Assembly: GCF_900112205.1 (NCBI RefSeq)
Contig: NZ_FOKW01000002.1
Span: forward strand, 372,001 to 436,000
Reading direction: 5' to 3'
Source of the DNA: Natronobacterium haloterrestre
Lineage (GTDB): Archaea > Halobacteriota > Halobacteria > Halobacteriales > Natrialbaceae
DNA length: 64,000 nucleotides
The translations under genes were made by a program, and so were the position numbers. Under the pieces are notes generated by a model, which was given only the letters and a program-made list of their open reading frames with translations, did not search any database and was not told the origin of the DNA. Below, piece after piece: positions 1 through 64,000 of the stretch (positions are counted from its first letter, which is position 1; every line of letters begins with the position of its first letter).

Positions 1-509
1 ACGGTACGCAGCAGGGCGGCGAGGAGCGCCCCGCTGGCCGCGAGGAAGACGACCCGTGGGAGCGCCGATTCGACGGCTGCGACGGACGCGTCGACCGCGA
101 GGGTTCCGGACTGGCCGACGACGCCGGCGGCCGTCGCCGCGACCGAGAAGCCGATCACGTGGGCCACGTCGTCGTCCGTTCGCAGGCGGACGGCCTGTTC
201 GCCGAGGTTTCCGTAGCCGACGAGGAAAACGGTCCCGACGAAGATGGCCGTCGACATCGCGGTCCCGACGGCGAGCAGTCCCAGGGCGACGCCCGCGAGA
301 ACGAACGTGAGCAGGCCGTAGAGGCGACCGTCCTCGTAGTCCCCCGGGTAGGCGAGGAGATCGAAGAGGGGGCCGTCGGTGACGACGAACGCGCCGAGCA
401 ACAACGCAGCGGCGAGTGCCCCCGCGACCTCGGGTCCGAAGAGCGGAACGGCAAGCGACAGCGTACAGAGTGCCGCGAAGACGCCGGCTCGCCGAACGGG
501 TGCTGTCAC
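1..509 (-). CDS. DUF92 family integral membrane protein (3' end beyond window)
   Basis: The first 169 codons are visible, starting at a GTG at 507-509. A TAA lies in frame nine codons upstream, so this is the first possible start. The translation is strongly hydrophobic with short loops. It contains an LLAYPGDYEDGRLYGLLTF stretch and a VGYGNLGEQAVRLRTDDDVAHVIGF stretch typed here in part only, which match my memory of the haloarchaeal DUF92 (TMEM19/VTE6-like) family. Plant VTE6 phosphorylates phytyl phosphate, so a polyprenyl-phosphate role is plausible but inferred. The gene is divergent from the cis-prenyltransferase-like gene at 707, with about 200 bases between them, which supports an isoprenoid-carrier theme. 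The C-terminus lies beyond base 1. Confidence 0.75.
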   Translation of the reverse strand, partial: MTAPVRRAGVFAALCTLSLAVPLFGPEVAGALAAALLLGAFVVTDGPLFDLLAYPGDYEDGRLYGLLTFVLAGVALGLLAVGTAMSTAIFVGTVFLVGYGNLGEQAVRLRTDDDVAHVIGFSVAATAAGVVGQSGTLAVDASVAAVESALPRVVFLAASGALLAALLRT

Positions 510-706
510 GATATCGGTCTCTTTCTGTCGGCTTTACTTGAAGGTTCCCGAACTCGTATCGACCGGGTTTTCGGGCGACAGCGCCGGCCTCTCGCAGCTT
601 TCTGTCCTGGCTGTGAGGGCAGGATTCACACGCTCGAGCGCGTCGAGGCCGGAGTCGCGTGGCAAAGAACGTAACGCGTATGATACCGGGCGGGATATCC
701 GGCGGT

Positions 707-1312
707 GTGGGTCTGTACGAACGCTACCTCGCCCTCCGGATTCGCCGCCACGAGGCCGATCCCCCCGACCACGTCGCCCTGGTCATCACCGAACGCGACC
801 TGCTCGAGGACGGGGCCTACGAGACGCTGGCGGACTTCTTCGAGTGGGCGACCGAGTACGCCTCGCTGGTGACCGTCTACGTGAGCGTCCTCGACTCCGA
901 GGCGGTCCCCGCCCTGCGGCGCGAACTCGAGACGATCGACGCCCCGCGGGAGGTGGCCGTTCGTGGTCCCGACGACCGGGCGCCCGCGGACGCGCCGATC
1001 CGGGTCGGGATCGGACTGGGTGGCAAACACGAGTTTACCAGCGCAGTGCGGACGCTGGCGGAAAGCGTCGACGAGGGCACCCTCGAGCCCGAGGAGATCG
1101 ACGACGAGGCGGTCGAACAGCACCTCGTCTTCCCCTCCGAGCCCGATCTCGTCATCAAGACCGGCGCGGAGCGACTCTCCGATTTCATGATCTGGCAGTC
1201 GGTTTACTCGGAACTGTACTTCACCGACGTCAACTGGCGGGACTTCCGCAAGCGGGACTTCCTGCGGGCGGTACGGGAGTACTGTAACCGGTCGCGGCGG
1301 TTCGGGCGATAG
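707..1312 (+). CDS. Cis-prenyltransferase (UppS) family paralogue lacking the DGNRR motif
   Basis: This 201-residue protein aligns by eye with UppS proteins. HVALVITERDLLEDG replaces the usual HVAVIQDGNRRYA, and the C-terminal DLVIKTGAERLSDFMIWQSV matches the DLIIRTGGDERTSNFLPW region of the canonical copy at 6258-7202. The catalytic Asp and the phosphate-binding DGNRR loop are therefore missing or altered, as in the regulatory subunits (NgBR/Nus1 type) of heteromeric cis-prenyltransferases. A partner rather than catalytic role is my inference. I chose the GTG at 707 because haloarchaeal homologues begin near MGLYERYLAL. An ATG at 680 and a GTG at 659 are in frame and remain possible. Confidence 0.8.
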   Translation: MGLYERYLALRIRRHEADPPDHVALVITERDLLEDGAYETLADFFEWATEYASLVTVYVSVLDSEAVPALRRELETIDAPREVAVRGPDDRAPADAPIRVGIGLGGKHEFTSAVRTLAESVDEGTLEPEEIDDEAVEQHLVFPSEPDLVIKTGAERLSDFMIWQSVYSELYFTDVNWRDFRKRDFLRAVREYCNRSRRFGR

Positions 1313-1334
1313 CCCGCGGAGCCGTTTCCCGACG

Positions 1335-1637
1335 TCACTTCGCGGTGACGTACGTCAGGAAGGCCAGCGCGACGGTCTGGAAGGCTCGAAGGGTTGCGAC
1401 CGACTGCTGGACGCCCGGCGAGTCGGCGTAGAGCATCCCGCTGCTGAAGAAGAAATAGATCGCGACGATGTTCTCGAGCAGCATCGCGACCCCGAACACG
1501 GCCAGCCCTGCGGTCATCTCGGAGCCGAAGGTCCGGTAGTTCCGGATCCAGATGATCGTAAGCACCCCGAGGAGGAGTACGTTCGCTCCCGAGAGGAGGG
1601 TCGCGACCATCAGCCAGGGACCCATCGCGGTCTCCAT
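1335..1637 (-). CDS. Small integral membrane protein, function unknown
   Basis: The 100-residue product has three or four predicted membrane helices: about residues 7-28, 40-64 and 78-98. It has no catalytic motif that I can recognise. Its ATG ends at 1637, directly against the stop of the winged-helix gene at 1638-1910, so the two are almost certainly co-transcribed. That pairing of a small membrane protein and an ArsR-like regulator suggests a sensing or stress module, but the substrate is unknown. The nearby sulfite-oxidase-family gene runs in the same direction 40 bases upstream of the regulator, so all three could share a transcript. Confidence 0.65.
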   Translation of the reverse strand: METAMGPWLMVATLLSGANVLLLGVLTIIWIRNYRTFGSEMTAGLAVFGVAMLLENIVAIYFFFSSGMLYADSPGVQQSVATLRAFQTVALAFLTYVTAK

Positions 1638-1910
1638 TCACATCGCCTCCAGGACGGTTTCGAACTCCTCGCGGTGTCGCTCGAACCGGTCGGTGAGGAA
1701 GTACAGCTTCCCGTACTCGTCGCCGCCGGACTCGATCACGTCGTGTTCCTGTAGCATATCGAGGTGGTGTCTCACTGTATTGTAGTCGACGTCGAGGCAC
1801 TCCGCGAGTTGATTGGCGTTCCGGGGTCGCTCGTCGAGGGCGGCGATGATGCGTGCACGGTTCTCACCGCCGCGGGTTCCGACGAGGAGGTACCAGAGTG
1901 CCTTCTCCAT
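1638..1910 (-). CDS. ArsR-type winged-helix transcriptional regulator
   Basis: The 90-residue protein is essentially a single winged-helix domain: an N-terminal helix with GENRARIIAALDERP, a recognition region NANQLAECLDVDYNTVRHHL, and a wing with YGKLYFLTDRF. That order is typical of short haloarchaeal ArsR/MarR-like repressors. No cysteine pair for metal sensing is visible in the helix-turn-helix, so metal sensing is not supported. It abuts the membrane protein at 1335-1637. A short inverted repeat, CTCGT-a-ACGAG at 1922-1932, lies directly upstream and could be an operator, but it is weak. Confidence 0.8.
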   Translation of the reverse strand: MEKALWYLLVGTRGGENRARIIAALDERPRNANQLAECLDVDYNTVRHHLDMLQEHDVIESGGDEYGKLYFLTDRFERHREEFETVLEAM

Positions 1911-1950
1911 CCGTGCGTGGTCTCGTAACGAGGCACTATGAGTCCGGCGG

Positions 1951-3458
1951 TCATCCGTTTACGGTCCTGCTGACCCACCCCGTTGCGCCGCTGGGGAACG
2001 ACTCCGATCGCTCCTCGGGTTGGAGCTCCCCCTCGCCGTCGGTCGCCCGTACCACGACCTCGTGGCTGCCGTCGGGATCGAACTCGTAGCGCCACTGCCG
2101 CCACACGTCGTCGCCCGGAAGCGGTTCCGAGAGCTCGGCGTCCGCCCAGCTGTCGCCGCCGTCCGTCGACACCTCGACGCGTTCGATGCCCCGGGTCCCC
2201 GCATAGGCGTGGCCGGCCACCTCGATCGTCCCGTCGTCCAGTACGGTGTCGCTCCAGAGTTTGGCGACCGTGTTCACCGGGCCGGTGCCGTGCCAGCCGC
2301 GCTGTTCCCAGTAGCCGTCCATCTCCTCGTTCAGCAGTTCGATCTCCTGGAGCCACTTGACGTTCGTCTCTCCCCAGTGACCCGGGATCAGCACGCGAAC
2401 CGGGTAGCCGTGGGACTGGGGGAGCGACCGCCCGTTCATTCCCCACGCGAGGAAGCCGTCCTCGAGGGCCTCGATCGGGAACTGGACGAAGTAATCGTCC
2501 GCCGCGTGGAGCATCGCACACCCGCACTCGCCTTCGGGGTCGGCCTCCTCGAGCAGGGGCTTGATCGGCGTTCCGGTCCAGACGGCGGTGTCCAGCTTTT
2601 CGCCGTTCAGGTCCTCGCCGACACACCGGAGGGTCACGAACCGGCGCTCGGTCGGCATCCCGGTCAACTCGTCGAACGTGATCGTGGTGTCGTCGCCGAC
2701 CTCCCCGGTGATGGTCATCGACCAGTCGTCGGGCGAGAGTTCGGGGTCGAATCCGCGATGTCGACGTTGTAGAACTCGTCGAACGTACTCACGAGCCCCG
2801 GGACGTCGCCCTCGATGTCGAGGGCGTTCGCCTCGGCCTGCTCCATCAGCGTCGCTTCGTCGTCCCCGTCGTCCGTCGTTTCGCTCTCGTTTCCTCCCTC
2901 GATCTCCTCGAGGGGTTCGCCGCCGGCGGTGTCGTCGTCGGCAGTCAATCGACGGAAGCCGAGAGCCGTGGCGAGGAAGGCCAGCGCGCTCACGCCCGAA
3001 ACGAGCGCGCGCCGCCGCGACGGATCGTGTTCGGGAGCGGCGACTGGCGTTGCACCGAGGGCGGCAAACGCCAGTACGGGCACCCCGGCACCGATCGCGA
3101 GCAGTGGCTCGGCCGTGATCGAGGCCGTCAGACCCCACGCGGCGACGCCGGCCAGGCCGACCCCGACCGCCGGTCGGTCCAGTCGCCGAGCGACGCGGAG
3201 TCCCACGACTGCGGCGACGGCGAGCAACCCGACGGCGATGGCGAACGAAAGCGCGATGTGGAGGAGATGTGCCCGTTCGCCGACGTTCTGTATCATCCAC
3301 GCGACGATCGGGCCCGGCGTGGCCCTGACGACGGCGTCGTCGATCGGGGCGACCAGGAACTCGCGGGAGTAGCCCGTCACCGCGTAGGAGCCGGCGACGC
3401 CGGTCAGGCCGGCGAGGGCCGCGAAGACGACTTCCCTGCGGGACGGAGAGGTCGTCAT
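1951..3458 (-). pseudogene. Membrane-anchored sulfite oxidase family molybdopterin protein, interrupted by a one-base frameshift
   Basis: The reading starts at an ATG at 3456-3458, four bases after the lipoprotein gene. It encodes about 170 residues of hydrophobic segments and an acidic linker, then DEFYNVDIA. There the frame ends at 2715 after a nonsense tail. The molybdopterin domain continues in another frame from DPELSPDDWSM, near 2748, to the stop at 1951. Visible family features are LRCVGEDLNGEKLD with the expected molybdenum-ligand Cys, GYPVRVLIPGHWGETNVKWL, and a C-terminal Mo-co dimerisation-like domain with STDGGDSW. The span is 1508 bases, one short of 503 codons, so restoring one base repairs it. 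Sequencing error and true inactivation cannot be separated here. Confidence 0.85.
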
Positions 3459-3462
3459 CGGG

Positions 3463-4494
3463 TCACCCCATCCCCCCGGAGACGACGGGGCAGTTGACGG
3501 TCGCGGTGTCGGTCTCGAGGACGGTTGCATCGGTCGCCGACTCGAGGTCCGAAACGTCCCCGAACTCCTCGTTGTCGTAGACGGTGACCGTCCACAGCGG
3601 CGAGTACCCCTCGTCCTCCGGCAGCGAGGCGACGACGTTGTGGGTCTGCTCGCTCATCTCCTCTGTCATGAACCCGGACTGGGGCCCGCCGCCGTCCTCG
3701 TCGGGGTTCACGTCGAACGAGACGTAGATGGGTGTGGTCGGAACGGTTCCGTCGTCGGTCGCCTCGAGCGGGCGCTCCTCGAAAAGGAAGTAGCTGACGA
3801 CGGTCCCGTCGTACCAGCCCTCGACCAGTTCCTGGTCTCCGTCCCCGTCCCCGTCCCCGTAGCCGTAGCGTTTCGAGGCCCTGGAACCGTCGGGGACGAT
3901 CGGGCAGTTCTTGATCGTCTCCGTGGGCGTGATCTCGAAGTCGCCGTCCATCAGTTCGGCCGCGCTCGTCACCGCGTTGGCCTCGTAGTCGTCGGGAACC
4001 GTCACCCGGTGGACGTGCCAGAAGTCGTTGTACCCCTCGTCGCCGGGAACTACGCCGACGACGTTGAGCTGGTCCTCGACCGGGTCGCCGTTCTCCCGGA
4101 AGAACGCGTAGATGGGCGCGGGGTCGGTCGGCTGTACGTCGAAGTTGTAGTACTCGACGGGTTCGCCGTCCGGCCCGAATCCCTGGGTGACGAACGGACC
4201 CTGGTCGAAGTCGATCGGCGCGTCGGGTTCGGGGAGATCGTTGGTCTCGTCGCGGACCATCAACGTCCCCGCGTCCTCGCTGAACCGATCGATCTCCGCT
4301 CGAGGCGCGTCGCTCGGGTCCATGGCGGTCGATTCCGCCATGGTGTCGTCGGTCGAGTCGTCCATGGAACCGTCGTCCATCGCGTCGCCGTCGGAGCCGT
4401 CACCGTCACCTCCCAGACAGCCTGCCAGTGCGATGATCGTCGCGCCGCTTACGCCGTGTAGGAGCCGTCGTCGCGTCGTGTCTGTCTCGGGCAT
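3463..4494 (-). CDS. Tat-exported lipoprotein with two internal repeats
   Basis: The N-terminus has a twin-arginine stretch (TTRRRLL) and a lipobox LAGC with Cys at residue 26, so it should be exported folded and lipid-anchored. A low-complexity DGSMDDSTDD linker follows. Two related units follow, about residues 120-200 and 245-343. Each runs PIY..F...N, NVV..P.DEGY, a W-containing strand, and ends in NCP-I/V-V with one Cys. A GDGDGDGD insert is encoded by GTCCCC repeats on the plus strand. I do not recognise an enzyme motif. The gene lies four bases upstream of the sulfite-oxidase-family gene, so an extracytoplasmic redox or substrate-binding partner role is a reasonable guess. Confidence 0.75.
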   Translation of the reverse strand: MPETDTTRRRLLHGVSGATIIALAGCLGGDGDGSDGDAMDDGSMDDSTDDTMAESTAMDPSDAPRAEIDRFSEDAGTLMVRDETNDLPEPDAPIDFDQGPFVTQGFGPDGEPVEYYNFDVQPTDPAPIYAFFRENGDPVEDQLNVVGVVPGDEGYNDFWHVHRVTVPDDYEANAVTSAAELMDGDFEITPTETIKNCPIVPDGSRASKRYGYGDGDGDGDQELVEGWYDGTVVSYFLFEERPLEATDDGTVPTTPIYVSFDVNPDEDGGGPQSGFMTEEMSEQTHNVVASLPEDEGYSPLWTVTVYDNEEFGDVSDLESATDATVLETDTATVNCPVVSGGMG

Positions 4495-4742
4495 ACCGAT
4501 TGAGCGGACGGCTACGTCGGGAAAATAGATTTTTCAAGAACGGGTCGAACTCCCTCCGGCTTCGGTGCACATTCCGTCTAGAATTCGTTCGGATTCGCAC
4601 GGCTGTGAGCGTTCAGATTCGGTTGCAACCGCGCCTCGAGCAACGCGGCAATCCTCGCGCGGGCCCGCCAGCCCGTCCCGTCTGGTTGCGATCGTCACGG
4701 AATCCGCCAACACGTAGCCTCGACGTGATGGTGATCGTCCGT
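4495..4742. other. Intergenic region with no supported gene
   Basis: About 250 bases separate the lipoprotein start (4494, minus strand) from the stop of the surface protein (4743, minus strand). Any open frame here is short, rich in Arg and Ser, and looks like an off-frame translation of GC-rich DNA. The lipoprotein promoter should lie at 4500-4540, where an AAAATAGATTTTTC stretch is the best TATA candidate. I see no RNA gene. Confidence 0.4.
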
Positions 4743-6191
4743 TCAGTCTTCCATTCGTCGGACGAGAAGCGACAGCGCGACCAGCAGTGCGGCCACGGTG
4801 CCCGTCGAGACGCCGAACCCGGGAACGTCGTCGGCAGGGCTTTCAGCATCCGTCACGTCGGCTGTTGATTCCGACTCCGTCCGGTCCTCCGTGCTACCGT
4901 CGGTCCCCTCCGACGTCCCGTCCTTATCGGACATCCCCTCGCGTTCCGTCGCGTTCTCGGCTCCGGGAACGATGGCGGCAGGCGAGCCGATGGGATAGGT
5001 CGACTCGACCGCGGCGTGTTCGCGCTCGAGGTGAACGTGGATCTCCTCGTCGACCGGCAGCGTCGGTCGGCCGTTCTCGCCGGGAATCCGCAACGTTTCG
5101 GTCGAACGGTCGTCCTGTGGCTCGAGTCCGGCGCTGTAGTACAGTTGCTCCCGATCGGGGCCGGTCACCAGGATCGCTCCGCCGTGGGTGGTCCCGACGT
5201 CGAGGGTCAACTCGCGCGTCGGTTCGCCGTCGACGGTCGTCTCGGTCACCTCGGCGACCTCGACGGTCGCCCCTGGCTCCCGTACGACCCCGGAATAAGA
5301 GTCGACGACGTCACCGTCGTAGCGTAACTCGAGTTCGTATTCGGTGCCGGGTTCGACGGTCGAGAGGTCCGCCGAGAACCCGTGGTGGTCGGACCAGGGG
5401 ACCGCCGTCACGGGAACGGTGCGAGTCTCCGTTCCGTTCTCGCCGTCGAGTTCCAGACGGATCTCGGGTTCGGCGTCCCCGTCGCCGGGGACGTTGATTT
5501 CGACCTCCCGTCGGACCGCTTCGGTCGGGAGCGGGTCGCCGCTCGAGAGGTGGAGCACGTCGGCTTTCGACTCGTGAAATTCCACGGGCTCGTCCATCGG
5601 GTACGGTCTGTACGTCGACCCGAGCGCGATCCCGTACCTGTCTCGGTGTGAGACCGACCGATCGTCGGCGGCCGGCACCGCGGGATCGACGACGAGGTAG
5701 GTCACGCTCGCGTTTCGATACGCCGTGGCGTTCTCGGGTCCGAGCGGTATCTCGGTCCGGAGCGTTTCCGGAGTCGGGTTCGTCTGGAAGAGCCGAAGGT
5801 GTCCATCGTTCTCCTCCTCGAGCGAGGCGAAAAACCGACCGGTAGATGACGTCGCCGGGTCCGAACCGTCGGAGTCGTTCGCCGGTTCGTGGTGGGACGC
5901 CACCCGTTCGTCGTCGATCGCCACGACCAGCGTCTCGCGTTCGAGCATTACGGCCGCGTTTTCGATCGATCCGTCCGCTATTTTACGTTCGATGTCGTCG
6001 GCGCTTTGCAGGTCGTCGCCGTCGACGTCCGCTGCACGATAGAACGTGACGGACGGCGACGCGTTCTCCTCGGTCGTATCGGCGGTCGCAGTCCCGGCAG
6101 GACTGGCAGCGGCAGGGACCGGTCCGAGAACCACGACGGCGGCGAGACCGAGCAGGAGGACGACCGCAGTCTGGAAGGCAGAGTTACACAC
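4743..6191 (-). CDS. Secreted surface protein with PGF-CTERM-like sorting tail
   Basis: A hydrophobic Sec-type signal (about residues 5-30, ending PAAASPAG) is followed by about 400 acidic residues of probable beta-sandwich character. A Thr/Ser/Asp/Glu-rich stalk (about 420-455) comes next, then VPGFGVSTGTVAALLVALSLLVRR at the end. That PGF motif, hydrophobic segment and terminal Arg pair resemble the tripartite archaeosortase A signal. The protein is probably glycosylated, anchored in the cell envelope and processed at the C-terminus. The start is the GTG at 6189-6191, with a TATA-like TATTATATC on the minus strand near 6212-6222. The ligand is unknown. A BGTF-type surface domain is possible but not certain. 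Confidence 0.7.
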   Translation of the reverse strand: MCNSAFQTAVVLLLGLAAVVVLGPVPAAASPAGTATADTTEENASPSVTFYRAADVDGDDLQSADDIERKIADGSIENAAVMLERETLVVAIDDERVASHHEPANDSDGSDPATSSTGRFFASLEEENDGHLRLFQTNPTPETLRTEIPLGPENATAYRNASVTYLVVDPAVPAADDRSVSHRDRYGIALGSTYRPYPMDEPVEFHESKADVLHLSSGDPLPTEAVRREVEINVPGDGDAEPEIRLELDGENGTETRTVPVTAVPWSDHHGFSADLSTVEPGTEYELELRYDGDVVDSYSGVVREPGATVEVAEVTETTVDGEPTRELTLDVGTTHGGAILVTGPDREQLYYSAGLEPQDDRSTETLRIPGENGRPTLPVDEEIHVHLEREHAAVESTYPIGSPAAIVPGAENATEREGMSDKDGTSEGTDGSTEDRTESESTADVTDAESPADDVPGFGVSTGTVAALLVALSLLVRRMED

Positions 6192-6257
6192 GGTCGATAA
6201 TTCTCCCCTGCTGATATAATAGTCCGGGCTTCTCGAGCGCGACCGGCCACTGCGCCG

Positions 6258-7202
6258 TCAGTCCGCGATCGGTTCGCCCTCGAGGTCGCCGTCCTCACCG
6301 ACCGGGAACTCGTCCTCGGCGGGCCGTTCGCCCGTCGGCAGCGAGTCCCGGAACCGGTCGACGACCGAGCGGGCTTCGGGGAGTTCCGTGTCGCCCAGCG
6401 CCCCCAGTAGAGCGAGCGCGCGGCGCGCCCGCGTGCGCCGCCAGGACTCCTCGCGGTGCTCGTAGGTGCGGATCCCCCGGAGGAAGTCCGCCTTCGAGAA
6501 CTCGGGCCAGTAGGGCGTACAGAAGAAGACCGCGGCCTCGTTGCCGTTTGCGTGCCACGGCAGGAAGTTCGAGGTTCGCTCGTCGCCGCCGGTCCGGATG
6601 ATCAGGTCGACGTCCCGGACGGGCTGGTCGTAGAGCCGCTGTTCGATCGTCTCGACGTCGATCTCCTCGGGCTCGAGTTCGCCCTCATCGACCTCGGTCG
6701 CGACGTCGCGGGCGGCCTCGAGCAGCCGGGAGCGGCCGCCGTAGGCGAGGGCGATGTTGAGCACGAACCGGTCGTAGTCGCTGGTGCGCCGTTCGGCGTA
6801 GTCGACGGCCTCCTGGACGCGCTCGGGGAGCATTTCGATTTCGCCGATCGCCCGGATGCCGACCTCGTTCTCGTGGACGCGGTCGGCATCGGCGAACTCG
6901 CGGAGTTTCTCACAGAGGAGGTCGAACAGTTCCTCGTTTTCCTCGTCGGGCCGTTCGAAGTTTTCCGTGGAGAACGCGTACAGCGTCAGTTCTTCGACGC
7001 CGACGTCCTGACACCACTCGAGGACGCGCTCGGTCGTCTGTGCGCCCGCACGGTGGCCCTCGGGGGCGTCGCCGCCCCGCCGACGGGCGTACCGGCGGTT
7101 TCCGTCCTGGATCACCGCGACGTGGGTCGGTGCACCGGAGATCTCTCTCGAGAGGACCCGCTCGTAGATCGCGTCGGCGCGCTGACGGAGCCACCGCTTC
7201 AT
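6258..7202 (-). CDS. uppS: Polyprenyl (undecaprenyl-type) diphosphate synthase
   Basis: This is a canonical cis-prenyltransferase. It has HVAVIQDGNRRYARRRG with the catalytic Asp33, LTLYAFSTENFERP, NIALAYGGR, and the C-terminal DLIIRTGGDERTSNFLPW. It condenses isopentenyl diphosphate onto allylic primers to make the long cis-polyprenyl diphosphate that becomes the glycan carrier for S-layer N-glycosylation. At 314 residues it is longer than most homologues because of an acidic C-terminal tail after about residue 275. The degenerate paralogue at 707-1312 could be its partner subunit. The start is the ATG at 7200-7202. Confidence 0.93.
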   Translation of the reverse strand: MKRWLRQRADAIYERVLSREISGAPTHVAVIQDGNRRYARRRGGDAPEGHRAGAQTTERVLEWCQDVGVEELTLYAFSTENFERPDEENEELFDLLCEKLREFADADRVHENEVGIRAIGEIEMLPERVQEAVDYAERRTSDYDRFVLNIALAYGGRSRLLEAARDVATEVDEGELEPEEIDVETIEQRLYDQPVRDVDLIIRTGGDERTSNFLPWHANGNEAAVFFCTPYWPEFSKADFLRGIRTYEHREESWRRTRARRALALLGALGDTELPEARSVVDRFRDSLPTGERPAEDEFPVGEDGDLEGEPIAD

Positions 7203-7422
7203 CGGCCGAAAGGAAGGGGCCGACGACTATGTGTTTTGCGTGTTACTTTCCGCCAATGAGACGGGTCGACATGGTCTTGCGATACCGACGCCCTCCTGTC
7301 GTCGCGTCGCAGAACTGTCCGACCGTCCGGTACTCCACAATCGTTACTACACCCTTCATACGGCCCACAGGCCCCGGGATCGAATCGTGACGGCTATCCG
7401 TGCGGCGGTTCTCGTATCGACA

Positions 7423-7827
7423 ATGCCAGACACGATCGACGACGACCTCTATCAGCGGACGAAGGCACTGCTCGAGCCCGGCGAGATCGATCTCAACGGC
7501 GCGATCGTCCACACCGACTACGACGGTCAGGACGACGTCAAGATGATGCAGGCGACGATCGACGTCGGGGACGTCATCGCCGAACACTCCGGCTACGATC
7601 CGACCGACTGTTTCGTCTACTCGGGCAACGACGACCCCGATTTCTCCTCCAACCAGCACCAGGGGCTCACCCTCGACGACGAGGAGTTCGTCTGGGAGTG
7701 TCAGCAGCTGCTGCGCGAGGGGAGCTTCGACATCGTCGTCTACTACCGGGCCAGCGCGGACCACGAGGCGATCCTCGAGGACGTTCGCGAGATGGGCTTC
7801 GACGTGACCGGCGTCGAGGGCGACTGA
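7423..7827 (+). CDS. DUF5778 family protein
   Basis: The 134-residue acidic soluble protein starts at the ATG at 7423. It has the sequence features I associate with the haloarchaeal DUF5778 family: QRTKALLEPGEIDLNGAIVH near the N-terminus, CFVYSGNDDPDF in the middle, and VVYYRASADHEAIL near the C-terminus. No catalytic motif or membrane segment is visible and the function is unknown. It precedes the heme genes by 74 bases, but that gap contains a good TATA candidate for ahbAB, so it is probably transcribed separately. Confidence 0.75.
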   Translation: MPDTIDDDLYQRTKALLEPGEIDLNGAIVHTDYDGQDDVKMMQATIDVGDVIAEHSGYDPTDCFVYSGNDDPDFSSNQHQGLTLDDEEFVWECQQLLREGSFDIVVYYRASADHEAILEDVREMGFDVTGVEGD

Positions 7828-7871
7828 GGACGCACGCGGCCGTCTCCCACGGCGCTGGAGTCGCCGGGCTG

Positions 7872-7879
7872 TTTTTAGG
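7872..7879 (+). promoter_or_regulatory. TATA-like element for ahbAB
   Basis: TTTTTAGG lies about 25 bases before the ATG at 7902. This is the spacing expected of a leaderless haloarchaeal transcript that starts at or next to the start codon. Confidence 0.45.
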
Positions 7880-7901
7880 TACCGCCTCCCGAGGGGCGCG
7901 T

Positions 7902-8987
7902 ATGGACACGGACGTCGCCCTCGTCGAGCGCGAGCGGGCGGTCGTCAACGCCTTCCAGGGCGGATTCCCGGTCGCGGCACGGCCGTTCGAACCCGCCGCT
8001 GCCGCCCTCCGGGCGCGGGGCGTCGACGTCTCCGCAGGGGAGGTGCTCGGAACGATCCGCGACCTGTCGGAGCGGGAGGTTCTCTCCCGGTTCGGGCCGC
8101 TGATCGACGCGGAGGCGATCGGCGGGACCGCGGTCCTGGCCGCGACGTCGGCACCCGACGACAGGGTCGACGAGATCGCGGAGACGATCAACGCCCGCCG
8201 CGAGGTGGCCCACAACTACGAACGCGACCACCCGGAGCTGAACCTCTGGTTCGTCGTCTCCGTCGCGGACGCGGACCGCGTTCCGGAGGTGCTGACCGAG
8301 ATCGAGGCCGCGACGGGCCGCGAGACGTACGCGATGCCCAAGCGACGGGAGTTCGAACTCGAGGCGCGGTTCCCGGTCGACGGGCCGCTGTCGGACGAGT
8401 CGCTCGAGATCGGTCCGGGGGCCGACGAGCCCAGTTCGAGCGACACGCCCGCGGACGCCTCGAGTCCCCTCTCGCCGGCGGAACGCGACCTCGTTCTCGA
8501 GGTACAGGACGGACTGCCGCTCTCGGAAACCCCCTACGCGGACGTCGCCGCCGCCATCGACCGCGATCCGGACTGGGTTCGCGAGACGATCCGGCGGTTC
8601 GACCGGGAGGGGAAGATCCGCCGGGTCGGCGTCGTGCCGAACCACTACGCGCTCGGGTACACGGAAAACGGGATGACGGTCTGGGACGTCCCCGACGACC
8701 TCGTCTCCGAGGTCGGGCCGGCCGTCGCGTCGCTTCCGTTCGTCACTCACTGTTACGAGCGGCCGCGCCACGAGGGCGTCTGGTCGTACAACCTCTTCGC
8801 GATGGTCCACGGTCGCTCCGAAGGGGAGTGTCGCCGGCGGATCGAGCGTGTCCGCGAGACCGTCGCCGAGTACGGCGACGTACGCGATGACGACTGGGAG
8901 ACGCTCTTTTCAACGCGAATCTTGAAGAAGACGGGGATTCGACTGACCGAACGCGTCGAAGCGAACACGCGACCAGACACGACATGA
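7902..8987 (+). CDS. ahbAB: Siroheme decarboxylase, AhbA-AhbB fusion (Lrp/AsnC-like)
   Basis: The 361-residue protein holds two tandem units of an Lrp-like winged helix plus a RAM-like half. The first is about residues 1-165 and the second about 185-350, joined by a Ser/Asp/Pro-rich linker. The second unit has KIRRVGVVPNHYALGY and a THCYERPRHEGVWSYNLFAMVH stretch typed here in part, as in NirD/L/G/H and AhbA/B proteins. These decarboxylate siroheme to didecarboxysiroheme in the alternative archaeal heme route. The protein is often mislabelled as a transcription regulator. It overlaps the next gene by four bases (ATGA), and hemA follows, so the context fits tetrapyrrole synthesis well. The fusion itself is known from haloarchaea. 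Confidence 0.88.
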   Translation: MDTDVALVERERAVVNAFQGGFPVAARPFEPAAAALRARGVDVSAGEVLGTIRDLSEREVLSRFGPLIDAEAIGGTAVLAATSAPDDRVDEIAETINARREVAHNYERDHPELNLWFVVSVADADRVPEVLTEIEAATGRETYAMPKRREFELEARFPVDGPLSDESLEIGPGADEPSSSDTPADASSPLSPAERDLVLEVQDGLPLSETPYADVAAAIDRDPDWVRETIRRFDREGKIRRVGVVPNHYALGYTENGMTVWDVPDDLVSEVGPAVASLPFVTHCYERPRHEGVWSYNLFAMVHGRSEGECRRRIERVRETVAEYGDVRDDDWETLFSTRILKKTGIRLTERVEANTRPDTT

Positions 8988-9715
8988 TCCCCCTCGGTCA
9001 CGACTTCACGGACGCGACGGTGCTCGTCTTCGGCGGCGGCAGCGTCGGCGCACGCAAGGCCCGCCGGTTCGCCCGCGAAGCGGAGGTGATCGTCGTCAGT
9101 CCGGCGTTTACGGACGCTTTCGAGGAGGTGGCGGTGGAGGTGGAGGTGAAGACTGGGAACGGCAGTACCGATCGGTCGGGTACCGTCAGCCGCATCCGGG
9201 CCGCGCCCGATCCCGACGAGGTCGGCGACTGGCTCGAGCGGACGACTCCGACCCTCGTCGTCGCGGCGACCGACGACGAGACGCTCAACGACGCGATCGG
9301 GGAGGCCGCGCGCGAGCGTGGCGCGCTCGTGAACAGGGCGGATCGATCCGGAACGGGCGACGGCGATCCCGGCCGCGTCGTCGTTCCGGCGACGGTCAGG
9401 GAGGATCCCGTCGTCGTCGCGGTCGCCACCGGCGGGACCGCCCCCGCCGTGAGCAAGTACCTCCGCGAGGAACTCGAGGAGACCCTGGCGGGCGCCGGCG
9501 AGATGGCGACGCTCTGTGGGGAGTTGCGGACGGAACTGCGGTCGCGGGGAGTGTCGCCGGAGCGGCGACGGGAGGTGGTTACCGACGTCACCAGATCGCC
9601 GGAAGTTTGGACAACTTTACGTAGTGGAGACTCCAACCGCCAGCAAGTGATCGAGGACGTGCTCGGCGAGCAACTCGACGACACCGGAACGGGGATGGGA
9701 GGTGACCGGGAGTGA
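8984..9715 (+). CDS. Precorrin-2 dehydrogenase / sirohydrochlorin ferrochelatase family
   Basis: The protein begins with a Rossmann fold, VLVFGGGSVGARKARRF, followed by a VVVAATDD segment and ATGGTAPAVSKYLREELE. This is the Met8p/CysG N-terminal arrangement. It oxidises precorrin-2 to sirohydrochlorin with NAD and may insert iron, which supplies the substrate for the AhbAB branch. It overlaps ahbAB by four bases and hemA by four bases, so the three genes form a tight translationally coupled operon. At 243 residues it is slightly long, with a charged C-terminal tail. Whether ferrochelatase activity is present cannot be judged from the sequence alone. Confidence 0.88.
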   Translation: MIPLGHDFTDATVLVFGGGSVGARKARRFAREAEVIVVSPAFTDAFEEVAVEVEVKTGNGSTDRSGTVSRIRAAPDPDEVGDWLERTTPTLVVAATDDETLNDAIGEAARERGALVNRADRSGTGDGDPGRVVVPATVREDPVVVAVATGGTAPAVSKYLREELEETLAGAGEMATLCGELRTELRSRGVSPERRREVVTDVTRSPEVWTTLRSGDSNRQQVIEDVLGEQLDDTGTGMGGDRE

Positions 9716-11115
9716 CGGGTACCGGCGTCATCAGCGCAGCGCGGGTCACCCACGACAGCGGTAGTGTCGACGACCTCGCGGACGCCAGCCCCGACGCGCA
9801 ACGCGACGCGGTTGCCGACCTCTGCTCGCTGCCGGAGATCGACGAAGCATACGTCCTCTCGACGTGTAACCGGGTCGAGGCCTACGTCGTCGGTCCCGAC
9901 GCGGCGGTCGGGCGGGCCGCACTCGAGGAGTTCTTCGCCGGCGTCGACGACGACGCGATCGTCAGGACCGGCCACGACGAGAGTCTTCGACACCTCCTGC
10001 GGGTCGCGGCCGGCCTCGAGTCGGTCGTGCTCGGGGAAGACCAGATCATGGGGCAGGTCCGTGACGCCTACGAGGACGCCCGGAACGCCGGCGGGATCGG
10101 CCCGATGCTCGACCCCGCCGTCACGAAGGCGATCCACGTCGGGGAACGTGCCCGCACCGAGACCGAGATCAACGAAGGCGTCGTCTCCCTGGGGTCGGCG
10201 GCGACGCGACTCGCCGCCAAGGAACGCGACCTCGAGGGTGCGGCCGCACTGGTCGTCGGCGCGGGCGAGATGGGCCGGCTCGCTGCGCGGAGCCTCGCCG
10301 ATGCCGGCGTCGCGGAGCTGTCGGTCGCGAACCGAACGCTCGCGCGGGCCGAAGCGCTCGCGGACAAGCTGGCGAGCGACGCCGGTGCCGACGAGGACGG
10401 GGACACTGGAACCAGCGCGCTTTCCCTCGAATCGGTGCCGTCGGCCGCACCCGAAGCCGACATCGTCGTCGCGGCGACGGGAAGTGACGAGCCGGTGATC
10501 GAACCCGGCCATCTCTCGGATTCGGAACCGACGGCGCAAGCGGAGGCCGACGTCGAACGCGTCGTCGTCGACCTCGGCCAGCCCCGCGACGTCGCGCCCG
10601 CCGCGGCCGACCTCCCGACGGTGGCCGTCTACGACCTCGACGACCTCGAGTCGGTCACCGAACGGACCAGACGGCAGCGGGCCGAGGCGGCCCGCGAGGT
10701 CGAGGAGATCGTCGAACGGGAGTTCGACCTCCTCCTCGAACAGTACAAGCGGGCGCGGGCCGACGAGGCCATCGCCGCGATGTACGAGTCCGCCGAACGG
10801 ATCAAGCAACGCGAACTCGAGAAGGCGCTGTCCAGGCTCGACGACGACCTCTCTCCCTCCCAGCGCGAGGTCGTCGAGTCGATGGCGGATACGCTGGTGT
10901 CTCAACTGCTCGCCCCGCCGACGACGAGCCTGCGGGAGGCGGCAGCCGAGGACGACTGGGAGACGATTCACACCGCCTTACAGCTGTTCGATCCGCACTT
11001 CGGCGACGACGTCGAGGTCGCGGCCCTGCTCGACGCGGGTGCGAACGCGATGGAGTCGGAGGGCGAGGCCGAGACCGCGGGCACGGACCTCATCCACGTG
11101 ACCGACGACGATTGA
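9712..11115 (+). CDS. hemA: Glutamyl-tRNA reductase
   Basis: The catalytic VLSTCNRVEAYVVG motif places the active-site Cys at residue 52. GEDQIMGQVRDAYEDAR and an NADPH-binding VVGAGEMGRLAARSL follow, and then a C-terminal dimerisation domain of long helices. The enzyme reduces glutamyl-tRNA(Glu) to glutamate-1-semialdehyde, the first committed step of the C5 tetrapyrrole pathway. At 467 residues it is near normal length. The start is a GTG overlapping the previous stop (GTGA at 9712), which implies coupling. About residues 220-235 carry an acidic, low-complexity insert typical of halophiles. Confidence 0.95.
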   Translation: MTGTGVISAARVTHDSGSVDDLADASPDAQRDAVADLCSLPEIDEAYVLSTCNRVEAYVVGPDAAVGRAALEEFFAGVDDDAIVRTGHDESLRHLLRVAAGLESVVLGEDQIMGQVRDAYEDARNAGGIGPMLDPAVTKAIHVGERARTETEINEGVVSLGSAATRLAAKERDLEGAAALVVGAGEMGRLAARSLADAGVAELSVANRTLARAEALADKLASDAGADEDGDTGTSALSLESVPSAAPEADIVVAATGSDEPVIEPGHLSDSEPTAQAEADVERVVVDLGQPRDVAPAAADLPTVAVYDLDDLESVTERTRRQRAEAAREVEEIVEREFDLLLEQYKRARADEAIAAMYESAERIKQRELEKALSRLDDDLSPSQREVVESMADTLVSQLLAPPTTSLREAAAEDDWETIHTALQLFDPHFGDDVEVAALLDAGANAMESEGEAETAGTDLIHVTDDD

Positions 11116-11233
11116 TACGAACGCCCCCGACGCGTTGTCGGTTCTGACGGCTGTTTCCTGCCGGTTCGACTTAATTGTCGGCCGGGACGACCTTGGCATA
11201 ATCGTTATCTGGTTGGCTTGCGTTGACACGGAT

Positions 11234-11515
11234 ATGGCCGACCTACTCTCAGACGACGAGATCGACGCACAACTGCCCGACGAGTGGACTCGAGACGGCG
11301 ACGAAATCGTCCGTACCTACGAGTTCGACGACTACCTTCACGGGGTCAATTTCGCGCAGATGGTCGGCGAGATCGCGGAATCGCAGTTCCACCACCCGGA
11401 GATCGTCATCCGGTACAAGGAGGTCGAGATCCGGCTGACCTCCCACGAGGAGGGTGGCATTACCGATCAGGACGTCGAGATGGCCGAACTGATCGAGTCC
11501 GAGCGCGAGGCCTGA
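11234..11515 (+). CDS. Pterin-4a-carbinolamine dehydratase
   Basis: This 93-residue protein carries the family signature SQFHHPEIVIRYKEVEI, followed by a conserved strand and C-terminal helix. The two adjacent His are the expected catalytic residues. It dehydrates 4a-hydroxytetrahydrobiopterin; many prokaryotic members act in pterin recycling or molybdopterin biology. A TATA-like CATAATCGTTAT lies about 30 bases before the ATG, which argues for its own leaderless promoter. It follows hemA by 118 bases and so is probably a separate transcript. Confidence 0.9.
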   Translation: MADLLSDDEIDAQLPDEWTRDGDEIVRTYEFDDYLHGVNFAQMVGEIAESQFHHPEIVIRYKEVEIRLTSHEEGGITDQDVEMAELIESEREA

Positions 11516-11616
11516 GCGGCGACGGGAACCGTTCGAGGGGGCTCGAGGGAAGTCCCCGTCGCGACCGGGCGATGCCGGCGAAACGCACACCCGCACCGAT
11601 CTAGTACACTGTACCC

Positions 11617-12048
11617 ATGCACGCCAGCTACGTCTTCCGCGTCACCGTCCGCCTCGAGAGCGAAGCGCCGTCGGTCTCGATCGATCCGGCGTCGGCCCGG
11701 ACCGAACTCACCGTCCACCGGGATGCGCCCGAACCGGGGGCCGACGGCTGGCTGTTCTTCCGGACCACGCTCTGGCGGGGCGACGTCGCCGACGAGGAGT
11801 ACGCGCGACGGCTCGCGGCCGAGTGGCTCGGCGGCGACGACGCCGACCCGGCGGGGACCGACGCCGCAGGCGGGCTCCCCTTCGAGGTCGAATCCGTCGC
11901 CTTCAGCGAACTCCGGACCGACGAGGCCTACTACGAGGCGTTCAAACGCGAGATCGCGGCCGATCTCGAGACGTTCAACGCCGAGCACGTCTCGGAAGTG
12001 CTCTCGAAGTATCTCGGCTCGAGCATCCGGGTGACCGACGGCTCGTGA
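11617..12048 (+). CDS. LWR-salt protein
   Basis: The 143-residue protein contains the sequence FFRTTLWRGD (about residues 47-56), the motif for which the haloarchaeal LWR-salt family is named. An acidic middle segment and a helical C-terminus (ADLETFNAEHVSEVLSKYL) follow. There is no membrane segment, metal motif or nucleotide-binding loop. The biochemical function is unknown. The HAD hydrolase starts 62 bases downstream on the same strand, so they may be co-transcribed. Confidence 0.8.
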   Translation: MHASYVFRVTVRLESEAPSVSIDPASARTELTVHRDAPEPGADGWLFFRTTLWRGDVADEEYARRLAAEWLGGDDADPAGTDAAGGLPFEVESVAFSELRTDEAYYEAFKREIAADLETFNAEHVSEVLSKYLGSSIRVTDGS

Positions 12049-12109
12049 CCGACGGCAGTGCCCTCGATCGGTACACATAAACTTCGCAAACCCGTAGCTG
12101 TGTGTCCCG

Positions 12110-12754
12110 ATGGTCTCCGAGTACGATTTCTGGCTGCTCGACCTCGACGGCACGCTGGTCGACGTCGAGTGGTCGTACACCCGCGACGTGTTCGACCGGG
12201 TCGGTGACCGGCTCGGATACCGCTTCAGCGACCGCGAGGCCGAGATCATCTGGAACGGGCTCACCGGCTCCCGGGACCACCAGCTCCGCGAGTGGGGGCT
12301 CGATCCCGGGGAGTTCTGGGAGGCGTTCCACGCCGAGGAGGACCCCTACGTCCGGGCCGAACAGACCTTCCTGCACGAGGACGCCGAGTTCGTCGGCGAC
12401 CTCGAGGAACCCGTCGGCCTGGTCACGCACTGCCAGGAGTTCCTCTGTGAACCCGTCCTGGACGAACTCGGCATCCGCGACTGGTTCGACGCCCGGCTTT
12501 GCTGTACCGAGGAGACGGGCTGGAAGCCGGACCCGACGCCCGTCCAGCGGGTCATGAACGACCTCGGCGTGGGCCACAATGGCCACCGCGGCGTGCTGGC
12601 GGGTGACGGTGCCTGCGACGTCGGCGCGGCCTGGAACGCCGGACTGGATGCCATCCACGTCGAGCGGATCGGCCACGAACGGCGCGGCCAGTGCGTGCTC
12701 GGAGACTACCGCGTCCGCTCGTTCGACGAACTCGACCACCCCTACTTCGCGTGA
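12110..12754 (+). CDS. HAD-superfamily hydrolase (phosphatase-like)
   Basis: The nucleophile motif DLDGTLVD begins with Asp11 near the N-terminus. VGLVTHCQEF is motif II and the GWKPDPTPVQRV lysine is motif III. AGDGACDVGAAWNAGLDAIHV is motif IV, typed here in part. All four catalytic parts are in order, so an Mg-dependent phosphohydrolase is expected. The 214-residue length and helical cap between motifs I and II fit a phosphoglycolate-phosphatase-like subfamily. The substrate cannot be assigned. Confidence 0.87.
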   Translation: MVSEYDFWLLDLDGTLVDVEWSYTRDVFDRVGDRLGYRFSDREAEIIWNGLTGSRDHQLREWGLDPGEFWEAFHAEEDPYVRAEQTFLHEDAEFVGDLEEPVGLVTHCQEFLCEPVLDELGIRDWFDARLCCTEETGWKPDPTPVQRVMNDLGVGHNGHRGVLAGDGACDVGAAWNAGLDAIHVERIGHERRGQCVLGDYRVRSFDELDHPYFA

Positions 12755-12755
12755 G

Positions 12756-13406
12756 CTACGGCGGTCGACTCGCCGACTCGAGTTCGTCGTTGACCAGCGT
12801 TTCGTAGGCGCGTCGGAACCGCTCCGACAGTGCCTGGTGTGAAATGCCGAGTTCGTTCGCCAGCTCCTCCATCGACACCTGGCGCGGAATCTCGAAGTAG
12901 CCGTACTCGAGCGCAGCTTCGAGGGCTTCCCGCTGTTCTGGGGTCAGCCGGCTGTCGACCTCCGATTGCTCCGGGACGTCGCTAACCCGCCGGAGGTCGG
13001 CGTCGATCCCTCGGTCGACGAGGCGGTCGTACCCTTCACAGAGCCCGTCCCGGTCGGGAAACCGGACTTTCATCTGCCACCAGCCGTTCGATCCCCAGGC
13101 CTCGAGCAGCGAACTCCCGTCGACGAGCAACTCGTCGTAGAGCCTGTTCAGCCCCTCGTTCTCGGCGAACCGGACGTCGAACAGCAGTCGCTGGTCGGTC
13201 TCGACCAGCAGTTCGGACGACCGGACCGACGGATCGACGTCGAACGCCCGTTCGATCCGCTCGCGACCGACGTCGGTGACCCAGAGGGACGGCCGGTTCT
13301 TCGAGACCGACGACTCGAGTTCGACCGTCACCTCGGGGGCGCGCTCGAACGTCTCCTCGAGCGTCGTGTCCGCGGCCGATAGGCGGAGTTCCGCTATCGT
13401 CGACAT
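12756..13406 (-). CDS. Bat-type (HTH-10) transcriptional regulator
   Basis: The N-terminal two thirds form the variable sensor-like half typical of haloarchaeal bacterio-opsin-activator relatives. The C-terminus contains LTPEQREALEAALEYGYFEIP followed by VSMEELANELGISHQALSERFRRA, the HTH-10 DNA-binding domain. There is no PAS or GAF module, so this is the short class of the family. I chose the ATG at 13404-13406. A GTG nine codons upstream is possible but adds a poorly matching tail. It ends one base after the HAD stop, convergently. Confidence 0.85.
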   Translation of the reverse strand: MSTIAELRLSAADTTLEETFERAPEVTVELESSVSKNRPSLWVTDVGRERIERAFDVDPSVRSSELLVETDQRLLFDVRFAENEGLNRLYDELLVDGSSLLEAWGSNGWWQMKVRFPDRDGLCEGYDRLVDRGIDADLRRVSDVPEQSEVDSRLTPEQREALEAALEYGYFEIPRQVSMEELANELGISHQALSERFRRAYETLVNDELESASRPP

Positions 13407-13490
13407 CACGACACGTACACCGCCGAGGACCAAAAATCGCTTTTCACGGCTTATTAACCGTCAGGGATTCCGACGGATCCGACGAGGGAC

Positions 13491-15347
13491 CTACTCGAGA
13501 TTCGATTCCAGCGTCCGCTCGAGTTCGCGTACGCCCGCTTTCTCGACGCGGTCGGGGTTCGCGAGGACGCGCACCTGCTGGTCGCCGAGGGGGACGAACT
13601 CGAGGTCGAGCCTGTCCGCGGTTTCGGCGAGCCCGAGGCCGGCGTCCGCCTCGCCGGCGATGACCTTCCGGGCGGGGCTCTCGTGGGCCCGCAGGGCGAC
13701 CTGGAAGCCGTCGATCGCCTCGACGACCTCGTGTCTGTCGACGCCGCGTTGCTCAGCGAGATCGGCGACGGCCGCCCCGAGGCTCGCGCGCAGTCCGGAG
13801 TCGGTCGTCCGATTGACGAAGCGGAGGTCGCGGTCGACCAGGTCCGCGATCCCGGAGACGTCGTCGGGGTTGCCGGGCGGCACGAGCAGCCCCCACTCGC
13901 GGTCCCAGCCGCCGATCGCGTCGGCGTCGACCTCGGTTTCGCGCTCGAGCGGACCGGCGACGACGGCCACGTCCGGGACGCCGTTGCGGAGTCGCCGCAG
14001 TGCCGGCCGGGAGCCGACCGAGAGATACCTGGGGTTCTCGAGACGGTCGAGCATCCGGTTCAGCGTCGGATCGTCTTCGCCGACGCCGAGCAGGGTCGGC
14101 GGCCGGACGTCCGGCGAGAACAGCCGGACCGTTACGGACTCGCCGGCCTCGAGGTAGTCGGTCGCGGGGTCGACTTCGACGACGCCATCGGCCTCTGCGA
14201 GGCTGGTGGTCGCGCCGCTTCCTTTGTCGACGGGGTAGACGAGCGTCTCGCCGTCGCCATCGGCCACGACACCGACGGGCATCAGCCGGAGTCGACCCTC
14301 GCCGTACCGCTCCTCGACGGCCATCCGACCCTCGAGGGTGGCCGCCTCGGGCTCTGGAAGCCCCGCAGCCTCTCGGATCGCCGGCGCGACGAAGGTTCGG
14401 AACACCATCATCGCGGAGACGGGGTAGCCCGGGAGGCCGACGTAGGCGGAGTCCTCGAGGCGACCGACCAGCATCGGCTTGCCGGGTTTGACGGCGACCC
14501 CGTGAAGCAGGAGTTCGCCGCCCTCCTCGATCACGTCGTAGATGACGTCGACCGCGCTGGCGCTGGTCGACCCGGAGGAGAGCACGAGGTCACACTCCCG
14601 GGCGGCCTCCCGGAGGACGCGCTCCATCTCCTCGCGGTCGTCGCCGGCGTGGGGGTAGAGGACGGCCTCGCCGCCGGCGTCCTCGACGCCCGCGGCGATC
14701 GTGTAGCTGTTGACGTCGTAGATCTCGCCGCGGGCGCTGTTCACGTCGTCGCCGGGGCGGACGAGTTCGTCACCCGTGGAGACGATTCCGACCCGCGGCC
14801 GTGCCCGGACGGGAACCTCGTCGATCCCGAGCGCCGACAGCAGGCCGATGTCGCGGGGCGTAATCCTCGTTCCGGGCCCCAGCGCGCGCTCGCCTGCGGC
14901 CACGTCCGCACCGGCGAACATGACGTTGTCCCCGGGGGCGACCGACGTCCGCACCAGTACGTCCGACCCCTCCGTGTCGGTCCGCTCGACGGGCACCATC
15001 GCATCCGCACCCGCGGGCATCACCGCTCCCGTCGAGATTTCGACGGCCTGTCCCTCCTCGAGGTCGGCGTCGGGTTCCTCGCCGGCGTGTACCTCGCCGA
15101 CCACCTCGAGGCGCGCGGGGTCGGCCTCGTCGGCCCCGAACGTGTCCCGCGCTCGCAGCGCGTAGCCGTCGAGGCTCGCCCGGTCGAACCCCGGCACGTC
15201 CAGTTCTGCGTCGAGGCGGGCGGTGAGCACCCGCCCGCGGGCGTCGGCGAGCGACACCCGTTCGACGCCGCCCTCGAGCGACAGCGAGTCGATTGCCTCC
15301 CGCGCTTGTGCGGGGGAGGCGAGGTCGCGAAACTCCTTGCGGTCCAT
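13491..15347 (-). CDS. moeA: Molybdopterin molybdenumtransferase MoeA fused to a periplasmic-binding-protein-like domain
   Basis: Residues 1 to about 400 are a complete MoeA: DVPGFDRASLDGYAL, EISTGAVMPAGADAMV, VGIVSTGDELV, LSSGSTSASAVDVIYDVI, GVAVKPGKPMLVG and GLPGYPVSAM. It inserts molybdate or tungstate into molybdopterin-AMP. About residues 405-618 resemble the PBP-like (LysR-substrate type) half found in some archaeal MoeA proteins, with VAVVAGPLERE, FVNRTTDSGLRASLG and AGEADAGLGLAETADRL. That domain may bind an oxyanion or cofactor, which is an inference. A second stand-alone MoeA lies at 26181-27458. The start is the ATG at 15345-15347. Confidence 0.92.
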   Translation of the reverse strand: MDRKEFRDLASPAQAREAIDSLSLEGGVERVSLADARGRVLTARLDAELDVPGFDRASLDGYALRARDTFGADEADPARLEVVGEVHAGEEPDADLEEGQAVEISTGAVMPAGADAMVPVERTDTEGSDVLVRTSVAPGDNVMFAGADVAAGERALGPGTRITPRDIGLLSALGIDEVPVRARPRVGIVSTGDELVRPGDDVNSARGEIYDVNSYTIAAGVEDAGGEAVLYPHAGDDREEMERVLREAARECDLVLSSGSTSASAVDVIYDVIEEGGELLLHGVAVKPGKPMLVGRLEDSAYVGLPGYPVSAMMVFRTFVAPAIREAAGLPEPEAATLEGRMAVEERYGEGRLRLMPVGVVADGDGETLVYPVDKGSGATTSLAEADGVVEVDPATDYLEAGESVTVRLFSPDVRPPTLLGVGEDDPTLNRMLDRLENPRYLSVGSRPALRRLRNGVPDVAVVAGPLERETEVDADAIGGWDREWGLLVPPGNPDDVSGIADLVDRDLRFVNRTTDSGLRASLGAAVADLAEQRGVDRHEVVEAIDGFQVALRAHESPARKVIAGEADAGLGLAETADRLDLEFVPLGDQQVRVLANPDRVEKAGVRELERTLESNLE

Positions 15348-15535
15348 ACCGTCCCCTTCGGGACGGGGGGCTAAAAACGTCGTTCGACGCCGCCGTCGGC
15401 ACCCTCGAGGGGACGTCACTTCCCGCTCGCTCTCTGGCCGCGAAGTTCGTTTCCGGGCCGGAGCCGGGCCCGGCCCCGACCATGGGAGACACCCCAGCTA
15501 TCAGCCTCTGTTAGTTCAGTACGGTATGGTCACAC

Positions 15536-17008
15536 ATGACGTCCAATGATGCAAAGACCGCTCGAGCCGAGTGGGGCACTCGGTTCGGCTTCCTGATGGC
15601 GATGATCGGCGCCATGGTCGGCGCTGGAAACATCTGGCGGTTCCCGTACGTGATGGGGGAGAACGGCGGCGGCGCGTTCGTGCTGGCGTTTCTCTCCCTC
15701 CTGTTCGTCCTCGCGGTGCCTGGCCTGATGGCCGAAGTGGCGCTCGGACGGTACTCCCAGAAAGGCGTCATCGGTGCGTTCCGAGAGGTGCTCGGGCCCG
15801 GCGGGCTGGTCGGGTTCGGGGTCGTCGTGTTACTGGTCAACGTCGCGTTGATGTCGTATTACTCGCCGCTGATCGGGTGGACGCTGTACTACGCGGTTCA
15901 CTCGATGCTGTTCTCGTTCACCGCGTCGGGCTTCGAACCCGCGACGTTCATGAACGACTTCTTCGCGAACTCGGCGCTGATGATCGGCCTCCACACCGTC
16001 GTGATGGGGTCGATCGCGGCCGTCCTCCTGCTGGGCATCCGGCGTGGCGTCGAGCGACTCGTCGTGTACGCGGTGCCGGCGCTTGTGATCTCGCTGGTCA
16101 TCATGACGATCCGCGGGCTGACCCTCGACGGTGCGGCAGAAGGTATCGCCTTCACCTTCGGCATCCAGTGGGAGTACCTCACCTACAGCGACACCTGGAT
16201 CGCCGCACTCGGCCAGGCGCTGTTCTCGACGGGCCTCGGTTGGGGGATCGCGCTGACGGTCGGGAGCTACCTGCGGGAGTACGACGACGTGCCGCTGGGT
16301 GGCGGCGTCTTCACCGCCATCGGCGAGTCCAGTATCGGCATCCTCGCCGCGCTGGCGATCTTCCCCGTCGTCTTCGCCGTCGGGCTCGAGCCGGACGCGG
16401 GCGCGGGGCTCGCGTTCGTGTCGCTGGTGCAGGTCTTCCCGGAGATTCCGCTCGGCGGGATCGTCGCGATCCTCTTTTTCGTCGGGTTCTTCCTCGCCAC
16501 CTTCACGTCAGGGGTGATCATCACAGAGGTGGGCGTCACGACGCTGGCCGAGGAAACCAGACTCTCCCGGAACCAGACCGTTCTCGGGCTCTGTGGTACG
16601 ATCTGGCTGATCGGGCTGCCGAGCGCCTACTCCGTCGACACCCTCGACTACCTCGACTTCGTCTTCGGCAACTGGGGGCTGCCGCTGGCGACGCTCGCGA
16701 TCATCGGCGTCATCGGCTGGGTGATGGGGCCGGAACGGCTACGACTCCTGGCGGTGAACCGCAACGCCGGGATCTTCGTGGGTCGCTGGTGGAACCCGGT
16801 CATCAAGTTCGTCGTGCCCGCGGTGATGCTGTTCATCATGGGGTACTCGGCCTACGACTCGTTCGGCACCCCCGAGATGTACGGGGGCGTCGCGGTCGTC
16901 GTCGCCCTGCCGATCATCGGCTACGTCGTCATGTCGGTGACCGAGCAGCGAGAACGGGGTGGCGGCGGCCAGTCCGAACCCGCAGACGTCACGGGGGGTG
17001 ATGACTGA
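15536..17008 (+). CDS. Sodium-dependent amino-acid symporter, NSS (SNF) family
   Basis: The N-terminus has the family hallmark GAMVGAGNIWRFPYVMGENGGGAF, typed in part, which forms the first sodium and substrate site. About 11-12 membrane helices follow across 490 residues. The protein should import an amino acid or imino acid with sodium. The next gene overlaps its stop (TGATG at 17006-17010) and encodes a small single-pass protein. A racemase/epimerase and an FAD amine oxidase come next. The context suggests proline or hydroxyproline as substrate, but the binding site cannot be read with certainty. Confidence 0.9.
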   Translation: MTSNDAKTARAEWGTRFGFLMAMIGAMVGAGNIWRFPYVMGENGGGAFVLAFLSLLFVLAVPGLMAEVALGRYSQKGVIGAFREVLGPGGLVGFGVVVLLVNVALMSYYSPLIGWTLYYAVHSMLFSFTASGFEPATFMNDFFANSALMIGLHTVVMGSIAAVLLLGIRRGVERLVVYAVPALVISLVIMTIRGLTLDGAAEGIAFTFGIQWEYLTYSDTWIAALGQALFSTGLGWGIALTVGSYLREYDDVPLGGGVFTAIGESSIGILAALAIFPVVFAVGLEPDAGAGLAFVSLVQVFPEIPLGGIVAILFFVGFFLATFTSGVIITEVGVTTLAEETRLSRNQTVLGLCGTIWLIGLPSAYSVDTLDYLDFVFGNWGLPLATLAIIGVIGWVMGPERLRLLAVNRNAGIFVGRWWNPVIKFVVPAVMLFIMGYSAYDSFGTPEMYGGVAVVVALPIIGYVVMSVTEQRERGGGGQSEPADVTGGDD

Positions 17009-17325
17009 TGGCGCTGACGGCCGAGGTCGTCGGCATGCTCGCGTTTACCCTGCTGGCGTTCTGGGGGGTCGCCTCCTGGGCGCTCGTCAGAACCATGCGC
17101 CAGGAGAGCCGAAAAGTCGAGATCCTCGAGCACCAGGACCGGATGGACACCTACTCGCCGCGGGCGCTCGAGCAACTCCGCGAGTGGATCGAGGCGAACC
17201 CGAACGATCCGCTCGTCGACCGGGCCCGCGAGCAGTACAACGAGTGTGTCGATGCCCTCGAGGAGACCGACAGGCAATTCTACGACTGGAGCGACGACGA
17301 GATCCGGTCGCTCGAACGCCTGTAA
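17008..17325 (+). CDS. Small single-pass membrane protein, probable NSS transporter partner
   Basis: The 105-residue product has one hydrophobic helix at about residues 3-27. A charged cytoplasmic region follows, with TYSPRALEQLREWIEANPND and a helical REQYNECVDALEETDRQFYDW segment. Its ATG overlaps the transporter stop by one base, so the two are translationally coupled. Bacterial NSS transporters often have a tiny MetS-like companion; this one is larger and has its own soluble domain. A role in assembly or regulation of the symporter is inferred only from position. Confidence 0.65.
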   Translation: MALTAEVVGMLAFTLLAFWGVASWALVRTMRQESRKVEILEHQDRMDTYSPRALEQLREWIEANPNDPLVDRAREQYNECVDALEETDRQFYDWSDDEIRSLERL

Positions 17326-17340
17326 CTCCCCGGACGACCC

Positions 17341-18357
17341 ATGCAAAGCGACATCGCGGTCGAGACGATCGACACCCACACGGCCGGCGAACCGACCCGG
17401 ATCCTCACGGACGGCATCGACAGGGCACGGATCCGGGGTGGCGACGTCGGCGAGCAACGGGATCGGTTCGCGACCCACTACGACTGGCTGCGCGAACTGC
17501 TGATGTGCGAACCGCGTGGCCACGCCGACATGTTCGGCGCGGTACCGACCCTCCCCAACGCGCCGGAGGCCGACCTCGGCCTCTTCTTCATGGACGGGCA
17601 GGGGTACCTGGACATGTGCGGCCACGGGACGATGGGCGCCGTCACGGCGCTGATCGAGACCGGACGGCTCGAGCCCGCCGACCGCATCGTCGTCGAAACC
17701 CCGGCCGGACTCGTCGCGACGTCGCCGACGGTGACGGACGGTCGCGTCGAGGACGTCACTGTCAGGAACGTTCGGTCGTACGTCGCGGACCAGTGTGAAC
17801 ACACGATGACGACGGGTGAAGCGGACGAGCCCCGGTCGCTCTCCGTCGACGTCGTCTCCGCCGGTAACGCCTTCGCGCTCGTCGACGTCGCGGACCTCGA
17901 TCTCGACCTCGAGGTATCGCCCGAGAACGCCGATACGTTCGTCGACCTCGGGCTCGAGATCCGCCGACGGCTGAACGAGAACGGCGGGATCGTCGACCCG
18001 CTCGCGGGAACGCGGCGACGCGTGTCGATCGTCGAGTTCTACGAGTCCGGGCCGTCAGCCGACCGGAACGTCGTCGTCTTCGGCGACGGCCAGGTCGATC
18101 GTTCGCCCTGCGGGACCGGAACCTGTGCGAAGATGACGCTGTTGCACGCACGGGGCGACCTCGAGGTCGGGGAGCGGTACCGTTACGAGAGCCTGATCGG
18201 GAGCGAGTTCACGGGCCGGCTGCTCGAGGTCGAGCACCGGGACGGCGTGGCGGTGACGACCCCCGAGGTGACGGGGTCGGCCTACATCACCGGGCGGCAC
18301 ACGTTCCTCGCCGACGCCCGGGACGAACTGGACGGGTTCACGCTGTCGGACGCGTAG
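17341..18357 (+). CDS. Proline racemase / 4-hydroxyproline 2-epimerase family enzyme
   Basis: Both catalytic thiols are present: MCGHGT with Cys93 and DRSPCGTGTCAKM with Cys257. That pair is required for the two-base racemase or epimerase reaction and argues against the trans-3-hydroxyproline dehydratase subgroup, which lacks the second Cys. IDTHTAGEPTRI at the N-terminus is also conserved in the family. It should interconvert L- and D-proline, or trans-4-hydroxy-L-proline and cis-4-hydroxy-D-proline. It lies 15 bases after the small membrane protein and is followed convergently by a D-amino-acid-oxidase-like gene, which could oxidise the D-product. The exact substrate is undecided. Confidence 0.88.
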   Translation: MQSDIAVETIDTHTAGEPTRILTDGIDRARIRGGDVGEQRDRFATHYDWLRELLMCEPRGHADMFGAVPTLPNAPEADLGLFFMDGQGYLDMCGHGTMGAVTALIETGRLEPADRIVVETPAGLVATSPTVTDGRVEDVTVRNVRSYVADQCEHTMTTGEADEPRSLSVDVVSAGNAFALVDVADLDLDLEVSPENADTFVDLGLEIRRRLNENGGIVDPLAGTRRRVSIVEFYESGPSADRNVVVFGDGQVDRSPCGTGTCAKMTLLHARGDLEVGERYRYESLIGSEFTGRLLEVEHRDGVAVTTPEVTGSAYITGRHTFLADARDELDGFTLSDA

Positions 18358-18363
18358 CCCCGG

Positions 18364-19584
18364 TCAGATGTAGTCGTCCGGCAGCCCGTTCCCCGCCGGA
18401 TCGTCCGCGAACCGGTCGAGCGAGAAGTACTCGAGATCTATCTCGACGTCCCCCAGGGTCGGTTCCTCGCCGCGGACGAGCCCCGAGACGAGCGAGCCCA
18501 CCGCTGGCGCGTGCTTGAATCCGTGGCCGGAGAACCCGCAAGCCCAGTAACAGCCCTCGGGTCCAGCCTCGTCGATTACGAAGTCGTGGTCCGGCGTCGT
18601 CGAGTAGACGCCGCAGTAGGTCCCCTTGATCCCGGCCTCGGCGAGTTCCGGGATCACCTCCTCGAGGTTCTCGACGAGCTCGAGCATCGTCTCCTCGTCG
18701 GGCTCGTCGTCGTAGTGGTCCGGGTCGACTTCCTCCGCGTATCGGTGGGTCGCGACCAGCACGCCGTCGCCGAAGTCGGGGCGGATGTACCACTCGCCGT
18801 CGGGGAGGCTGGTCGTCGGGGTTAGCGAGGGATACGTCTCCGCGTAGTCGGTCGGCGGATCGAGCAACACGATCTGTTCGCGAACGGGCGTGATCGGGAC
18901 GTCGACGCCGACGGTCTCGGCGAGTCGCGGCGTCCACGGGCCGGCCGCGACCACGACCTCGTCGCAGTCGACGGTCCCCGCTTCCGTTCGGAGGCCGGTG
19001 ACCTCGCCGTCTTCGGTCCGGACCTCGGTGACTGCGACCCCGGTGACGACGTCGACACCGCGCTCGCTCGCCCCGCGGGCGAACCCGAGGGCGACGTCCG
19101 ACCCGTCGGAGTAAGCGGCCGAGTCGTCGCTGACGGCAATGTCGAACTCGCTTGCCCCCCGGTACATCGGGTACTCCTCGACGATGGCCTCCCCCCGGTG
19201 GACCGACACGGGGATGTCCCGGCTCGAGAGCGCCTCGTACCCGTCACGGGCGTACTCGCCGCCGGGTGTTCCCTCGTCGGCGAACCTGACGAGCGGGCTC
19301 CCTTCGTAGGCGATTCGCGCGCCGACCTCGTCGTCGAACGAGCGGAAGAACTCGTGGCTCCACCACGCCATGTCGGTGTAGATCTCCTCGTCGCCGTAGT
19401 GGTGTCTGAGAATCGCCGAGGAGTCGCCCGTCGAGCCCGCCGCGAGCCCGTCCCGCTCCAGGAGGGTCACCGATCGATCCGACTCGCGGGCGAGGAAGTA
19501 CGCGATACTCGTTCCCATGACCCCGCCGCCGACGACGGCGACGTCCGTGCTGTCCGGCAGCGTGGCGGCGTCTTCCTCGGTCAT
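18364..19584 (-). CDS. FAD-dependent oxidoreductase, DAO/sarcosine-oxidase-like
   Basis: The N-terminal dinucleotide-binding motif VAVVGGGVMGTSIAYFLA (about residues 14-31) and LLERDGLAAGSTGDSSA are typical of the DAO family. EVVVAAGPWTPRLAE is the second FAD-binding element, and the C-terminus has CGFSGHGFKHAPAVG, the signature of the glycine/sarcosine oxidase group. At 406 residues it is normal length. Next to a racemase/epimerase, the likely substrate is a D-imino acid such as D-proline or cis-4-hydroxy-D-proline. It runs convergently with the racemase, with six bases between stops. The start is the ATG at 19582-19584. Confidence 0.88.
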   Translation of the reverse strand: MTEEDAATLPDSTDVAVVGGGVMGTSIAYFLARESDRSVTLLERDGLAAGSTGDSSAILRHHYGDEEIYTDMAWWSHEFFRSFDDEVGARIAYEGSPLVRFADEGTPGGEYARDGYEALSSRDIPVSVHRGEAIVEEYPMYRGASEFDIAVSDDSAAYSDGSDVALGFARGASERGVDVVTGVAVTEVRTEDGEVTGLRTEAGTVDCDEVVVAAGPWTPRLAETVGVDVPITPVREQIVLLDPPTDYAETYPSLTPTTSLPDGEWYIRPDFGDGVLVATHRYAEEVDPDHYDDEPDEETMLELVENLEEVIPELAEAGIKGTYCGVYSTTPDHDFVIDEAGPEGCYWACGFSGHGFKHAPAVGSLVSGLVRGEEPTLGDVEIDLEYFSLDRFADDPAGNGLPDDYI

Positions 19585-19802
19585 GGGCACCCCTCCGTTC
19601 GCTCGGCAGTCGGTCCGCACTTCTCGATTTCTGTGGGCGTCTGGCGGCGATTCCGTCCGAATCGTTGCTCGTCGTTCATTCGTCTAACCGGGGCCTTGCT
19701 CCCAGTACACATATACCACGTCCCTCACATGGGCGACTGTCTGGGGTGTGAATGTATACCATATGCTTAAGCCAGTCACGCTCGTTCAATTATGGGACGA
19801 CG

Positions 19803-20546
19803 ATGACCCAGAATGCGCCCCCTGGATCGGACAACGACCACAGTCGTGATTCGGGGATCAGGTTCACCCTCGAGGTCTGGCATCCCGACTGCTGGACCCT
19901 CGAGGTGACCGAAGCGACCGATGCCAGCCTGATCGCACACACGGTGTACAACGAGGACGGACACGTGGTCAAAGGGCACTTCACCGCCTACGGGGAGACC
20001 GAGGCGTCGATCGACGACCTCGTGGCGGCCACGCGGGCCTCCGCCCTCACCGACTCCGTCTCGGTGATGGAGCGCCGGCACGGGGGTGACCGCCACGGAC
20101 CAGTGCGAGGCAAGCCGACGACCGAACTGTTCGTCGAGTACGACTCGCGCAACACCATCAGCGACGCCCTCCTCACGGGCGGGTTCTATCAGGAGGCGCC
20201 CGTCCGGATCCAGGGCGGACGGGAGTACTGGCCGCTGTTCTTCGAAACGGACGACCGCGAATTGCTGGCCGACCGCCTCGACGCCCTCCGGGACGAGTAC
20301 GACGCGGAGATCACCGTCCGTCGGGTACACTCCGACAACAGGAGCGCGACCGACGTCTCCCATCGGACCGACTCGCTCTCGCAGCGCCAGCGCGAGATCT
20401 TCGATCTCGCCTGTGAGCGGGGGTACTACTCGTGGCCGCGCGAGGTGACGACGCGTGAACTCGCCGACGAGGCGGACATCTCGAAGACGACGCTGCTCGA
20501 GCACCTCCGCAAGGCGGAGTCGAAACTGCTCGATCCGACGGACTGA
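19803..20546 (+). CDS. Bat-type (HTH-10) regulator, likely local regulator of the imino-acid cluster
   Basis: The 247-residue protein has an N-terminal LEVWHPDCWTLEVTEATD module common in Bat relatives, then a middle sensor-like region. The C-terminus is LSQRQREIFDLACERGYYSWP with a REVTTRELADEADISKTTLLEHLRKAESKLL helix-turn-helix, typed in part. It is divergent from the FAD oxidoreductase (218 bases between starts), so it probably controls that gene and perhaps the transporter operon. I used the ATG at 19803. A TACCATATG element at 19757-19765 lies in its promoter region. Confidence 0.87.
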   Translation: MTQNAPPGSDNDHSRDSGIRFTLEVWHPDCWTLEVTEATDASLIAHTVYNEDGHVVKGHFTAYGETEASIDDLVAATRASALTDSVSVMERRHGGDRHGPVRGKPTTELFVEYDSRNTISDALLTGGFYQEAPVRIQGGREYWPLFFETDDRELLADRLDALRDEYDAEITVRRVHSDNRSATDVSHRTDSLSQRQREIFDLACERGYYSWPREVTTRELADEADISKTTLLEHLRKAESKLLDPTD

Positions 20547-20573
20547 CGGCAGTTCAGTCCACGATCGGCCGCT

Positions 20574-20578
20574 TTTTC
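20574..20578 (+). terminator. T-tract, probable terminator after the Bat regulator
   Basis: A TTTTT run follows a GC-rich GATCGGCCGC stretch about 28 bases after the stop. Archaeal termination on T-tracts makes this plausible, but it is weak evidence. Confidence 0.3.
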
Positions 20579-20702
20579 CGCACTCCAGATAACCCGTTTC
20601 GGTTACCCTCGGCCGCCGAGCGTCCACCTGTCCGGCTCGAGAAACGTGATCCGGTTACGTGCTATCCAAAGCTATTTCTCTCCACCGTTCGTCGTAGTAT
20701 CT

Positions 20703-21644
20703 ATGACGATACAACGCCGCGGGTTCCTCGCCGCCATCGGGGGTGGGGCGACCGCCGCGCTCGCCGGATGTACGGCACTCAGCAGTGACGGCGGCGAGGA
20801 AGCGGGTCCGGAAATCGAAGGCGAGACGCTGACGCTGACCACGACGACGAGCACCTACGACACCGGGCTTCTCGACGAACTCAACGCGCCGTTCCAAGAC
20901 CGGTACGGCGTCACCGTCGACGCCGTCGCACAGGGGACTGGAGCCGCCCTCGAGACCGCACGGAACGGCGATTCGGACGTCGTGATGGTTCACGCACGTT
21001 CGCTCGAGGACGAGTTCATGGAGAACGGCTACGGGGTCAACCGGCGCGACCTCATGTTCAACGACTTCGTCCTCGTGGGGAGTCCGGACGACCCCGCCGG
21101 GATCGAAGGCAGCGACGAGGCGACCACCGCAGTCAGCGCTATCGCGGAGTCGGAGTCGGCGTTCGTCTCCCGCGGCGACAACTCCGGGACGCACACGAAA
21201 GAACTCGCGATCTGGGACGCAGCGGGACTGGGCCCCGAGGACTTCGGCGAGTGGTACACGGAAGCCGGCCAGGGGATGGGCGAAGTCCTGGTCCAGGCCG
21301 ACCAGCAGGGCGCGTACACGCTCGCCGACCGGGGGACATACCTCTCGATGCGGGACGAACTCGGCCTCGAGATCCTCGTCCAGGGACCGATCGAGGGCGG
21401 GCCGGAACTCCTGATGAACCCCTACGGGATCGTCGCGGTCAACCCGGCGGTCCACGACCACGTCAACTACGACCTCGCGATGGCCTATATCGGCTACGTC
21501 ACCGGCCCCGAGGGCCAGGAGATCATCGAGAACTACACGTCAAACGGCGAACAGCTGTTCTTCCCGGAAGCCCTGTCGGAGAACCCGAACTTCCGACAGT
21601 ACGTTCCGGAAGAATGGGAGTGGAGCGACTCCGACGACGAGTAA
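20703..21644 (+). CDS. tupA: Tungstate ABC transporter substrate-binding lipoprotein
   Basis: A twin-arginine signal, [12 protein letters not shown], and a lipobox LAGC with Cys23 indicate Tat export and lipid anchoring. The mature protein starts with the diagnostic [17 protein letters not shown] and has [16 protein letters not shown] and [10 protein letters not shown], which are the TupA/WtpA-like oxyanion-binding elements. It captures tungstate (possibly also molybdate) for the permease and ATPase that follow, six bases and then a four-base overlap downstream. Its position between two moeA genes fits a metal-supply role for tungsto- or molybdo-enzymes. Confidence 0.92.
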
Positions 21645-21650
21645 CTGAAC

Positions 21651-22367
21651 ATGCCGCTCGAGCCCGCGCTCCTGCCGATCGCCGACGTCCCCTTCGAGTG
21701 GACTTACGTCCGCAGTATCATCGAGGTCTCGCTGTACGTGAGTCTCGTCGCGGTCGCGCTGAGCACGCTGTTTAGCCTCCCCGTCGCGTTGCTGGTCGGC
21801 TTCAAGGAGTTCCCGGGCAAGGGGGTACTCACTTCGTTGATCAACACCGGCATGGGGTTCCCGAGCGTCGTCGTTGGCCTCCTCGTGCTGTTTGCGGTCT
21901 CCAACCAGGGGCCGCTCGGGGAACTGAACCTCGTGTTCACCCGCGAGGCGATGATCATGTCCCAGTTCGTGCTCGCGACGCCGGTCATCACCGGCGTCAG
22001 CCTCGCCGCGGTCGACGCCGTCGAGGAGAACGTCCGCGACGCCGCGTTCGCGATGGGCGGAACCAGGTTCGACGTGGCGCTCGTGACGATCAAGGAGGCG
22101 CGCTACGGTATCGCGACGGCCGTGCTCGCGGGGTTCGGCCGCGCGATCAGCGAGGTCGGCTCCGTCCTCATCGTCGGCGGCAACATCGTCGGTCCCGAGG
22201 GCCACTCGAAGACGCGGACGCTCACGACCGCGATCCAACTCGAGGCGCGCCAGGGACGGTTCGAGACCGCGCTGCTCCTGGGGGCGGTCCTGGTCGCCCT
22301 GGTGTTGCTCGTCAACGCTATCGTGCTCCGGTACGGGAACGGAAACGACGGAGGGCGGTACCGATGA
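21651..22367 (+). CDS. tupB: Tungstate ABC transporter permease
   Basis: The 238-residue protein has five or six membrane helices and the permease EAA-type loop, [31 protein letters not shown], typed in part. This loop contacts the ATPase. The [21 protein letters not shown] stretch is typical of the TupB/WtpB group. The start lies six bases after tupA, and the stop overlaps the ATPase start (ATGA at 22364). Confidence 0.92.
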
Positions 22368-23197
22368 TCGACGGACACGCCGGGACGACCCTCGAGCGGA
22401 CGGCGGACCGGGGGTCGACGATGCCGGTGCTCGAGGCCGTCGACGTCCACCACGGCTACGGCGGCGAGACGGTCTTCGAGGACGTCTCCCTGTCGGTCGG
22501 TCGGGGCGAGGTACTCGCGATCATCGGTCCCTCGGGCGTCGGCAAGTCGACGCTCCTGCGGCTGCTGGCGCTGTTCGACGCCCCCGACGGCGGCACGGTC
22601 GCCTACGACGGCGACGACGTCTGGGCCGCGTCCAAGCGACGGCGACTCGCCTACCGCCGGCGGATCGGAATGGTGTTCCAGGAGCCGAGCCTCTTCGACG
22701 CGAGCGTTCGTCGCAACGCGGCGTACGGCCTGCATGTCCGGCAGTCGTGGCGCGATCGGATCCGCGGCGCTGTCGGTCGGCTCGTCGGGGTCGGGACCGC
22801 GGGTCGATCGGCGAAGGCGATGGATGCCCTCGAGACGGTCGGGCTCCGGGAGGAGGCCGATCGGAACGTCGCCTCGCTCTCGGGCGGCGAGGCCCAGCGG
22901 GTCGCGTTCGCCCGAGCGCTCGCGTACGACCCCGACGTCCTCTTGCTCGACGAACCCACGTCCGACCTCGATCCGCGGAACACGGCCGTCATCGAGGACG
23001 CCGTCCTCGAGGCTCGCAACCGGGGCATCGGCGTCGCGGTCGCGACCCACGACATGCACCAGGCCGAACGCGTCGCCGACCGGGTGGCCGTTCTGCTCGG
23101 CGACGGCGTCATCGAGGTCGGCGATGCCGACCGCGTGTTCGACGAGCCCGAGGACGAACGGACCCGGAAGTTTATCGATGGAGAACTGATATACTGA
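22364..23197 (+). CDS. tupC: Tungstate ABC transporter ATP-binding protein
   Basis: Walker A is GPSGVGKST, the ABC signature is LSGGEAQR, Walker B is [12 protein letters not shown], and the switch His is in ATHDMHQ. A roughly 30-residue insertion after the Q-loop ([17 protein letters not shown]) distinguishes it from compact members. The first 20 residues ([16 protein letters not shown]) are non-conserved. A start at the internal ATG at 22421 ([13 protein letters not shown]) is therefore possible, but the ATGA overlap with tupB favours 22364. It powers tungstate import. Confidence 0.93.
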
Positions 23198-23243
23198 GGA
23201 AAGCGACGGGCGTGACGTACCGATCCGCCCGGAGAGGACACGC

Positions 23244-24002
23244 GTGAGAGTCGAGAAAACCTACAGTCCGAAGCTCTCGGTCGACGGCGTGACCGTCGAC
23301 CGGCGGGACATCGAGATGCTCGAGGCGATCGACGAACACGGCTCGATGCACGCCGCGGCGGACGCCCTCGGGCGCTCCTACGCCCGCCTCCAGAACCGCG
23401 TCGTCGAGATCGAGGAGGCCGTCGGGACCATCACCGAGCGCAAACGCGGCGGGAGCGGCGGCGGCGGAACGGTGTTGACCGACACCGGGCGGGAGCTCCG
23501 CCGGCGGTTCGAGCGCCACGACGCGGAACTGGACGGCGTCGCGCGGGCCACGGAGTCGGTCGTCACCGGCACCGTCCGGGACCGGACGGGCGAACTCGCC
23601 ACGGTCGACACGTCGGTCGGCCCCGTGATGGCCCTCGTCCCCGAGGGGGCCGAACGGGTTCAGGTCGGGATCCGCTCCGATGCGGTCGTCCTCACCGACC
23701 CCTCGGAAGCGCCGGACCCCGATCGGACCAGTCTCCGGAACCGGTTTCGCGGAACCGTAGAGCGGATCGAGTCCGGGGACGCGATCGTCCGAGTGACGGT
23801 CGCGCTCGCACTCGAGGGGGCCGACGCCGGCGACGATCCTGATCCTGATCCCGACCCCGTGGAACTCCAGGCCCTGATCACCCGGGCCAGCACGGACAGG
23901 CTCGCGCTCGAGCCCGGCCGGGAAGTGGTCGCCTCGTTCAAGGCGACGGCCGCGCGGGCGACGCGGATCGATGCCGGGGGCGACGAGTCCGAACGGGCGT
24001 AA
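23244..24002 (+). CDS. ModE-family regulator with TOBE oxyanion-binding region
   Basis: The N-terminal winged helix is ModE-like: RRDIEMLEAIDEHGSMHAAADALGRSYARLQNRV, typed in part, then a basic Gly-rich wing (TERKRGGSGGGG). From about residue 90 there are two TOBE-like beta units separated near residue 150, with GTVRDRTGELATVDT and GTVERIESGDAIVRVTV. These units would bind molybdate or tungstate. It starts with a GTG 46 bases after tupC and so probably senses intracellular oxyanion and represses tupABC. A DPDPDPDP run near residue 205 comes from a GATCCT-type repeat. Confidence 0.85.
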   Translation: MRVEKTYSPKLSVDGVTVDRRDIEMLEAIDEHGSMHAAADALGRSYARLQNRVVEIEEAVGTITERKRGGSGGGGTVLTDTGRELRRRFERHDAELDGVARATESVVTGTVRDRTGELATVDTSVGPVMALVPEGAERVQVGIRSDAVVLTDPSEAPDPDRTSLRNRFRGTVERIESGDAIVRVTVALALEGADAGDDPDPDPDPVELQALITRASTDRLALEPGREVVASFKATAARATRIDAGGDESERA

Positions 24003-24076
24003 CCCTCGAGCGGAACCGCGCCGAGACCGCGACGGAAACGGGAACGCTTACCAACCGAACGCCAGTCGATTGTCGT

Positions 24077-25228
24077 ATGTCTCGCCTCTCCGAGACCGAG
24101 CGGGAACGGATCGCGGCGCGGTTCGATCGCCACCTCGAGGTCGGGCTCCACCACGGGGCACAACTCGCGGTGTTCGTGGACGGGGAACTCGCGATCGACC
24201 TCGCCGGCGGGGTGACGGGACCGTCCGACGGCGGCGATGGTGACGGGGGTCCGGAGCCGACCACCTCGAGCCAGCGCCACGTCCTCTTCTCCTGTACGAA
24301 ACCGTACGCCGCGGTCACGCTGCACACGCTCGTCGACGAGGGAAAACTGGCCTACGACGACCGCGTGGTCGACCACTGGCCGGCGTTCGCCGACGAAGGG
24401 AGCGAGAAAGCCGAGATCACCGTTCGACAGGTGCTCAGCCACACTGCCGGCCTCCCGCGGAGTCCCCTCGACGCCCGGCCGGACCGGTGGCCCGACTGGG
24501 AGGACTGCATCGAAGCGATCGAGGACCTGGAGCCGACGTTCCCGCCGGGCGAGCGGGCGGCGTACCACTCGCTGACGTTCGGCTGGCTGGTCGGCGAACT
24601 CGTCCGCCGGGTCTCCGGCGACCCCATCGAGGAGGCGGCTGCGAAGCGGGTGTTCGAGCCGCTCGGGATGACCGAGACGGGGATCGGGCTCCGAGAGGAC
24701 GAACCCGACGACGTCGCGACGCTGGTCGGATTCGAGGCCTTCGACCGCTGTCGCGACCCCGGTGAGGGGCTGGGCGACCACCGGCTGGTCGCGGAGCCGT
24801 TCAACGAGGAATCCGTGCACCGGTCGGTCGTCCCGGCCGCGAACGGGATCGGCACCGCACGCGACATGGCCCGGTTCTACGCCTGCCTCGCGAACGGCGG
24901 CGAACTCGAGGGGACCCGTATCCTCTCGGCGGAGACCGTCGACGCGCTGACGACCCTCGAGGCCGAGACGGACGAGGACGGGACCCTCTCGCGGCCGTCC
25001 CGGTTCGCGCTGGGGGTCTGGAAGGGCGATACGCCGGCCGACCCGTTCGGCTCGCTGACGCCCCCGCGGGTGTTCGGCCACGCGGGGCTGGGCTCGAGCG
25101 TCGGCTGGGCCGACCCCGAGACGAACGTCGCATTCGCTTACGTGACCAACGGCGTCCGGGAGGGGTCGTTCGAACACGTCACCCGCGTGCGGGAACTGGC
25201 TGACGCGGTCCGGCTGGCCCGCCGATAA
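24077..25228 (+). CDS. Serine hydrolase, class C beta-lactamase/esterase-like
   Basis: The active-site SxxK motif is SCTK (Ser72, Lys75), the second motif is a Tyr-containing AYHSLTFGWLVGE, and a C-terminal HAGLGSSVGW replaces the KTG-like element. That combination indicates the EstB-like esterase or D-aminopeptidase branch rather than a true antibiotic hydrolase. The 383-residue protein has no signal peptide, so it is probably cytoplasmic. An acidic insert at about residues 50-62 is typical of halophiles. The substrate is unknown and the neighbours do not clarify it. Confidence 0.85.
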   Translation: MSRLSETERERIAARFDRHLEVGLHHGAQLAVFVDGELAIDLAGGVTGPSDGGDGDGGPEPTTSSQRHVLFSCTKPYAAVTLHTLVDEGKLAYDDRVVDHWPAFADEGSEKAEITVRQVLSHTAGLPRSPLDARPDRWPDWEDCIEAIEDLEPTFPPGERAAYHSLTFGWLVGELVRRVSGDPIEEAAAKRVFEPLGMTETGIGLREDEPDDVATLVGFEAFDRCRDPGEGLGDHRLVAEPFNEESVHRSVVPAANGIGTARDMARFYACLANGGELEGTRILSAETVDALTTLEAETDEDGTLSRPSRFALGVWKGDTPADPFGSLTPPRVFGHAGLGSSVGWADPETNVAFAYVTNGVREGSFEHVTRVRELADAVRLARR

Positions 25229-25298
25229 TCGCGGCCGACGGGCTTTCAGGACTCGAGTCGGCGGCAACAGTCACGGTCGTCCGCGTCGTACCACCGGT

Positions 25299-25532
25299 AT
25301 GGTTCGATTCCGACGGCTCCTCGCCGTCCTCGCGGTCGTCGGCTGGACCGGCACGGCCCTCTCGCAACTCGTCGCCCTGCGAGCGGATACACAGCGGGAA
25401 CGCATCGAGTGGACCGAGCGGCGCAACCGCTTCCTGTTGCTCTCGAGTCTCTCGACGAACGCCCTGACGGTCGCGACCCTGTATCGCTACGCGAGGGCGG
25501 TTCGCCGGCGGGGAGACTCGACCGTCCGGTGA
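25299..25532 (+). CDS. Small membrane protein, function unknown
   Basis: The 77-residue product has two hydrophobic segments, about residues 6-27 and 45-63. A charged RADTQRERIEWTERRNRF loop separates them, and the C-terminus is Arg-rich. It starts 70 bases after the hydrolase and precedes a SHOCT-domain membrane protein by 30 bases on the same strand. I recognise no family. Codon usage and an even hydrophobic pattern support it being real. Confidence 0.55.
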   Translation: MVRFRRLLAVLAVVGWTGTALSQLVALRADTQRERIEWTERRNRFLLLSSLSTNALTVATLYRYARAVRRRGDSTVR

Positions 25533-25562
25533 CACTTTGTACTCGCCGTCCGAAGGGCCCGT

Positions 25563-26078
25563 ATGGCGACCGACCGCCGGGAGTTCGTGGCCGACGACCT
25601 CTGGCTCCTGATCGGGATCGTCACGCTGGCGACGATCTCGCTGCTGGGCATGCTCGGCCTCGATTCGGTTACGGGGTTCGTCGCGGTCGTGGGGTGGTTC
25701 CTCCTGACGCCGATCTTCCTGTTCTGGGGCGACGAGATCGCCGCCCTGCTGTTCGATGCGGACCGCAGTGGGGGCCGACAACGGGAGACGCGAGCCCGGA
25801 ACACCGGCCACGGGACGGGCGAGGACGACGCGATCGCCGAACTCAAACGCCGATACGCGGAAGGCGAGATCGACGACGCGGAGTTCGAACGTCGCCTCGA
25901 GCGCCTCGTCGGAGTCGAGGAAGCGCTCGAGACGGTGTTCCCCGATCGTCGAGGAGAGGGGGACGGCGAGCGGGTGCGACGGAAGGGGACGCGCGACCGG
26001 GGGGAGCGGGAGGGGGAGGAGGTGGGGGAGCGAGAGAGGGTCCCAGAACGGGAGCGTGAACGCGATCTGGAAGGCTAA
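25563..26078 (+). CDS. SHOCT domain membrane protein
   Basis: Two membrane helices at about residues 12-34 and 38-60 are followed by a linker and a SHOCT element, AIAELKRRYAEGEIDDAEFERRLERL (typed in part), at about residues 95-118. A strongly charged, repetitive tail (RERVPERERERDLEG) closes the protein. SHOCT elements are short oligomerisation or membrane-association modules, often at the C-terminus of haloarchaeal membrane proteins. The exact role is unknown. The gene is convergent with moeA, with a repeat element in the gap. Confidence 0.8.
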   Translation: MATDRREFVADDLWLLIGIVTLATISLLGMLGLDSVTGFVAVVGWFLLTPIFLFWGDEIAALLFDADRSGGRQRETRARNTGHGTGEDDAIAELKRRYAEGEIDDAEFERRLERLVGVEEALETVFPDRRGEGDGERVRRKGTRDRGEREGEEVGERERVPERERERDLEG

Positions 26079-26116
26079 CGCCAGTCAGATCCCGACTCAT
26101 ACGGATTGCTGTACCC

Positions 26117-26183
26117 GACATCCCGGCGCGACCGCCGCCCTGGTCGTGGTTGCGCCGGAACTGACGGACAGGAAACCGTATCA
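26117..26183. repeat. Intergenic repeat element, copy A
   Basis: A 67-base stretch starting GACATCCCGGCGCGACCGCC matches 29805-29871 (copy B) at about 55 of 67 positions. A perfectly shared GCGCCGGAACTGACGGACAG core sits near its right half. This copy spans the gap between convergent genes and reaches the moeA stop codon. The meaning is unknown. Confidence 0.6.
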
Positions 26184-27458
26184 GGGATTGACCTCCCAGT
26201 CCTGCACCGCGACCGTCTCTCCCTCGGGAACTCCCTCACGGTCGTCGTCGACGACCACCCAGCCGTCGGCCAGGGCGACGCTCGAGAGCACGCCCGAACC
26301 GCTCGCCCGGGTCGGGATCGCACGGTAATCGGGCCCTTCTTCGCCGTCTCGCTCCTCGAGCCGGACCCGCGCGAACGTTCGCGTTCCGGGCTCGCTCGGG
26401 ATCTTGCGATCGAGGACCGCCGGCGTCGTCGGATGGGGGTCCGGGGTCGTCCCCTCGAGCCAGCGCAGCGTCGGCCGGAGGAACTGGACCGCGTTGACGA
26501 TGCAGGCGACGGGGTAGCCGGGCAGGGCGAGCACCGGCGTCTCCTCGACGATGCCGAGACAGACCGGGTGGCCGGGTTTGAGGCCGACGCCGTGGACGAG
26601 CACCTCGCCGAGGTCGTCGATCACCTCGGGGAGGAGGTCCCGCTCGCCGACCGACGAGCCGCCGGTGGTGACGACGACGTCTTTCGTCAAATCGCGCTGG
26701 ATCGCGACCCGGAGCGACTCGGAGTCGTCGGTGACGACGTCGCGGTAGGTCGCCCGCCCGCCCCACCGCTCGGCCAGCCGTGAGACCGTGAGGCCGTTGG
26801 TCTCGACCACTTCGCCCGGTCCCGGATCGGCGTCGACCAGTTCCTCGCCGGTCGGGATCACGCCGACTGTCGGGCGCTTCGCGACGTCGACCCGGCCGTA
26901 GCCGGCGGAGCGCAACAGCCCCAGGTCCGACGGCCGGAGCCGGTGGCCGGCGTCGTAGAGATGCTGACCCTCCGCGACGTCCTCGCCGATCGGCGCGACG
27001 TTCTCGCCCTCGGCGACGGCGTCCTCGACCTCGACGCCATCCCCGAGTTCCTCGACCCGTTCGATCATCACGACGGCGTTCGTTCCCTCCGGGAGCGCGC
27101 TGCCCGTGTGGACCCGCGCGGCCGCGCCGGGCGGGACGCTGACGTCGTCCTCGGCGCTGCCGGCGACCCGCAGTCGCTCCGGGGAGCGGTCGCTCGCCCC
27201 GAAGGTATCCTCCGCCCGAACGGCGTAGCCGTCCATCGCGGCCCGGCGGTAGTGAGGAACGTTCCGGGCCGACTCGACGGGCGCGGCGAGGACGCGCCCG
27301 TCCGCGCTCGCTACGTCGACCGTCTCGAGGCCCGTCGGCGGGGATTCGTCGGCGTCCAGGCGTTCCTCGAGCGCCGCCCGGAGTTCCCGCCGGGCCTCGT
27401 CGACCGGCGTCCGTACCTTGAACCCGGCGTCGGTTCGTTCGCTATCGGCACCTTTCAT
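26181..27458 (-). CDS. moeA: Molybdopterin molybdenumtransferase MoeA (stand-alone paralogue)
   Basis: A 425-residue MoeA with HYRRAAMDGYAVRAEDTF, VHTGSALPEGTNAVVMIE, VGVIPTGEELV, VVTTGGSSVGERDLL, GVGLKPGHPVCLG and ALPGYPVACIVN covers the full active site. Unlike the copy at 13491-15347 it has no binding-protein-like extension. Archaea with two MoeA proteins may use them for molybdenum and tungsten separately; that assignment is inference here. The ATG at 27456-27458 gives MKGADSERTD. An upstream in-frame start at 27500 would add a tail I do not find convincing. Confidence 0.92.
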   Translation of the reverse strand: MKGADSERTDAGFKVRTPVDEARRELRAALEERLDADESPPTGLETVDVASADGRVLAAPVESARNVPHYRRAAMDGYAVRAEDTFGASDRSPERLRVAGSAEDDVSVPPGAAARVHTGSALPEGTNAVVMIERVEELGDGVEVEDAVAEGENVAPIGEDVAEGQHLYDAGHRLRPSDLGLLRSAGYGRVDVAKRPTVGVIPTGEELVDADPGPGEVVETNGLTVSRLAERWGGRATYRDVVTDDSESLRVAIQRDLTKDVVVTTGGSSVGERDLLPEVIDDLGEVLVHGVGLKPGHPVCLGIVEETPVLALPGYPVACIVNAVQFLRPTLRWLEGTTPDPHPTTPAVLDRKIPSEPGTRTFARVRLEERDGEEGPDYRAIPTRASGSGVLSSVALADGWVVVDDDREGVPEGETVAVQDWEVNP

Positions 27459-27538
27459 ACTCTCACTCGGGTCGTCCGAAGGGAAAAAGCGTCGGGGCAT
27501 CCGCCCGGCGAGGGGACGAATCGACCGCTACCGCGGCC

Positions 27539-27546
27539 TTTTTCGT
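27539..27546 (+). promoter_or_regulatory. TATA-like element for the Hsp20 gene
   Basis: TTTTTCGT lies about 25 bases before the ATG at 27569, which fits a leaderless transcript. Confidence 0.4.
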
Positions 27547-27568
27547 ATCGGCGTTCGAACCAGTAGCT

Positions 27569-28105
27569 ATGTCAGCGCTCCGCGACGCGTTGCGGGACCT
27601 CTCCGAGGACGTTTTCTTCGATCTGCTCGAGAGCGACGACGCCTATCTGCTCGTCGTGGACGTGCCGGGAGTGACCGCCGAATCGATCGACCTCACCATC
27701 GAGGACGGGACCCTGTCGATCGACGCCAGGCGCGTGAAAGACCGGGACGTCCCCGACGAGTACCAGTACATCGAGGAGAACCGGTCGCTGTTTTTCGACG
27801 TCACCCTCCCGATCCCCAAGGACGCGATTCCGGGGAACGCGGAGACGGCGGTCGAGCGGGGCGTCCTCGAGTTGACGCTGCCGAAACGCGGCGGCGGAGA
27901 GACGAAGATCGAAGTGGTCGACGATGCCGACGTCGATTCGTCGGCGACCGGTGCCCGTGACGAGGGGGGCGACGACGGGAACGGAACTGCGGCCCGGGAT
28001 GCGGATACGGATACTGATACGGATACGGATACTGATACGGATGCGAACGGGGGGACGGAGACGGACAACTCCGACGAGACGACCGACGACGCCGAATCGA
28101 GGTGA
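27569..28105 (+). CDS. Hsp20/alpha-crystallin small heat-shock protein
   Basis: The alpha-crystallin domain covers about residues 20-115. YLLVVDVPGVTAESIDLTIED and the signature GVLELTLPKR are visible, and an I-x-V motif (KIEVVD) follows. It should form oligomers that hold unfolding proteins. The C-terminal tail (about 140-178) is an acidic DTDTDTDT tract encoded by eight hexamers at 27998-28045, which looks like replication-slippage growth. The stop overlaps a GTG (GTGA at 28102) that is the probable original start of the next gene. Confidence 0.9.
   Translation: MSALRDALRDLSEDVFFDLLESDDAYLLVVDVPGVTAESIDLTIEDGTLSIDARRVKDRDVPDEYQYIEENRSLFFDVTLPIPKDAIPGNAETAVERGVLELTLPKRGGGETKIEVVDDADVDSSATGARDEGGDDGNGTAARDADTDTDTDTDTDTDANGGTETDNSDETTDDAESR
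27998..28045 (+). repeat. Hexanucleotide tandem repeat inside the Hsp20 gene
   Basis: Eight units of GAT followed by ACG, ACT or GCG run without a break. They encode alternating Asp-Thr (and Asp-Ala) in the C-terminal tail. Copy number is likely to vary between strains. Confidence 0.85.
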
Positions 28106-28171
28106 CCGAGACTGGCCTCCCTCCGAGCGTACAAACGCTTCGTCCTCGTCGCCTGGCAGTTCCTGCCCCTG

Positions 28172-29788
28172 TTGCTCGCCTACGCCCGCGACCGTCGTCG
28201 GTTCCTCCTGTTCGGACGGCCCAGGCGGGTCAGTCCCGAGACGCATCGCCACCGCGCGGAGGTGTTGCTCGAGTCCCTGCTCACCCTCGGGCCGACGTTC
28301 ATCAAACTCGGCCAGCTCCTGTCGACCCGGCCCGACGTCCTGCCCCCCGAGTACATCGACGTCCTCTCGTCGCTACAGGACGACGTCCCGCCGGCCGGCT
28401 GGGACGGTGCGAAACGCGTCCTCGAGGACGAAATCGGGCCGGTCGACGAACGGTTCGCCGCCTTCGACACGGACCCGATCAGCGGCGCGAGTCTCGGACA
28501 GGTCTACCGGGCCCAGCTCGACGACGATGGCGGGACGCGCGACGTCGCCGTCAAGATCCGCCGTCCCGGCGTCGAGGAACTGGTGCAGGCGGACCTGCGG
28601 GTGATCCACTGGTCGCTGCCGGTCCTGCTGTACTTCGTCGACGACGCCCGGTCGTTCTCGCTCGAGAACCTCGCGGACGAGTTCTCGAAGACGATCCGTG
28701 AGGAGATGGACTACCAGCGCGAGGCGGAGATGCTCCGGGAGATCCAGGCCAGCATCGGGACCGACGACCGCTACGTCATCCCGGACGTCGTCGACAGCCA
28801 CTCGGGGCCGCGTGTGCTCACGATGGAATACATCGACGGCACCAAGATCAACGACGTCGAGGAACTCGACCGCAAGGGGATCGACCGCAGCCGAATCGCG
28901 GAGGACCTCCAGTGGGCCTACATGCGGATGATCATCGACGACGGCGTCTTCCACGCCGATCCCCACCCCGGGAATCTGGCCGTGACCGACGAGGGCCGGA
29001 TCGTCTTCTACGACTTCGGGATGTCGGGCCGGGTCGACGAGTTCGTCCAGGACAAGATCGTCGAGTTCTACATCGCGGTCGCGAACCAGGACATCGACGC
29101 CATCCTCGACGCCCTCATCGAGATCGGGACGCTCTCGCCGGAGGCCGACCGGGCGGTGATGGCCGAGGTGATGGAACTGGCGATTCAGGACGCCCGCGGC
29201 GAGGACATCGAGCAGTACCGCGTCCAGCAGATCATCGGGCAGGTCGAGGACTCGATCTACGAGTTCCCCCTGCGGCTGCCGAAGAACCTCGCGCTCGTGT
29301 TGCGGGTCGCGACGGTCGTCGAGGGCGTCTGCGTGACGCTCGATCCCGAGTTCGACTTCATCTCGACGGCGACCGACTACCTGGTCGAGCAGGGGTACCG
29401 CGAGGAGTCGATCCGGCAGTACCTCTCGGAGTCCGGCCAGCAGGTCCGGCGGTCGGCCGAATCGCTGACCCGGATCGCCCCCAAGACGGAACGGGCCCTC
29501 GACCGCCTCGATCGGGACGACCTCTACGTCCGGATCGGCGTCGAGGACTCGAAAAACGTCTTCGAGAATCTGGCGAAACGGCTCATCTACGGGATGTTGC
29601 TCACGATGGGGCTGTTCTCGACCGGCGTGCTGTACGCCCTCGAGGCCCCGGAGGGGTCGATCGTGGCGGCCGTGTTCTCGGCCGTCGTGTTGATCCAGCT
29701 CTACCGGTCGTTCCGGACCCAGCGCGCGCTCGCCGCCCGTCCGCAGTTCACGCGCCAGAACCTCCGGCAGCGACGCCGCGAGGAGTGA
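28172..29788 (+). CDS. UbiB/ABC1 (AarF) family atypical kinase; 5' end disrupted or mis-framed
   Basis: The protein has the family KxGQ motif TFIKLGQLLSTRPDVLPPEY, the A-rich-like SGASLGQVYRA, AVKIRRPGVEEL, the FHADPHPGNL catalytic loop and YDFGMSGR. A hydrophobic C-terminus (GMLLTMGLFSTGVLYAL and AVFSAVVLIQL) gives one or two membrane helices. Members support quinone or isoprenoid lipid metabolism at the membrane. The first usable start in frame is the TTG at 28172. Family homology (SLRAYKRFVLVAWQFLPLL) extends upstream to about 28112 with no start codon other than CTG. The natural start is probably the GTG at 28102, one base out of frame; see findings. Confidence 0.85.
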   Translation: MLAYARDRRRFLLFGRPRRVSPETHRHRAEVLLESLLTLGPTFIKLGQLLSTRPDVLPPEYIDVLSSLQDDVPPAGWDGAKRVLEDEIGPVDERFAAFDTDPISGASLGQVYRAQLDDDGGTRDVAVKIRRPGVEELVQADLRVIHWSLPVLLYFVDDARSFSLENLADEFSKTIREEMDYQREAEMLREIQASIGTDDRYVIPDVVDSHSGPRVLTMEYIDGTKINDVEELDRKGIDRSRIAEDLQWAYMRMIIDDGVFHADPHPGNLAVTDEGRIVFYDFGMSGRVDEFVQDKIVEFYIAVANQDIDAILDALIEIGTLSPEADRAVMAEVMELAIQDARGEDIEQYRVQQIIGQVEDSIYEFPLRLPKNLALVLRVATVVEGVCVTLDPEFDFISTATDYLVEQGYREESIRQYLSESGQQVRRSAESLTRIAPKTERALDRLDRDDLYVRIGVEDSKNVFENLAKRLIYGMLLTMGLFSTGVLYALEAPEGSIVAAVFSAVVLIQLYRSFRTQRALAARPQFTRQNLRQRRREE

Positions 29789-29804
29789 TGCGGATCCCTG
29801 TCCC

Positions 29805-29871
29805 GATGTCCCGGTGCAACTGCCGCCCGGGTCGCGGTCGCGCCGGAACTGACGGACAGTACACCGTACGA
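29805..29871. repeat. Intergenic repeat element, copy B
   Basis: Starts GATGTCCCGGTGCAACTGCC and aligns without gaps to 26117-26183. It lies 16 bases after the UbiB-like gene and before the enolase-superfamily gene. Read on the plus strand both copies encode a similar PGATAA..V.VAPELTD string, but neither has a credible start and stop. Confidence 0.6.
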
Positions 29872-29953
29872 GTCCCGGAGCGCGAACGCGGCGAGGGCCG
29901 ACCGGAATCCGATCCGTGCGAATCCTCTTGTCACTGGCAATCGATGGTTCCGT

Positions 29954-31033
29954 ATGACGTACGATCGACTCGCCGATTTGGGCCTCGAGATCGACGCCGT
30001 CTCGACGGAGCGACTCGAGCGCGACACCTCGAGCGACTTCACCAGGACGACGACGGAGGTACGCCTCGCGGGGCCGTCGGAGGGGACGGCCACGACGGGC
30101 GTCGGCGAGGACGTCACCTACGAGACCGCTGATCACGATCGACTCGCCGAGACCGGACTCCCGGAGAGCGAACTGGTCGGCGAGTTCACCCTCGCGTCGT
30201 TCGCCGACACCGTCGCCGACCTCGATCTCTTTCCCGGGAAGGCGCCCGACCGCGAGGTATTCCGGAACTACCGGCGGTGGGCCGTCGAGAGCGCGGCCCT
30301 GGATCTGGCCTGCCGGCAGGCGGGGACCGACGTCGCGACCGCGCTGGACCGATCACTCGAGCCGGTGTCGTTCGTCGCGAGCACCAGGCTCGGCGACCCG
30401 CCGACGGTCGACCGCCTCGAGCGGTTGCGCGAGCGGGTCCCGGACCTCCAGTTCAAACTCGATCCGACCCCGGAGTGGGACCGTGACCTCGTTGCGACCA
30501 TCGACGACGCCGTCGGGGCCGAGAACGTCCGTATCCTCGATCTGAAAGGGCAGTACGAGGGGACGGACGTCGACGTGCCGGCCGACCCCGATCTGTACGA
30601 ACTCGTCCTCGAGGCGTTCCCGGCCGCCGTCGTCGAGGACCCGGCGCTGACCGGGGAGACGGAACCGCTGTTCGAGGACCCCGACGTCCGCGAGCGGGTC
30701 TCCTGGGACGCGCCGATCCACGGCCTCGAGGACGTCCGGAACCTGCCGTGGGAACCCGAGTGGCTGAACGTCAAACCCTCGCGGTTCGGCTCGCTCGAGT
30801 CGCTGCTCGAGACGATCGAGTACTGCCGGGAGCGGGACGTCTCCCTGTACGGCGGCGGCCAGTTCGAACTCGGCGTCGGTCGCGGCCAGATCCAGACACT
30901 CGCCGCGCTGTTCTACCCCGACGAACCCAACGACGTCGCGCCCGGCGTCTACAACGACCCCGCGGTCGCGGACGACCTGCCGACGAGCCCGCTCGCGACG
31001 CCGGCCGACCCAACTGGGTTCCGCTGGGAGTGA
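29954..31033 (+). CDS. Enolase-superfamily (mandelate racemase/muconate cycloisomerase-like) protein
   Basis: The 359-residue protein has a capping N-terminal domain and then barrel elements: LQFKLDPTPEWD near residue 180, a metal-ligand-like VRILDLKGQYEG near 200, VVEDPALTGETEP near 235 and LNVKPSRFGSLE near 280. The C-terminus has LYGGGQFELGVGRGQIQ. The usual KxK and three carboxylate ligands are only partly recognisable, so the reaction cannot be assigned and reduced activity is possible. It is followed after 205 bases by the zinc dehydrogenase, which has its own promoter. Confidence 0.75.
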   Translation: MTYDRLADLGLEIDAVSTERLERDTSSDFTRTTTEVRLAGPSEGTATTGVGEDVTYETADHDRLAETGLPESELVGEFTLASFADTVADLDLFPGKAPDREVFRNYRRWAVESAALDLACRQAGTDVATALDRSLEPVSFVASTRLGDPPTVDRLERLRERVPDLQFKLDPTPEWDRDLVATIDDAVGAENVRILDLKGQYEGTDVDVPADPDLYELVLEAFPAAVVEDPALTGETEPLFEDPDVRERVSWDAPIHGLEDVRNLPWEPEWLNVKPSRFGSLESLLETIEYCRERDVSLYGGGQFELGVGRGQIQTLAALFYPDEPNDVAPGVYNDPAVADDLPTSPLATPADPTGFRWE

Positions 31034-31193
31034 GAGTCGAGCGGTCGCTGTGACTCGGGGGATTCCACCGGTTCACGGCGGTCCCGCGACGGACTCGGGG
31101 TCACCCCGTTTATCAAGCGATAGAGGAGAATACCTCGGGATGGAATCCCGAATCGATTCACCGATTTCGACTGGTAGTTCGCCGTGAAATAGG

Positions 31194-31199
31194 TTTATA
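31194..31199 (+). promoter_or_regulatory. TATA box for the zinc dehydrogenase gene
   Basis: TTTATA lies about 40 bases upstream of the ATG at 31239. A GGGTGGTGACC stretch close to the start could act as Shine-Dalgarno, so this gene probably has a short leader. The same spot holds a GTGGT-g-ACCAC palindrome at 31226-31236. Confidence 0.5.
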
Positions 31200-31238
31200 C
31201 CCCACCTTGGTATGGATTGCCCTGGGTGGTGACCACAT

Positions 31239-32414
31239 ATGTCAATGCAAGCGGTGGTATACCAAGGCGAATACGACGTCGCCGTCGAGGAGGTAGACGA
31301 ACCGGAGATCGAACACCCGAACGACGTGATCGTCGACATCACGACGTCGTGCATCTGCGGGTCGGACCTGCACATGTACGAGGGGCGGACGGCCGCCGAG
31401 CCGGGGATCGTCTTCGGCCACGAGAACATGGGGGTCGTCTCAGAGACCGGCGACGCGGTCTCGACGCTCGAGGAGGGCGACCGCGTCGTCATGCCGTTCA
31501 ACGTCTCCTGCGGGTTCTGTCAGAACTGTGAGGAGGGGTACACCGGCTTCTGTACCAACGTCAACCCGGGCTTCGCCGGCGGTGCCTACGGCTACGTCGC
31601 GATGGGACCGTACCCGGGCGGACAGGCCGAGAAACTGCGCGTCCCGTACGCCGACCACAACGCGCTGAAACTCCCGGAGGGACGGACCCACGAGGACGCC
31701 TTCGCGCTGCTGGCGGACATCTTCCCGACGGGCTGGCACGGAACCCGGCTGGCGAACCTCCAGCCCGGCGAATCGATCGCCGTCTTCGGCGGCGGACCAG
31801 TGGGGCTGATGGCGGCCTACAGCGCGAAGCTCCAGGGGGCCTCGGAGATCTACGTCGTCGACCAGGTGCCGTCGCGACTCGAACTGGCCCAGAAACATTG
31901 CGACGCGCGAACGATCGACTTCCGGGAGGGCGACCCCGTCGAGCAGATCATCGACGAGCACGGCGGCGAGGTCGACAAGGGAGTCGACGCGGTCGGCTAC
32001 CAGGCGACCGACCCGAAGGACGTCGACGAGGACACCGAGGACTACGCGTACGACCCCGCCAAGGAGAACCCGGCGGTGGTCATCAACAACCTCATCCGCG
32101 TGGTCCGGCCGACCGGCGAACTCGGGATCCCGGGGCTGTACGTCCCCGAGGACCCCGGCGCGCCGGACGAGATGGCCGCCCAGGGCCGACTGGGCATCGA
32201 CTTCGGGAAGCTCTTCGAGAAGGGCCAGAAGCTCGGCACCGGCCAGTGTAACGTCAAGTCGTACAATCGGTACCTTCGAGACATGATCATCGAGGGCCGC
32301 GCGGACCCGAGCTGGGTCGTCTCCCACCGGGTCAGTCTCGAGGAGGCCCCGGAGATGTACGAGAAGTTCGACGAGCGCGAGGAGGGCGTGACGAAAGTCC
32401 TGCTCGAGCCGTAA
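31239..32414 (+). CDS. Zinc-dependent dehydrogenase, glutathione-independent formaldehyde dehydrogenase type
   Basis: This is a medium-chain dehydrogenase. CICGSDLHMYEG and FGHENMG supply catalytic zinc ligands, and SCGFCQNCEEGYTGFC supplies the four-Cys structural zinc. VFGGGPVGLMAAY is the NAD-binding Rossmann motif. The long insert at about residues 245-270 (DPKDVDEDTEDYAYDPAKENP) and NNLIRVVRPTGELGIPGLYVPEDPG are typical of the fdhA subfamily, which oxidises formaldehyde (dismutation in Pseudomonas) without glutathione. Substrate assignment is by family only. A TTTTTT tract follows the stop. Confidence 0.88.
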   Translation: MSMQAVVYQGEYDVAVEEVDEPEIEHPNDVIVDITTSCICGSDLHMYEGRTAAEPGIVFGHENMGVVSETGDAVSTLEEGDRVVMPFNVSCGFCQNCEEGYTGFCTNVNPGFAGGAYGYVAMGPYPGGQAEKLRVPYADHNALKLPEGRTHEDAFALLADIFPTGWHGTRLANLQPGESIAVFGGGPVGLMAAYSAKLQGASEIYVVDQVPSRLELAQKHCDARTIDFREGDPVEQIIDEHGGEVDKGVDAVGYQATDPKDVDEDTEDYAYDPAKENPAVVINNLIRVVRPTGELGIPGLYVPEDPGAPDEMAAQGRLGIDFGKLFEKGQKLGTGQCNVKSYNRYLRDMIIEGRADPSWVVSHRVSLEEAPEMYEKFDEREEGVTKVLLEP

Positions 32415-32428
32415 GCGGCGATCCCTCG

Positions 32429-32434
32429 TTTTTT
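32429..32434 (+). terminator. T-tract terminator after the zinc dehydrogenase
   Basis: A TTTTTT run begins 15 bases after the stop in otherwise GC-rich DNA, between convergent genes. Confidence 0.35.
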
Positions 32435-32453
32435 CGGCCGACGCGACCGGGAG

Positions 32454-32621
32454 TCAGGTCCGGAGCCACGCCCGGGGGTGTTCGGCGCGGAGGTGGTCCT
32501 GGTAGCGTCGGATCAGTGCGGGGTAGGAATCATCGACGGCGTACCAGTCGCAGTGCGTACAGCCGCGGGCGACGGAATCGTTCGGACTGCGGACGTACCC
32601 GCCGTTCAGGGGTCGATCCAT
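32454..32621 (-). CDS. Zinc-finger-like mini-protein
   Basis: The 55-residue product has SVARGCTHCDWYAVDD followed by RRYQDHLRAEHPRAW, giving a CxxC...HxxxxH arrangement that should bind one zinc ion. I chose the ATG at 32619-32621 (MDRPLNGGYV); an ATG three codons upstream is possible. Haloarchaea encode many such small zinc proteins of unknown function. It sits close to another CxxC mini-protein and to a COG0523 metal chaperone. Confidence 0.65.
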   Translation of the reverse strand: MDRPLNGGYVRSPNDSVARGCTHCDWYAVDDSYPALIRRYQDHLRAEHPRAWLRT

Positions 32622-32719
32622 GGCCGCCATAGGCGGGTAGCGAACTTGAATGACAGGCCTGCTTCCGTGGGTCGATCGCAAACGCTTAGCGCCGGGCCGT
32701 CGAAGTAACCGGTGCGCGG

Positions 32720-32878
32720 ATGTGCATCTACTGTACCTACCGGGAACGGGACGGCTGGGCCACCCTCCTCGAGTACGACGACGTCTACCAGGAGGCGATG
32801 GCCGCCGACGCGACCACCGAGTCGACCCACGGTTTCCACGACTCGTGGGACGACCTCAAGGACGAACTGGCGCTGTGA
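32720..32878 (+). CDS. CxxC mini-protein, function unknown
   Basis: This 52-residue frame starts at an ATG at 32720 and ends in TGA at 32876-32878. It begins MCIYCTYRERDGWATLLEYD and continues acidic to HDSWDDLKDELAL. The N-terminal CxxC, the acidic composition and the GC-rich third positions resemble real haloarchaeal small proteins. The gene is divergent from the zinc-finger mini-protein. No family is recognised and I infer only metal or redox binding. Confidence 0.55.
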   Translation: MCIYCTYRERDGWATLLEYDDVYQEAMAADATTESTHGFHDSWDDLKDELAL

Positions 32879-32953
32879 GGGGCGGGCCGGGTGCCACTGT
32901 CGGCGTCCGACTCGAGGGAGAACCGGCGGACCGAGACCGCCGGCGTCGCCGGC

Positions 32954-34069
32954 TCAGATGGGGAACGGGTCGGGCGCGTCCGCCGGTACCCTATCGGGAT
33001 CGGTCAGGCACGCGTCCAGTTCCTCGCGGATCCCGTCCTCGTCCATGCCGCGACCGATGAAGACAAGCCGCGTCCGGCGGTCGTCGTCCGGCGCCCACTC
33101 GCCGATCGGGCCGGCCTGCACCGACGGGCCGGCCTGGCTGAGTCCGATCACCTCGTCCCGCCCGGCGACGTCGCAGACCCCCTTCGCGCGGACGATCGAG
33201 CCGTCCCACTCCTCGAGCCAGTCGCCGAATCGCTCGGGGTGGAAGGGCCGGTCGGCGGTGTAGACGAACGAGGTCACGCCGTGGCGTTCCGCGGGGGACG
33301 GTTCGTGGCCGTGGTCGTGATCATGTCCCTCGCCGTGGGCGTGCCCCGCGAGGCGACGCTTCCAGCCCGGCGAACGCTTCGCCGCCTCGAAGTCGAACCG
33401 CCCCGTGTCCAGCACGCGCTCGGGATCGACGTCCGAATACGTCGTGCGGAGCCGCTCGGCGGTCGGCTGGAGTTCGGCCACGACCGCCTCGATCTCCTCG
33501 AGGACGTCGTCGGGCACCATGTCGCACTTGTTCAGCAGCAACACGTCGCAGAACTCGATTCCCTCGACGAGCACTTCGCCGAGCGGACGTCCGGGGTCGG
33601 CGTCGGGGTCCGTGTCGGCGTCCCCCGGAAGCGACTCCCCCGCGTCGAATTCCTTCCAGAAGCCGTAGGTGTCGAGGACGGTCACCATCGTGTCCAGTCG
33701 GAACCGCTCCGTCGGGTCGATCGACGACTCCTCGGTCCCCTCCGTGAACACCCGTGCGATCGGGATCGGTTCGCTGATCCCCGAGGCCTCGACCAGCAGG
33801 TAGTCGAAGTTCCGTACCCGCGCGAGGCGGTCGGCCTCGGAGAGGAGGTCCCCCTGCAGCCGACAGCAGATACAGCCGTTCGAGAGGTCGACGATCCCCT
33901 CCGCCTCGTTCTCCCGGGCGATGAGGTCCGCGTCGACGTTGACCTCCCCCATGTCGTTGACGATCACCGCGACCTCGAGCCCCCGTTCGTTCGACAGCAG
34001 GTGGTTGACGAGCGTCGTCTTCCCCGCCCCAAGGGTACCGCTGACCACCGTCACCGGAATTCGCGTCAT
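32954..34069 (-). CDS. COG0523 (CobW/ZigA-like) metal-chaperone GTPase
   Basis: The 371-residue protein starts with VTVVSGTLGAGKTTLVNHLL (Walker A). The CxCC metal motif follows in LSNGCICCRLQGDLL, then the Walker-B-like LLVEASGISEP and the guanine-specificity motif LLLNKCD. A His-rich loop, HAHGEGHDHDHGHE (about residues 250-263), sits before the C-terminal CobW domain and should bind zinc or another transition metal. GTP hydrolysis is used to deliver metal to client proteins. The client is unknown. I chose the ATG at 34067-34069 because upstream sequence is non-conserved. Confidence 0.88.
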   Translation of the reverse strand: MTRIPVTVVSGTLGAGKTTLVNHLLSNERGLEVAVIVNDMGEVNVDADLIARENEAEGIVDLSNGCICCRLQGDLLSEADRLARVRNFDYLLVEASGISEPIPIARVFTEGTEESSIDPTERFRLDTMVTVLDTYGFWKEFDAGESLPGDADTDPDADPGRPLGEVLVEGIEFCDVLLLNKCDMVPDDVLEEIEAVVAELQPTAERLRTTYSDVDPERVLDTGRFDFEAAKRSPGWKRRLAGHAHGEGHDHDHGHEPSPAERHGVTSFVYTADRPFHPERFGDWLEEWDGSIVRAKGVCDVAGRDEVIGLSQAGPSVQAGPIGEWAPDDDRRTRLVFIGRGMDEDGIREELDACLTDPDRVPADAPDPFPI

Positions 34070-34284
34070 GGTATTCCGTGTCAACGGACGCCGATAAGAA
34101 CCTGTGCCCCAACGCCCGGGGCGGGTCGCTCGCCGTCGATCGGTCGACCGGTCGCCCTCGAGTCCATCTTTCCCAGGGCCGTCGACTCGGCTCACGAGAC
34201 ACGTACGCGACCACCGACGCACACGCGGGTCCGCCCGGGGACCCGTGCCATGGGGTTTAGGTGTCCGCCCCCGAACCGGGAGGT

Positions 34285-35391
34285 ATGCAGATCGACGAGT
34301 TCGGCCTCGAGCGGTGGTTCGCCGAGTACGAACACGAGGCCGACATCATGCTGGCCGAGAGCGGCGTTCGCAGCCTCCCCGCGGATCGGTTCGACACCGA
34401 TCCGGGCGAACTGGGGTACGTGATCCCGACGGACGGCGACCCCGACCTCCGGGCCGAAATCGGCCGGCGGTACGACCGCGGGACCGACGAGGTCGTCTGT
34501 ACCAGCGGCGCCCAGGAGGCGAACTTCCTCGCCTTCTTCTCCGTGCTCGGCGGCGAGTCGCCGCCCGGCCTCGAGACCTCGAGCGCGCCCGGGAGCGACG
34601 CCCACGCCGTCGTCGTCACCCCGACCTACCAGGCGCTGCACGCCGTTCCCGACACCCTCGGGGACGTGACGCGGGTCCCGCTCGAGCCGCCGACCTGGGA
34701 ACTCGACCCCGATGCGGTCGCCGACGCGATCGAACCCGAAACGCGGCTGATCGTCCTGAACAACCCGAACAACCCGACGGGACGGTACCACCCGCTCGAG
34801 ACGGTCGAGACGCTGTACGACCTCGCCGCGGACAACGACGCGTACCTGCTCTGTGACGAGGTGTATCGTCTCCTCGCGGAGGATCCCCTGCCGCCGGTCG
34901 CGAGTGTGGGCCCCCACGGGCTCTCGACGGCCAGCCTCTCGAAATCGTACGGTCTGGCTGGGCTGCGATTCGGCTGGCTCGCCGGCGACCGGGCCGTCGT
35001 CGACGCCGCCTGTCGGTGGAAGGACTACACGACCATCTCGCCCGGGCTCTTCGGCCAGCACGTCGCGAGACAGGCCATAGCGGAGAGCGACGCGATCCTC
35101 GCGGAGAACCGGGACCTCGTCGCGACGAATCACGAGATCACGGCCGAGTTCCTCGAGCGACACGGCCTCGAGTGGTACGACCCGGTCGGCGTCAACGGCT
35201 TCGTGACGGTTCCCGATGGCTTCGAGAACGGCAAGGCGTTCTGTCGGACCGTCCTCGAGGAGCAGAGCGTCGTCCTCGCGCCCGGCGAGTTCTTCGGCCA
35301 CCCGGACCGGTTCCGGATCGGGTTCGGCCTCCCCACCGACGAACTCGAAGAGGGACTCGAGCGGGTCGGGCGCGTGCTCTCGGACGGGTAG
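34285..35391 (+). CDS. Class I/II pyridoxal-phosphate aminotransferase
   Basis: The 368-residue enzyme shows VVCTSGAQEANFLAFF, VLNNPNNPTGRYHPLE with the conserved Asn-Pro, LLCDEVYRLL with the PLP-nitrogen Asp, and the lysine motif STASLSKSYGLAGLRFGWLAG. The C-terminus has FRIGFGLPTDELEEGL with the substrate carboxylate-binding Arg. It transfers amino groups between amino acids and 2-oxo acids; substrate specificity is not readable. An upstream GTG at 34261 is in frame, but MQIDEFGLERWF matches the expected N-terminus better. Confidence 0.88.
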   Translation: MQIDEFGLERWFAEYEHEADIMLAESGVRSLPADRFDTDPGELGYVIPTDGDPDLRAEIGRRYDRGTDEVVCTSGAQEANFLAFFSVLGGESPPGLETSSAPGSDAHAVVVTPTYQALHAVPDTLGDVTRVPLEPPTWELDPDAVADAIEPETRLIVLNNPNNPTGRYHPLETVETLYDLAADNDAYLLCDEVYRLLAEDPLPPVASVGPHGLSTASLSKSYGLAGLRFGWLAGDRAVVDAACRWKDYTTISPGLFGQHVARQAIAESDAILAENRDLVATNHEITAEFLERHGLEWYDPVGVNGFVTVPDGFENGKAFCRTVLEEQSVVLAPGEFFGHPDRFRIGFGLPTDELEEGLERVGRVLSDG

Positions 35392-35402
35392 GTCCCGCCC
35401 GA

Positions 35403-36665
35403 TCAGCGGAGACAGCGGCCGAACAGTTCGGCCCGGCATTCTGAAAGCGCCTCGAGCGTACCGTGCTCGAGCGAGACGTAGAGCAGGTCGTCCGCGAGCG
35501 CCGGCGAACCGGCCGTCCAGCCGTCCGGTCCCTGCCACTGGAGTTCGCCCGTCGCCCTGTCGGCGGCGAACAGGGAACTGCCGGTCCCGTACAGGTAATC
35601 GCCGCCGACGACCGGTGCCCCGTAGAAGATCCGTTCCGACCCCTGGCCGCCGTTCGTCCAGCGTCGCTCGCCGGTTGCCGCGTCTCGAGCGACGAGCCGG
35701 TCCATCGCCGCGTAGTAGACCGTCCCGTCGCCGACGGTGACCCCGAACGGGACGGTCGATTCCGGGCCGTCCGTCCGCGACCACCGGCGCTCGCCCGTGT
35801 CGGTCGACAGGGCGACGACGCCGCTCGGCTCGTCGTCCACGCCGACGAACACGGACTCCCCGGTGACCGCGGGGACGCCGTAGACGGGGAGGCGCTCGCT
35901 CCAGCGTTCGGTCCCGTCGGCGGCGTCGATCGCCTTCACCCCGCCGCCGGCGACTGCCGCGTAGACGACTCCGTCCCGGACGGCGGGCGCGTAGACGAGC
36001 CGTTCGTCCCAGTCGATTTCGAACTGCCAGCGTTCGGTCCCCTCCTCGAGGTCGATCGCGTAGATCAGGGGTTCGCTCTCGGATCGCCCGTGGCGGTAGT
36101 AGCCGGCGAAGACGACCCCGTCGCCGATGCCCGGGTGAACGGGCGTCGAGCCGAGCTGGCCGTCGCCAACGTTGTCGACGCGCCAGCGCTCGCTTCCGTC
36201 CTCGACCTCGAGGGCGACGAGCCCGGTCGCGGTCTGGAGTAAGACGGCGTCGTCGGCGACCACAAGCGAGTCCGCGTAGGTGTGGGTTCGCTGGATCGGT
36301 TCGGCGGTCGTGGCAGCGGTCGCCGACCACCGGCGCTCGCCGGTCGCCGCGTCGATCGCGTCGACGACGGCGGCGCGCTCGTCGCCTCTGTCCGCCGTGT
36401 AAGCGAGGTACACGTGCCCGTCGGCGAGGACCGGCGAACAGTCGATACCGCCGAAACCCGCGTCACCGTCGTAGGTCCACGCGTCGGTGAGCGGCGGCGC
36501 GGGACCGCTCGACCGGGTGCCGGTTCGCGTGCTGTCCCGGCCACGCTGGGACCACGCGGCGTCGACGTCCGACTTCGATCCGCCACGGAGGTCGCCACAG
36601 CCGGCGAGGACCGCGCTCGCACCGGTGCTCGCGCAGGCCGTAAGCAGGGCACGTCTGGAGGGCAT
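35403..36665 (-). CDS. PQQ-type beta-propeller lipoprotein
   Basis: A Tat-like MPSRRALLTACAS signal with the lipobox LAGC (Cys23) marks export and lipid anchoring. The remaining ~390 residues contain about eight repeats of the form A..G.V.Y....G.L.A.D..TGERRW, the classic propeller blade found in PQQ dehydrogenases and BamB. No PQQ-ligating catalytic Glu/Asn set is obvious, so a binding or scaffold role outside the cell is more likely than enzyme activity. It ends 11 bases from the aminotransferase stop, convergently. Confidence 0.85.
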   Translation of the reverse strand: MPSRRALLTACASTGASAVLAGCGDLRGGSKSDVDAAWSQRGRDSTRTGTRSSGPAPPLTDAWTYDGDAGFGGIDCSPVLADGHVYLAYTADRGDERAAVVDAIDAATGERRWSATAATTAEPIQRTHTYADSLVVADDAVLLQTATGLVALEVEDGSERWRVDNVGDGQLGSTPVHPGIGDGVVFAGYYRHGRSESEPLIYAIDLEEGTERWQFEIDWDERLVYAPAVRDGVVYAAVAGGGVKAIDAADGTERWSERLPVYGVPAVTGESVFVGVDDEPSGVVALSTDTGERRWSRTDGPESTVPFGVTVGDGTVYYAAMDRLVARDAATGERRWTNGGQGSERIFYGAPVVGGDYLYGTGSSLFAADRATGELQWQGPDGWTAGSPALADDLLYVSLEHGTLEALSECRAELFGRCLR

Positions 36666-36762
36666 CGTCGGGTGCGTTCGAACGGTCGCACGATAAGTCT
36701 TCTCGAGTGATATATCCGGTGTCCCCGTCGAATTCGCTCGTGGGTACGGCGAACCGCGGACG

Positions 36763-37332
36763 CTACCGTCGGGGCTCTCCCCAGACCGTCGCGGTACCGT
36801 TGGCCTCGTCGTCCCGCTCTAGGTCCCGCCGCAAGTCGAACGCGCGATACGTCTCCTCCTCGAGCAGGCGGTCCGCGAACGCGGGCGGGACCGTCACCCG
36901 GCGACGCTCGCCCTCGACGAGCAGGCCGTCGGGGCCGACGGCGAACTCGAGGTCGTAGCGGGCGACGGAGGCCTCGCGGTCCTCGAGTTCCGGATGAAGC
37001 GCCTCGAGGACGGCCGCGACGTAGTCGAAGACCAGTTCGGATCCCGGTGTATCGGCGGTCTCGAGGTCGATCCGGACGACGGGTGCGACCGCGGTCGATC
37101 GCTCGCCGCGTTCGTCCCGGTCGAGCACATCGATCCGCCGAACTCGCGGCGGGCGCTCGAGGTGGGTTCCCCGACCCGCGGGAAGGGCCTCCTCGAGTCG
37201 GGACTCGAGGGTAGCCTCGAGTTCGTCGAACGGGGCCGACCGTCCCCGATACCAGACGGCCGCCCCGATCAGGACGAGCGCCGCGATTCCGGCGAGTACG
37301 AACGCCTCGACCTCGAGTCCGCCGTCGACCAT
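36763..37332 (-). CDS. Membrane-anchored protein of unknown function
   Basis: One N-terminal membrane helix (about residues 8-28, FVLAGIAALVLIGAAVWY) is followed by about 160 acidic soluble residues. These include LESRLEEALPAGRGTHLERP and a regular strand-rich segment. No known motif is visible. It is divergent from IF5A with 164 bases between starts. That gap holds a GTTCCC hexamer tract at 37372-37394. The conservative pattern of hydrophobic and charged residues makes it a real gene, but I cannot name a family. Confidence 0.6.
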   Translation of the reverse strand: MVDGGLEVEAFVLAGIAALVLIGAAVWYRGRSAPFDELEATLESRLEEALPAGRGTHLERPPRVRRIDVLDRDERGERSTAVAPVVRIDLETADTPGSELVFDYVAAVLEALHPELEDREASVARYDLEFAVGPDGLLVEGERRRVTVPPAFADRLLEEETYRAFDLRRDLERDDEANGTATVWGEPRR

Positions 37333-37371
37333 CTCCAGTGATCGTTCGTCGCGAACGGGGGTGACGATTTC

Positions 37372-37394
37372 GTTCCCGTTCCCGTTCCCGTTCC
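37372..37394. repeat. GTTCCC hexamer tract upstream of IF5A
   Basis: Almost four copies of GTTCCC lie between the divergent starts of the membrane protein and IF5A, about 75 bases before the IF5A TATA box. It could be slippage-prone spacer DNA. Confidence 0.75.
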
Positions 37395-37466
37395 TCGGCC
37401 ACGAACTGCCGTCCGGCCGAGTGACCTGTTAACGGGCTGAATCCGGCGGGAGCGTATTCCAAACGG

Positions 37467-37472
37467 TTTATG
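37467..37472 (+). promoter_or_regulatory. TATA box for IF5A
   Basis: TTTATG centred about 28 bases before the ATG at 37497 fits a strong leaderless promoter for a translation-factor gene. Confidence 0.5.
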
Positions 37473-37496
37473 ACCGTCGGTTGATTACCCCGGGAC

Positions 37497-37871
37497 ATGG
37501 CGAAACAGCAAACCGAAGTTCGCGATCTCCAGGAAGGCAGCTACGTGATGATCGACGACGCGCCATGTAAGATCAACTCCTACTCCACGGCAAAGCCCGG
37601 CAAACACGGCAGCGCCAAGGCCCGCATCGAGGCCGAAGGCGTCTTCGACGGGAAGAAGCGCTCGCTCTCCCAGCCCGTCGACGCGAAGATCTGGGTCCCG
37701 ATCATCGAGCGCAAACAGGGCCAGGTCGTCTCCGTCGACGGTTCGGACATGCAGATCATGGACCTCGAGACCTACGAGACGATCACGATGAAGGTCCCCG
37801 AGGACGCCGACCCCTCGCCGGACGAGAACATCGAGTACCTCGAGATGGAAGACCAGCGAAAGATCGTCTAA
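37497..37871 (+). CDS. Translation factor aIF5A
   Basis: The 124-residue protein has the modification loop [13 protein letters not shown], with Lys36 as the expected site of deoxyhypusine/hypusine, followed by an OB-fold domain. It relieves ribosome stalling at polyproline and other hard sequences. The stop overlaps the start of agmatinase (TAATG at 37869-37873). Agmatinase can supply the aminobutyl-donor precursor, so the overlap links the factor to its own modification. Confidence 0.96.
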
Positions 37872-38740
37872 TGTTTCCCGGGGCGACTGACGAACGCGGG
37901 GGGAGCGACACGGCAGGCGACGCTGCCGATCGTGGGGACCCGAACTTCGTGGTCGTCGGTGCGCCCCTGGACGCCACGACGACCTTTCAGCCGGGGACCC
38001 GCTTCGGTCCCCGACGCGTCCGTACGTTTGCGGAGACGTTCGACGATTACGACCGTCGAACGGACCAGTACTTTTCCGACCTCGGCGTCGCCGATCACGG
38101 CGACGTCCGCGCGTGGGACGACGTTCCTGACTACCTCGAGTGGCTCGAGGGGAGCCTGCGCGATATCGTCTGGGACGACGCCGTCCCCCTGCTTTTGGGC
38201 GGCGAACACACTGTCTCGCTGGCGGGTGTACGCGCCGTCGAACCCGAGGTGTTCGTCTGTCTCGACGCCCACCTCGATCTGCGCGACGACTACGACGGGA
38301 ACGACCTCTCGCATGCCTGCGTGACTCGCCGGATCCTCGAGGAGGAGTCCGTCGAGGAAGCGATCGTGCTGGGCGCGCGGACGGGAAGCGAAGCCGAGTG
38401 GGACCGGGCCGACGCCGACGACGTGACTGTCGTCCCGCCCGAGGACGTCGGCGACTTCACGTTCGGCGACCGACTCGAGGGCCGCGAGGTCTACCTGAGC
38501 GTCGACATCGACGGAGCCGACCCCGCCTACGCGCCCGGAACCGGAACGATGGAGCCGTTCGGGCTCGAGCCCCGCGAGATGCGCGACGTGGTTCGCGAGG
38601 TCGCGCCCCGGGCGACCGGGTTCGACGTCGTGGAGGTCAACGACCGCGACGAGGGACAGGCCGCATCGCTCGCGGGGAAGCTCCTCCGGGAGTACGTCTA
38701 CGCGAACGCGGCCGCTGCTGGGGCTTCGGACGAGGAGTAA
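37871..38740 (+). CDS. speB: Agmatinase / arginase-family ureohydrolase
   Basis: Manganese-ligand motifs appear in order: LLLGGEHTVSLAG, VCLDAHLDLRDDY and LSVDIDGADPAYAPGTG. GTRFGPRRVRTFAE near the N-terminus is also typical. The enzyme hydrolyses agmatine to putrescine and urea. In haloarchaea this family member lies beside IF5A and has been linked to hypusine formation. Its ATG overlaps the IF5A stop. A poorly conserved acidic N-terminus of about 25 residues precedes the domain. Confidence 0.92.
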   Translation: MFPGATDERGGSDTAGDAADRGDPNFVVVGAPLDATTTFQPGTRFGPRRVRTFAETFDDYDRRTDQYFSDLGVADHGDVRAWDDVPDYLEWLEGSLRDIVWDDAVPLLLGGEHTVSLAGVRAVEPEVFVCLDAHLDLRDDYDGNDLSHACVTRRILEEESVEEAIVLGARTGSEAEWDRADADDVTVVPPEDVGDFTFGDRLEGREVYLSVDIDGADPAYAPGTGTMEPFGLEPREMRDVVREVAPRATGFDVVEVNDRDEGQAASLAGKLLREYVYANAAAAGASDEE

Positions 38741-38793
38741 GGCGGTTCCGGTCCAGCGCAGCACGTTCTCGACCCTCTCGGATCCGATCCGAG

Positions 38794-40275
38794 CTACAGC
38801 AACGCGTCGAACACTTTCCCCTGGGCTTTCCGGAGGTGCTGGTGGAACGTCGGCGCGGCGATCTCGAGCGAGTCGGCGACCTCCTCGCCGGTCGCGCTCC
38901 GTGGCCACTCGAACAGGCCCGCATGATACGCGGCCTCGAGGACCGTCCGCTGGCGGTCGGTGAGTTCCGTCGTCACCGCCCGACGAGTCCGCTCGGGCTC
39001 GTTTTCGTCCCGCGTGATCTGGCGGCGTGCGACCATCTCCGCGGTGGGATACGTCGACTGAACGGCGTCGATGACGGTCCTGACCTCGACGCTGGGCGAG
39101 AGGTGAAGCGTCATCCGAAAGTCCCCGTCCTCGAAGACCGCGCGTTCGACGGAACCACCCACCGAGGCGACTGCCGACAGCACCGGCGGCTCCGAGAGCC
39201 GGAGTTCGAACGGGACCGTTCCGTCGTCCTCGGCCCGGAACGTCACGTCCGTCCAGTGGGGCAGCTCCGCGACGAGCCCTCGTAGCCGCTCGGTCGACTC
39301 CGTGGCGGCGGTCCCGTAGACGAGGTACTCCTCGTCCTCGATGGGAAGCGTGTGCTCGAGGGCGACGAACCCGTCCGATCGGTCCGCTCCATCGGCGGTG
39401 CCGACCGCGAGTGCTTCGTACACGTCGTGGATGCGGAACTCGAGTTCGACGACCTCGTCGGCCATCAGCGCTTGCTTGCGTTCGGCGGCGACGATCGCGT
39501 GGCCGACGATCTCGCCCAGCTGGCTGATCACCGCGCCTTCGTCGCCCTCGAAGGCGCGCGGACGATCGGCGTAGACGTTCAACACCCCGTAGACCGTCTC
39601 CTCGTGGACGATGGGGATCGCCGCCGACGAGCGGAAGCCGTAGCGCTCGGCGACGTCGCGCCAGGGTTCGTACCGCGGATCGTTCTGGATGTCCTGGGTC
39701 GTCTGGAGCGTCCCAGTCCGGAGCGCCCGACCCGTCGGGCCCTCGCCGTGTTCGTCATCCGGATCGGTCGAGATGGTGACTTCCTCGAGGTAGTCGTCCG
39801 TGCCGGCCTCGGCTCGCACGTTCACCGTCTGCGAGCCCACGTCGACGTCGCCGACCCAGGCGAATTCGTACGACTCCGCCGCGGCGAGCCGTTCACAGAG
39901 GATCCGCTCGATCTCCTCCCGGGTCGATCGCTCGATGATCGCCTCCGTGACGTCTTGAACGATCCCGTTGAGGTTGTTGAGCGCGACCAGTTGCTCGCGG
40001 TGGCGTTCGATGCGTCGTTTCCGTTTCCGTTCTCCGTCCACCTCCGTCCGGTCGCCCATCGCCCGCGGTCGCCACCACACCCGCGCGCTCGCGCCGACTT
40101 TCTTCGTCTCGAGTTCGCCGCGATCGACCAGGCGCTCGAGTCGACTGTATGTGCTACGCCGGCCGAGTTCGAGCCGTTCGGACACCTCGGTCGTCGTGTG
40201 CGGCACGCCGCTGCCGTCGAACACGGCAAGCGTCTCGCGCAGGGGGTCGGTCAGCGATTCGGTTCCGCCGGTCAT
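38794..40275 (-). CDS. GAF-domain Bat-type transcriptional regulator
   Basis: The N-terminus is a winged helix (TTEVSERLELGRRSTYSRLERLVDRGELETKKVG, typed in part). A GAF domain follows at about residues 105-270, with GPTGRALRTGTLQTTQDIQNDPRYEPW and AAIPIVHEETVYGVLNVYADRP, each typed in part. The C-terminus has the Bat family beta region and the HTH-10 domain, LTDRQRTVLEAAYHAGLFEWP with GEEVADSLEIAAPTFHQHLRKA. A second DNA-binding unit at the front is unusual and gives the protein two potential contacts. The GAF domain could sense a small molecule, redox or light; which is unknown. Start at the ATG at 40273-40275. Confidence 0.87.
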   Translation of the reverse strand: MTGGTESLTDPLRETLAVFDGSGVPHTTTEVSERLELGRRSTYSRLERLVDRGELETKKVGASARVWWRPRAMGDRTEVDGERKRKRRIERHREQLVALNNLNGIVQDVTEAIIERSTREEIERILCERLAAAESYEFAWVGDVDVGSQTVNVRAEAGTDDYLEEVTISTDPDDEHGEGPTGRALRTGTLQTTQDIQNDPRYEPWRDVAERYGFRSSAAIPIVHEETVYGVLNVYADRPRAFEGDEGAVISQLGEIVGHAIVAAERKQALMADEVVELEFRIHDVYEALAVGTADGADRSDGFVALEHTLPIEDEEYLVYGTAATESTERLRGLVAELPHWTDVTFRAEDDGTVPFELRLSEPPVLSAVASVGGSVERAVFEDGDFRMTLHLSPSVEVRTVIDAVQSTYPTAEMVARRQITRDENEPERTRRAVTTELTDRQRTVLEAAYHAGLFEWPRSATGEEVADSLEIAAPTFHQHLRKAQGKVFDALL

Positions 40276-40491
40276 ACCCACAGGACGTGCCCCAGACGTA
40301 TTAGAACTCCGCCGGCGGAAATACGGTATAGAGCGCCTGAACCGGGTTCGAGGTCGGGTAATGCTGGGAACTTTTTACAGCCCGACCCGTTCGGAGCGGC
40401 GGTTGGACCTAATTTGTGTTACCTCCTGCTTACGCTTGCGCGGGGTCTCTCTACTGGCAGCGACACGCGACCGCGTTCGCGAACCCCACCG

Positions 40492-40845
40492 ATGTCCGAA
40501 TCCACGCACCACCGTCCGCCGACGGACACCGACGCCGAATCGGACTCCCTCTCCGAACGGGAGTATCATCACTTGCTCGCCCCGCGACGCCGCAGAATGA
40601 CGCTCGACCTGCTGGCCGGTCGCCAGGAGCCAGTCTCCCTCGAACCCCTCGCCTCGGCGATCGCGGCCCGGGAGTGCGGGCTCGATGGGAGAGACGAGAA
40701 GACAGTAGAGACCATCGCGATTTCGCTTCACCACGTCCACCTGCCAGCGATGGCGAACGCCGGCGCCGTCGACTACGATCCGGAAGCGAAACGCGTCACA
40801 CCCCGGCCCTGCCTGCTCGAGTACGATCTGCAATTCCAGCGGTAG
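40492..40845 (+). CDS. DUF7344-like winged-helix protein
   Basis: The 117-residue protein begins with a disordered acidic head. LSEREYHHLLAPRRRRMTLDLL and VSLEPLASAIAAREC then look like a winged-helix fold, and AISLHHVHLPAMANAGAVDYDPE ends in a beta wing. This matches the DUF7344 family of haloarchaeal small DNA-binding proteins in my memory. Target genes are unknown. It is divergent from the GAF-Bat regulator with 216 bases between starts. Confidence 0.72.
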   Translation: MSESTHHRPPTDTDAESDSLSEREYHHLLAPRRRRMTLDLLAGRQEPVSLEPLASAIAARECGLDGRDEKTVETIAISLHHVHLPAMANAGAVDYDPEAKRVTPRPCLLEYDLQFQR

Positions 40846-40974
40846 GTGGCGGTCGCAACGGACGATAGGTGACGGTCACAGCGGACGATCGGGTTGAACG
40901 GTACGCGATAGGCCTCCCTCACGGCGGTGATCACTGCACGGACGCGATCGGACGGGAATTCATTTTTTCTTCCG

Positions 40975-41022
40975 CTTTCACTTTCAATTTCACTTTCACT
41001 TTCACTTTCACTTTCGCTTTCT
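40975..41022. repeat. CTTTCA hexamer tract
   Basis: Eight near-identical CTTTCA units (one ATTTCA, one CTTTCG, one CTTTCT) run from 40975 to 41022. They are flanked on the right by a shorter purine repeat (GAGACC). The tract lies in a 314-base noncoding gap upstream of the GNAT gene. Open frames through it are low-complexity and not credible. Confidence 0.85.
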
Positions 41023-41159
41023 CGAGGTCGAAACGGAGACCGAGACCGAGACCGAGTTCGAGATCGACGATCGACGAGGAACCGGCGACGTACGAGAGCG
41101 ACGTCCCCACCGACCGAAACGACAGCGTTATTCCCTACCGGGCGACCCACACGTAACTG

Positions 41160-41666
41160 ATGATCGTCAGACCGTACGACCGCGAGTCGGATGCCGACGC
41201 CCTCTGGGATCTGAAGCGAGCCTTCGAGACCGGGCTCGGAACCGGAACCGGCGGCCAGGAGAAAGCCGAAAAGTACGCCGCGAAACTCACCGACGACTAC
41301 CGCGAGGGGTACCTCGAGTGGGTCGATCGCTGCGTCGACCGCGACGCGCGCAGCGTCCAGGTGGCGGTCGACGACTCGGTCGACGACGGGTCGGGTGACC
41401 TGGTCGGCTACGTCTTCCTCCTGCCGGACTCTCACGCCTACATCTGGGACGCGGCCGTCCTGAACGAAATCTACGTCCGCGAGGCGTACCGCGGGACGGG
41501 CGTCGCCGACGACCTGATGGACGCCGCCGTCGCTGCTGCCCGAGACCAGGATCTTCCGCTCGAGCGACTCGTCCTCGACGTCGACCGGGACAACGACCGC
41601 GCACAGGCGTTCTACGAACGCCACGGGTTCGAGGGCTGGGGCGAGATGGTCGCTCGAGAACTCTGA
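41160..41666 (+). CDS. GNAT-family N-acetyltransferase
   Basis: A single GNAT domain covers most of the 168 residues. The acetyl-CoA pyrophosphate loop is REAYRGTGVADDLM, and the C-terminal DRDNDRAQAFYERHGF is the usual motif B. It transfers an acetyl group to an amine; the substrate is unknown. A 25-residue acidic insert (VDDSVDDGSGDL) is halophile-like. The start is the ATG at 41160. Confidence 0.87.
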   Translation: MIVRPYDRESDADALWDLKRAFETGLGTGTGGQEKAEKYAAKLTDDYREGYLEWVDRCVDRDARSVQVAVDDSVDDGSGDLVGYVFLLPDSHAYIWDAAVLNEIYVREAYRGTGVADDLMDAAVAAARDQDLPLERLVLDVDRDNDRAQAFYERHGFEGWGEMVAREL

Positions 41667-42053
41667 CAGTAGTGACGCGGCTCTCGCTCGGTGCATCTAC
41701 GGGATCGCCCAGTTCGCACGTGTAGCGAGTCCAGGTCCAAGACATCACTCTCGGTAGCTGCTCGAGAGTTCAGTTACCGACTACTGAATACAGAGCGCGA
41801 ACTTTTTCCGCGTCGGGTTCGCCGGAGGCGAACCACTCGCGCAAAAACTTCGATGAAAAAGGCGGGCTGCTCGGCCTTCGGCCTCGCCGCCCGGGAACCG
41901 CGCTCGCTTCGCTCGCGCGGAAACTGGTGATGAATCTATACTCTATATTCAGCACACCAATTTTAACAACACACATAGATGTGTACGATCGCTCGAGTAC
42001 TTTCCTCCGCGAAACTCTCACCCAGAACCTGAATAAAAAGACCTACTTCCCCG
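41667..42053. other. Gene-free region with three strong hairpins
   Basis: No gene is supported in these 387 bases. The centre holds GGTTCGCC-gga-GGCGAACC (41816-41834). A GC hairpin around CGGCCTTCGGCC (about 41861-41891) and CCGCGC...GCGCGG (41898-41920) follow. The right part is AT-rich (CTATACTCTATATTC) and may hold a promoter. The hairpins could be an RNA structure, a terminator cluster or a repeat-family member. Confidence 0.5.
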
Positions 42054-42971
42054 TTAGAACGGATCGGAGAGATACTCCTTGGGAACCGCGTTCTTGACCG
42101 TCACCAGCGGATCGACCACCTGGCTGATCTCGAGGCCCCCGACCAGGCTCGAGAAGATGTAGGCGTCGGTCTCGTCGACGCCGTGCTCGGCGGCAAGGAG
42201 GTCGATCGCGTCGCGGTTCGCCAACTGGCAGGCCTTCTCGAGGGTGTCGGCGCTCGCGACCGGCTTCCATGCGTCGTCGGTCTCGAGCAGCGGGCGCTCG
42301 AGGTCGACCGCGGGGTCGTCGATCACCTCGACGGTGACGTCGACGTCGGTCGCGATTTCGGCTCCCGTGCCGCACATCTCGCCGTCAGCCATGGCCGCCT
42401 TGGAGTCGCCCATCGCGAGCATCGCACCCGCCTGGAACACGGGGAAGTAGATCGTGTTGCCGCCGGTGACCTCCGTCGTGTCGAGGTTGCCGCCGTGGTC
42501 GTGTGGGAACAGCGTCGTGTACGACTCCTCGGCGGGCGCGACGCCGATGGTCCCGACGACGGGTTCGATCGGCACCTCGAGTTCGCCCTCGGGGGTGTCG
42601 AAGGTGATCGAGCCGTCCTCGACCGGCGTGATCCGCGTCCGCGGGGCCTCGATCTCCTCGTACTCGTCGAGCAGGCCGAAGCCGTCGATGGTGACCGCGC
42701 GGCCGCGGTCCTCCGTGACCCGGACGTCCTCGATTTCGACCCGCAGGACGTCGCCCGGTTCGGCCCCTTCGACGGCGATCGGTCCCGTCGCGGCGTTTAC
42801 CTCGTCCGGGACGGCGTCGATGACGTCCGACTCGGACTGGACCGCGCCGTCTAAGCTGTCGCGGGTGTCGATCGTCAACTCGGCGCCAGACTCGACCGTT
42901 TCGATCGGCTCGAGGTCGGGGGTGAACTCGTAGATCGCTCCGTCCTCGTGTGAGACCGTTCGGCGTGTCAT
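42054..42971 (-). CDS. Acetamidase/formamidase family protein
   Basis: The 305-residue protein carries the FmdA/AmdA pattern. GDVLRVEIEDV is near the N-terminus and VGTIGVAPAEES near the middle. PHDHGGNLDTTEVTGGNTIYFPVFQAG (typed in part) supplies the His and Asp metal ligands, and LAMGDSKAAMADGEMCGTGAE supplies the conserved Glu/Cys region. It should hydrolyse formamide or small amides to ammonium and the acid. The length is near normal. The start is the ATG at 42969-42971. Confidence 0.9.
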   Translation of the reverse strand: MTRRTVSHEDGAIYEFTPDLEPIETVESGAELTIDTRDSLDGAVQSESDVIDAVPDEVNAATGPIAVEGAEPGDVLRVEIEDVRVTEDRGRAVTIDGFGLLDEYEEIEAPRTRITPVEDGSITFDTPEGELEVPIEPVVGTIGVAPAEESYTTLFPHDHGGNLDTTEVTGGNTIYFPVFQAGAMLAMGDSKAAMADGEMCGTGAEIATDVDVTVEVIDDPAVDLERPLLETDDAWKPVASADTLEKACQLANRDAIDLLAAEHGVDETDAYIFSSLVGGLEISQVVDPLVTVKNAVPKEYLSDPF

Positions 42972-43112
42972 GCGCGGGGGTTCGTCGCGATGGTAGGTAA
43001 ATCGATGGCTCGCGGGCGGTACTTCCGTTTTCGGCACCAGTCGGCGAAAGGACCGGGAGCCGGCACGGATCGCAAGCTTACAAGCCGTCGGCCGCGCAAA
43101 TGCCGGACACCT

Positions 43113-43892
43113 ATGACCGTCCGACTCACCGAACTCGTCGACCGGCTCGACGAGGAGCTACGAACCGACGACTACGCCGAGCTCGACGCCAGCGCGAACG
43201 GCCTCCAGGTCGGCCCCGACGATCTCGCGGTCGACCGCGTCGCCTTCGCCGTCGACGGCGTCGAGGCGACGTTCGAGCGAGCGATCGAGGCCGACGTGGA
43301 CGTCCTCGTCGTCCATCACGGACTCTCGTGGGGCGGTTTCGACCGCGTTACCGGCCGCACCTACGATCGGCTCGCGCCGCTGATCGAGAACGACGTCGCG
43401 CTGTACGTCTCCCACCTCCCGCTGGACGGCCACCAGGACCTGGGCAATGCCGCGGGCGTCGCCGACGTCCTCGGCCTCGAGAACCGTGCCCCGTTCGGCG
43501 AACTCGGCCCCGAGTACGTCGGCCAGCGCGGAACCGCAGTCGAGGCCTACTCGCCCGGGGAACTCCGGAACCGCCTCGAGTCCGAACTCGAGACCGGCGG
43601 CGAGTCGGTTCAGGTGCTCGACTTTGGCCCCGAACGGATCGAGGACGTGGCGATCGTCACCGGGAGCGGTACCGACTGGCTCGACGAGGCCGTCGACGCG
43701 GGCGTCGACGCGCTGGTGACGGGCGAAGGCAAGGGCAAGGTCTACCACGAGGCCCGGGAGGCCGGCATCACCGTCGCGCTGGCCGGCCACTACGCGACGG
43801 AGACGTTCGGCGTCCGGGCACTGCAGGATCTGGTCGAGGGGTGGGACGCCGACCTCGAGACGACCTACTTCGAGATTCCGACGGGACTGTAG
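43113..43892 (+). CDS. Nif3-like dinuclear metal-centre protein
   Basis: NIF3/YbgI features are clear: NGLQVG near residue 30, VLVVHHGLSWGG with the two His metal ligands near 70, YVSHLPLDGHQDLGNAAG with His and Asp near 100, VTGEGKGKVYHEAREAG, and LAGHYATETFGV near the C-terminus. It folds as a ring-shaped hexamer binding two metals per subunit. It is a GTP cyclohydrolase-like or hydrolase candidate whose real activity is unsettled. A CTTACA promoter element lies about 35 bases before the ATG. Confidence 0.9.
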   Translation: MTVRLTELVDRLDEELRTDDYAELDASANGLQVGPDDLAVDRVAFAVDGVEATFERAIEADVDVLVVHHGLSWGGFDRVTGRTYDRLAPLIENDVALYVSHLPLDGHQDLGNAAGVADVLGLENRAPFGELGPEYVGQRGTAVEAYSPGELRNRLESELETGGESVQVLDFGPERIEDVAIVTGSGTDWLDEAVDAGVDALVTGEGKGKVYHEAREAGITVALAGHYATETFGVRALQDLVEGWDADLETTYFEIPTGL

Positions 43893-44126
43893 CCGGCCCC
43901 GGTCGACCGTACTCGGCGGGGATTCGACCCTACCTCGGGTCGTCTCCGATCGGCGTTCGCCCCGGATCGCGCATGGAGATCTCGAGCTTGAATCGTTGAA
44001 CGGCGTTGTCAAAAACGGTAGTTTATCGCCCCTCGAGCGGCAATAAGGGTTATTTGGGCGGAATGACGATCTCATTATCGGATCGTATGTCTGTAACCGA
44101 TAGGGGAACGGTCGGGGTGCAGGTGC

Positions 44127-45761
44127 ATGAACATAGATAGCGTCGTCCCGAACAGGGTCCGACGACGGTACAGCGCGAAGATCGCCGCGGCACTCGGCTG
44201 CGTCGTCGTCGTGACGCTGGCCTTTGGCCTGCTCTTCGGCGCGTACATCCACGCGGGGCCGGAGGCCGAGGCTGCCGATCGGGCGACTGCCGCGGTGACC
44301 GGGCTCCTGGTCGTCTTCTTCATGAATCTCGGTCTGTTCGGGATCGTCATCGGTGGCAACACCGCACTCGCCCTCGATCGACTCGGCGGTCGGGCCGAGC
44401 GGATCGGGGACGGCGAGTTCGACGTCGACCTCGAGACCGGCCGGATCGACGAAGTGGGGCAACTCTACGACTCCGTCGCGGACATGCGGGATTCCCTCGA
44501 GGAGTCGCTCGAGGAACTCGAAGTCGAACAGGAACGCGCACAGGAGGCCCAGCGGGAGGCCGAACGCCGCGCCGACGAACTCGAGGAGGAACGACAGCGC
44601 GTCCAGGAGGCCCGCCGCGAGGTCGAGCGCAAGAACGAACGGCTCGTCGCGGAGGCCGAACGGTTCTCCGAGGTGATGGACGCCTGCGCCGACGGCGACC
44701 TCGACCGCCGACTCGAGCCGGAGATCGAGGACGAAGCGCTCGAGGCGATCGCGGACTCGTTCAACGAGATGCTCGACCGGATCGGCGACCTCGTCGCCGA
44801 GGTCCAGACGTCGGCCGAGACCGTCGAGGACGTCGCGACCGACCTCCAGACCTCGAGCGAGCAGATCCGGACAGCGAGTCAGGACGTCGCGGAGTCGGTC
44901 CAGGGGATCGCCGACGGTGCGGCCGAACAGACCGACGACCTCGATGCGGCCGCAAGCGAGGTCAGTGACCTCTCGGCCGCGACCGAGGAGGTCGCGGCGA
45001 CGACCTCCGAGATCGCCGAGCAGTCAGAGGAGGTCGCCTCGCTCGCCGACGAGGGCCAGGCGATGGCCTCCGAGGCGGCGGAAAACATCGACTCGCTGGT
45101 CGACACCACGGAGACGGTTGCAGAGACGGCCGAACAACTCGAGCGCGAGACCGAACAGATCGGCGAGATCATCGCCCTGATCGACGATATCGCGGACCAG
45201 ACGAACCTGCTCGCGCTGAACGCCTCGATCGAGGCTGCGACGGCGAACGCCGACGGTGACGGGTTCAGCGTGGTCGCCAACGAGATCAAGTCCCTCGCGG
45301 AGGAGACGATGGACGCCGTCGACGACATCGAGGCGACCCTCGAGTCGATCCGCGAGCGGACGGCGACGACGGCCGACGAGATCGCGACCGTCGACGAGGA
45401 GATGAAAACCACGGCGACGCTGGTCGCGGACCTCGAGTCCAAACAGGAGACGATCGCCGACGGGATCGGCCAGGTCGACGGCAGCATCCAGGAGATCGCG
45501 TCGACGGCCGACGATCAGGCGACCGCCGCCGAAGAACTGGCGACGATCGTCGACACCGTTGCCGACGTCTCGATGGAGACGAGCGACGAGGCCGAAGGGG
45601 CCGCCGCCGCCGCCGAGGAGACGACCGCGACGATCGACGAAGTGTCGACGACCGCGACGGACCTCGAGGACGACGCCCAGGCACTGCGGGAGTTGCTCGG
45701 GACGTTCACGATCGCCGCGGACCGCACGGCGACCGCCGCGTCACCGACCTCCGGAGCGTAG
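44127..45761 (+). CDS. Methyl-accepting chemotaxis transducer with minimal extracellular loop
   Basis: Two membrane helices (about residues 18-42 and 58-83) are joined by only about 15 residues. A HAMP region follows, with VDLETGRIDEVGQLYDSVADM. A Glu/Arg-rich coiled coil and a second HAMP-like unit (DGDLDRRLEPEIEDEALEAI) come next. The MCP signalling domain has the hairpin tip IGEIIALIDDIADQTNLLALNASIEAATA, typed in part. It should signal to CheA/CheW. With no ligand-binding domain outside the cell it may sense membrane state, the cytoplasm, or a partner protein as HtrI does with a sensory rhodopsin. No opsin gene is in the window. Confidence 0.92.
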   Translation: MNIDSVVPNRVRRRYSAKIAAALGCVVVVTLAFGLLFGAYIHAGPEAEAADRATAAVTGLLVVFFMNLGLFGIVIGGNTALALDRLGGRAERIGDGEFDVDLETGRIDEVGQLYDSVADMRDSLEESLEELEVEQERAQEAQREAERRADELEEERQRVQEARREVERKNERLVAEAERFSEVMDACADGDLDRRLEPEIEDEALEAIADSFNEMLDRIGDLVAEVQTSAETVEDVATDLQTSSEQIRTASQDVAESVQGIADGAAEQTDDLDAAASEVSDLSAATEEVAATTSEIAEQSEEVASLADEGQAMASEAAENIDSLVDTTETVAETAEQLERETEQIGEIIALIDDIADQTNLLALNASIEAATANADGDGFSVVANEIKSLAEETMDAVDDIEATLESIRERTATTADEIATVDEEMKTTATLVADLESKQETIADGIGQVDGSIQEIASTADDQATAAEELATIVDTVADVSMETSDEAEGAAAAAEETTATIDEVSTTATDLEDDAQALRELLGTFTIAADRTATAASPTSGA

Positions 45762-45810
45762 TCGGCTGATTCGAAGCGACACCCCCGTAAGCGACCGAAT
45801 TTTCTCTCGC

Positions 45811-46608
45811 CTACGTCGTCTCGAGTGCGTCCCGCTCGAGAGGCTCACCGTCAGCCCAGTAGCCGTCCAATCGGTCTTCGGCCCACGATCGCACGTCCGG
45901 ATCGTCCGTATCGATCGACGCCCGCAGGACGCCGTGTTCGTCCCGCAGGAGGAGGTACACCACGTCGTCGACGATCATCACGGCGAGCGGGATCGATTCG
46001 TCCCGCATCCGAACGGCGGTGCTGTCGGCTGCAAGCAGATCGCGGAGTCGCTCGCGCAGCACGGGTTCGTCGGCGAGCGCCTCGATCGCCTCCCGAGAAA
46101 AGACGCCGCGAAAGTCCGTCTCCCCCGCTGCGGCCCGTTGCTGGAGGGTCGTCAGGCCCTGTTCGTTGAAGGCGTGTGAGAAGGCCCGGACCTCGTCGGC
46201 GCTTCGGAGCAAGGCGAGCAACCGCTGGAGCGGTGCGTTCGGCCGGGTCTGTGTCGGAACGGTGATCGTCGCGTCCGCGAGCCGCCGGATATCGAAAGTA
46301 AGAGCCTCGGTCGGAACGTAGTCGACGACGTTCCGCAGTTTTCGTTCCGTCTCGACGATCCCCTGCAGGTCGGCGAACCCCTCGGCAACGAGGCGACCCG
46401 TCGCCGTCGCCCCGTACTCACTGCCGTCCCTGGTGATCCACGACCGGTCGTCGAAGTCCCCAAGAATCCGGCCGAGCGTCGCCTGGGACGCCCCCGTTTC
46501 GTGGGCTAACTCGGTCCGGGTGTATCGATCCTCGGACAGCAGCCTCAGGACCTCGACCCGGTTCGACGAGAGCGCGAGGAACTCGATCTCCTCGAGCGTC
46601 GATTCCAT
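45811..46608 (-). CDS. Winged-helix regulator with FilR1-type C-terminal domain
   Basis: The N-terminal winged helix (NRVEVLRLLSEDRYTRTELAHETGASQATLGRIL, typed in part) is followed by a wing with YGATATGRLVAEGF. The C-terminal ~170 residues (VVDYVPTEALTFDIRRLADA, RAFSHAFNEQGLTTLQQRA, DSTAVRMRDESIPLAVMIVDD) match the FilR1 middle domain, also called DUF1724. This may sense a metabolite. It is divergent from an EamA exporter, and a perfect palindrome lies in front of its start, so autorepression and control of the exporter are likely. Confidence 0.83.
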   Translation of the reverse strand: MESTLEEIEFLALSSNRVEVLRLLSEDRYTRTELAHETGASQATLGRILGDFDDRSWITRDGSEYGATATGRLVAEGFADLQGIVETERKLRNVVDYVPTEALTFDIRRLADATITVPTQTRPNAPLQRLLALLRSADEVRAFSHAFNEQGLTTLQQRAAAGETDFRGVFSREAIEALADEPVLRERLRDLLAADSTAVRMRDESIPLAVMIVDDVVYLLLRDEHGVLRASIDTDDPDVRSWAEDRLDGYWADGEPLERDALETT

Positions 46609-46646
46609 GCGCCCGCTCGGTCCTCCGTGGCCATACCCTTTTCGTA

Positions 46647-46665
46647 CCGTGAAACTCTTTCACGG
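46647..46665. promoter_or_regulatory. Perfect palindrome, probable operator of the FilR1 regulator
   Basis: CCGTGAAA-CTC-TTTCACGG has eight-base arms and a three-base spacer. It lies 38 bases upstream of the regulator start and 165 bases upstream of the exporter start. It sits just beyond the presumed TATA box of the regulator gene, a usual place for operators. Confidence 0.6.
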
Positions 46666-46830
46666 CACGAACCGTACGCGCCCCCCGATCGTTTTTCTTG
46701 CCACGAAATATTTTCTGAACGAAACTATAGGCTTGGCAGCCGTAGCCGAAGATACGATGACTACCACGCTCTCCGCGCCGACGCCTTCCCGATCGGCGCA
46801 CCGTCTTCGCTTCGAGGTGATTCTCGAGTG

Positions 46831-47808
46831 ATGGATCGTCGCTCGCTGTGCTTTTTCGCCCTCGCGAGCCTGTTCTTCGGCGGAACCTTCGTCGCGGCGA
46901 AGGCGGGCCTGGAGTACTTCCCGCCGCTTCTGTTCGTGGCCCTGCGGTTCGATCTCGCGGCGGTGCTCCTGCTCGGATACGTCGTTCTGACGTCCTCGCG
47001 TGCGGAACTACTCCCGTCGACGCGGGGAGACGTCGTGGGGATCCTCGCGACCGGCGGGCTCGTGATCGGGCTGGCCAACGCCCTGCTGTTCGTCGGTCAG
47101 CAGTACGCGACCAGCGCGGTCGGTGCGATCGTCTTCAGTCTCAACCCGATCCTGACGCCCGTCTTCGCCGCCGTGCTCCTCTCGGACGAGCGCCTCTCCG
47201 TCCGGGGCGGAGTCGGGATGGGACTCGGCCTCGTCGGCGTCGCGCTCGTCGTCAGTCCCGACCCCGCGATGCTGGTCGGCGGGGACGCCGTCGGCAGGTC
47301 GATCCTCTTTGCCGGAGCCGTAAGCGCCGCCTTCGGAGCCGTCCTCATTCGGCGGGCCGAACCGACGATCTCGAGTACGGTCCGGATCGCCTGGGGACTT
47401 CCCCTCGCTGCCCTGCTCACCCACGGCCTCTCGTGGTCGACCGGCGAATCACCGGGGTCGATCGCCTGGACGCTCGAGGCGGTCGTCGCGCTGGCGTACG
47501 TCAGCGTGTTCGCCGGCGTCCTCGCCTACGTCGCCTACTTCGCGCTGCTCGACGCGACCGGTGCGATCCGCGCGAACCTGGTATTCTACGTCGTTCCGGC
47601 CGTCTCGACGCTGGGTGGGTGGGCGCTGCTGGGGGAAACGATCGCCACGAGCGCGATCTTCGGGTTCCTGGCGATCGTCGCCGGATTCGCGGTGATCGGC
47701 AGCGGATCGGTCGATCCGCGTGCCCGGTTCCGGGCCGTCGTTCGGCCGGGAGCCGACGACCGCTCGTCGTCCGTGTCCGAGGAAGCGCGCGGTCCCGGGG
47801 CCGACTGA
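46831..47808 (+). CDS. EamA-family (DMT) transporter
   Basis: Ten membrane helices fall in two EamA halves. The first has FFGGTFVAAKAGLEYFPPLLF, typed in part, and GQQYATSAVGAIVFSLNPILTP. The second has GAIRANLVFYVVPAVSTLGGW and ETIATSAIFGFLAIVAGF. These permeases mostly export small metabolites such as amino acids. The start is the ATG at 46831; a GTG one codon upstream is equally possible. The divergent FilR1 regulator probably controls it. The tail is Asp/Arg-rich. Confidence 0.88.
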   Translation: MDRRSLCFFALASLFFGGTFVAAKAGLEYFPPLLFVALRFDLAAVLLLGYVVLTSSRAELLPSTRGDVVGILATGGLVIGLANALLFVGQQYATSAVGAIVFSLNPILTPVFAAVLLSDERLSVRGGVGMGLGLVGVALVVSPDPAMLVGGDAVGRSILFAGAVSAAFGAVLIRRAEPTISSTVRIAWGLPLAALLTHGLSWSTGESPGSIAWTLEAVVALAYVSVFAGVLAYVAYFALLDATGAIRANLVFYVVPAVSTLGGWALLGETIATSAIFGFLAIVAGFAVIGSGSVDPRARFRAVVRPGADDRSSSVSEEARGPGAD

Positions 47809-47916
47809 CGATTCTACCCGTCGCCACCCTTGAGAACGCCAGCCGACCGCTCAACCCGCGTAGCCGCCTACCGCGGCTACCGTCGACCCCCCATTCGAGT
47901 CGGCGGCCGAGGACGC

Positions 47917-48990
47917 ATGTCGCATCCGGACTACGAACTCCACGAACGGCTCGAACGGCTCTCGAACACGTCCGCGGACCGGGACGTCCTCGTCACGCTC
48001 GCGGTTCCGCCGAACGAGTCGATCGGCGAGGTACGCCGGCCCGTCGAAACGGACTACGCCGAAGCGACGCAACTCGACGAACGGACGTTCCCCGAGCCCC
48101 TCGCCGACGCCCTCGAGAGCGTCCGGAGCCTGCTGAGCGAGTACGAGGAGATCCCCGAGACCGGGCTCGCCGTCTACGCGGGCGTCGTCGACGGCGACCT
48201 CGTTACGGCCACGTTCGACGACCTCCCCGTCCCGATCGACGACCACACCTACGCCCATGCCACCGAGTTCGATCTCGAACCGATCGAGGGCATCAGGCCT
48301 CCGGACCGCACGCACGGCCTGCTCGTCGTCGAGCGGAGCGGGGCGGCGCTCGGACGCCTCGACGACGGCGTCGAGGCAGTCGAGTCGTTCGACAGCGACG
48401 TCCCCGGGAAGTCGAGCGCCGGCGGGCAGTCGGCGGAGCGGTTCGAACGCGACCGCGAACGCCGGAAACGGGCGTTCTTCGACGAGGTCGCCGAGCGGGC
48501 GGCACTCGAGTTCCTCGAGGGCGACCCCGTCGACGGCGTGCTGCTCGGCGGCACGACGGGGACGGTCGAACGGTTCCGCGAGGAGGCCGACCTCGCTCCC
48601 GGCCTCGAGGAGCGACTACTCGGCGAGTTCGCGGTCGAGTACGCCACGGAACAGGGGCTGCGGGAACTCGCCGAGAAAGGGGAGTCGGCGCTCGAGGAAC
48701 GGGACCGCCGCGAGGCCCGCGACGCGCTCGACTCGTTTTTCGACGGCGTCGGCGGGGACGAACCGGTCGCGTACGGCGGGGAGGAGGTCGACGAGGCCCT
48801 CGAGTACGACGCGGTGGAGACGCTGTTGCTCTCGACGGCCCTCGAGGGCGACCGCATCCAGCGGTTCGGGGACCGGACGACCGAGCAGGGTGGCTCGGCG
48901 GTCGTCGTCCCGGACGACTTCCCGGCGGGGAACCGGTTCGTCGAGGCGTTCGACGGGATCGGCGCACTCCTGCGTTTCCCGATCGAGTAA
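47917..48990 (+). CDS. Stand-alone eRF1 paralogue with GGQ motif (Vms1/baeRF-like)
   Basis: The 357-residue protein has a release-factor-type middle domain with SSAGGQSAERFERDRERR at about residues 168-185. There the GGQ would position water at peptidyl-tRNA. An eRF1-domain-3-like C-terminus (YDAVETLLLSTALEGDRIQRFGD and SAVVVPDDFPAGNRFVEAFDGIGALLRF, typed in part) follows. The stop-codon-reading NIKS domain is missing; the N-terminal ~130 residues are shorter and different. Archaeal Vms1/Ankzf1-like proteins of this class are candidates for clearing stalled peptidyl-tRNA during ribosome quality control. That role is inferred. Confidence 0.82.
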   Translation: MSHPDYELHERLERLSNTSADRDVLVTLAVPPNESIGEVRRPVETDYAEATQLDERTFPEPLADALESVRSLLSEYEEIPETGLAVYAGVVDGDLVTATFDDLPVPIDDHTYAHATEFDLEPIEGIRPPDRTHGLLVVERSGAALGRLDDGVEAVESFDSDVPGKSSAGGQSAERFERDRERRKRAFFDEVAERAALEFLEGDPVDGVLLGGTTGTVERFREEADLAPGLEERLLGEFAVEYATEQGLRELAEKGESALEERDRREARDALDSFFDGVGGDEPVAYGGEEVDEALEYDAVETLLLSTALEGDRIQRFGDRTTEQGGSAVVVPDDFPAGNRFVEAFDGIGALLRFPIE

Positions 48991-49098
48991 CCACGCGACC
49001 CAGGTCCTATCGGTTCCGTTAGTATGACTGGAATAAGATAGGTCTCCTCGAGACTGACGATCGGCTCGAGGCACACGACTCGAACGTCGGTCGTCGAA

Positions 49099-49731
49099 TC
49101 ACTCGCCGGTCGACTGACAGTCGCACCCGCCCTGGTCGAGCAGGTCCCTGATCGTGTACTGGGTCTTGCAGTCCTCGCAGGTGATCGTGACGTTGACGAG
49201 GACGTTGAACTCGCCGACCTCGAGCACGCCGCTTCGCTCGAGCTGTTCGACCGTGTCTTCGGTGACCGCGGCGGTCCGGTTCCGCAGCGCCCCGAGTTTG
49301 TCCCTGCTTCGCTCGAGCCGTTCCTCGTCGCTCGGACTCTCGAGTGACGCCTCGAGGCAGTCCGTCAGGTGGTTGTAGACGGTCTGGTGGGAGACGAAGT
49401 CGCTCTCGACGTCTTCCACGGGGACGGCATCGCGCTCCAGTTCCTTGCGGGTCTGGACTCGAGTCCCGCTGCTGACGTCGTCGTCCGTCAGCAGTCGGTA
49501 CGTGTTCTCGACTTCGCCGTCCTTGTATCCCAGTCCGGCATCGTCGAGCGCGGCGGCGAGCACCCGCTTGTTCACGTGTTCCGCGAGGTCGCGGGTGCTG
49601 TATCGCTCGTCCGTCTCGTCGGTCCAGCGGCGAACGAGGTCGTCGTCGAGGTCGGCGAGCCCGTACCGGTCTGCGACGCGTCCGACCTTGCATCCGCACG
49701 TCTCGCTCGACCCCTCGTCGGATTGGCTCAC
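49099..49731 (-). CDS. rdfA: Rod-determining factor RdfA
   Basis: The 210-residue protein has an N-terminal ETCGCKVGRVADRYGL, a central helical YSTRDLAEHVNKRVLAAALDDAGLGY, and the C-terminal pattern VNVTITCEDCKTQYTIRDLLDQGGCDC, typed in part. The terminal four cysteines should bind zinc. It matches the haloarchaeal RdfA family, which in Haloferax is needed for rod-shaped cells. It has no membrane segment. The mechanism is unknown, and binding to DNA or cytoskeleton regulators is possible. Confidence 0.85.
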   Translation of the reverse strand: MSQSDEGSSETCGCKVGRVADRYGLADLDDDLVRRWTDETDERYSTRDLAEHVNKRVLAAALDDAGLGYKDGEVENTYRLLTDDDVSSGTRVQTRKELERDAVPVEDVESDFVSHQTVYNHLTDCLEASLESPSDEERLERSRDKLGALRNRTAAVTEDTVEQLERSGVLEVGEFNVLVNVTITCEDCKTQYTIRDLLDQGGCDCQSTGE

Positions 49732-49904
49732 CCTCGAGGGTCGTCGCTCCCCAGTAAAAAGGTTCGGGGTTTACAGTGATACGTTCGTAACGGGCCGGCG
49801 GTCGTCCAGGACGGTGATGTGGACGACGTATCCATACACTATCGGACAGTTTCATAGAAAGATTTGAATGGTTATGTGTAGGCCTGTGGTCGAATCCGGC
49901 GCTT

Positions 49905-51293
49905 TCACCCCTTCCGCCCGCGACCGGAGTCGGCCGGGGAGCCGACCACGATCGCCCGCAGATCGTTGACGTTCGTTCCCGTCGGCCCCGTTCGGACGAC
50001 GGCCTCGGCCCCCTCGAGCACGGAACGCACGTCGTTGCCCTCGAGAGCGGATCTCCCCGCCCGCTCGGGAACCGTCGTCGCGTCGGCGATCGCCCCCGCG
50101 ACGTCGGTGGCGCCGTCGATTCCGTCCGTGTCGACCGCCGAGACGACGACACCCCCGTCGTCACGATCCAGTGCGAGCGCGCCGGCGAGGACGAACTCCT
50201 GGTTGGGGCCGCCCCGGCCGTGGTCGTCGGCGAGGGTCACCGTCGTTTCGCCTCCCGAGAGAAGTACCGCGGGCGGTTCGACCGGCGAGCCGTGTTCCCG
50301 ACACTCCTCGCCGATCGCGACGTGGGTGAGCGCGGCCTCCCGGGCCTCGCCGCGGACGCCCGAGGCGAGCACCAGCGGCTCGTAGCCCCGTTCGGCCGCG
50401 ACGTCGGCGGCCGCCTCGAGTGCAGTCCGACCGTTGCCGATGACCCGGACGTCGGTCCGATCGAAGGCTGGATCGTCCGCGGTCGGCGTCTCGGGGTGGT
50501 CGCCGTCCGCTCCCCCACGGAGGTATTTACGTACCGAATCGGGGACCTCGAGGTCGTAGCGATCGAGGACCGCGAGCGCGTCGGCGTACGTCGAAGGATC
50601 GGGGACGGTCGGACCGCTGGCGATCACGCTCGGATCGTCACCGACGACGTCGCTGATGGGCAGGGTAAGGACGGTCGCCGGTGCGGCGACGCGTGCGAGG
50701 CGGCCGCCCTTGATCGCCGAACAGTGTTTCCGGACGGCGTTGATCTCGTCGATCGAAGCCCCGCAGGCGAGCAGTTCCTCGGTCACCACACGGAGGTCGT
50801 CGATCGACAGCGGTTCGGCCGGAGCCGCAAACAGCGCGCTGCCGCCGCCGGTGATGGCGGCGACGACCAGGTCGTTCGCTCCCGCGCTTCGGGCGCGCTC
50901 GAGGACGGTCCGGGTACTCTCGACGCCTCTCGGGCTCGGAACCGGGTGGTCCCCCTCGAGCACGTCGACGACGGACGTCTCGACCGGGTCGTCGGTGACC
51001 ACCGCACCGCCCGTCAGTCGATCGCCGAACGCCCCCTCGAGAGCCGCCGCGAAGTGACCGGCGGCGTTCCCGGCACCCACGAGAACGACGTCGTCGTACG
51101 TCTCGAGGTCGTATTCGGTGCAACGGCCCTCGACATCCGTGACCGAGAGGGTCCCCGTCGAGACCGAGACTCGGCGTCGCACGAGGGTTTCGGGTCGAGC
51201 GGCTTCGATGCCTCGCCGCAGACACTCGAGGGCAGTGTCGTAGGCGTCGGGGTCGTCCGTCGGGATTCGTTCCGGGCGGTCGATCTCGAGCAT
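49905..51293 (-). CDS. Glycerate 2-kinase (DUF4147/MOFRL family)
   Basis: The 462-residue protein has the class II glycerate kinase pattern: VVLVGAGNAAGHFAAALE, GDHPVPSPRGVESTR, VVAAITGGGSALFAAP, VRKHCSAIKGGRLAR, and the C-terminal MOFRL domain with LLSGGETTVTL, GGPNQEFVLAGAL and VSAVDTDGIDGATDVAGA. It phosphorylates glycerate to 2-phosphoglycerate, feeding lower glycolysis. I used the ATG at 51291-51293, with another in-frame ATG at 51318-51320. It is divergent from an IclR regulator across a long noncoding region. Confidence 0.88.
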   Translation of the reverse strand: MLEIDRPERIPTDDPDAYDTALECLRRGIEAARPETLVRRRVSVSTGTLSVTDVEGRCTEYDLETYDDVVLVGAGNAAGHFAAALEGAFGDRLTGGAVVTDDPVETSVVDVLEGDHPVPSPRGVESTRTVLERARSAGANDLVVAAITGGGSALFAAPAEPLSIDDLRVVTEELLACGASIDEINAVRKHCSAIKGGRLARVAAPATVLTLPISDVVGDDPSVIASGPTVPDPSTYADALAVLDRYDLEVPDSVRKYLRGGADGDHPETPTADDPAFDRTDVRVIGNGRTALEAAADVAAERGYEPLVLASGVRGEAREAALTHVAIGEECREHGSPVEPPAVLLSGGETTVTLADDHGRGGPNQEFVLAGALALDRDDGGVVVSAVDTDGIDGATDVAGAIADATTVPERAGRSALEGNDVRSVLEGAEAVVRTGPTGTNVNDLRAIVVGSPADSGRGRKG

Positions 51294-51539
51294 GTCTGGG
51301 GGTGCGGCGACGACGATCATGTATCTACTGGGCCCATGGCTGGGTGGACTCGCTCGAGGGGGCAGTTGGCGTCCTGTAACGAACGGCGATCTCCACTGTA
51401 TCTTATATTATAGGATATACAATAATGGAAACAGGGAATGGGTTCTAAATGTGTATTTGGCCGGCAAATCGGAAGGAAACTACGTGACTAATTCGTGTTA
51501 GATCTGGACCGACTACGAACAGTGAAACGTTCTGATTCG

Positions 51540-51585
51540 CGACCTCGTTCGTCACAACTGAGCCCTCGATCTCGTTCGTCACAAC
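51540..51585. repeat. Pair of direct repeats, candidate regulator sites
   Basis: CGACCTCGTTCGTCACAAC at 51540-51558 and CGATCTCGTTCGTCACAAC at 51567-51585 differ at one of 19 bases. They begin 27 bases apart. Their position mid-way in the divergent control region suggests protein-binding sites. Confidence 0.6.
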
Positions 51586-51907
51586 GGTAATGAACCGTGA
51601 TTTTCTTACGTAGGTACGGTTGTAATCCGCGGGTGATCAGCGACGTTTCGAGTATACCGGATACGATTTCGAGTCGTAACCTGCCCTTCGGTAGTGTTTC
51701 GGGCAGCAAATGAACTGAGGTATACGATATCGGCATCTCCGGCCTACCCGGAAACATTACGTGGAACCGACTCGAGCGACGCGGTACTGCTCGAGTTCGG
51801 AATCGACTCGGTTCCGATCCAACCGCTGATTTCGGCGTCTTTGTACCGTAACGACGATCGGTTCGATTCTCGTCCGCCTGAGTTCGAAGCGCGAGCGGTC
51901 GGGTCTG

Positions 51908-51923
51908 CCGGAGAAATTTCCGG
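51908..51923. promoter_or_regulatory. Palindrome resembling an IclR operator
   Basis: CCGGA-GAAATT-TCCGG lies about 44 bases upstream of the IclR ATG, just before a CTTCTTAG TATA-like element. Many IclR proteins bind a GGAAAT..ATTTCC-type palindrome, which this site resembles, so autorepression is likely. Confidence 0.55.
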
Positions 51924-51966
51924 TAGAGCCGAAACACTTCTTAGCCCGTGGACACGTGTCGTTTTC

Positions 51967-52716
51967 ATGACGGACGCACCGAACCGGTCGGTCGAGCGCG
52001 GGTTCGCCATCGTCGACGAGCTCGCCGAAAACGGCGGCGGGCGGGTTTCCGAACTGGCCGAACGCCTCGAGATGCCGGTCAGTACCGTCCACGACTACCT
52101 GCGGACGCTGGTCGCGACTGGCTACGTGACCAGGGAGGGCAAGGAGTACCGGACGACGACCCGGTTTCTCGAGGTCGGGCACCGTCACCGCCACCGGCTG
52201 GAGATCTACAAGGCCGTCCGGGACCAACTCGAGACGGTCGCCGCCGAAACCGGTGAGCACGCGACGCTGCTGATCGAGGAGGACGACCAGGCCGTCATCC
52301 TCGCCGTCGAAGAGGGACCCGACGCCATCAACCTGTTCGCCTATCCCGGGGCACGGATGCCCTTACACGTTACCGCACCGGGAAAAGCGATGCTCGCACA
52401 CCTGCCCGAGGAGCGGGTCGAGTCGCTCCTCGAGGGCGAACTCGTGTCGGTGACCTCTCGAACGGTCACGGATCCCGACCGGCTTCGCGAACAACTCGAG
52501 ACCGTCCGCGAGCGCGGGTACGCGGTCGACGAGGGCGAGCGCATCGCGGGAATGGTCTGTGTCGCCGCGCCGGTGCTGGACAAGGACGACCGACTGCGCG
52601 GGGCGATCTGCGTCTGCGGGCCGGAGAGTCGACTCGACGAGTCGCGGCGGGCCGAGATCGGCGAGGTCGTCGAACGGGCCGCGAACGTGACGCAGGTGAA
52701 CCTCGACTACGTGTAG
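51967..52716 (+). CDS. IclR-family transcriptional regulator
   Basis: The 249-residue protein has the IclR winged helix (RVSELAERLEMPVSTVHDYLRTLVATGYV, typed in part) and the effector domain. The latter shows HATLLIEEDDQAVILAVEEGP, PLHVTAPGKAMLAHL and GYAVDEGERIAGMVCVAAPVLD. A small organic acid is the usual effector. The ATG at 51967 gives a standard N-terminus. It is divergent from glycerate kinase and 52 bases ahead of acyl-CoA dehydrogenase on the same strand, so either could be a target. Confidence 0.9.
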   Translation: MTDAPNRSVERGFAIVDELAENGGGRVSELAERLEMPVSTVHDYLRTLVATGYVTREGKEYRTTTRFLEVGHRHRHRLEIYKAVRDQLETVAAETGEHATLLIEEDDQAVILAVEEGPDAINLFAYPGARMPLHVTAPGKAMLAHLPEERVESLLEGELVSVTSRTVTDPDRLREQLETVRERGYAVDEGERIAGMVCVAAPVLDKDDRLRGAICVCGPESRLDESRRAEIGEVVERAANVTQVNLDYV

Positions 52717-52767
52717 GGCGTCGGACGCCGTCGGCAACTTTACTATCCTCCTCCCGGAAACCCCGGT

Positions 52768-53913
52768 ATGGAACTTTCAGACGAACAGGAACTCGTCCGG
52801 GAGAGCATCCGGGAGTTCGTCGCGGAGGAGGTCACCCCCGTGGTCGACGAGGCCGACGAAAACCAGGAGTTCCCCGAGGAGGTCTGGGACGGCCTCGCCG
52901 AACTCGGTCTCACCGGACTCACGATCCCCGAGGAGTACGGCGGGTTCGACGCCGATCGGCTCACCTACAGCATCGCCAACGAGGAAGTGGCGTACGGCGA
53001 CCTCTCGCTGGCCACCGCGCTGTCGGTCCACTGTATGGCGGCGTCGTGCATCCGCGAGTTCGGCTCCGAGCAACACCGCCAGGAGTGGCTGCCCCAGATG
53101 GTGGACGGCCGCCCCGTCGGGGCGTTCGCCCTCTCGGAGCCCGAAGCCGGGTCGAACCCGGCGGAGATGAGTACCGAGGCCCGACTCGACGAGGAAAACG
53201 GCGAGTACGTCATCAACGGCAAGAAACAGTGGATCACGAACGGGAAACGGGCCGGCGTCGTGATCCTGTTCGCCAAGACGGACCGCGACGACCCCGACAC
53301 CGTCACCCAGTTCCTCGTACCGAAGGACGCCGACGGCCTCGAGGTCGGCAAGAAGGAGGACAAACTCGGCCTGCGGGCCAGCGACACGACGACCCTGATC
53401 TTCGACGACGTCCGCATCCCTGAAGCGAACCGCCTCACGGAGGTCGGCCGCGGACTCAAGGCCGCGTTCTCGATCCTGACCGGCGGCCGGATCGCCATCG
53501 CGAGCCAGGCCGTCGGGCTGGCCCAGGCGGCGCTTGACGACGCCGTCGCCTACGGCGAACAGCGCGAGCAGTTCGGTCAACCGATCGCGGACCACCAGAC
53601 GATCGGGCACAAGCTCGCGGACATGCAGACGAAGGTCCAGGCCTCGAGGCTGCTTGCCCGCGACGCTGCCCGGAAGAACGAGGACGGGGTCGATCCGATG
53701 GCAGCCAGCATGGCGAAGTACTTCGCGAGCGAGGCCGCCGTCGAAGTCGCCAACGAGGCCGTCCAGATCCACGGCGGCTACGGCTACACGACCGACTTCG
53801 ACGTCGAACGCTACTACCGGGACGCCAAGATCACGACGATCTACGAGGGGACCACCGAGATCCAGAAGGAGATCATCGCGCGACACGTCCGCGAATCGGG
53901 CGGAAGTCCCTAG
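52768..53913 (+). CDS. Acyl-CoA dehydrogenase
   Basis: The 381-residue enzyme has the FAD-domain signature FALSEPEAGSNPAEMSTEA and WITNGKRAGVVILFAKTD. The C-terminal helical domain ends IYEGTTEIQKEIIARHVRE, where Glu360 in YEGT is the expected catalytic base. It removes two hydrogens from acyl-CoA, passing electrons to ETF. Chain-length or branched-chain preference is not decidable. The next gene on the strand is methylmalonyl-CoA mutase, so odd-chain or branched-chain breakdown through propionyl-CoA is a coherent theme. Confidence 0.93.
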   Translation: MELSDEQELVRESIREFVAEEVTPVVDEADENQEFPEEVWDGLAELGLTGLTIPEEYGGFDADRLTYSIANEEVAYGDLSLATALSVHCMAASCIREFGSEQHRQEWLPQMVDGRPVGAFALSEPEAGSNPAEMSTEARLDEENGEYVINGKKQWITNGKRAGVVILFAKTDRDDPDTVTQFLVPKDADGLEVGKKEDKLGLRASDTTTLIFDDVRIPEANRLTEVGRGLKAAFSILTGGRIAIASQAVGLAQAALDDAVAYGEQREQFGQPIADHQTIGHKLADMQTKVQASRLLARDAARKNEDGVDPMAASMAKYFASEAAVEVANEAVQIHGGYGYTTDFDVERYYRDAKITTIYEGTTEIQKEIIARHVRESGGSP

Positions 53914-54016
53914 ACTGGGCTGTCTCGAGGGCGAGGTTCGACGGTCGGTCGGTCTTTCCCCGGATTCTCCCGTAACCACACAAGACTTTAGAAACCCGGC
54001 GTACACGTATCTACCA

Positions 54017-55717
54017 ATGTTCGATCAAGGAGACCTCGAAGGAATCCGCGAGGAACGGGAACGGTGGGAAGCGGAGACGCTAGAGCCCGTCCTCGATGCC
54101 CACGGGGAGCGCCAGGATCGGTTCGCGACCGTCTCGAACCACGAGGTAGACCGCCTCTACACGCCGGAGGACATCGCGGACCTGGACTTCGAGGAGGACC
54201 TGGGATTCCCGGGGGAACCGCCGTACACGCGGGGACCGTACCCGACGATGTACCGCGGTCGAACGTGGACGATGCGGCAGTTCGCCGGGTTCGGAACCGC
54301 CGAGGAGACCAACGAGCGGTTCCACTACCTGATCGACGAGGGCCAGACCGGGCTCTCGACGGCGTTCGACATGCCGTCGCTGATGGGAATCGACTCCGAC
54401 CACCCGATGAGCGAGGGCGAGGTCGGCAAGGAAGGGGTCGCCGTCGACACCCTGCGCGACATGGAGATCCTGTTCGACGGGATCGACATCGGCGAGGTGT
54501 CGACCTCCTTCACCATCAACCCCTCCGCGCCGGTCATCTACGCGATGTACATCGCGCTGGCCGACCAGCAGGGCGTCCCCCGCGAGGAGGTCCGGGGAAC
54601 CCTCCAGAACGACATGCTCAAGGAGTTCATCGCCCAGAAGGAGTGGGTGATCCCGCCCCGGCCATCGCTGGACATCGTCACCGACACGATCGAGTTCGCC
54701 GTCGAGGAGACGCCGAAGTTCCACCCCGTCTCGATCTCGGGCTACCACATCCGCGAGGCCGGATCGACGGCCGCACAGGAGGCCGCGTTCACCCTCGCTG
54801 ACGGGTTCGCCTACGTCGAGGACTGTCTCGAGCGCGGCCTCGACGTCGACGAGTTCGCGCCGCTGCTTTCGTTCTTCTTCAACTCCCACAACTCGATCTT
54901 CGAGGAGATCGCGAAGTTCCGCGCCGCCCGTCGCATCTACGCCCGCGTGATGGAGGACTGGTACGGCGCCGAGAAAGACGAGTCAAAGCGGATGAAGTTC
55001 CACACCCAGACCGCGGGTCAGTCGCTGACGGCCCAGCAGCCGCTGAACAACATCGTCCGGGTGACGATCCAGGCGCTCGCCGGCGTCCTCGGGGGCACGC
55101 AGTCGCTTCACACCAACAGCTTCGACGAGGCGCTCGCGCTGCCCTCGGAGAAGGCGGTCCGCGTCGCGCTTCGCACCCAGCAGATCATCGCCGAGGAGTC
55201 CGGCGCGGCCGACATCGTCGACCCGATGGGCGGGAGCTTCGCCATCGAGAAGCTCACCAACGAGATGGAGGCCGAGATCATGGCCTACATCGAGGAGATC
55301 AAGGAGAAAGGCGACGGCTCCGTCCGCGACGGCGTCCTCGAGGGCATCGATCAGGGCTACTTCCAGCGCGAGATTCAGGAGTCCAGCTACGAGTACCAGC
55401 AGCGCGTCGAGCGCGGCGAGGAGGTCGTCGTCGGCGTCAACGAGTACACGATCGAGGAGGACACCTCGCCCGACATCCTCCACATCGATGAGACCACTCG
55501 CGACCGCCAGCTCGAGCGCCTCGAGGAGGTCAAGGAGGAACGCGACGACGAGGAAGTCGACGCGACGCTCGAGGCGCTGTCGGAGGCGATCGAAGCGGAC
55601 GAGAACGTCATGCCCTACGTCGTCGACGCCGTGAAGGCCTACGCGACGATGGGTGAGATCATGCAGGTCTTCGAGGACCACCACGGCGCGTACCGGGAGG
55701 AACTGAGCCCGGTCTGA
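54017..55717 (+). CDS. mcmA: Methylmalonyl-CoA mutase, large (catalytic) subunit
   Basis: The 566-residue protein has GPYPTMYRGRTWTMRQFAGFG, TGLSTAFDMPSLMGIDSDHP, YHIREAGSTAAQEAAFTLADG and the substrate motif RMKFHTQTAGQSLTAQQPLNN, each typed in part. It lacks the C-terminal cobalamin-binding domain (DxHxxG), so a separate small subunit elsewhere must supply B12. It interconverts L-methylmalonyl-CoA and succinyl-CoA. It is 104 bases after acyl-CoA dehydrogenase with a possible promoter between. Confidence 0.95.
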   Translation: MFDQGDLEGIREERERWEAETLEPVLDAHGERQDRFATVSNHEVDRLYTPEDIADLDFEEDLGFPGEPPYTRGPYPTMYRGRTWTMRQFAGFGTAEETNERFHYLIDEGQTGLSTAFDMPSLMGIDSDHPMSEGEVGKEGVAVDTLRDMEILFDGIDIGEVSTSFTINPSAPVIYAMYIALADQQGVPREEVRGTLQNDMLKEFIAQKEWVIPPRPSLDIVTDTIEFAVEETPKFHPVSISGYHIREAGSTAAQEAAFTLADGFAYVEDCLERGLDVDEFAPLLSFFFNSHNSIFEEIAKFRAARRIYARVMEDWYGAEKDESKRMKFHTQTAGQSLTAQQPLNNIVRVTIQALAGVLGGTQSLHTNSFDEALALPSEKAVRVALRTQQIIAEESGAADIVDPMGGSFAIEKLTNEMEAEIMAYIEEIKEKGDGSVRDGVLEGIDQGYFQREIQESSYEYQQRVERGEEVVVGVNEYTIEEDTSPDILHIDETTRDRQLERLEEVKEERDDEEVDATLEALSEAIEADENVMPYVVDAVKAYATMGEIMQVFEDHHGAYREELSPV

Positions 55718-56117
55718 CTCCTGTCGTCCCGTCACGTTTCGCGCTCTCGAGATTTCGGCCGAGCGGTCGTTCCCAGACCAGTACCGTAGCTCAGCGAATC
55801 CACGGCGACGTTCTCCCGACGCGGACTGTCAACATCACCTGAGGTTCGATTCGTGGTTAAATTCTATCTGTGGCGGAAGACGGGAGACGTATCGTACAGG
55901 CGAGGCGACGATTTCGGTGTCTCGACCGCCAGGGACGGAAGCGATCCGCCATTCGTACTCGAGGGCAGTCTCGACGACTAGTACAGCCGGCCGATACGTA
56001 ATCGTTCGTGGTTCAATTCAATTACAAACATAGCGCCACGTGCGGGAAAAGAGTACATTCACGGGGAACGATACGGCCGAGGACGAAGTTTAATATTATT
56101 CGTGATGAACTCGCGGT
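55718..56117. other. 400-base region with no supported gene
   Basis: I find no coding frame with normal composition here and no tRNA-like fold. The right end contains TTTAATATTATT near 56088-56099, a convincing TATA element for the small membrane protein at 56118. The rest is unassigned. Confidence 0.4.
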
Positions 56118-56324
56118 ATGTCCTCGGAAAACGCTTCGGACCGCTCGCTGGGGGATCGGGTCGTCGACCTGTTGTCGGAGTTACACGGCAGGTACAACCG
56201 CGCCGAGGCGACGGTGCGACGATATACGCCGTACGTCGTTCGGGTGATCGAGGTCGTGGTGGCGATCGGGTTGCTCGCGGGCCTGGCACACTGGCTCTAC
56301 TGGGTGTACATCGCGGGCCCCTGA
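56118..56324 (+). CDS. Small single-pass membrane protein
   Basis: The 68-residue product has an acidic/basic amphipathic N-terminus and one helix (about residues 40-64, VRVIEVVVAIGLLAGLAHWLYWVYI, typed here only as a region). The start follows a clear TATA element by about 25 bases, which supports expression. It precedes the TAXI-TRAP genes by 175 bases on the same strand. No family is recognised. Confidence 0.6.
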   Translation: MSSENASDRSLGDRVVDLLSELHGRYNRAEATVRRYTPYVVRVIEVVVAIGLLAGLAHWLYWVYIAGP

Positions 56325-56462
56325 GCCGAATCGTCCGTGCCTTCCCGACACGGGAACCGTCGATCGCCTCGAGCGGCCATCGTTCACGAATTATTGAATG
56401 TCATACATTAGAAATAGTTCCTACGTACATCGATTCCGATATGACACCTCACCTTCAAAGAA

Positions 56463-56470
56463 TATATATG
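56463..56470 (+). promoter_or_regulatory. TATA box for the first TAXI gene with flanking inverted repeats
   Basis: TATATATG lies about 30 bases before the ATG at 56499. ATGGT-gt-ACCAT (56468-56479) and TACCAT-gtcat-ATGGTA (56495-56511) flank it and overlap the start codon. Confidence 0.4.
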
Positions 56471-56498
56471 GTGTACCATTGGAGTGGATATTGTTACC

Positions 56499-57638
56499 AT
56501 GTCATATGGTAGTTCGGACCGACGACGGTTCCTGACGGTCGTGGCCGTTACGGGGACCATGGGGGTAGCAGGGTGCATTGGGGACGAAGAAGTCGACCCG
56601 GAAGAGGAAGATCCGCTCGACGAGGACGACGATGATGGCGCCGGTGGCGACGATATGGACGAGGACCGCGAGCACCACATCGACGTGGGGACGTCGGCCG
56701 GTGGGACGATGGACGTCGGGCTCGCGGTCGAACAGGGCGTCGCCGAAGAGAGCGACATGCTCAGCTACTCGACGGTCGAGAGCCCCGGGTACGTCGGATC
56801 GACGTACCGGATGAACGAGGACGCCTTCGACGCCGCGTACGTCGACACCAACACGATGAACAAGGCCCAGCAGGAGCTGGACATGTTCGCAGAGGACCCG
56901 GTCGACCAGCTCCCCTGGCAGGGGATGACCGTGTTCCCCTACAGCATCTACATGATGGCCCGCGACGGGACCGGGATCGAGACGTTCGACGACCTCGCCG
57001 GCGCGAGCGTCTACCCGGCCGAACCGGGCTACTCGACCCGTGCGACGACGCTCGACGTCTTCGAACAGGATCCGATCGCCGACATTTACGACGAGATGGA
57101 GATCGTGGACGCCGACGTCGCCGACGCGCCCGGCCTGATGGAAGAAGAGCAGATCGACGCGGCGATCGCCTACGGGACGCCCGGCGTCGGGAACACGGGC
57201 TGGGTCGTCGAGTACGACGCCCGGGTCGACGTCCACTACGTCCAGCACACCGACGCCCTGATCGAGGCGATCGAGGGGTTCCCCGGGGCCGGCCTGTCGA
57301 TCTACGACGACGATCCGGCGGAGACGTTCGCCTGGGACCAGGATATCGGTACCGACGAGATCGCCGCCTGGGACCTCACGGTTACCGTCGCGTTCCATCC
57401 GGAAACCCCGGACGAGGCGGCCTACGAACTGTGTCGTGTCGGTGGCGAACACGGCGACACTATCCGTGGTGCAGAGGAACGGTTCACTCCCGAGGGCCCC
57501 GAGGACCTCGTTCAGGGGGCGCTCGAGGACTACCCGTTCCATCCCGGTGCGGCCCAGTACTACCAGGATGAGGGCGTCTGGGACGACGAGAACTGGGTCG
57601 TCGGCGACCGGGACCAGGTCGGGGAGTACTTCGGCTAG
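56499..57638 (+). CDS. TAXI-family TRAP transporter solute-binding lipoprotein
   Basis: A Tat-like DRRRFLTVV signal and lipobox VAGC (Cys26) show export and lipid anchoring, followed by an acidic linker to about residue 60. The binding domain has VGTSAGGTMDVGLAVEQG, YVDTNTMNKAQQ, and a C-terminal EGPEDLVQGALEDYPFHPGAAQYYQDEG, typed in part. The TAXI group binds organic acids or amino acids. A fused TRAP permease follows 50 bases later. A paralogue is cut by the right edge of the window. Confidence 0.9.
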   Translation: MSYGSSDRRRFLTVVAVTGTMGVAGCIGDEEVDPEEEDPLDEDDDDGAGGDDMDEDREHHIDVGTSAGGTMDVGLAVEQGVAEESDMLSYSTVESPGYVGSTYRMNEDAFDAAYVDTNTMNKAQQELDMFAEDPVDQLPWQGMTVFPYSIYMMARDGTGIETFDDLAGASVYPAEPGYSTRATTLDVFEQDPIADIYDEMEIVDADVADAPGLMEEEQIDAAIAYGTPGVGNTGWVVEYDARVDVHYVQHTDALIEAIEGFPGAGLSIYDDDPAETFAWDQDIGTDEIAAWDLTVTVAFHPETPDEAAYELCRVGGEHGDTIRGAEERFTPEGPEDLVQGALEDYPFHPGAAQYYQDEGVWDDENWVVGDRDQVGEYFG

Positions 57639-57688
57639 ACGGCCCCGGCGACCGCCGTCTTACGAGAACGAAACGAGATCATGCAACG

Positions 57689-59842
57689 ATGAGCACCGAA
57701 ACGGCGAGCCACGAACCGAGCACCGGGCGGGATCGACTGAGCGTTACCGCACTCGACTATGCCATTACGGCGGGAGCACTCGGGCTCTGGGCGATCGTTC
57801 TCTGGTGGGCGTGGACCCAGGGGATCAGTCGTGCCCAGTACGGAGTGTTGTTCCTCGGCGCCGTCCTGTCGGTATACGTCATCGAAGAAGCCAAAGAGTC
57901 GGTCGAGAAGGAAGACTACGTCGACCTGTTGATACTCGTCGCCTGCGGGGCCGTGATGGTAACCGCGACCGTCTACATCTTCACTGACTTCGACGCGTTC
58001 TACATTCGCCGCCAGGGGTGGGCCCCCGATCACGAGTACCGCCTCGCCTGGCTCGTGATCGCGGTGATCCTCTATCTCACCTGGCGCTCCTATGGCAACG
58101 TCTTCCTCGCGCTGATCGGCGGCGCGATGTTGTACGCCATGTACGGCTACTACGTCCCTGGCCTGTTCGGCCACAGCGGGCTGGACACGATCCACATGCT
58201 GCAGATGCTGATCACGGATTTGGCCGGCTTCTACGGCTCGCTGACGCAACTTACGGCGGCGTGGATCGCGCCGTTCCTGCTGTATGCGGGACTCCTGTTC
58301 GCGTTCGGAGCGTTCGACCTGATACTGCGGTTAGCCATCGTCAGCGCGAGGTACATCGAGTCCGGCGTCGCCCAGACCGCGGTGCTGTCGAGCGCGATCA
58401 TCGGCTCGATCAACGGGAGTTACGCCGCCAACGCCGGCATGACCGGCTCGTTCACCATCCCGACGATGATGGACGCCGGCCTCTCCGGCCGTACCGCTGC
58501 GGGGATCGAAGGCACTGCTTCGACGTCCGGCCAGGTGCTCCCGCCGGTCATGGGTGCCTCGGCGTTCGTCATGGCGTCGATGCTGGGGATTCCCTACTGG
58601 AACATCATCGTGGCCGGACTCATTCCGGCCGGCATCCTCGTCGCGAGCATCCTCGTGGCCGTCCACTACACGTCGATCAACGAGATCGGCGAACAGGAGA
58701 TGGATTTTCAGGACTACTTCGACGAGGAGATGACCCGAAACGACAAACTCGTACAGGGGGTACGGTTCGGCGTTCCCTTCGCCGTTCTCCTCTTCACCCT
58801 TGGATACCTCCAGTTCACGGTCATGACGTCGGCCCTGTATACGATCGTTATGATGGTCGCGCTCGGGATCGGAATGCCGGTAGCACGATCGGGGTACGAG
58901 GTCGTCGCCCGATCGGACCGACCGGTCTACGTCGACGACGTCGGCGGCCTCTGGTCCTCCCAGTGGTGGACTCGAGGACGCGTCCGACCGGCCCTCCGAT
59001 CCGTCGGACGTCGCGGTCCGATCGGCCCGGTCGTCGGCGTCGGTCGGTCGATCCGACGGTTCCGTCCCGTCGATACCTTCCTCGAGGAACTCCGGAACGG
59101 AGTTCGCGGCTTCCGGCGTGGGGCGGTGATCCTCGCGCCGATCGCGATCATCCTCGCCGCGGTCAACGGCGTGGTCGATCTCCTGATGACGACCGGTGTC
59201 CCTTCGCGGATCGCGATCATGTTGATGCAACTATCGGGCGGAATTCTGCTCATCGCAGTGCTGTTCGGGATGGGCGTCTGTATCATCATGGGGGTCGGGA
59301 TGCCGACGGTCGCGGCCTACGTCATCGTCTCGACGCTGGTCGCACCGACGTTCGTCAACGTCTTCGAGGTGCCCGAACTGGCGGCACACTTCATGGTGTT
59401 CTATGCCGCAGTGATGGCCGGGGTGACGCCGCCCGTCGCGATCGCCGTCGTGGTCGCCTCGGGGATCGCGGGCTCGAACTTCTGGCGGTCGTGTGCGACC
59501 GCGATCACGATCGCCGCGCCGCTTTTCGTGTTACCGATCTCGTTCATCTACCATCCCGAGATCGTGTCACCATCGATCGATCCCCAGGCGCTGTTTACCG
59601 GCGCGCGTATCCTGTTCGGGGCGTTCGCGATCATCTACGGGCTCAACTACGCCTTCGGGATGCGGCGACTGTTCGCCATCCCGCTCCGGTTCGGCCTGTT
59701 CTGGCTCGGGGTCTTCATCATGATCTACCCGGGATGGATGCTCCAACTGGCCGGTATCGCCGTCTTCGCCGTCGTCTTCGTCGGCGAGAAGTACGTCGCC
59801 AACGGGCACGCGCTCCCGCTGCCCTCGGCGATCGAACGGTGA
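57689..59842 (+). CDS. TRAP transporter fused permease (first copy)
   Basis: The 717-residue protein combines the small four-helix and large twelve-helix TRAP permease parts in one chain, as is normal for TAXI systems. Conserved stretches include GSINGSYAANAGMTGSFTIPTMM, GTASTSGQVLPPVMGASAFVMA and GVGMPTVAAYVIVSTLVAP, each typed in part. It moves the substrate delivered by the TAXI protein, using a sodium gradient. A cytoplasmic RPALRSVGRRGP-rich loop sits near residue 430. It shares long identical runs with the copy at 61467-63530. Confidence 0.93.
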   Translation: MSTETASHEPSTGRDRLSVTALDYAITAGALGLWAIVLWWAWTQGISRAQYGVLFLGAVLSVYVIEEAKESVEKEDYVDLLILVACGAVMVTATVYIFTDFDAFYIRRQGWAPDHEYRLAWLVIAVILYLTWRSYGNVFLALIGGAMLYAMYGYYVPGLFGHSGLDTIHMLQMLITDLAGFYGSLTQLTAAWIAPFLLYAGLLFAFGAFDLILRLAIVSARYIESGVAQTAVLSSAIIGSINGSYAANAGMTGSFTIPTMMDAGLSGRTAAGIEGTASTSGQVLPPVMGASAFVMASMLGIPYWNIIVAGLIPAGILVASILVAVHYTSINEIGEQEMDFQDYFDEEMTRNDKLVQGVRFGVPFAVLLFTLGYLQFTVMTSALYTIVMMVALGIGMPVARSGYEVVARSDRPVYVDDVGGLWSSQWWTRGRVRPALRSVGRRGPIGPVVGVGRSIRRFRPVDTFLEELRNGVRGFRRGAVILAPIAIILAAVNGVVDLLMTTGVPSRIAIMLMQLSGGILLIAVLFGMGVCIIMGVGMPTVAAYVIVSTLVAPTFVNVFEVPELAAHFMVFYAAVMAGVTPPVAIAVVVASGIAGSNFWRSCATAITIAAPLFVLPISFIYHPEIVSPSIDPQALFTGARILFGAFAIIYGLNYAFGMRRLFAIPLRFGLFWLGVFIMIYPGWMLQLAGIAVFAVVFVGEKYVANGHALPLPSAIER

Positions 59843-60388
59843 CGCAGGGTCCGCCTTCCCTTTCCCCGTATCCTTCGAGTCGCCGATTGTCGTCCCATCC
59901 GTAGTACCGAATCTCGTTCCAGACTCGACCGGGTCCATCCAGATGCGGCGTCTTCCCTCGAGTTCGCATCGCCTACTCGGACCGATAAATGATCACGAAA
60001 CCGCATAATTCACTTGTGTCATAATAAATTTGATTGGTATTCTGTGTTTGCGGCGGACTCGGACCCGTGCCGATTGCCGATACTGATAGCTTTACAATAT
60101 TACTTTCGAGCAATTTATACGTCGATTAATACCGTTAGTTGATGGTCAAACGATCCCTTCCGATACGATTCGACCTACATCCACGCTGTGCTGCCGTTCG
60201 GTCCGCTGAGAGATCAGGCCAGCCGAAGTTATGATTTTGGCGAAATAACCATCTACTATCAAATTCGATACTATATTTTGAAACTAACGTGACCTGCTGA
60301 AACCGGTCGGAAAGCGAGACGCGATGCGTTCTTTGGCGTTCGGTCGTGCCCGTCGAAACGAGAAACGAGGGTCGACGCGGTCGCGCCG
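59843..60388. other. 546-base gap between convergent genes, with an AT-rich island
   Basis: No coding frame is credible. From about 60000 to 60290 the base composition falls well below the neighbouring GC level, with CATAATAAATTTG, TTTACAATATTAC and ATACTATATTTTG. Convergent genes on both sides need terminators but not promoters, so an AT-rich stretch of this length is noticeable. It could hold terminators or a noncoding RNA. Confidence 0.4.
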
Positions 60389-61351
60389 TCAGAACGCGTC
60401 CCCGTTGATCGCCGACTCGGGCACGCCGCCCTCGTAGACGATCCGGACGTTCGCCGCCGCCTCGAGACTGGCGTCACGCAGCGCCTCGGTCGTCTGTGCC
60501 CCCACGTGCGGGGTGGCGACGACGTTGTCGAAGGCCAGCAGCGGGTGGTCCCGCCCGGGAGGTTCGGGCGAGAACACGTCGAGGCCGGCCCCCGCGAGCG
60601 TCCCGTCCTCGAGGGCCGCGCCGAGTGCGTCCCGATCGACGACTTCGGCCCGGGCCGTGTTGATCAGGAGACCGTCGGGACCGAGCGCCGCGAGTTCGTT
60701 CTCGCCGACCGCGCTGCGGGTTTCGGGCGTCAGCGGCGTGTGGACGGAGACGGCGTCGGCCCGTTCGAACAGTTCCCGGGGATCCTGGACGGTCGAGACG
60801 CCCGCGGGGAGGGTATCTTCGTCGACGTACGGATCGTACGTCAGAGGGTCCATCCCCAGTCCCGTCGCCAGGTCGGCGACCTCGAGGCCGATGTCACCGC
60901 AGCCGAACAGCCCGAGTACGTCGCCGAGCAGTTGGTCGGTCGCGACGTCGTGATCGTCCCATCCGCCCCCGTGAACGGCCGCGTCGGCTTCCCGGAGCCG
61001 TCGCCTGACCGCGAGCAACAGCGTGATCGCGTGCTCGGCGACCGCGCGCGAGTTGACGCCGGGCGTGTTGCTGACGATCACGCCGCGTTCGGTCGCCGCC
61101 TCGACGTCGATGTTGTCGACGCCGACGCCGTGTTTGGAAACGATCTCGAGGCTCGAGGCCCGCTCGATCAGTTCCCGGTCGATCCGTTCGGTACGCGTAA
61201 TGATCGCGTCGAAACGGTCGACGTCCTCGAGGAGCGCGTCACGGTCCTCGTATTCGTCGATGCTCGTGGTCGCAGTGAACTCCGAGACCCGTTCCGGTCC
61301 GGCCGGATCGATCTCCGCGGGGAGGAGAAGCTCCCACGTGGTATCGGACAT
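60389..61351 (-). CDS. D-2-hydroxyacid dehydrogenase
   Basis: The 320-residue enzyme has the NAD-binding [17 protein letters not shown], the catalytic region [16 protein letters not shown] and [14 protein letters not shown] with the Arg, and [14 protein letters not shown] with the catalytic His. It reduces 2-oxo acids to D-2-hydroxy acids or the reverse; hydroxypyruvate, glyoxylate and phosphoglycerate families are all possible. It lies between the two TRAP systems and shares direction with the second, with 115 bases between them, so its substrate may be the transported acid. I used the ATG at 61349-61351. Confidence 0.88.
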
Positions 61352-61466
61352 ATGGTAAACAGGCGGCGTCTCGGTTATAGTAACTTGGATAGTGGTACCA
61401 TCGGCCACTACCGTAGCCAATGAGCGGAAGTCGGCGAGAAGAGACGAAGAAAGAGGGAGACTGCCG

Positions 61467-63530
61467 TTAGTTTGCGCCGGTTCTCACGGGGCTACGCCAG
61501 CCTTTCGTCACGACCTTCTCGGTGAAGAAGACGAGGGCGAAAATCGCCGCGCCGGCGAGTTGTGCGGTCCAGCCGGGGTAGACCATCACGAAGGCACCGA
61601 GCCAGAACAGCACGAATCGTACCGGGATCCGGTACCTACGCCTGAACTCGAACGGATAGTTGAGGCCGTAGATGATCGTGAACGCGCCCAGCAGGATAAT
61701 TCCGGCCGAGATCAGTGAATCGGTCCCGATGGAGGTCGAGACGATCTCGGGATGGTAGATGAACGACAGCGGGAGGACGAAAAGCGGCGCGGCGATTGTG
61801 ATCGCCGTCGCGCAGGTCTCCCAGAAGTTGGACTCCGCGATCCCCGAGGCGACCACGACGGCGATCGCGACGGGCGGCGTCACCCCGGCCATCACCGCGG
61901 CGTAGAACACCATGTAGTGGGCAGCGACCTCGGGAACGCCGAAGTCCGTGACGAACGCCTGTGCCACGAGCGTCGAGGTGATGACGTAGGCCGCGACGGT
62001 CGGCATCCCGATCCCCATGACGATGCAGACACCCATCCCCAGGATCGCGGCGATCAACAGCACGCCGCCCGAGATGTCCATCAGCATCAGGGCGATTTTC
62101 GAGGGGACGCCGGTCGTCATCAGGAGGTCGACCACGCCGTTGACCGCGGCGAGGATGATCGCGATCGGCGCGAGGATCACCGCCCCACGCCGGAAGCCGC
62201 CGATCGTGTTGCCGATTTCCCCGATCAGCGTGTCGACGACCGCGTGACGACGTACCGGTCTGAGCGGCGACCGGAGGCCGCTTTCCCACGACTCGCCGAG
62301 CTCGACGTGGCTCGGGCGCTTGCCGGTGGCAGTCGCGTAGACCGACTGGAGTACGGGCGTCGTGATACCGAGCGTGACCATCACGGCGACGGTCCAGAGG
62401 GCGGCCGTCGGAACCGTCCACTGGTAGACTCCCAGAGTGACGATCAACACGACGAACGGCACTCCGAAGCGGGTCCCTTCGACGATCTTGTCCGCTCGAG
62501 TCAATTCCTCGTCGAAGAAGTCCTCGAAGTGCATCTCCTGGCTGCTGACCTCCTTGATCGAGGTGTAGTGGACGGCTACGATGATGCTCAGGACGAGGAT
62601 CGCGGCGGGCAACAGCCCCGCGATAATGATGTTGATGTACTCCGTCTGGAGGAACGAGGCCATGACGAACGCCGAGGCACCCATGACCGGCGGGAGCACC
62701 TGGCCGGACGTCGAAGCAGTGCCTTCGATCGCGGCCGCGGTCCGCGGTCGGAGGCCGCTGTCCATCATCGTCGGGATGGTGAACGAGCCGGTCATGCCGG
62801 CGTTGGCGGCGTAACTCCCGTTGATCGAGCCGATGATCGCGCTCGACAGCACCGCAGTCTGGGCGACGCCGGACTCGATGTACCTCGCGCTGACGATCGC
62901 CAGCCGGAGGATGAGATCGAACGCGCCGTAGGCGAACAGGAGCCCCGCATACAGCAGGAACGGCGCGATCCACGCCGCCGTCAGCCCGGTCAGCGAGCCG
63001 TAGAAGCCGGCCAGGTCGGTGATCAGCATCTGCAACATGTAGTTGGTCCCGATCCCCGCGTGGCTGAAGATCCCGGGAACCATGAAGCCGTACAGCGCGT
63101 ACAGCATCGCGCCGCCGACGAGTGCGAGGAACACCTTGCCGTAGGAGCGCCAGGTGAGATAGAGGATCACCGCGACGACCATCCACGCCAGGTGATACTC
63201 GTGCTCGAGGGCCCAGCCCTGGCGCTGGATGTACATATCCTCGAAGTTCGCGAAGATGTAGACGGTCGCGACGGCCATTACCACCCCACAGGCGGCCAAC
63301 AGGAGGAGGTCGACGTAATCCTCCGCTGCCATCGACTCGACGGCCTCGTTGAGCAGATAGACGATGAGGATCCCGCCGAGAAACAGGATCGCGTACTGCG
63401 TTCGTCCGACCCAGCGCGTGGAGGCCCAGACGAGGACGAGCGCCCACAGCAACAGCGCTCCCACGGTCACGGCGTTGTCGAGTAACCGCGTTCTAAATCC
63501 TTGCAAATCGGTTGCCGATCGTGTACTCAT
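61467..63530 (-). CDS. TRAP transporter fused permease (second copy)
   Basis: The 687-residue protein has the same architecture as the copy at 57689-59842 and long identical runs, including GSINGSYAANAGMTGSFTI, FLLYAGLLFAYGAFDLILRLA and ILAPIAIILAAVNGVVDLL, each typed in part. Loop sequences and tails differ. It is in line with a TAXI binding protein 49 bases upstream on the same strand. Substrate probably differs from the first system, but that is not provable here. Confidence 0.93.
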   Translation of the reverse strand: MSTRSATDLQGFRTRLLDNAVTVGALLLWALVLVWASTRWVGRTQYAILFLGGILIVYLLNEAVESMAAEDYVDLLLLAACGVVMAVATVYIFANFEDMYIQRQGWALEHEYHLAWMVVAVILYLTWRSYGKVFLALVGGAMLYALYGFMVPGIFSHAGIGTNYMLQMLITDLAGFYGSLTGLTAAWIAPFLLYAGLLFAYGAFDLILRLAIVSARYIESGVAQTAVLSSAIIGSINGSYAANAGMTGSFTIPTMMDSGLRPRTAAAIEGTASTSGQVLPPVMGASAFVMASFLQTEYINIIIAGLLPAAILVLSIIVAVHYTSIKEVSSQEMHFEDFFDEELTRADKIVEGTRFGVPFVVLIVTLGVYQWTVPTAALWTVAVMVTLGITTPVLQSVYATATGKRPSHVELGESWESGLRSPLRPVRRHAVVDTLIGEIGNTIGGFRRGAVILAPIAIILAAVNGVVDLLMTTGVPSKIALMLMDISGGVLLIAAILGMGVCIVMGIGMPTVAAYVITSTLVAQAFVTDFGVPEVAAHYMVFYAAVMAGVTPPVAIAVVVASGIAESNFWETCATAITIAAPLFVLPLSFIYHPEIVSTSIGTDSLISAGIILLGAFTIIYGLNYPFEFRRRYRIPVRFVLFWLGAFVMVYPGWTAQLAGAAIFALVFFTEKVVTKGWRSPVRTGAN

Positions 63531-63579
63531 TTTTTAACTCCGTAGATATCTCTAAAAACCCGCGTCGGGGTTCGGTTCG

Positions 63580-64000
63580 TTAGTTGTACTCGCCCGCTTC
63601 GTCGGGGTCACCGATGACCCAGTCGTCGTTCCAGGCACCCTCGTCCTGGTAGTACTCGGCTGCGCCGGGGTGGAACGGGTAATCCGCGATCGCCGAGGAC
63701 GTGAGATCCTCGAGCGTGTCGGGTGTGAACCGCGGTTCGGCGTCGCGAACGGTGTCGCCGTGTTCGTGGGCGATTCTGGTGAGTTCGTAGACGTCGTCCT
63801 TGGGGGCGTCGTGGTGGAACGTGAACGTGACCTCGAGGTCCCAGGCGACGATTCCGTCGGTGCCGATGTCCTGCTGCCAGCCGAAGTCGTCGCCGACGTC
63901 GTCGTACTCGGTGTAGCCCGCACCGCCGTACTCCTGGATGGCCTCGACGAGTTCGTCGGTATGCTCGACGTACCGGACGTCGGTACGGGCGTCGTACTCG
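63580..64000 (-). CDS. TAXI-family TRAP solute-binding protein (C-terminal part)
   Basis: The visible 139 residues end YQDEGAWNDDWVIGDPDEAG EYN (two pieces) and stop at TAA (63580-63582). They match the end of the protein at 56499-57638: both contain ADYPFHPGAA/EDYPFHPGAA, YYQDEG and the HTD.L.EAI pattern. The N-terminus, signal and lipobox lie beyond the window. It supplies substrate to the adjacent second TRAP permease. Confidence 0.9.
   Translation of the reverse strand, partial: EYDARTDVRYVEHTDELVEAIQEYGGAGYTEYDDVGDDFGWQQDIGTDGIVAWDLEVTFTFHHDAPKDDVYELTRIAHEHGDTVRDAEPRFTPDTLEDLTSSAIADYPFHPGAAEYYQDEGAWNDDWVIGDPDEAGEYN

Follow-up and report, generated by a model that had tools for sequence, protein, structure and literature searches.

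A short hairpin repeat of haloarchaea, very probably a non-autonomous transposable element, with a 3-bp target duplication and frequent placement on stop codons

The window, by which we mean the whole stretch of 64,000 nucleotides analysed from Natronobacterium haloterrestre (contig NZ_FOKW01000002.1, positions 372,001–436,000), holds two copies of a repeat of about 80 bp that is, with high probability, a non-autonomous transposable element. The repeat has been inserted and is flanked by a duplicated target of 3 bp (TGA or TCA, in rare cases TAA), its inverted arms are able to fold into one long hairpin, its young copies are of near-constant length, and it is placed on stop codons far above expectation.

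The earlier note had aligned two stretches of about 67 bp, and 55 of these 67 positions (82%) are indeed identical, without a gap. The 20-mer that they share occurs exactly twice in the window, where 0.02 matches with at most three mismatches are expected and none of 100 shuffles reaches two. The limits of about 67 bp were too narrow: a covariance model spans 26097–26184 and 29786–29872, and reading of the ends gives element cores at 26100–26180 and 29789–29868 with flanks TCA/TCA and TGA/CGA. Each copy is an imperfect palindrome, of 81 bp in copy 1 and 80 bp in copy 2, with one triplet on either side, and both do lie in gene gaps. Copy 1 (26097–26183, plus strand) carries TCA at 26097–26099 and at 26181–26183, the latter being the minus-strand stop codon TGA of a moeA-type gene (26181–27500, minus strand; PF03453, PF00994, PF03454), which converges with a SHOCT-domain ORF (25563–26078, plus strand) upstream of the copy. 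Copy 2 (29786–29871, plus strand) has as its left TGA (29786–29788) the stop codon of an ABC1 atypical-kinase gene (28172–29788, plus strand; PF03109; labelled ubiB, start codon uncertain), a gene matched in 124 of 125 genomes of the family; the CGA on its right (29869–29871) is read as a decayed duplicate of the target triplet. The next ORF (29954–31033, plus strand), which has no Pfam match at 1e-5 and is labelled menC provisionally, is the right anchor of the empty site of copy 2.

Evidence for insertion comes from the flanking triplets. These are identical on both sides of 35 of the 71 copies analysed in the own genome (shuffle mean 15.6, maximum 26 in 10,000), and among the 37 copies with TNA on both sides 35 agree; the duplicated triplets are TGA or TCA, with one TAA. 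A scan of the contigs of named relatives gave at least 118 stretches in at least 80 loci, from which the Thalassotalea, Psychromonas, and Acidobacteria loci (3 of 80) were dropped. Among the matches listed there, equal triplets flank 78 of 88 copies (43 TCA, 35 TGA), a set that required at least 22 of 34 arm positions to be complementary and in which 83 of the 88 copies are 79 or 80 bp long, with 74–96 bp allowed. Copies chosen solely by 17 left-arm bases have equal triplets in 70 of 82 cases among the matches listed, and a looser rule applied to those matches yields 109 end pairs, 81 of them at 79–80 bp, with equal triplets in 79 of 88 short ones. A target of the form GAC-TGA-G, with C before and G after the triplet, emerges from 112 sites, including the matches listed.

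Empty sites were found in the close relative G081. The site of copy 2 reads GAGGAG-TGA-TTCCCGGAGC there, with one triplet left, and five of ten further insertions tested in this genome are also empty, giving six empty sites with a single triplet. The orthologous site of copy 1 in G081 holds another version of the element, with 77% identity. Comparison of seven copies in G080 with loci of the own genome gave no long flank match; one 104-base match lies away from the element.

The suggestion that the repeat is small and dispersed is borne out well beyond the window. The proposed search with the 20-base core (at most three mismatches) gave 47 matches in the whole own genome (G000) against none for a reversed-pattern control, and the genome holds about 70 copies in all. 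The covariance model was built from 18 of 20 copies, L001 and L008 being excluded for deletions; two weak extra model matches in L001 and a three-mismatch core match without a model match (C15:49577) stand outside the 71. Eight copies in G000 are near-identical and mark recent activity. Within the family, 95 of 125 genomes contain relatives of the element; 44 sampled genomes from other families of the order also do, and 11 plasmid records have matches. These many copies exclude the case of no further copies in any genome, for which the earlier note had envisaged a chance local duplication. Viral carriage was considered and rejected: nothing in viral contigs matches the 20-mer, phages have no match either, and the three end patterns, found in 5, 16, and 24 stretches of viral contigs, are never joined by a second arm in the test applied and are taken as chance.

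Both window copies are on stop codons, as are 49 of the 71 own-genome copies by gene call, compared with 12.5% of non-coding TGA/TCA sites at the same loci (p = 3e-28). By codon score the count is 52 of 71; this rule misses copy 2, where the opposite strand scored 0.02 higher, whereas the gene-call count includes it. Among the matches listed in named relatives, 39 of 88 copies are on a stop codon versus 10.1% (p = 2e-16) and 49 are not called so, and in G015 a less strict stop-codon rule places 15 of 20 on a stop codon. Insertions inside a called gene are few (4 of 71 in the own genome; 4 of 88 in named relatives, among the matches listed).

The element can fold into an outer helix of 5 bp, a mismatch (most often A-A), a 9-bp helix, a 4x4 internal loop (most often CGAT/TGAC), a 16-bp helix, and a short loop; by eye, its ends are TACGG...CCGTA or TAGTG...CACTA, with TGA/TCA outside. 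In an order-wide alignment of 22 sequences, most of them chosen with a palindrome filter, 90.4% of cells are paired, two-sided changes occur in 20 of 30 pairs, and none of 500 shuffles scores as high; the covariation of 0.449 drops to 0.026–0.169 when slid. In 82 copies taken without that filter (among the matches listed), 13.7 of 16 inner positions pair, compared with 11.1 with swapped arms. The outer five pairs are standard in 88–100% of 163 elements, a set mostly pre-filtered for inverted arms, and are also present in the own-genome copies. For this pair table 28 of 191 elements that were not 79 or 80 bp were dropped, and elements beyond G000 and the 88-copy set had to have equal triplets and inverted arms, which 24 of 30 order-level loci did. 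Since the stem sequence changes across the order while pairing is kept, the hairpin itself seems, from these alignments, to matter. The structural role suggested earlier is partly supported: pairs covary across the order, but hardly do so within the own genome (1 of 21 predicted pairs; covariation term +0.51). Copy 1 folds better than shuffled sequences (z = −4.98, and −4.52 as DNA), and copy 2 little better as RNA (z = −0.79 with flanks, −2.06 without) and not better as DNA (z = 0.32). Rfam covariance models gave no match in window positions 26000–30000 at E values up to 1.

A former or hidden coding role, also proposed earlier, was rejected on lengths and stop counts. Taken modulo 3, the lengths of the 71 own-genome copies are spread over every class (10, 24, and 37 copies). 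Stops are absent from the suggested frame in 39 of these copies, and from each of the two remaining frames in 32. Over the 17 codons of the PGATAA..VAPELTD reading the two window copies differ at five third and three second positions.

How such an element moves was weighed against several alternatives. It is possible, although we would not assume it, that the element is a classical MITE, a derivative of the IS5/PIF-Harbinger kind that is moved through its terminal repeats by a parent transposase, the hairpin being a by-product. IS5/PIF-Harbinger elements make a 3-bp TNA duplication, and the TGA/TCA duplication between C and G, the terminal inverted repeats, the absent coding capacity, and the high copy number all agree with such an origin. 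The inner stem, however, covaries, which an enzyme reading the ends alone does not need, and no autonomous parent or transposase was found by the searches made. Across 15 genomes PF13359 has no match, and across 12 genomes PF13586 has a single one that falls below the cut-off. In the 30 PF01609 loci examined, of 53 matches, no gene lies between element ends or between other TNA-flanked inverted ends (14 or more of 20 bases); at one of these, L150, an ordinary short copy adjoins the gene. Clustering of 554 neighbouring ORFs gave ten clusters from at least three loci, by eye common families with no recognisable transposase. The end matches listed in G015, G034, G011, and G061 include no longer element that has both matching ends and a recognisable transposase; a 4-kb end-match pair with agreeing triplets in G061 was discarded as an autonomous element, its ORFs, presumably cox3-like and oxidoreductase genes, including no recognisable transposase. 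The observed 3-bp duplication, which to our knowledge is not expected from the HUH/Y1 class, makes it unlikely that a REP-associated transposase of this class moves the element on single-stranded hairpins, even though its architecture resembles that of REPINs, with the conserved spacer length and compensatory changes reported for them (PMC3116915).

The hairpin admits two further interpretations. Paired changes might arise by inverted-repeat recombination or template switching between the arms and not by selection on the hairpin, which we regard as rather doubtful. Among copies the apical loop is seen in either orientation, and by eye its orientation also differs between the orthologous sites L056/L398 and L031/L396, which points to exchange within the palindrome; such exchange should, however, do away with the positions that usually lack a partner (position 6, the 4x4 loop), and these stay mostly unpaired while their neighbours covary. 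Least probable of all is a conserved, immobile 3′-end signal, a terminator or mRNA-stabilising hairpin behind stop codons. The stop-codon position and the covarying hairpin would suit it, and a hairpin tested in Haloferax volcanii terminated transcription, reportedly less efficiently than a T stretch (PMC7237163). Against it stand the duplicated triplets, the right ends of the copies, which by eye carry no T-run, the roughly 100 end-pattern matches per strand in G015 compared with no model match in its congener G016, and the empty sites in the sister genome, which largely refute a vertically inherited terminator as the origin.

For the preferred reading, a non-autonomous transposable element, we infer that an enzyme supplied in trans would recognise the element ends or the folded hairpin, cut a GAC-TGA-G-like target with a 3-bp stagger, and join the element there. 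Its 3-bp duplication would fit an enzyme of the DDE type better than one of the HUH enzymes that have been proposed for REPINs. The target would often be a stop codon, and because the duplication restores the stop, the gene would be unharmed and the copy would persist; an influence of the hairpin on mRNA 3′ ends, if there is one, would be a secondary consequence.

The element works like a REPIN or a MITE and is filed under neither. It has in common with MITEs, especially those of IS5/PIF-Harbinger, the terminal inverted repeats, a TNA-type duplication of 3 bp, and no coding capacity, and differs in that no parent was found in the present searches, that young copies are near-constant at 79–80 bp, and that a covarying hairpin, whose internal loop is fixed, takes up the entire unit. 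REPINs of the bacterial REP-RAYT system are reported to be short extragenic hairpin units in many copies, with a conserved spacer and hairpin, compensatory changes, and no enzyme gene inside (PMC3116915); compared by description, the present element is likewise a hairpin with compensatory changes and conserved length. Most REPs reportedly carry a GTAG or CGTC tag at one end, and GTAG REPs often supply the TAG stop codon of a neighbouring gene (PMC3733652), a likeness in stop-codon position to the present element, which by eye has neither tag. It further differs from REPINs in its 3-bp TGA/TCA duplication, GAC-TGA-G target, and archaeal host, and a partner gene was not found in the families searched (PF01609, PF13586, PF13359). 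Closer by host are the SMRs of Haloquadratum walsbyi (e.g. the 80-bp HqIRS41), which are reported to be 80 or about 110 bp long, with inverted ends and no known transposon parent, but to make no target duplication and to target other mobile elements (PMC3119063). The present element, also haloarchaeal and similar in length, ends, and lack of a known parent, duplicates its target and is set apart from SMRs by description only. PATEs, the IS605-type-related haloarchaeal elements of the same source, are likewise palindrome-bearing, transposase-free, and mobile, but are described there as lacking the terminal inverted repeats and target duplications seen here (PMC3119063). No published description of the present element was found by title or abstract, which is weak evidence of absence, as subscription literature lay mostly outside the search.

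If this reading is correct, the element is a widespread haloarchaeal mobile DNA that spares its host genes by inserting at stop codons, so that in each genome dozens of genes (about 50 in the present one) are followed by a hairpin. It would then parallel the REPINs of bacteria in an archaeal setting, while differing from them in the chemistry of insertion. With young copies this similar and empty sites this clean, the enzyme and any effects on mRNA 3′ ends can both be tested directly. A longer form, type B, of about 107 bp has the same TGA/TCA duplication, and at L072 two sister genomes differ in what they carry at one shared TCA, the first having the 80-bp form and the second the 107-bp form. 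This site may reflect an in-place swap, and we tentatively propose that haloarchaeal “hairpin cassettes” of at least two forms, 80 bp and type B, might be served by one putative enzyme that would read folded DNA and not a fixed sequence, with stop-codon placement and repeated reuse of the same stop or replacement in situ. At L110 the longer copy proves to be a single unit that has a further insert within it.

The earlier note had aligned two intergenic stretches of the window and suggested a small dispersed repeat. Their alignment is borne out, with 55 of 67 positions identical, and the window contains the 20-mer common to both two times, where 0.02 occurrences are expected. A covariance model trained on 18 copies from the window's genome widens the two matches to 26097–26184 and 29786–29872. 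As read from the sequence, the element ends in TACGG...CCGTA, with copy 2 starting in TGCGG, and the cores of copy 1 (81 bp) and copy 2 (80 bp) are each flanked by one triplet on either side, giving units of 26097–26183 and 29786–29871. The TGATACGGAT sequence in the Asp-Thr repeat of the Hsp20 gene (window about 28000–28050) resembles the left end of the element and gives no match to the model.

The repeat is indeed dispersed. The 20-mer, allowing ≤3 mismatches, has 47 matches in the window's genome (reversed pattern, 0), and the 135 model matches found at E ≤ 1, both strands counted, reduce to 71 copies, the weakest two at E 0.03 and 0.13. Family-wide, the model matches 95 of 125 genomes at E ≤ 0.001 when 35 candidates are scored in each; in an order-level draw with 15 scored in each, 89 of 293 match at 1e-6, and 44 of these lie outside the family. 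Element load contrasts sharply between congeners: genome G015 has 97 and 102 end-pattern matches on its two strands, whereas its congener G016 yields no model match.

The element is mobile, and its insertion with duplication of a triplet is established. In the close relative G081, which shares 98% identity with the window in the ABC1 protein, the copy-2 site reads GAGGAG-TGA-TTCCCGGAGC, whereas the window reads GAGGAG-TGA, element, CGA, then GTCCCGGAGC; the element and a triplet are thus extra in the window. The base following the triplet differs between the two genomes. Ten further insertions of the window's genome, eight from a young, near-identical subfamily plus two others, were checked in G081, where five sites are contiguous and empty (loci L030, L064, L065, L068, and L075) and the other five are occupied. 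Flanking triplets are identical in 35 of the 71 copies (shuffles: mean 15.6, maximum 26) and in 78 of 88 copies of named relatives, every one TGA or TCA; among copies selected by 17 left-arm bases alone, the figure is 70/82 (best of four lengths). The gene order moeA-Hsp20-ABC1 is preserved in 20 extracted relatives, and six of these regions contain a model match at E ≤ 0.1; two of the six are weak and belong to a single genome. Genomes G061 and G060 each have an element copy of their own at the ABC1 stop codon. In G038, an element with TGA on both sides lies behind the ABC1 gene (L110, 7246–7431) and contains a second insert, which has inverted ends (GGGATTATCGTAG) of its own. In G083, a remnant, TGATACGGACGGCAGCAAT, sits on the stop codon of the moeA-type gene (L093) and looks like an element with an internal deletion.

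Placement on stop codons is likewise established. The ABC1 gene (28172–29788, forward strand) has its stop codon in the left triplet of copy 2, and the moeA-type gene (26181–27500, reverse strand) has its own in the right triplet of copy 1. In the window's genome, 52 of 71 copies lie on stop codons by codon score and 49 by gene call; the comparison rate, from non-coding TGA/TCA sites of these loci, is 12.5% (p 3e-28). Named relatives give 39/88 versus 10.1% (p 2e-16), and G015, under a looser rule, 15/20. Four of the 71 and four of the 88 copies fall inside a called gene. Eleven of the 71 combine a left TGA with a right CGA, as if the triplet not serving as stop codon decays. The target consensus is GAC-TGA-G (112 sites), in which enzyme preference and purifying selection cannot be told apart here because Asp codons before TGA stops look coding-like.

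Young copies are near-constant in length, and the element has inverted arms that covary. In a pair table of 163 elements with a length of 79 or 80 bp, pairing between the arms covers positions 1–5, 7–15, and most of 20–35; A-A is the commonest state at position 6 (96/163), and positions 16–19 form a 4x4 loop (commonest states C-C, G-A, A-G, and T-T). Among 22 diverse sequences, most of them pre-filtered for inverted arms, 90.4% of cells are paired and two-sided changes occur in 20 of the 30 pairs; a shift of the partner by 1–3 columns collapses the paired share to 23–49%. Copies in G221, G301, and G334 have the outer TACGG/CCGTA swapped for TAGTG/CACTA. Because of the filter, pairing was retested on 82 copies chosen without it, which form 13.7 of 16 inner pairs, against 11.1 for swapped arms and a maximum of 11.9 in 200 shuffles. 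Counter to this, just one of 21 predicted pairs covaries in the window's genome alone, and DNA folding is good for copy 1 (z -4.52) and unremarkable for copy 2 (z 0.32); older copies thus resemble hairpins in decay.

An enzyme supplied in trans would recognize the hairpin and make a staggered cut of 3 bp; searches with the transposase domains PF01609, PF13586, and PF13359 and among genes near elements did not find it. In its working the element is closest to a REPIN and in look it is similar to a MITE; as one feature of each is absent or doubtful in it, it is assigned to neither. Among the titles and starts of abstracts that searches of an open-access library listed, none is recognizable as a description of it.

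A second mobile-hairpin family, of about 107 bp with ends TACTGTYGGACAG..., has copies at L378 1399–1505, L034 2428–2534, L207 6348–6454, L209 2723–2829, and L301 1264–1370, with further matches in L312, L316, and L323. Several copies are flanked by a TGA/TCA duplication as in the 80-bp family, and RNA folding of four gives z -6.3 to -8.5. In L209 and L250, 80-bp elements are nested in the 107-bp type at TGA; one family therefore serves the other as target.

Eleven of 13 high-scoring copies in G081 have an occupied counterpart among the extracted loci of the window's genome. With L067 included, element identity between counterparts ranges from 0.64 to 1.00 (n = 12), and an arbitrary cut of 0.85 makes four the same and eight different. 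Six of the eight (0.78–0.84) may reflect fast divergence, partly via loop flipping. L062 and L063 are clear mismatches involving another subfamily (0.64 and 0.74), copy 1 is a clear mismatch to its counterpart (0.77), and so is L072, at which G081 carries a 107-bp element of the second family on the same TCA. In G083, the joined flanks of L062 and L063 align without interruption (identity 72% and 75%). One stop codon may have been hit by repeated insertion, or the element may have been replaced in place. By eye, the apical loop has opposite orientations at orthologous sites in two sister genomes with the arms unchanged (L056/L398 and L031/L396), which suggests inverted-repeat recombination.
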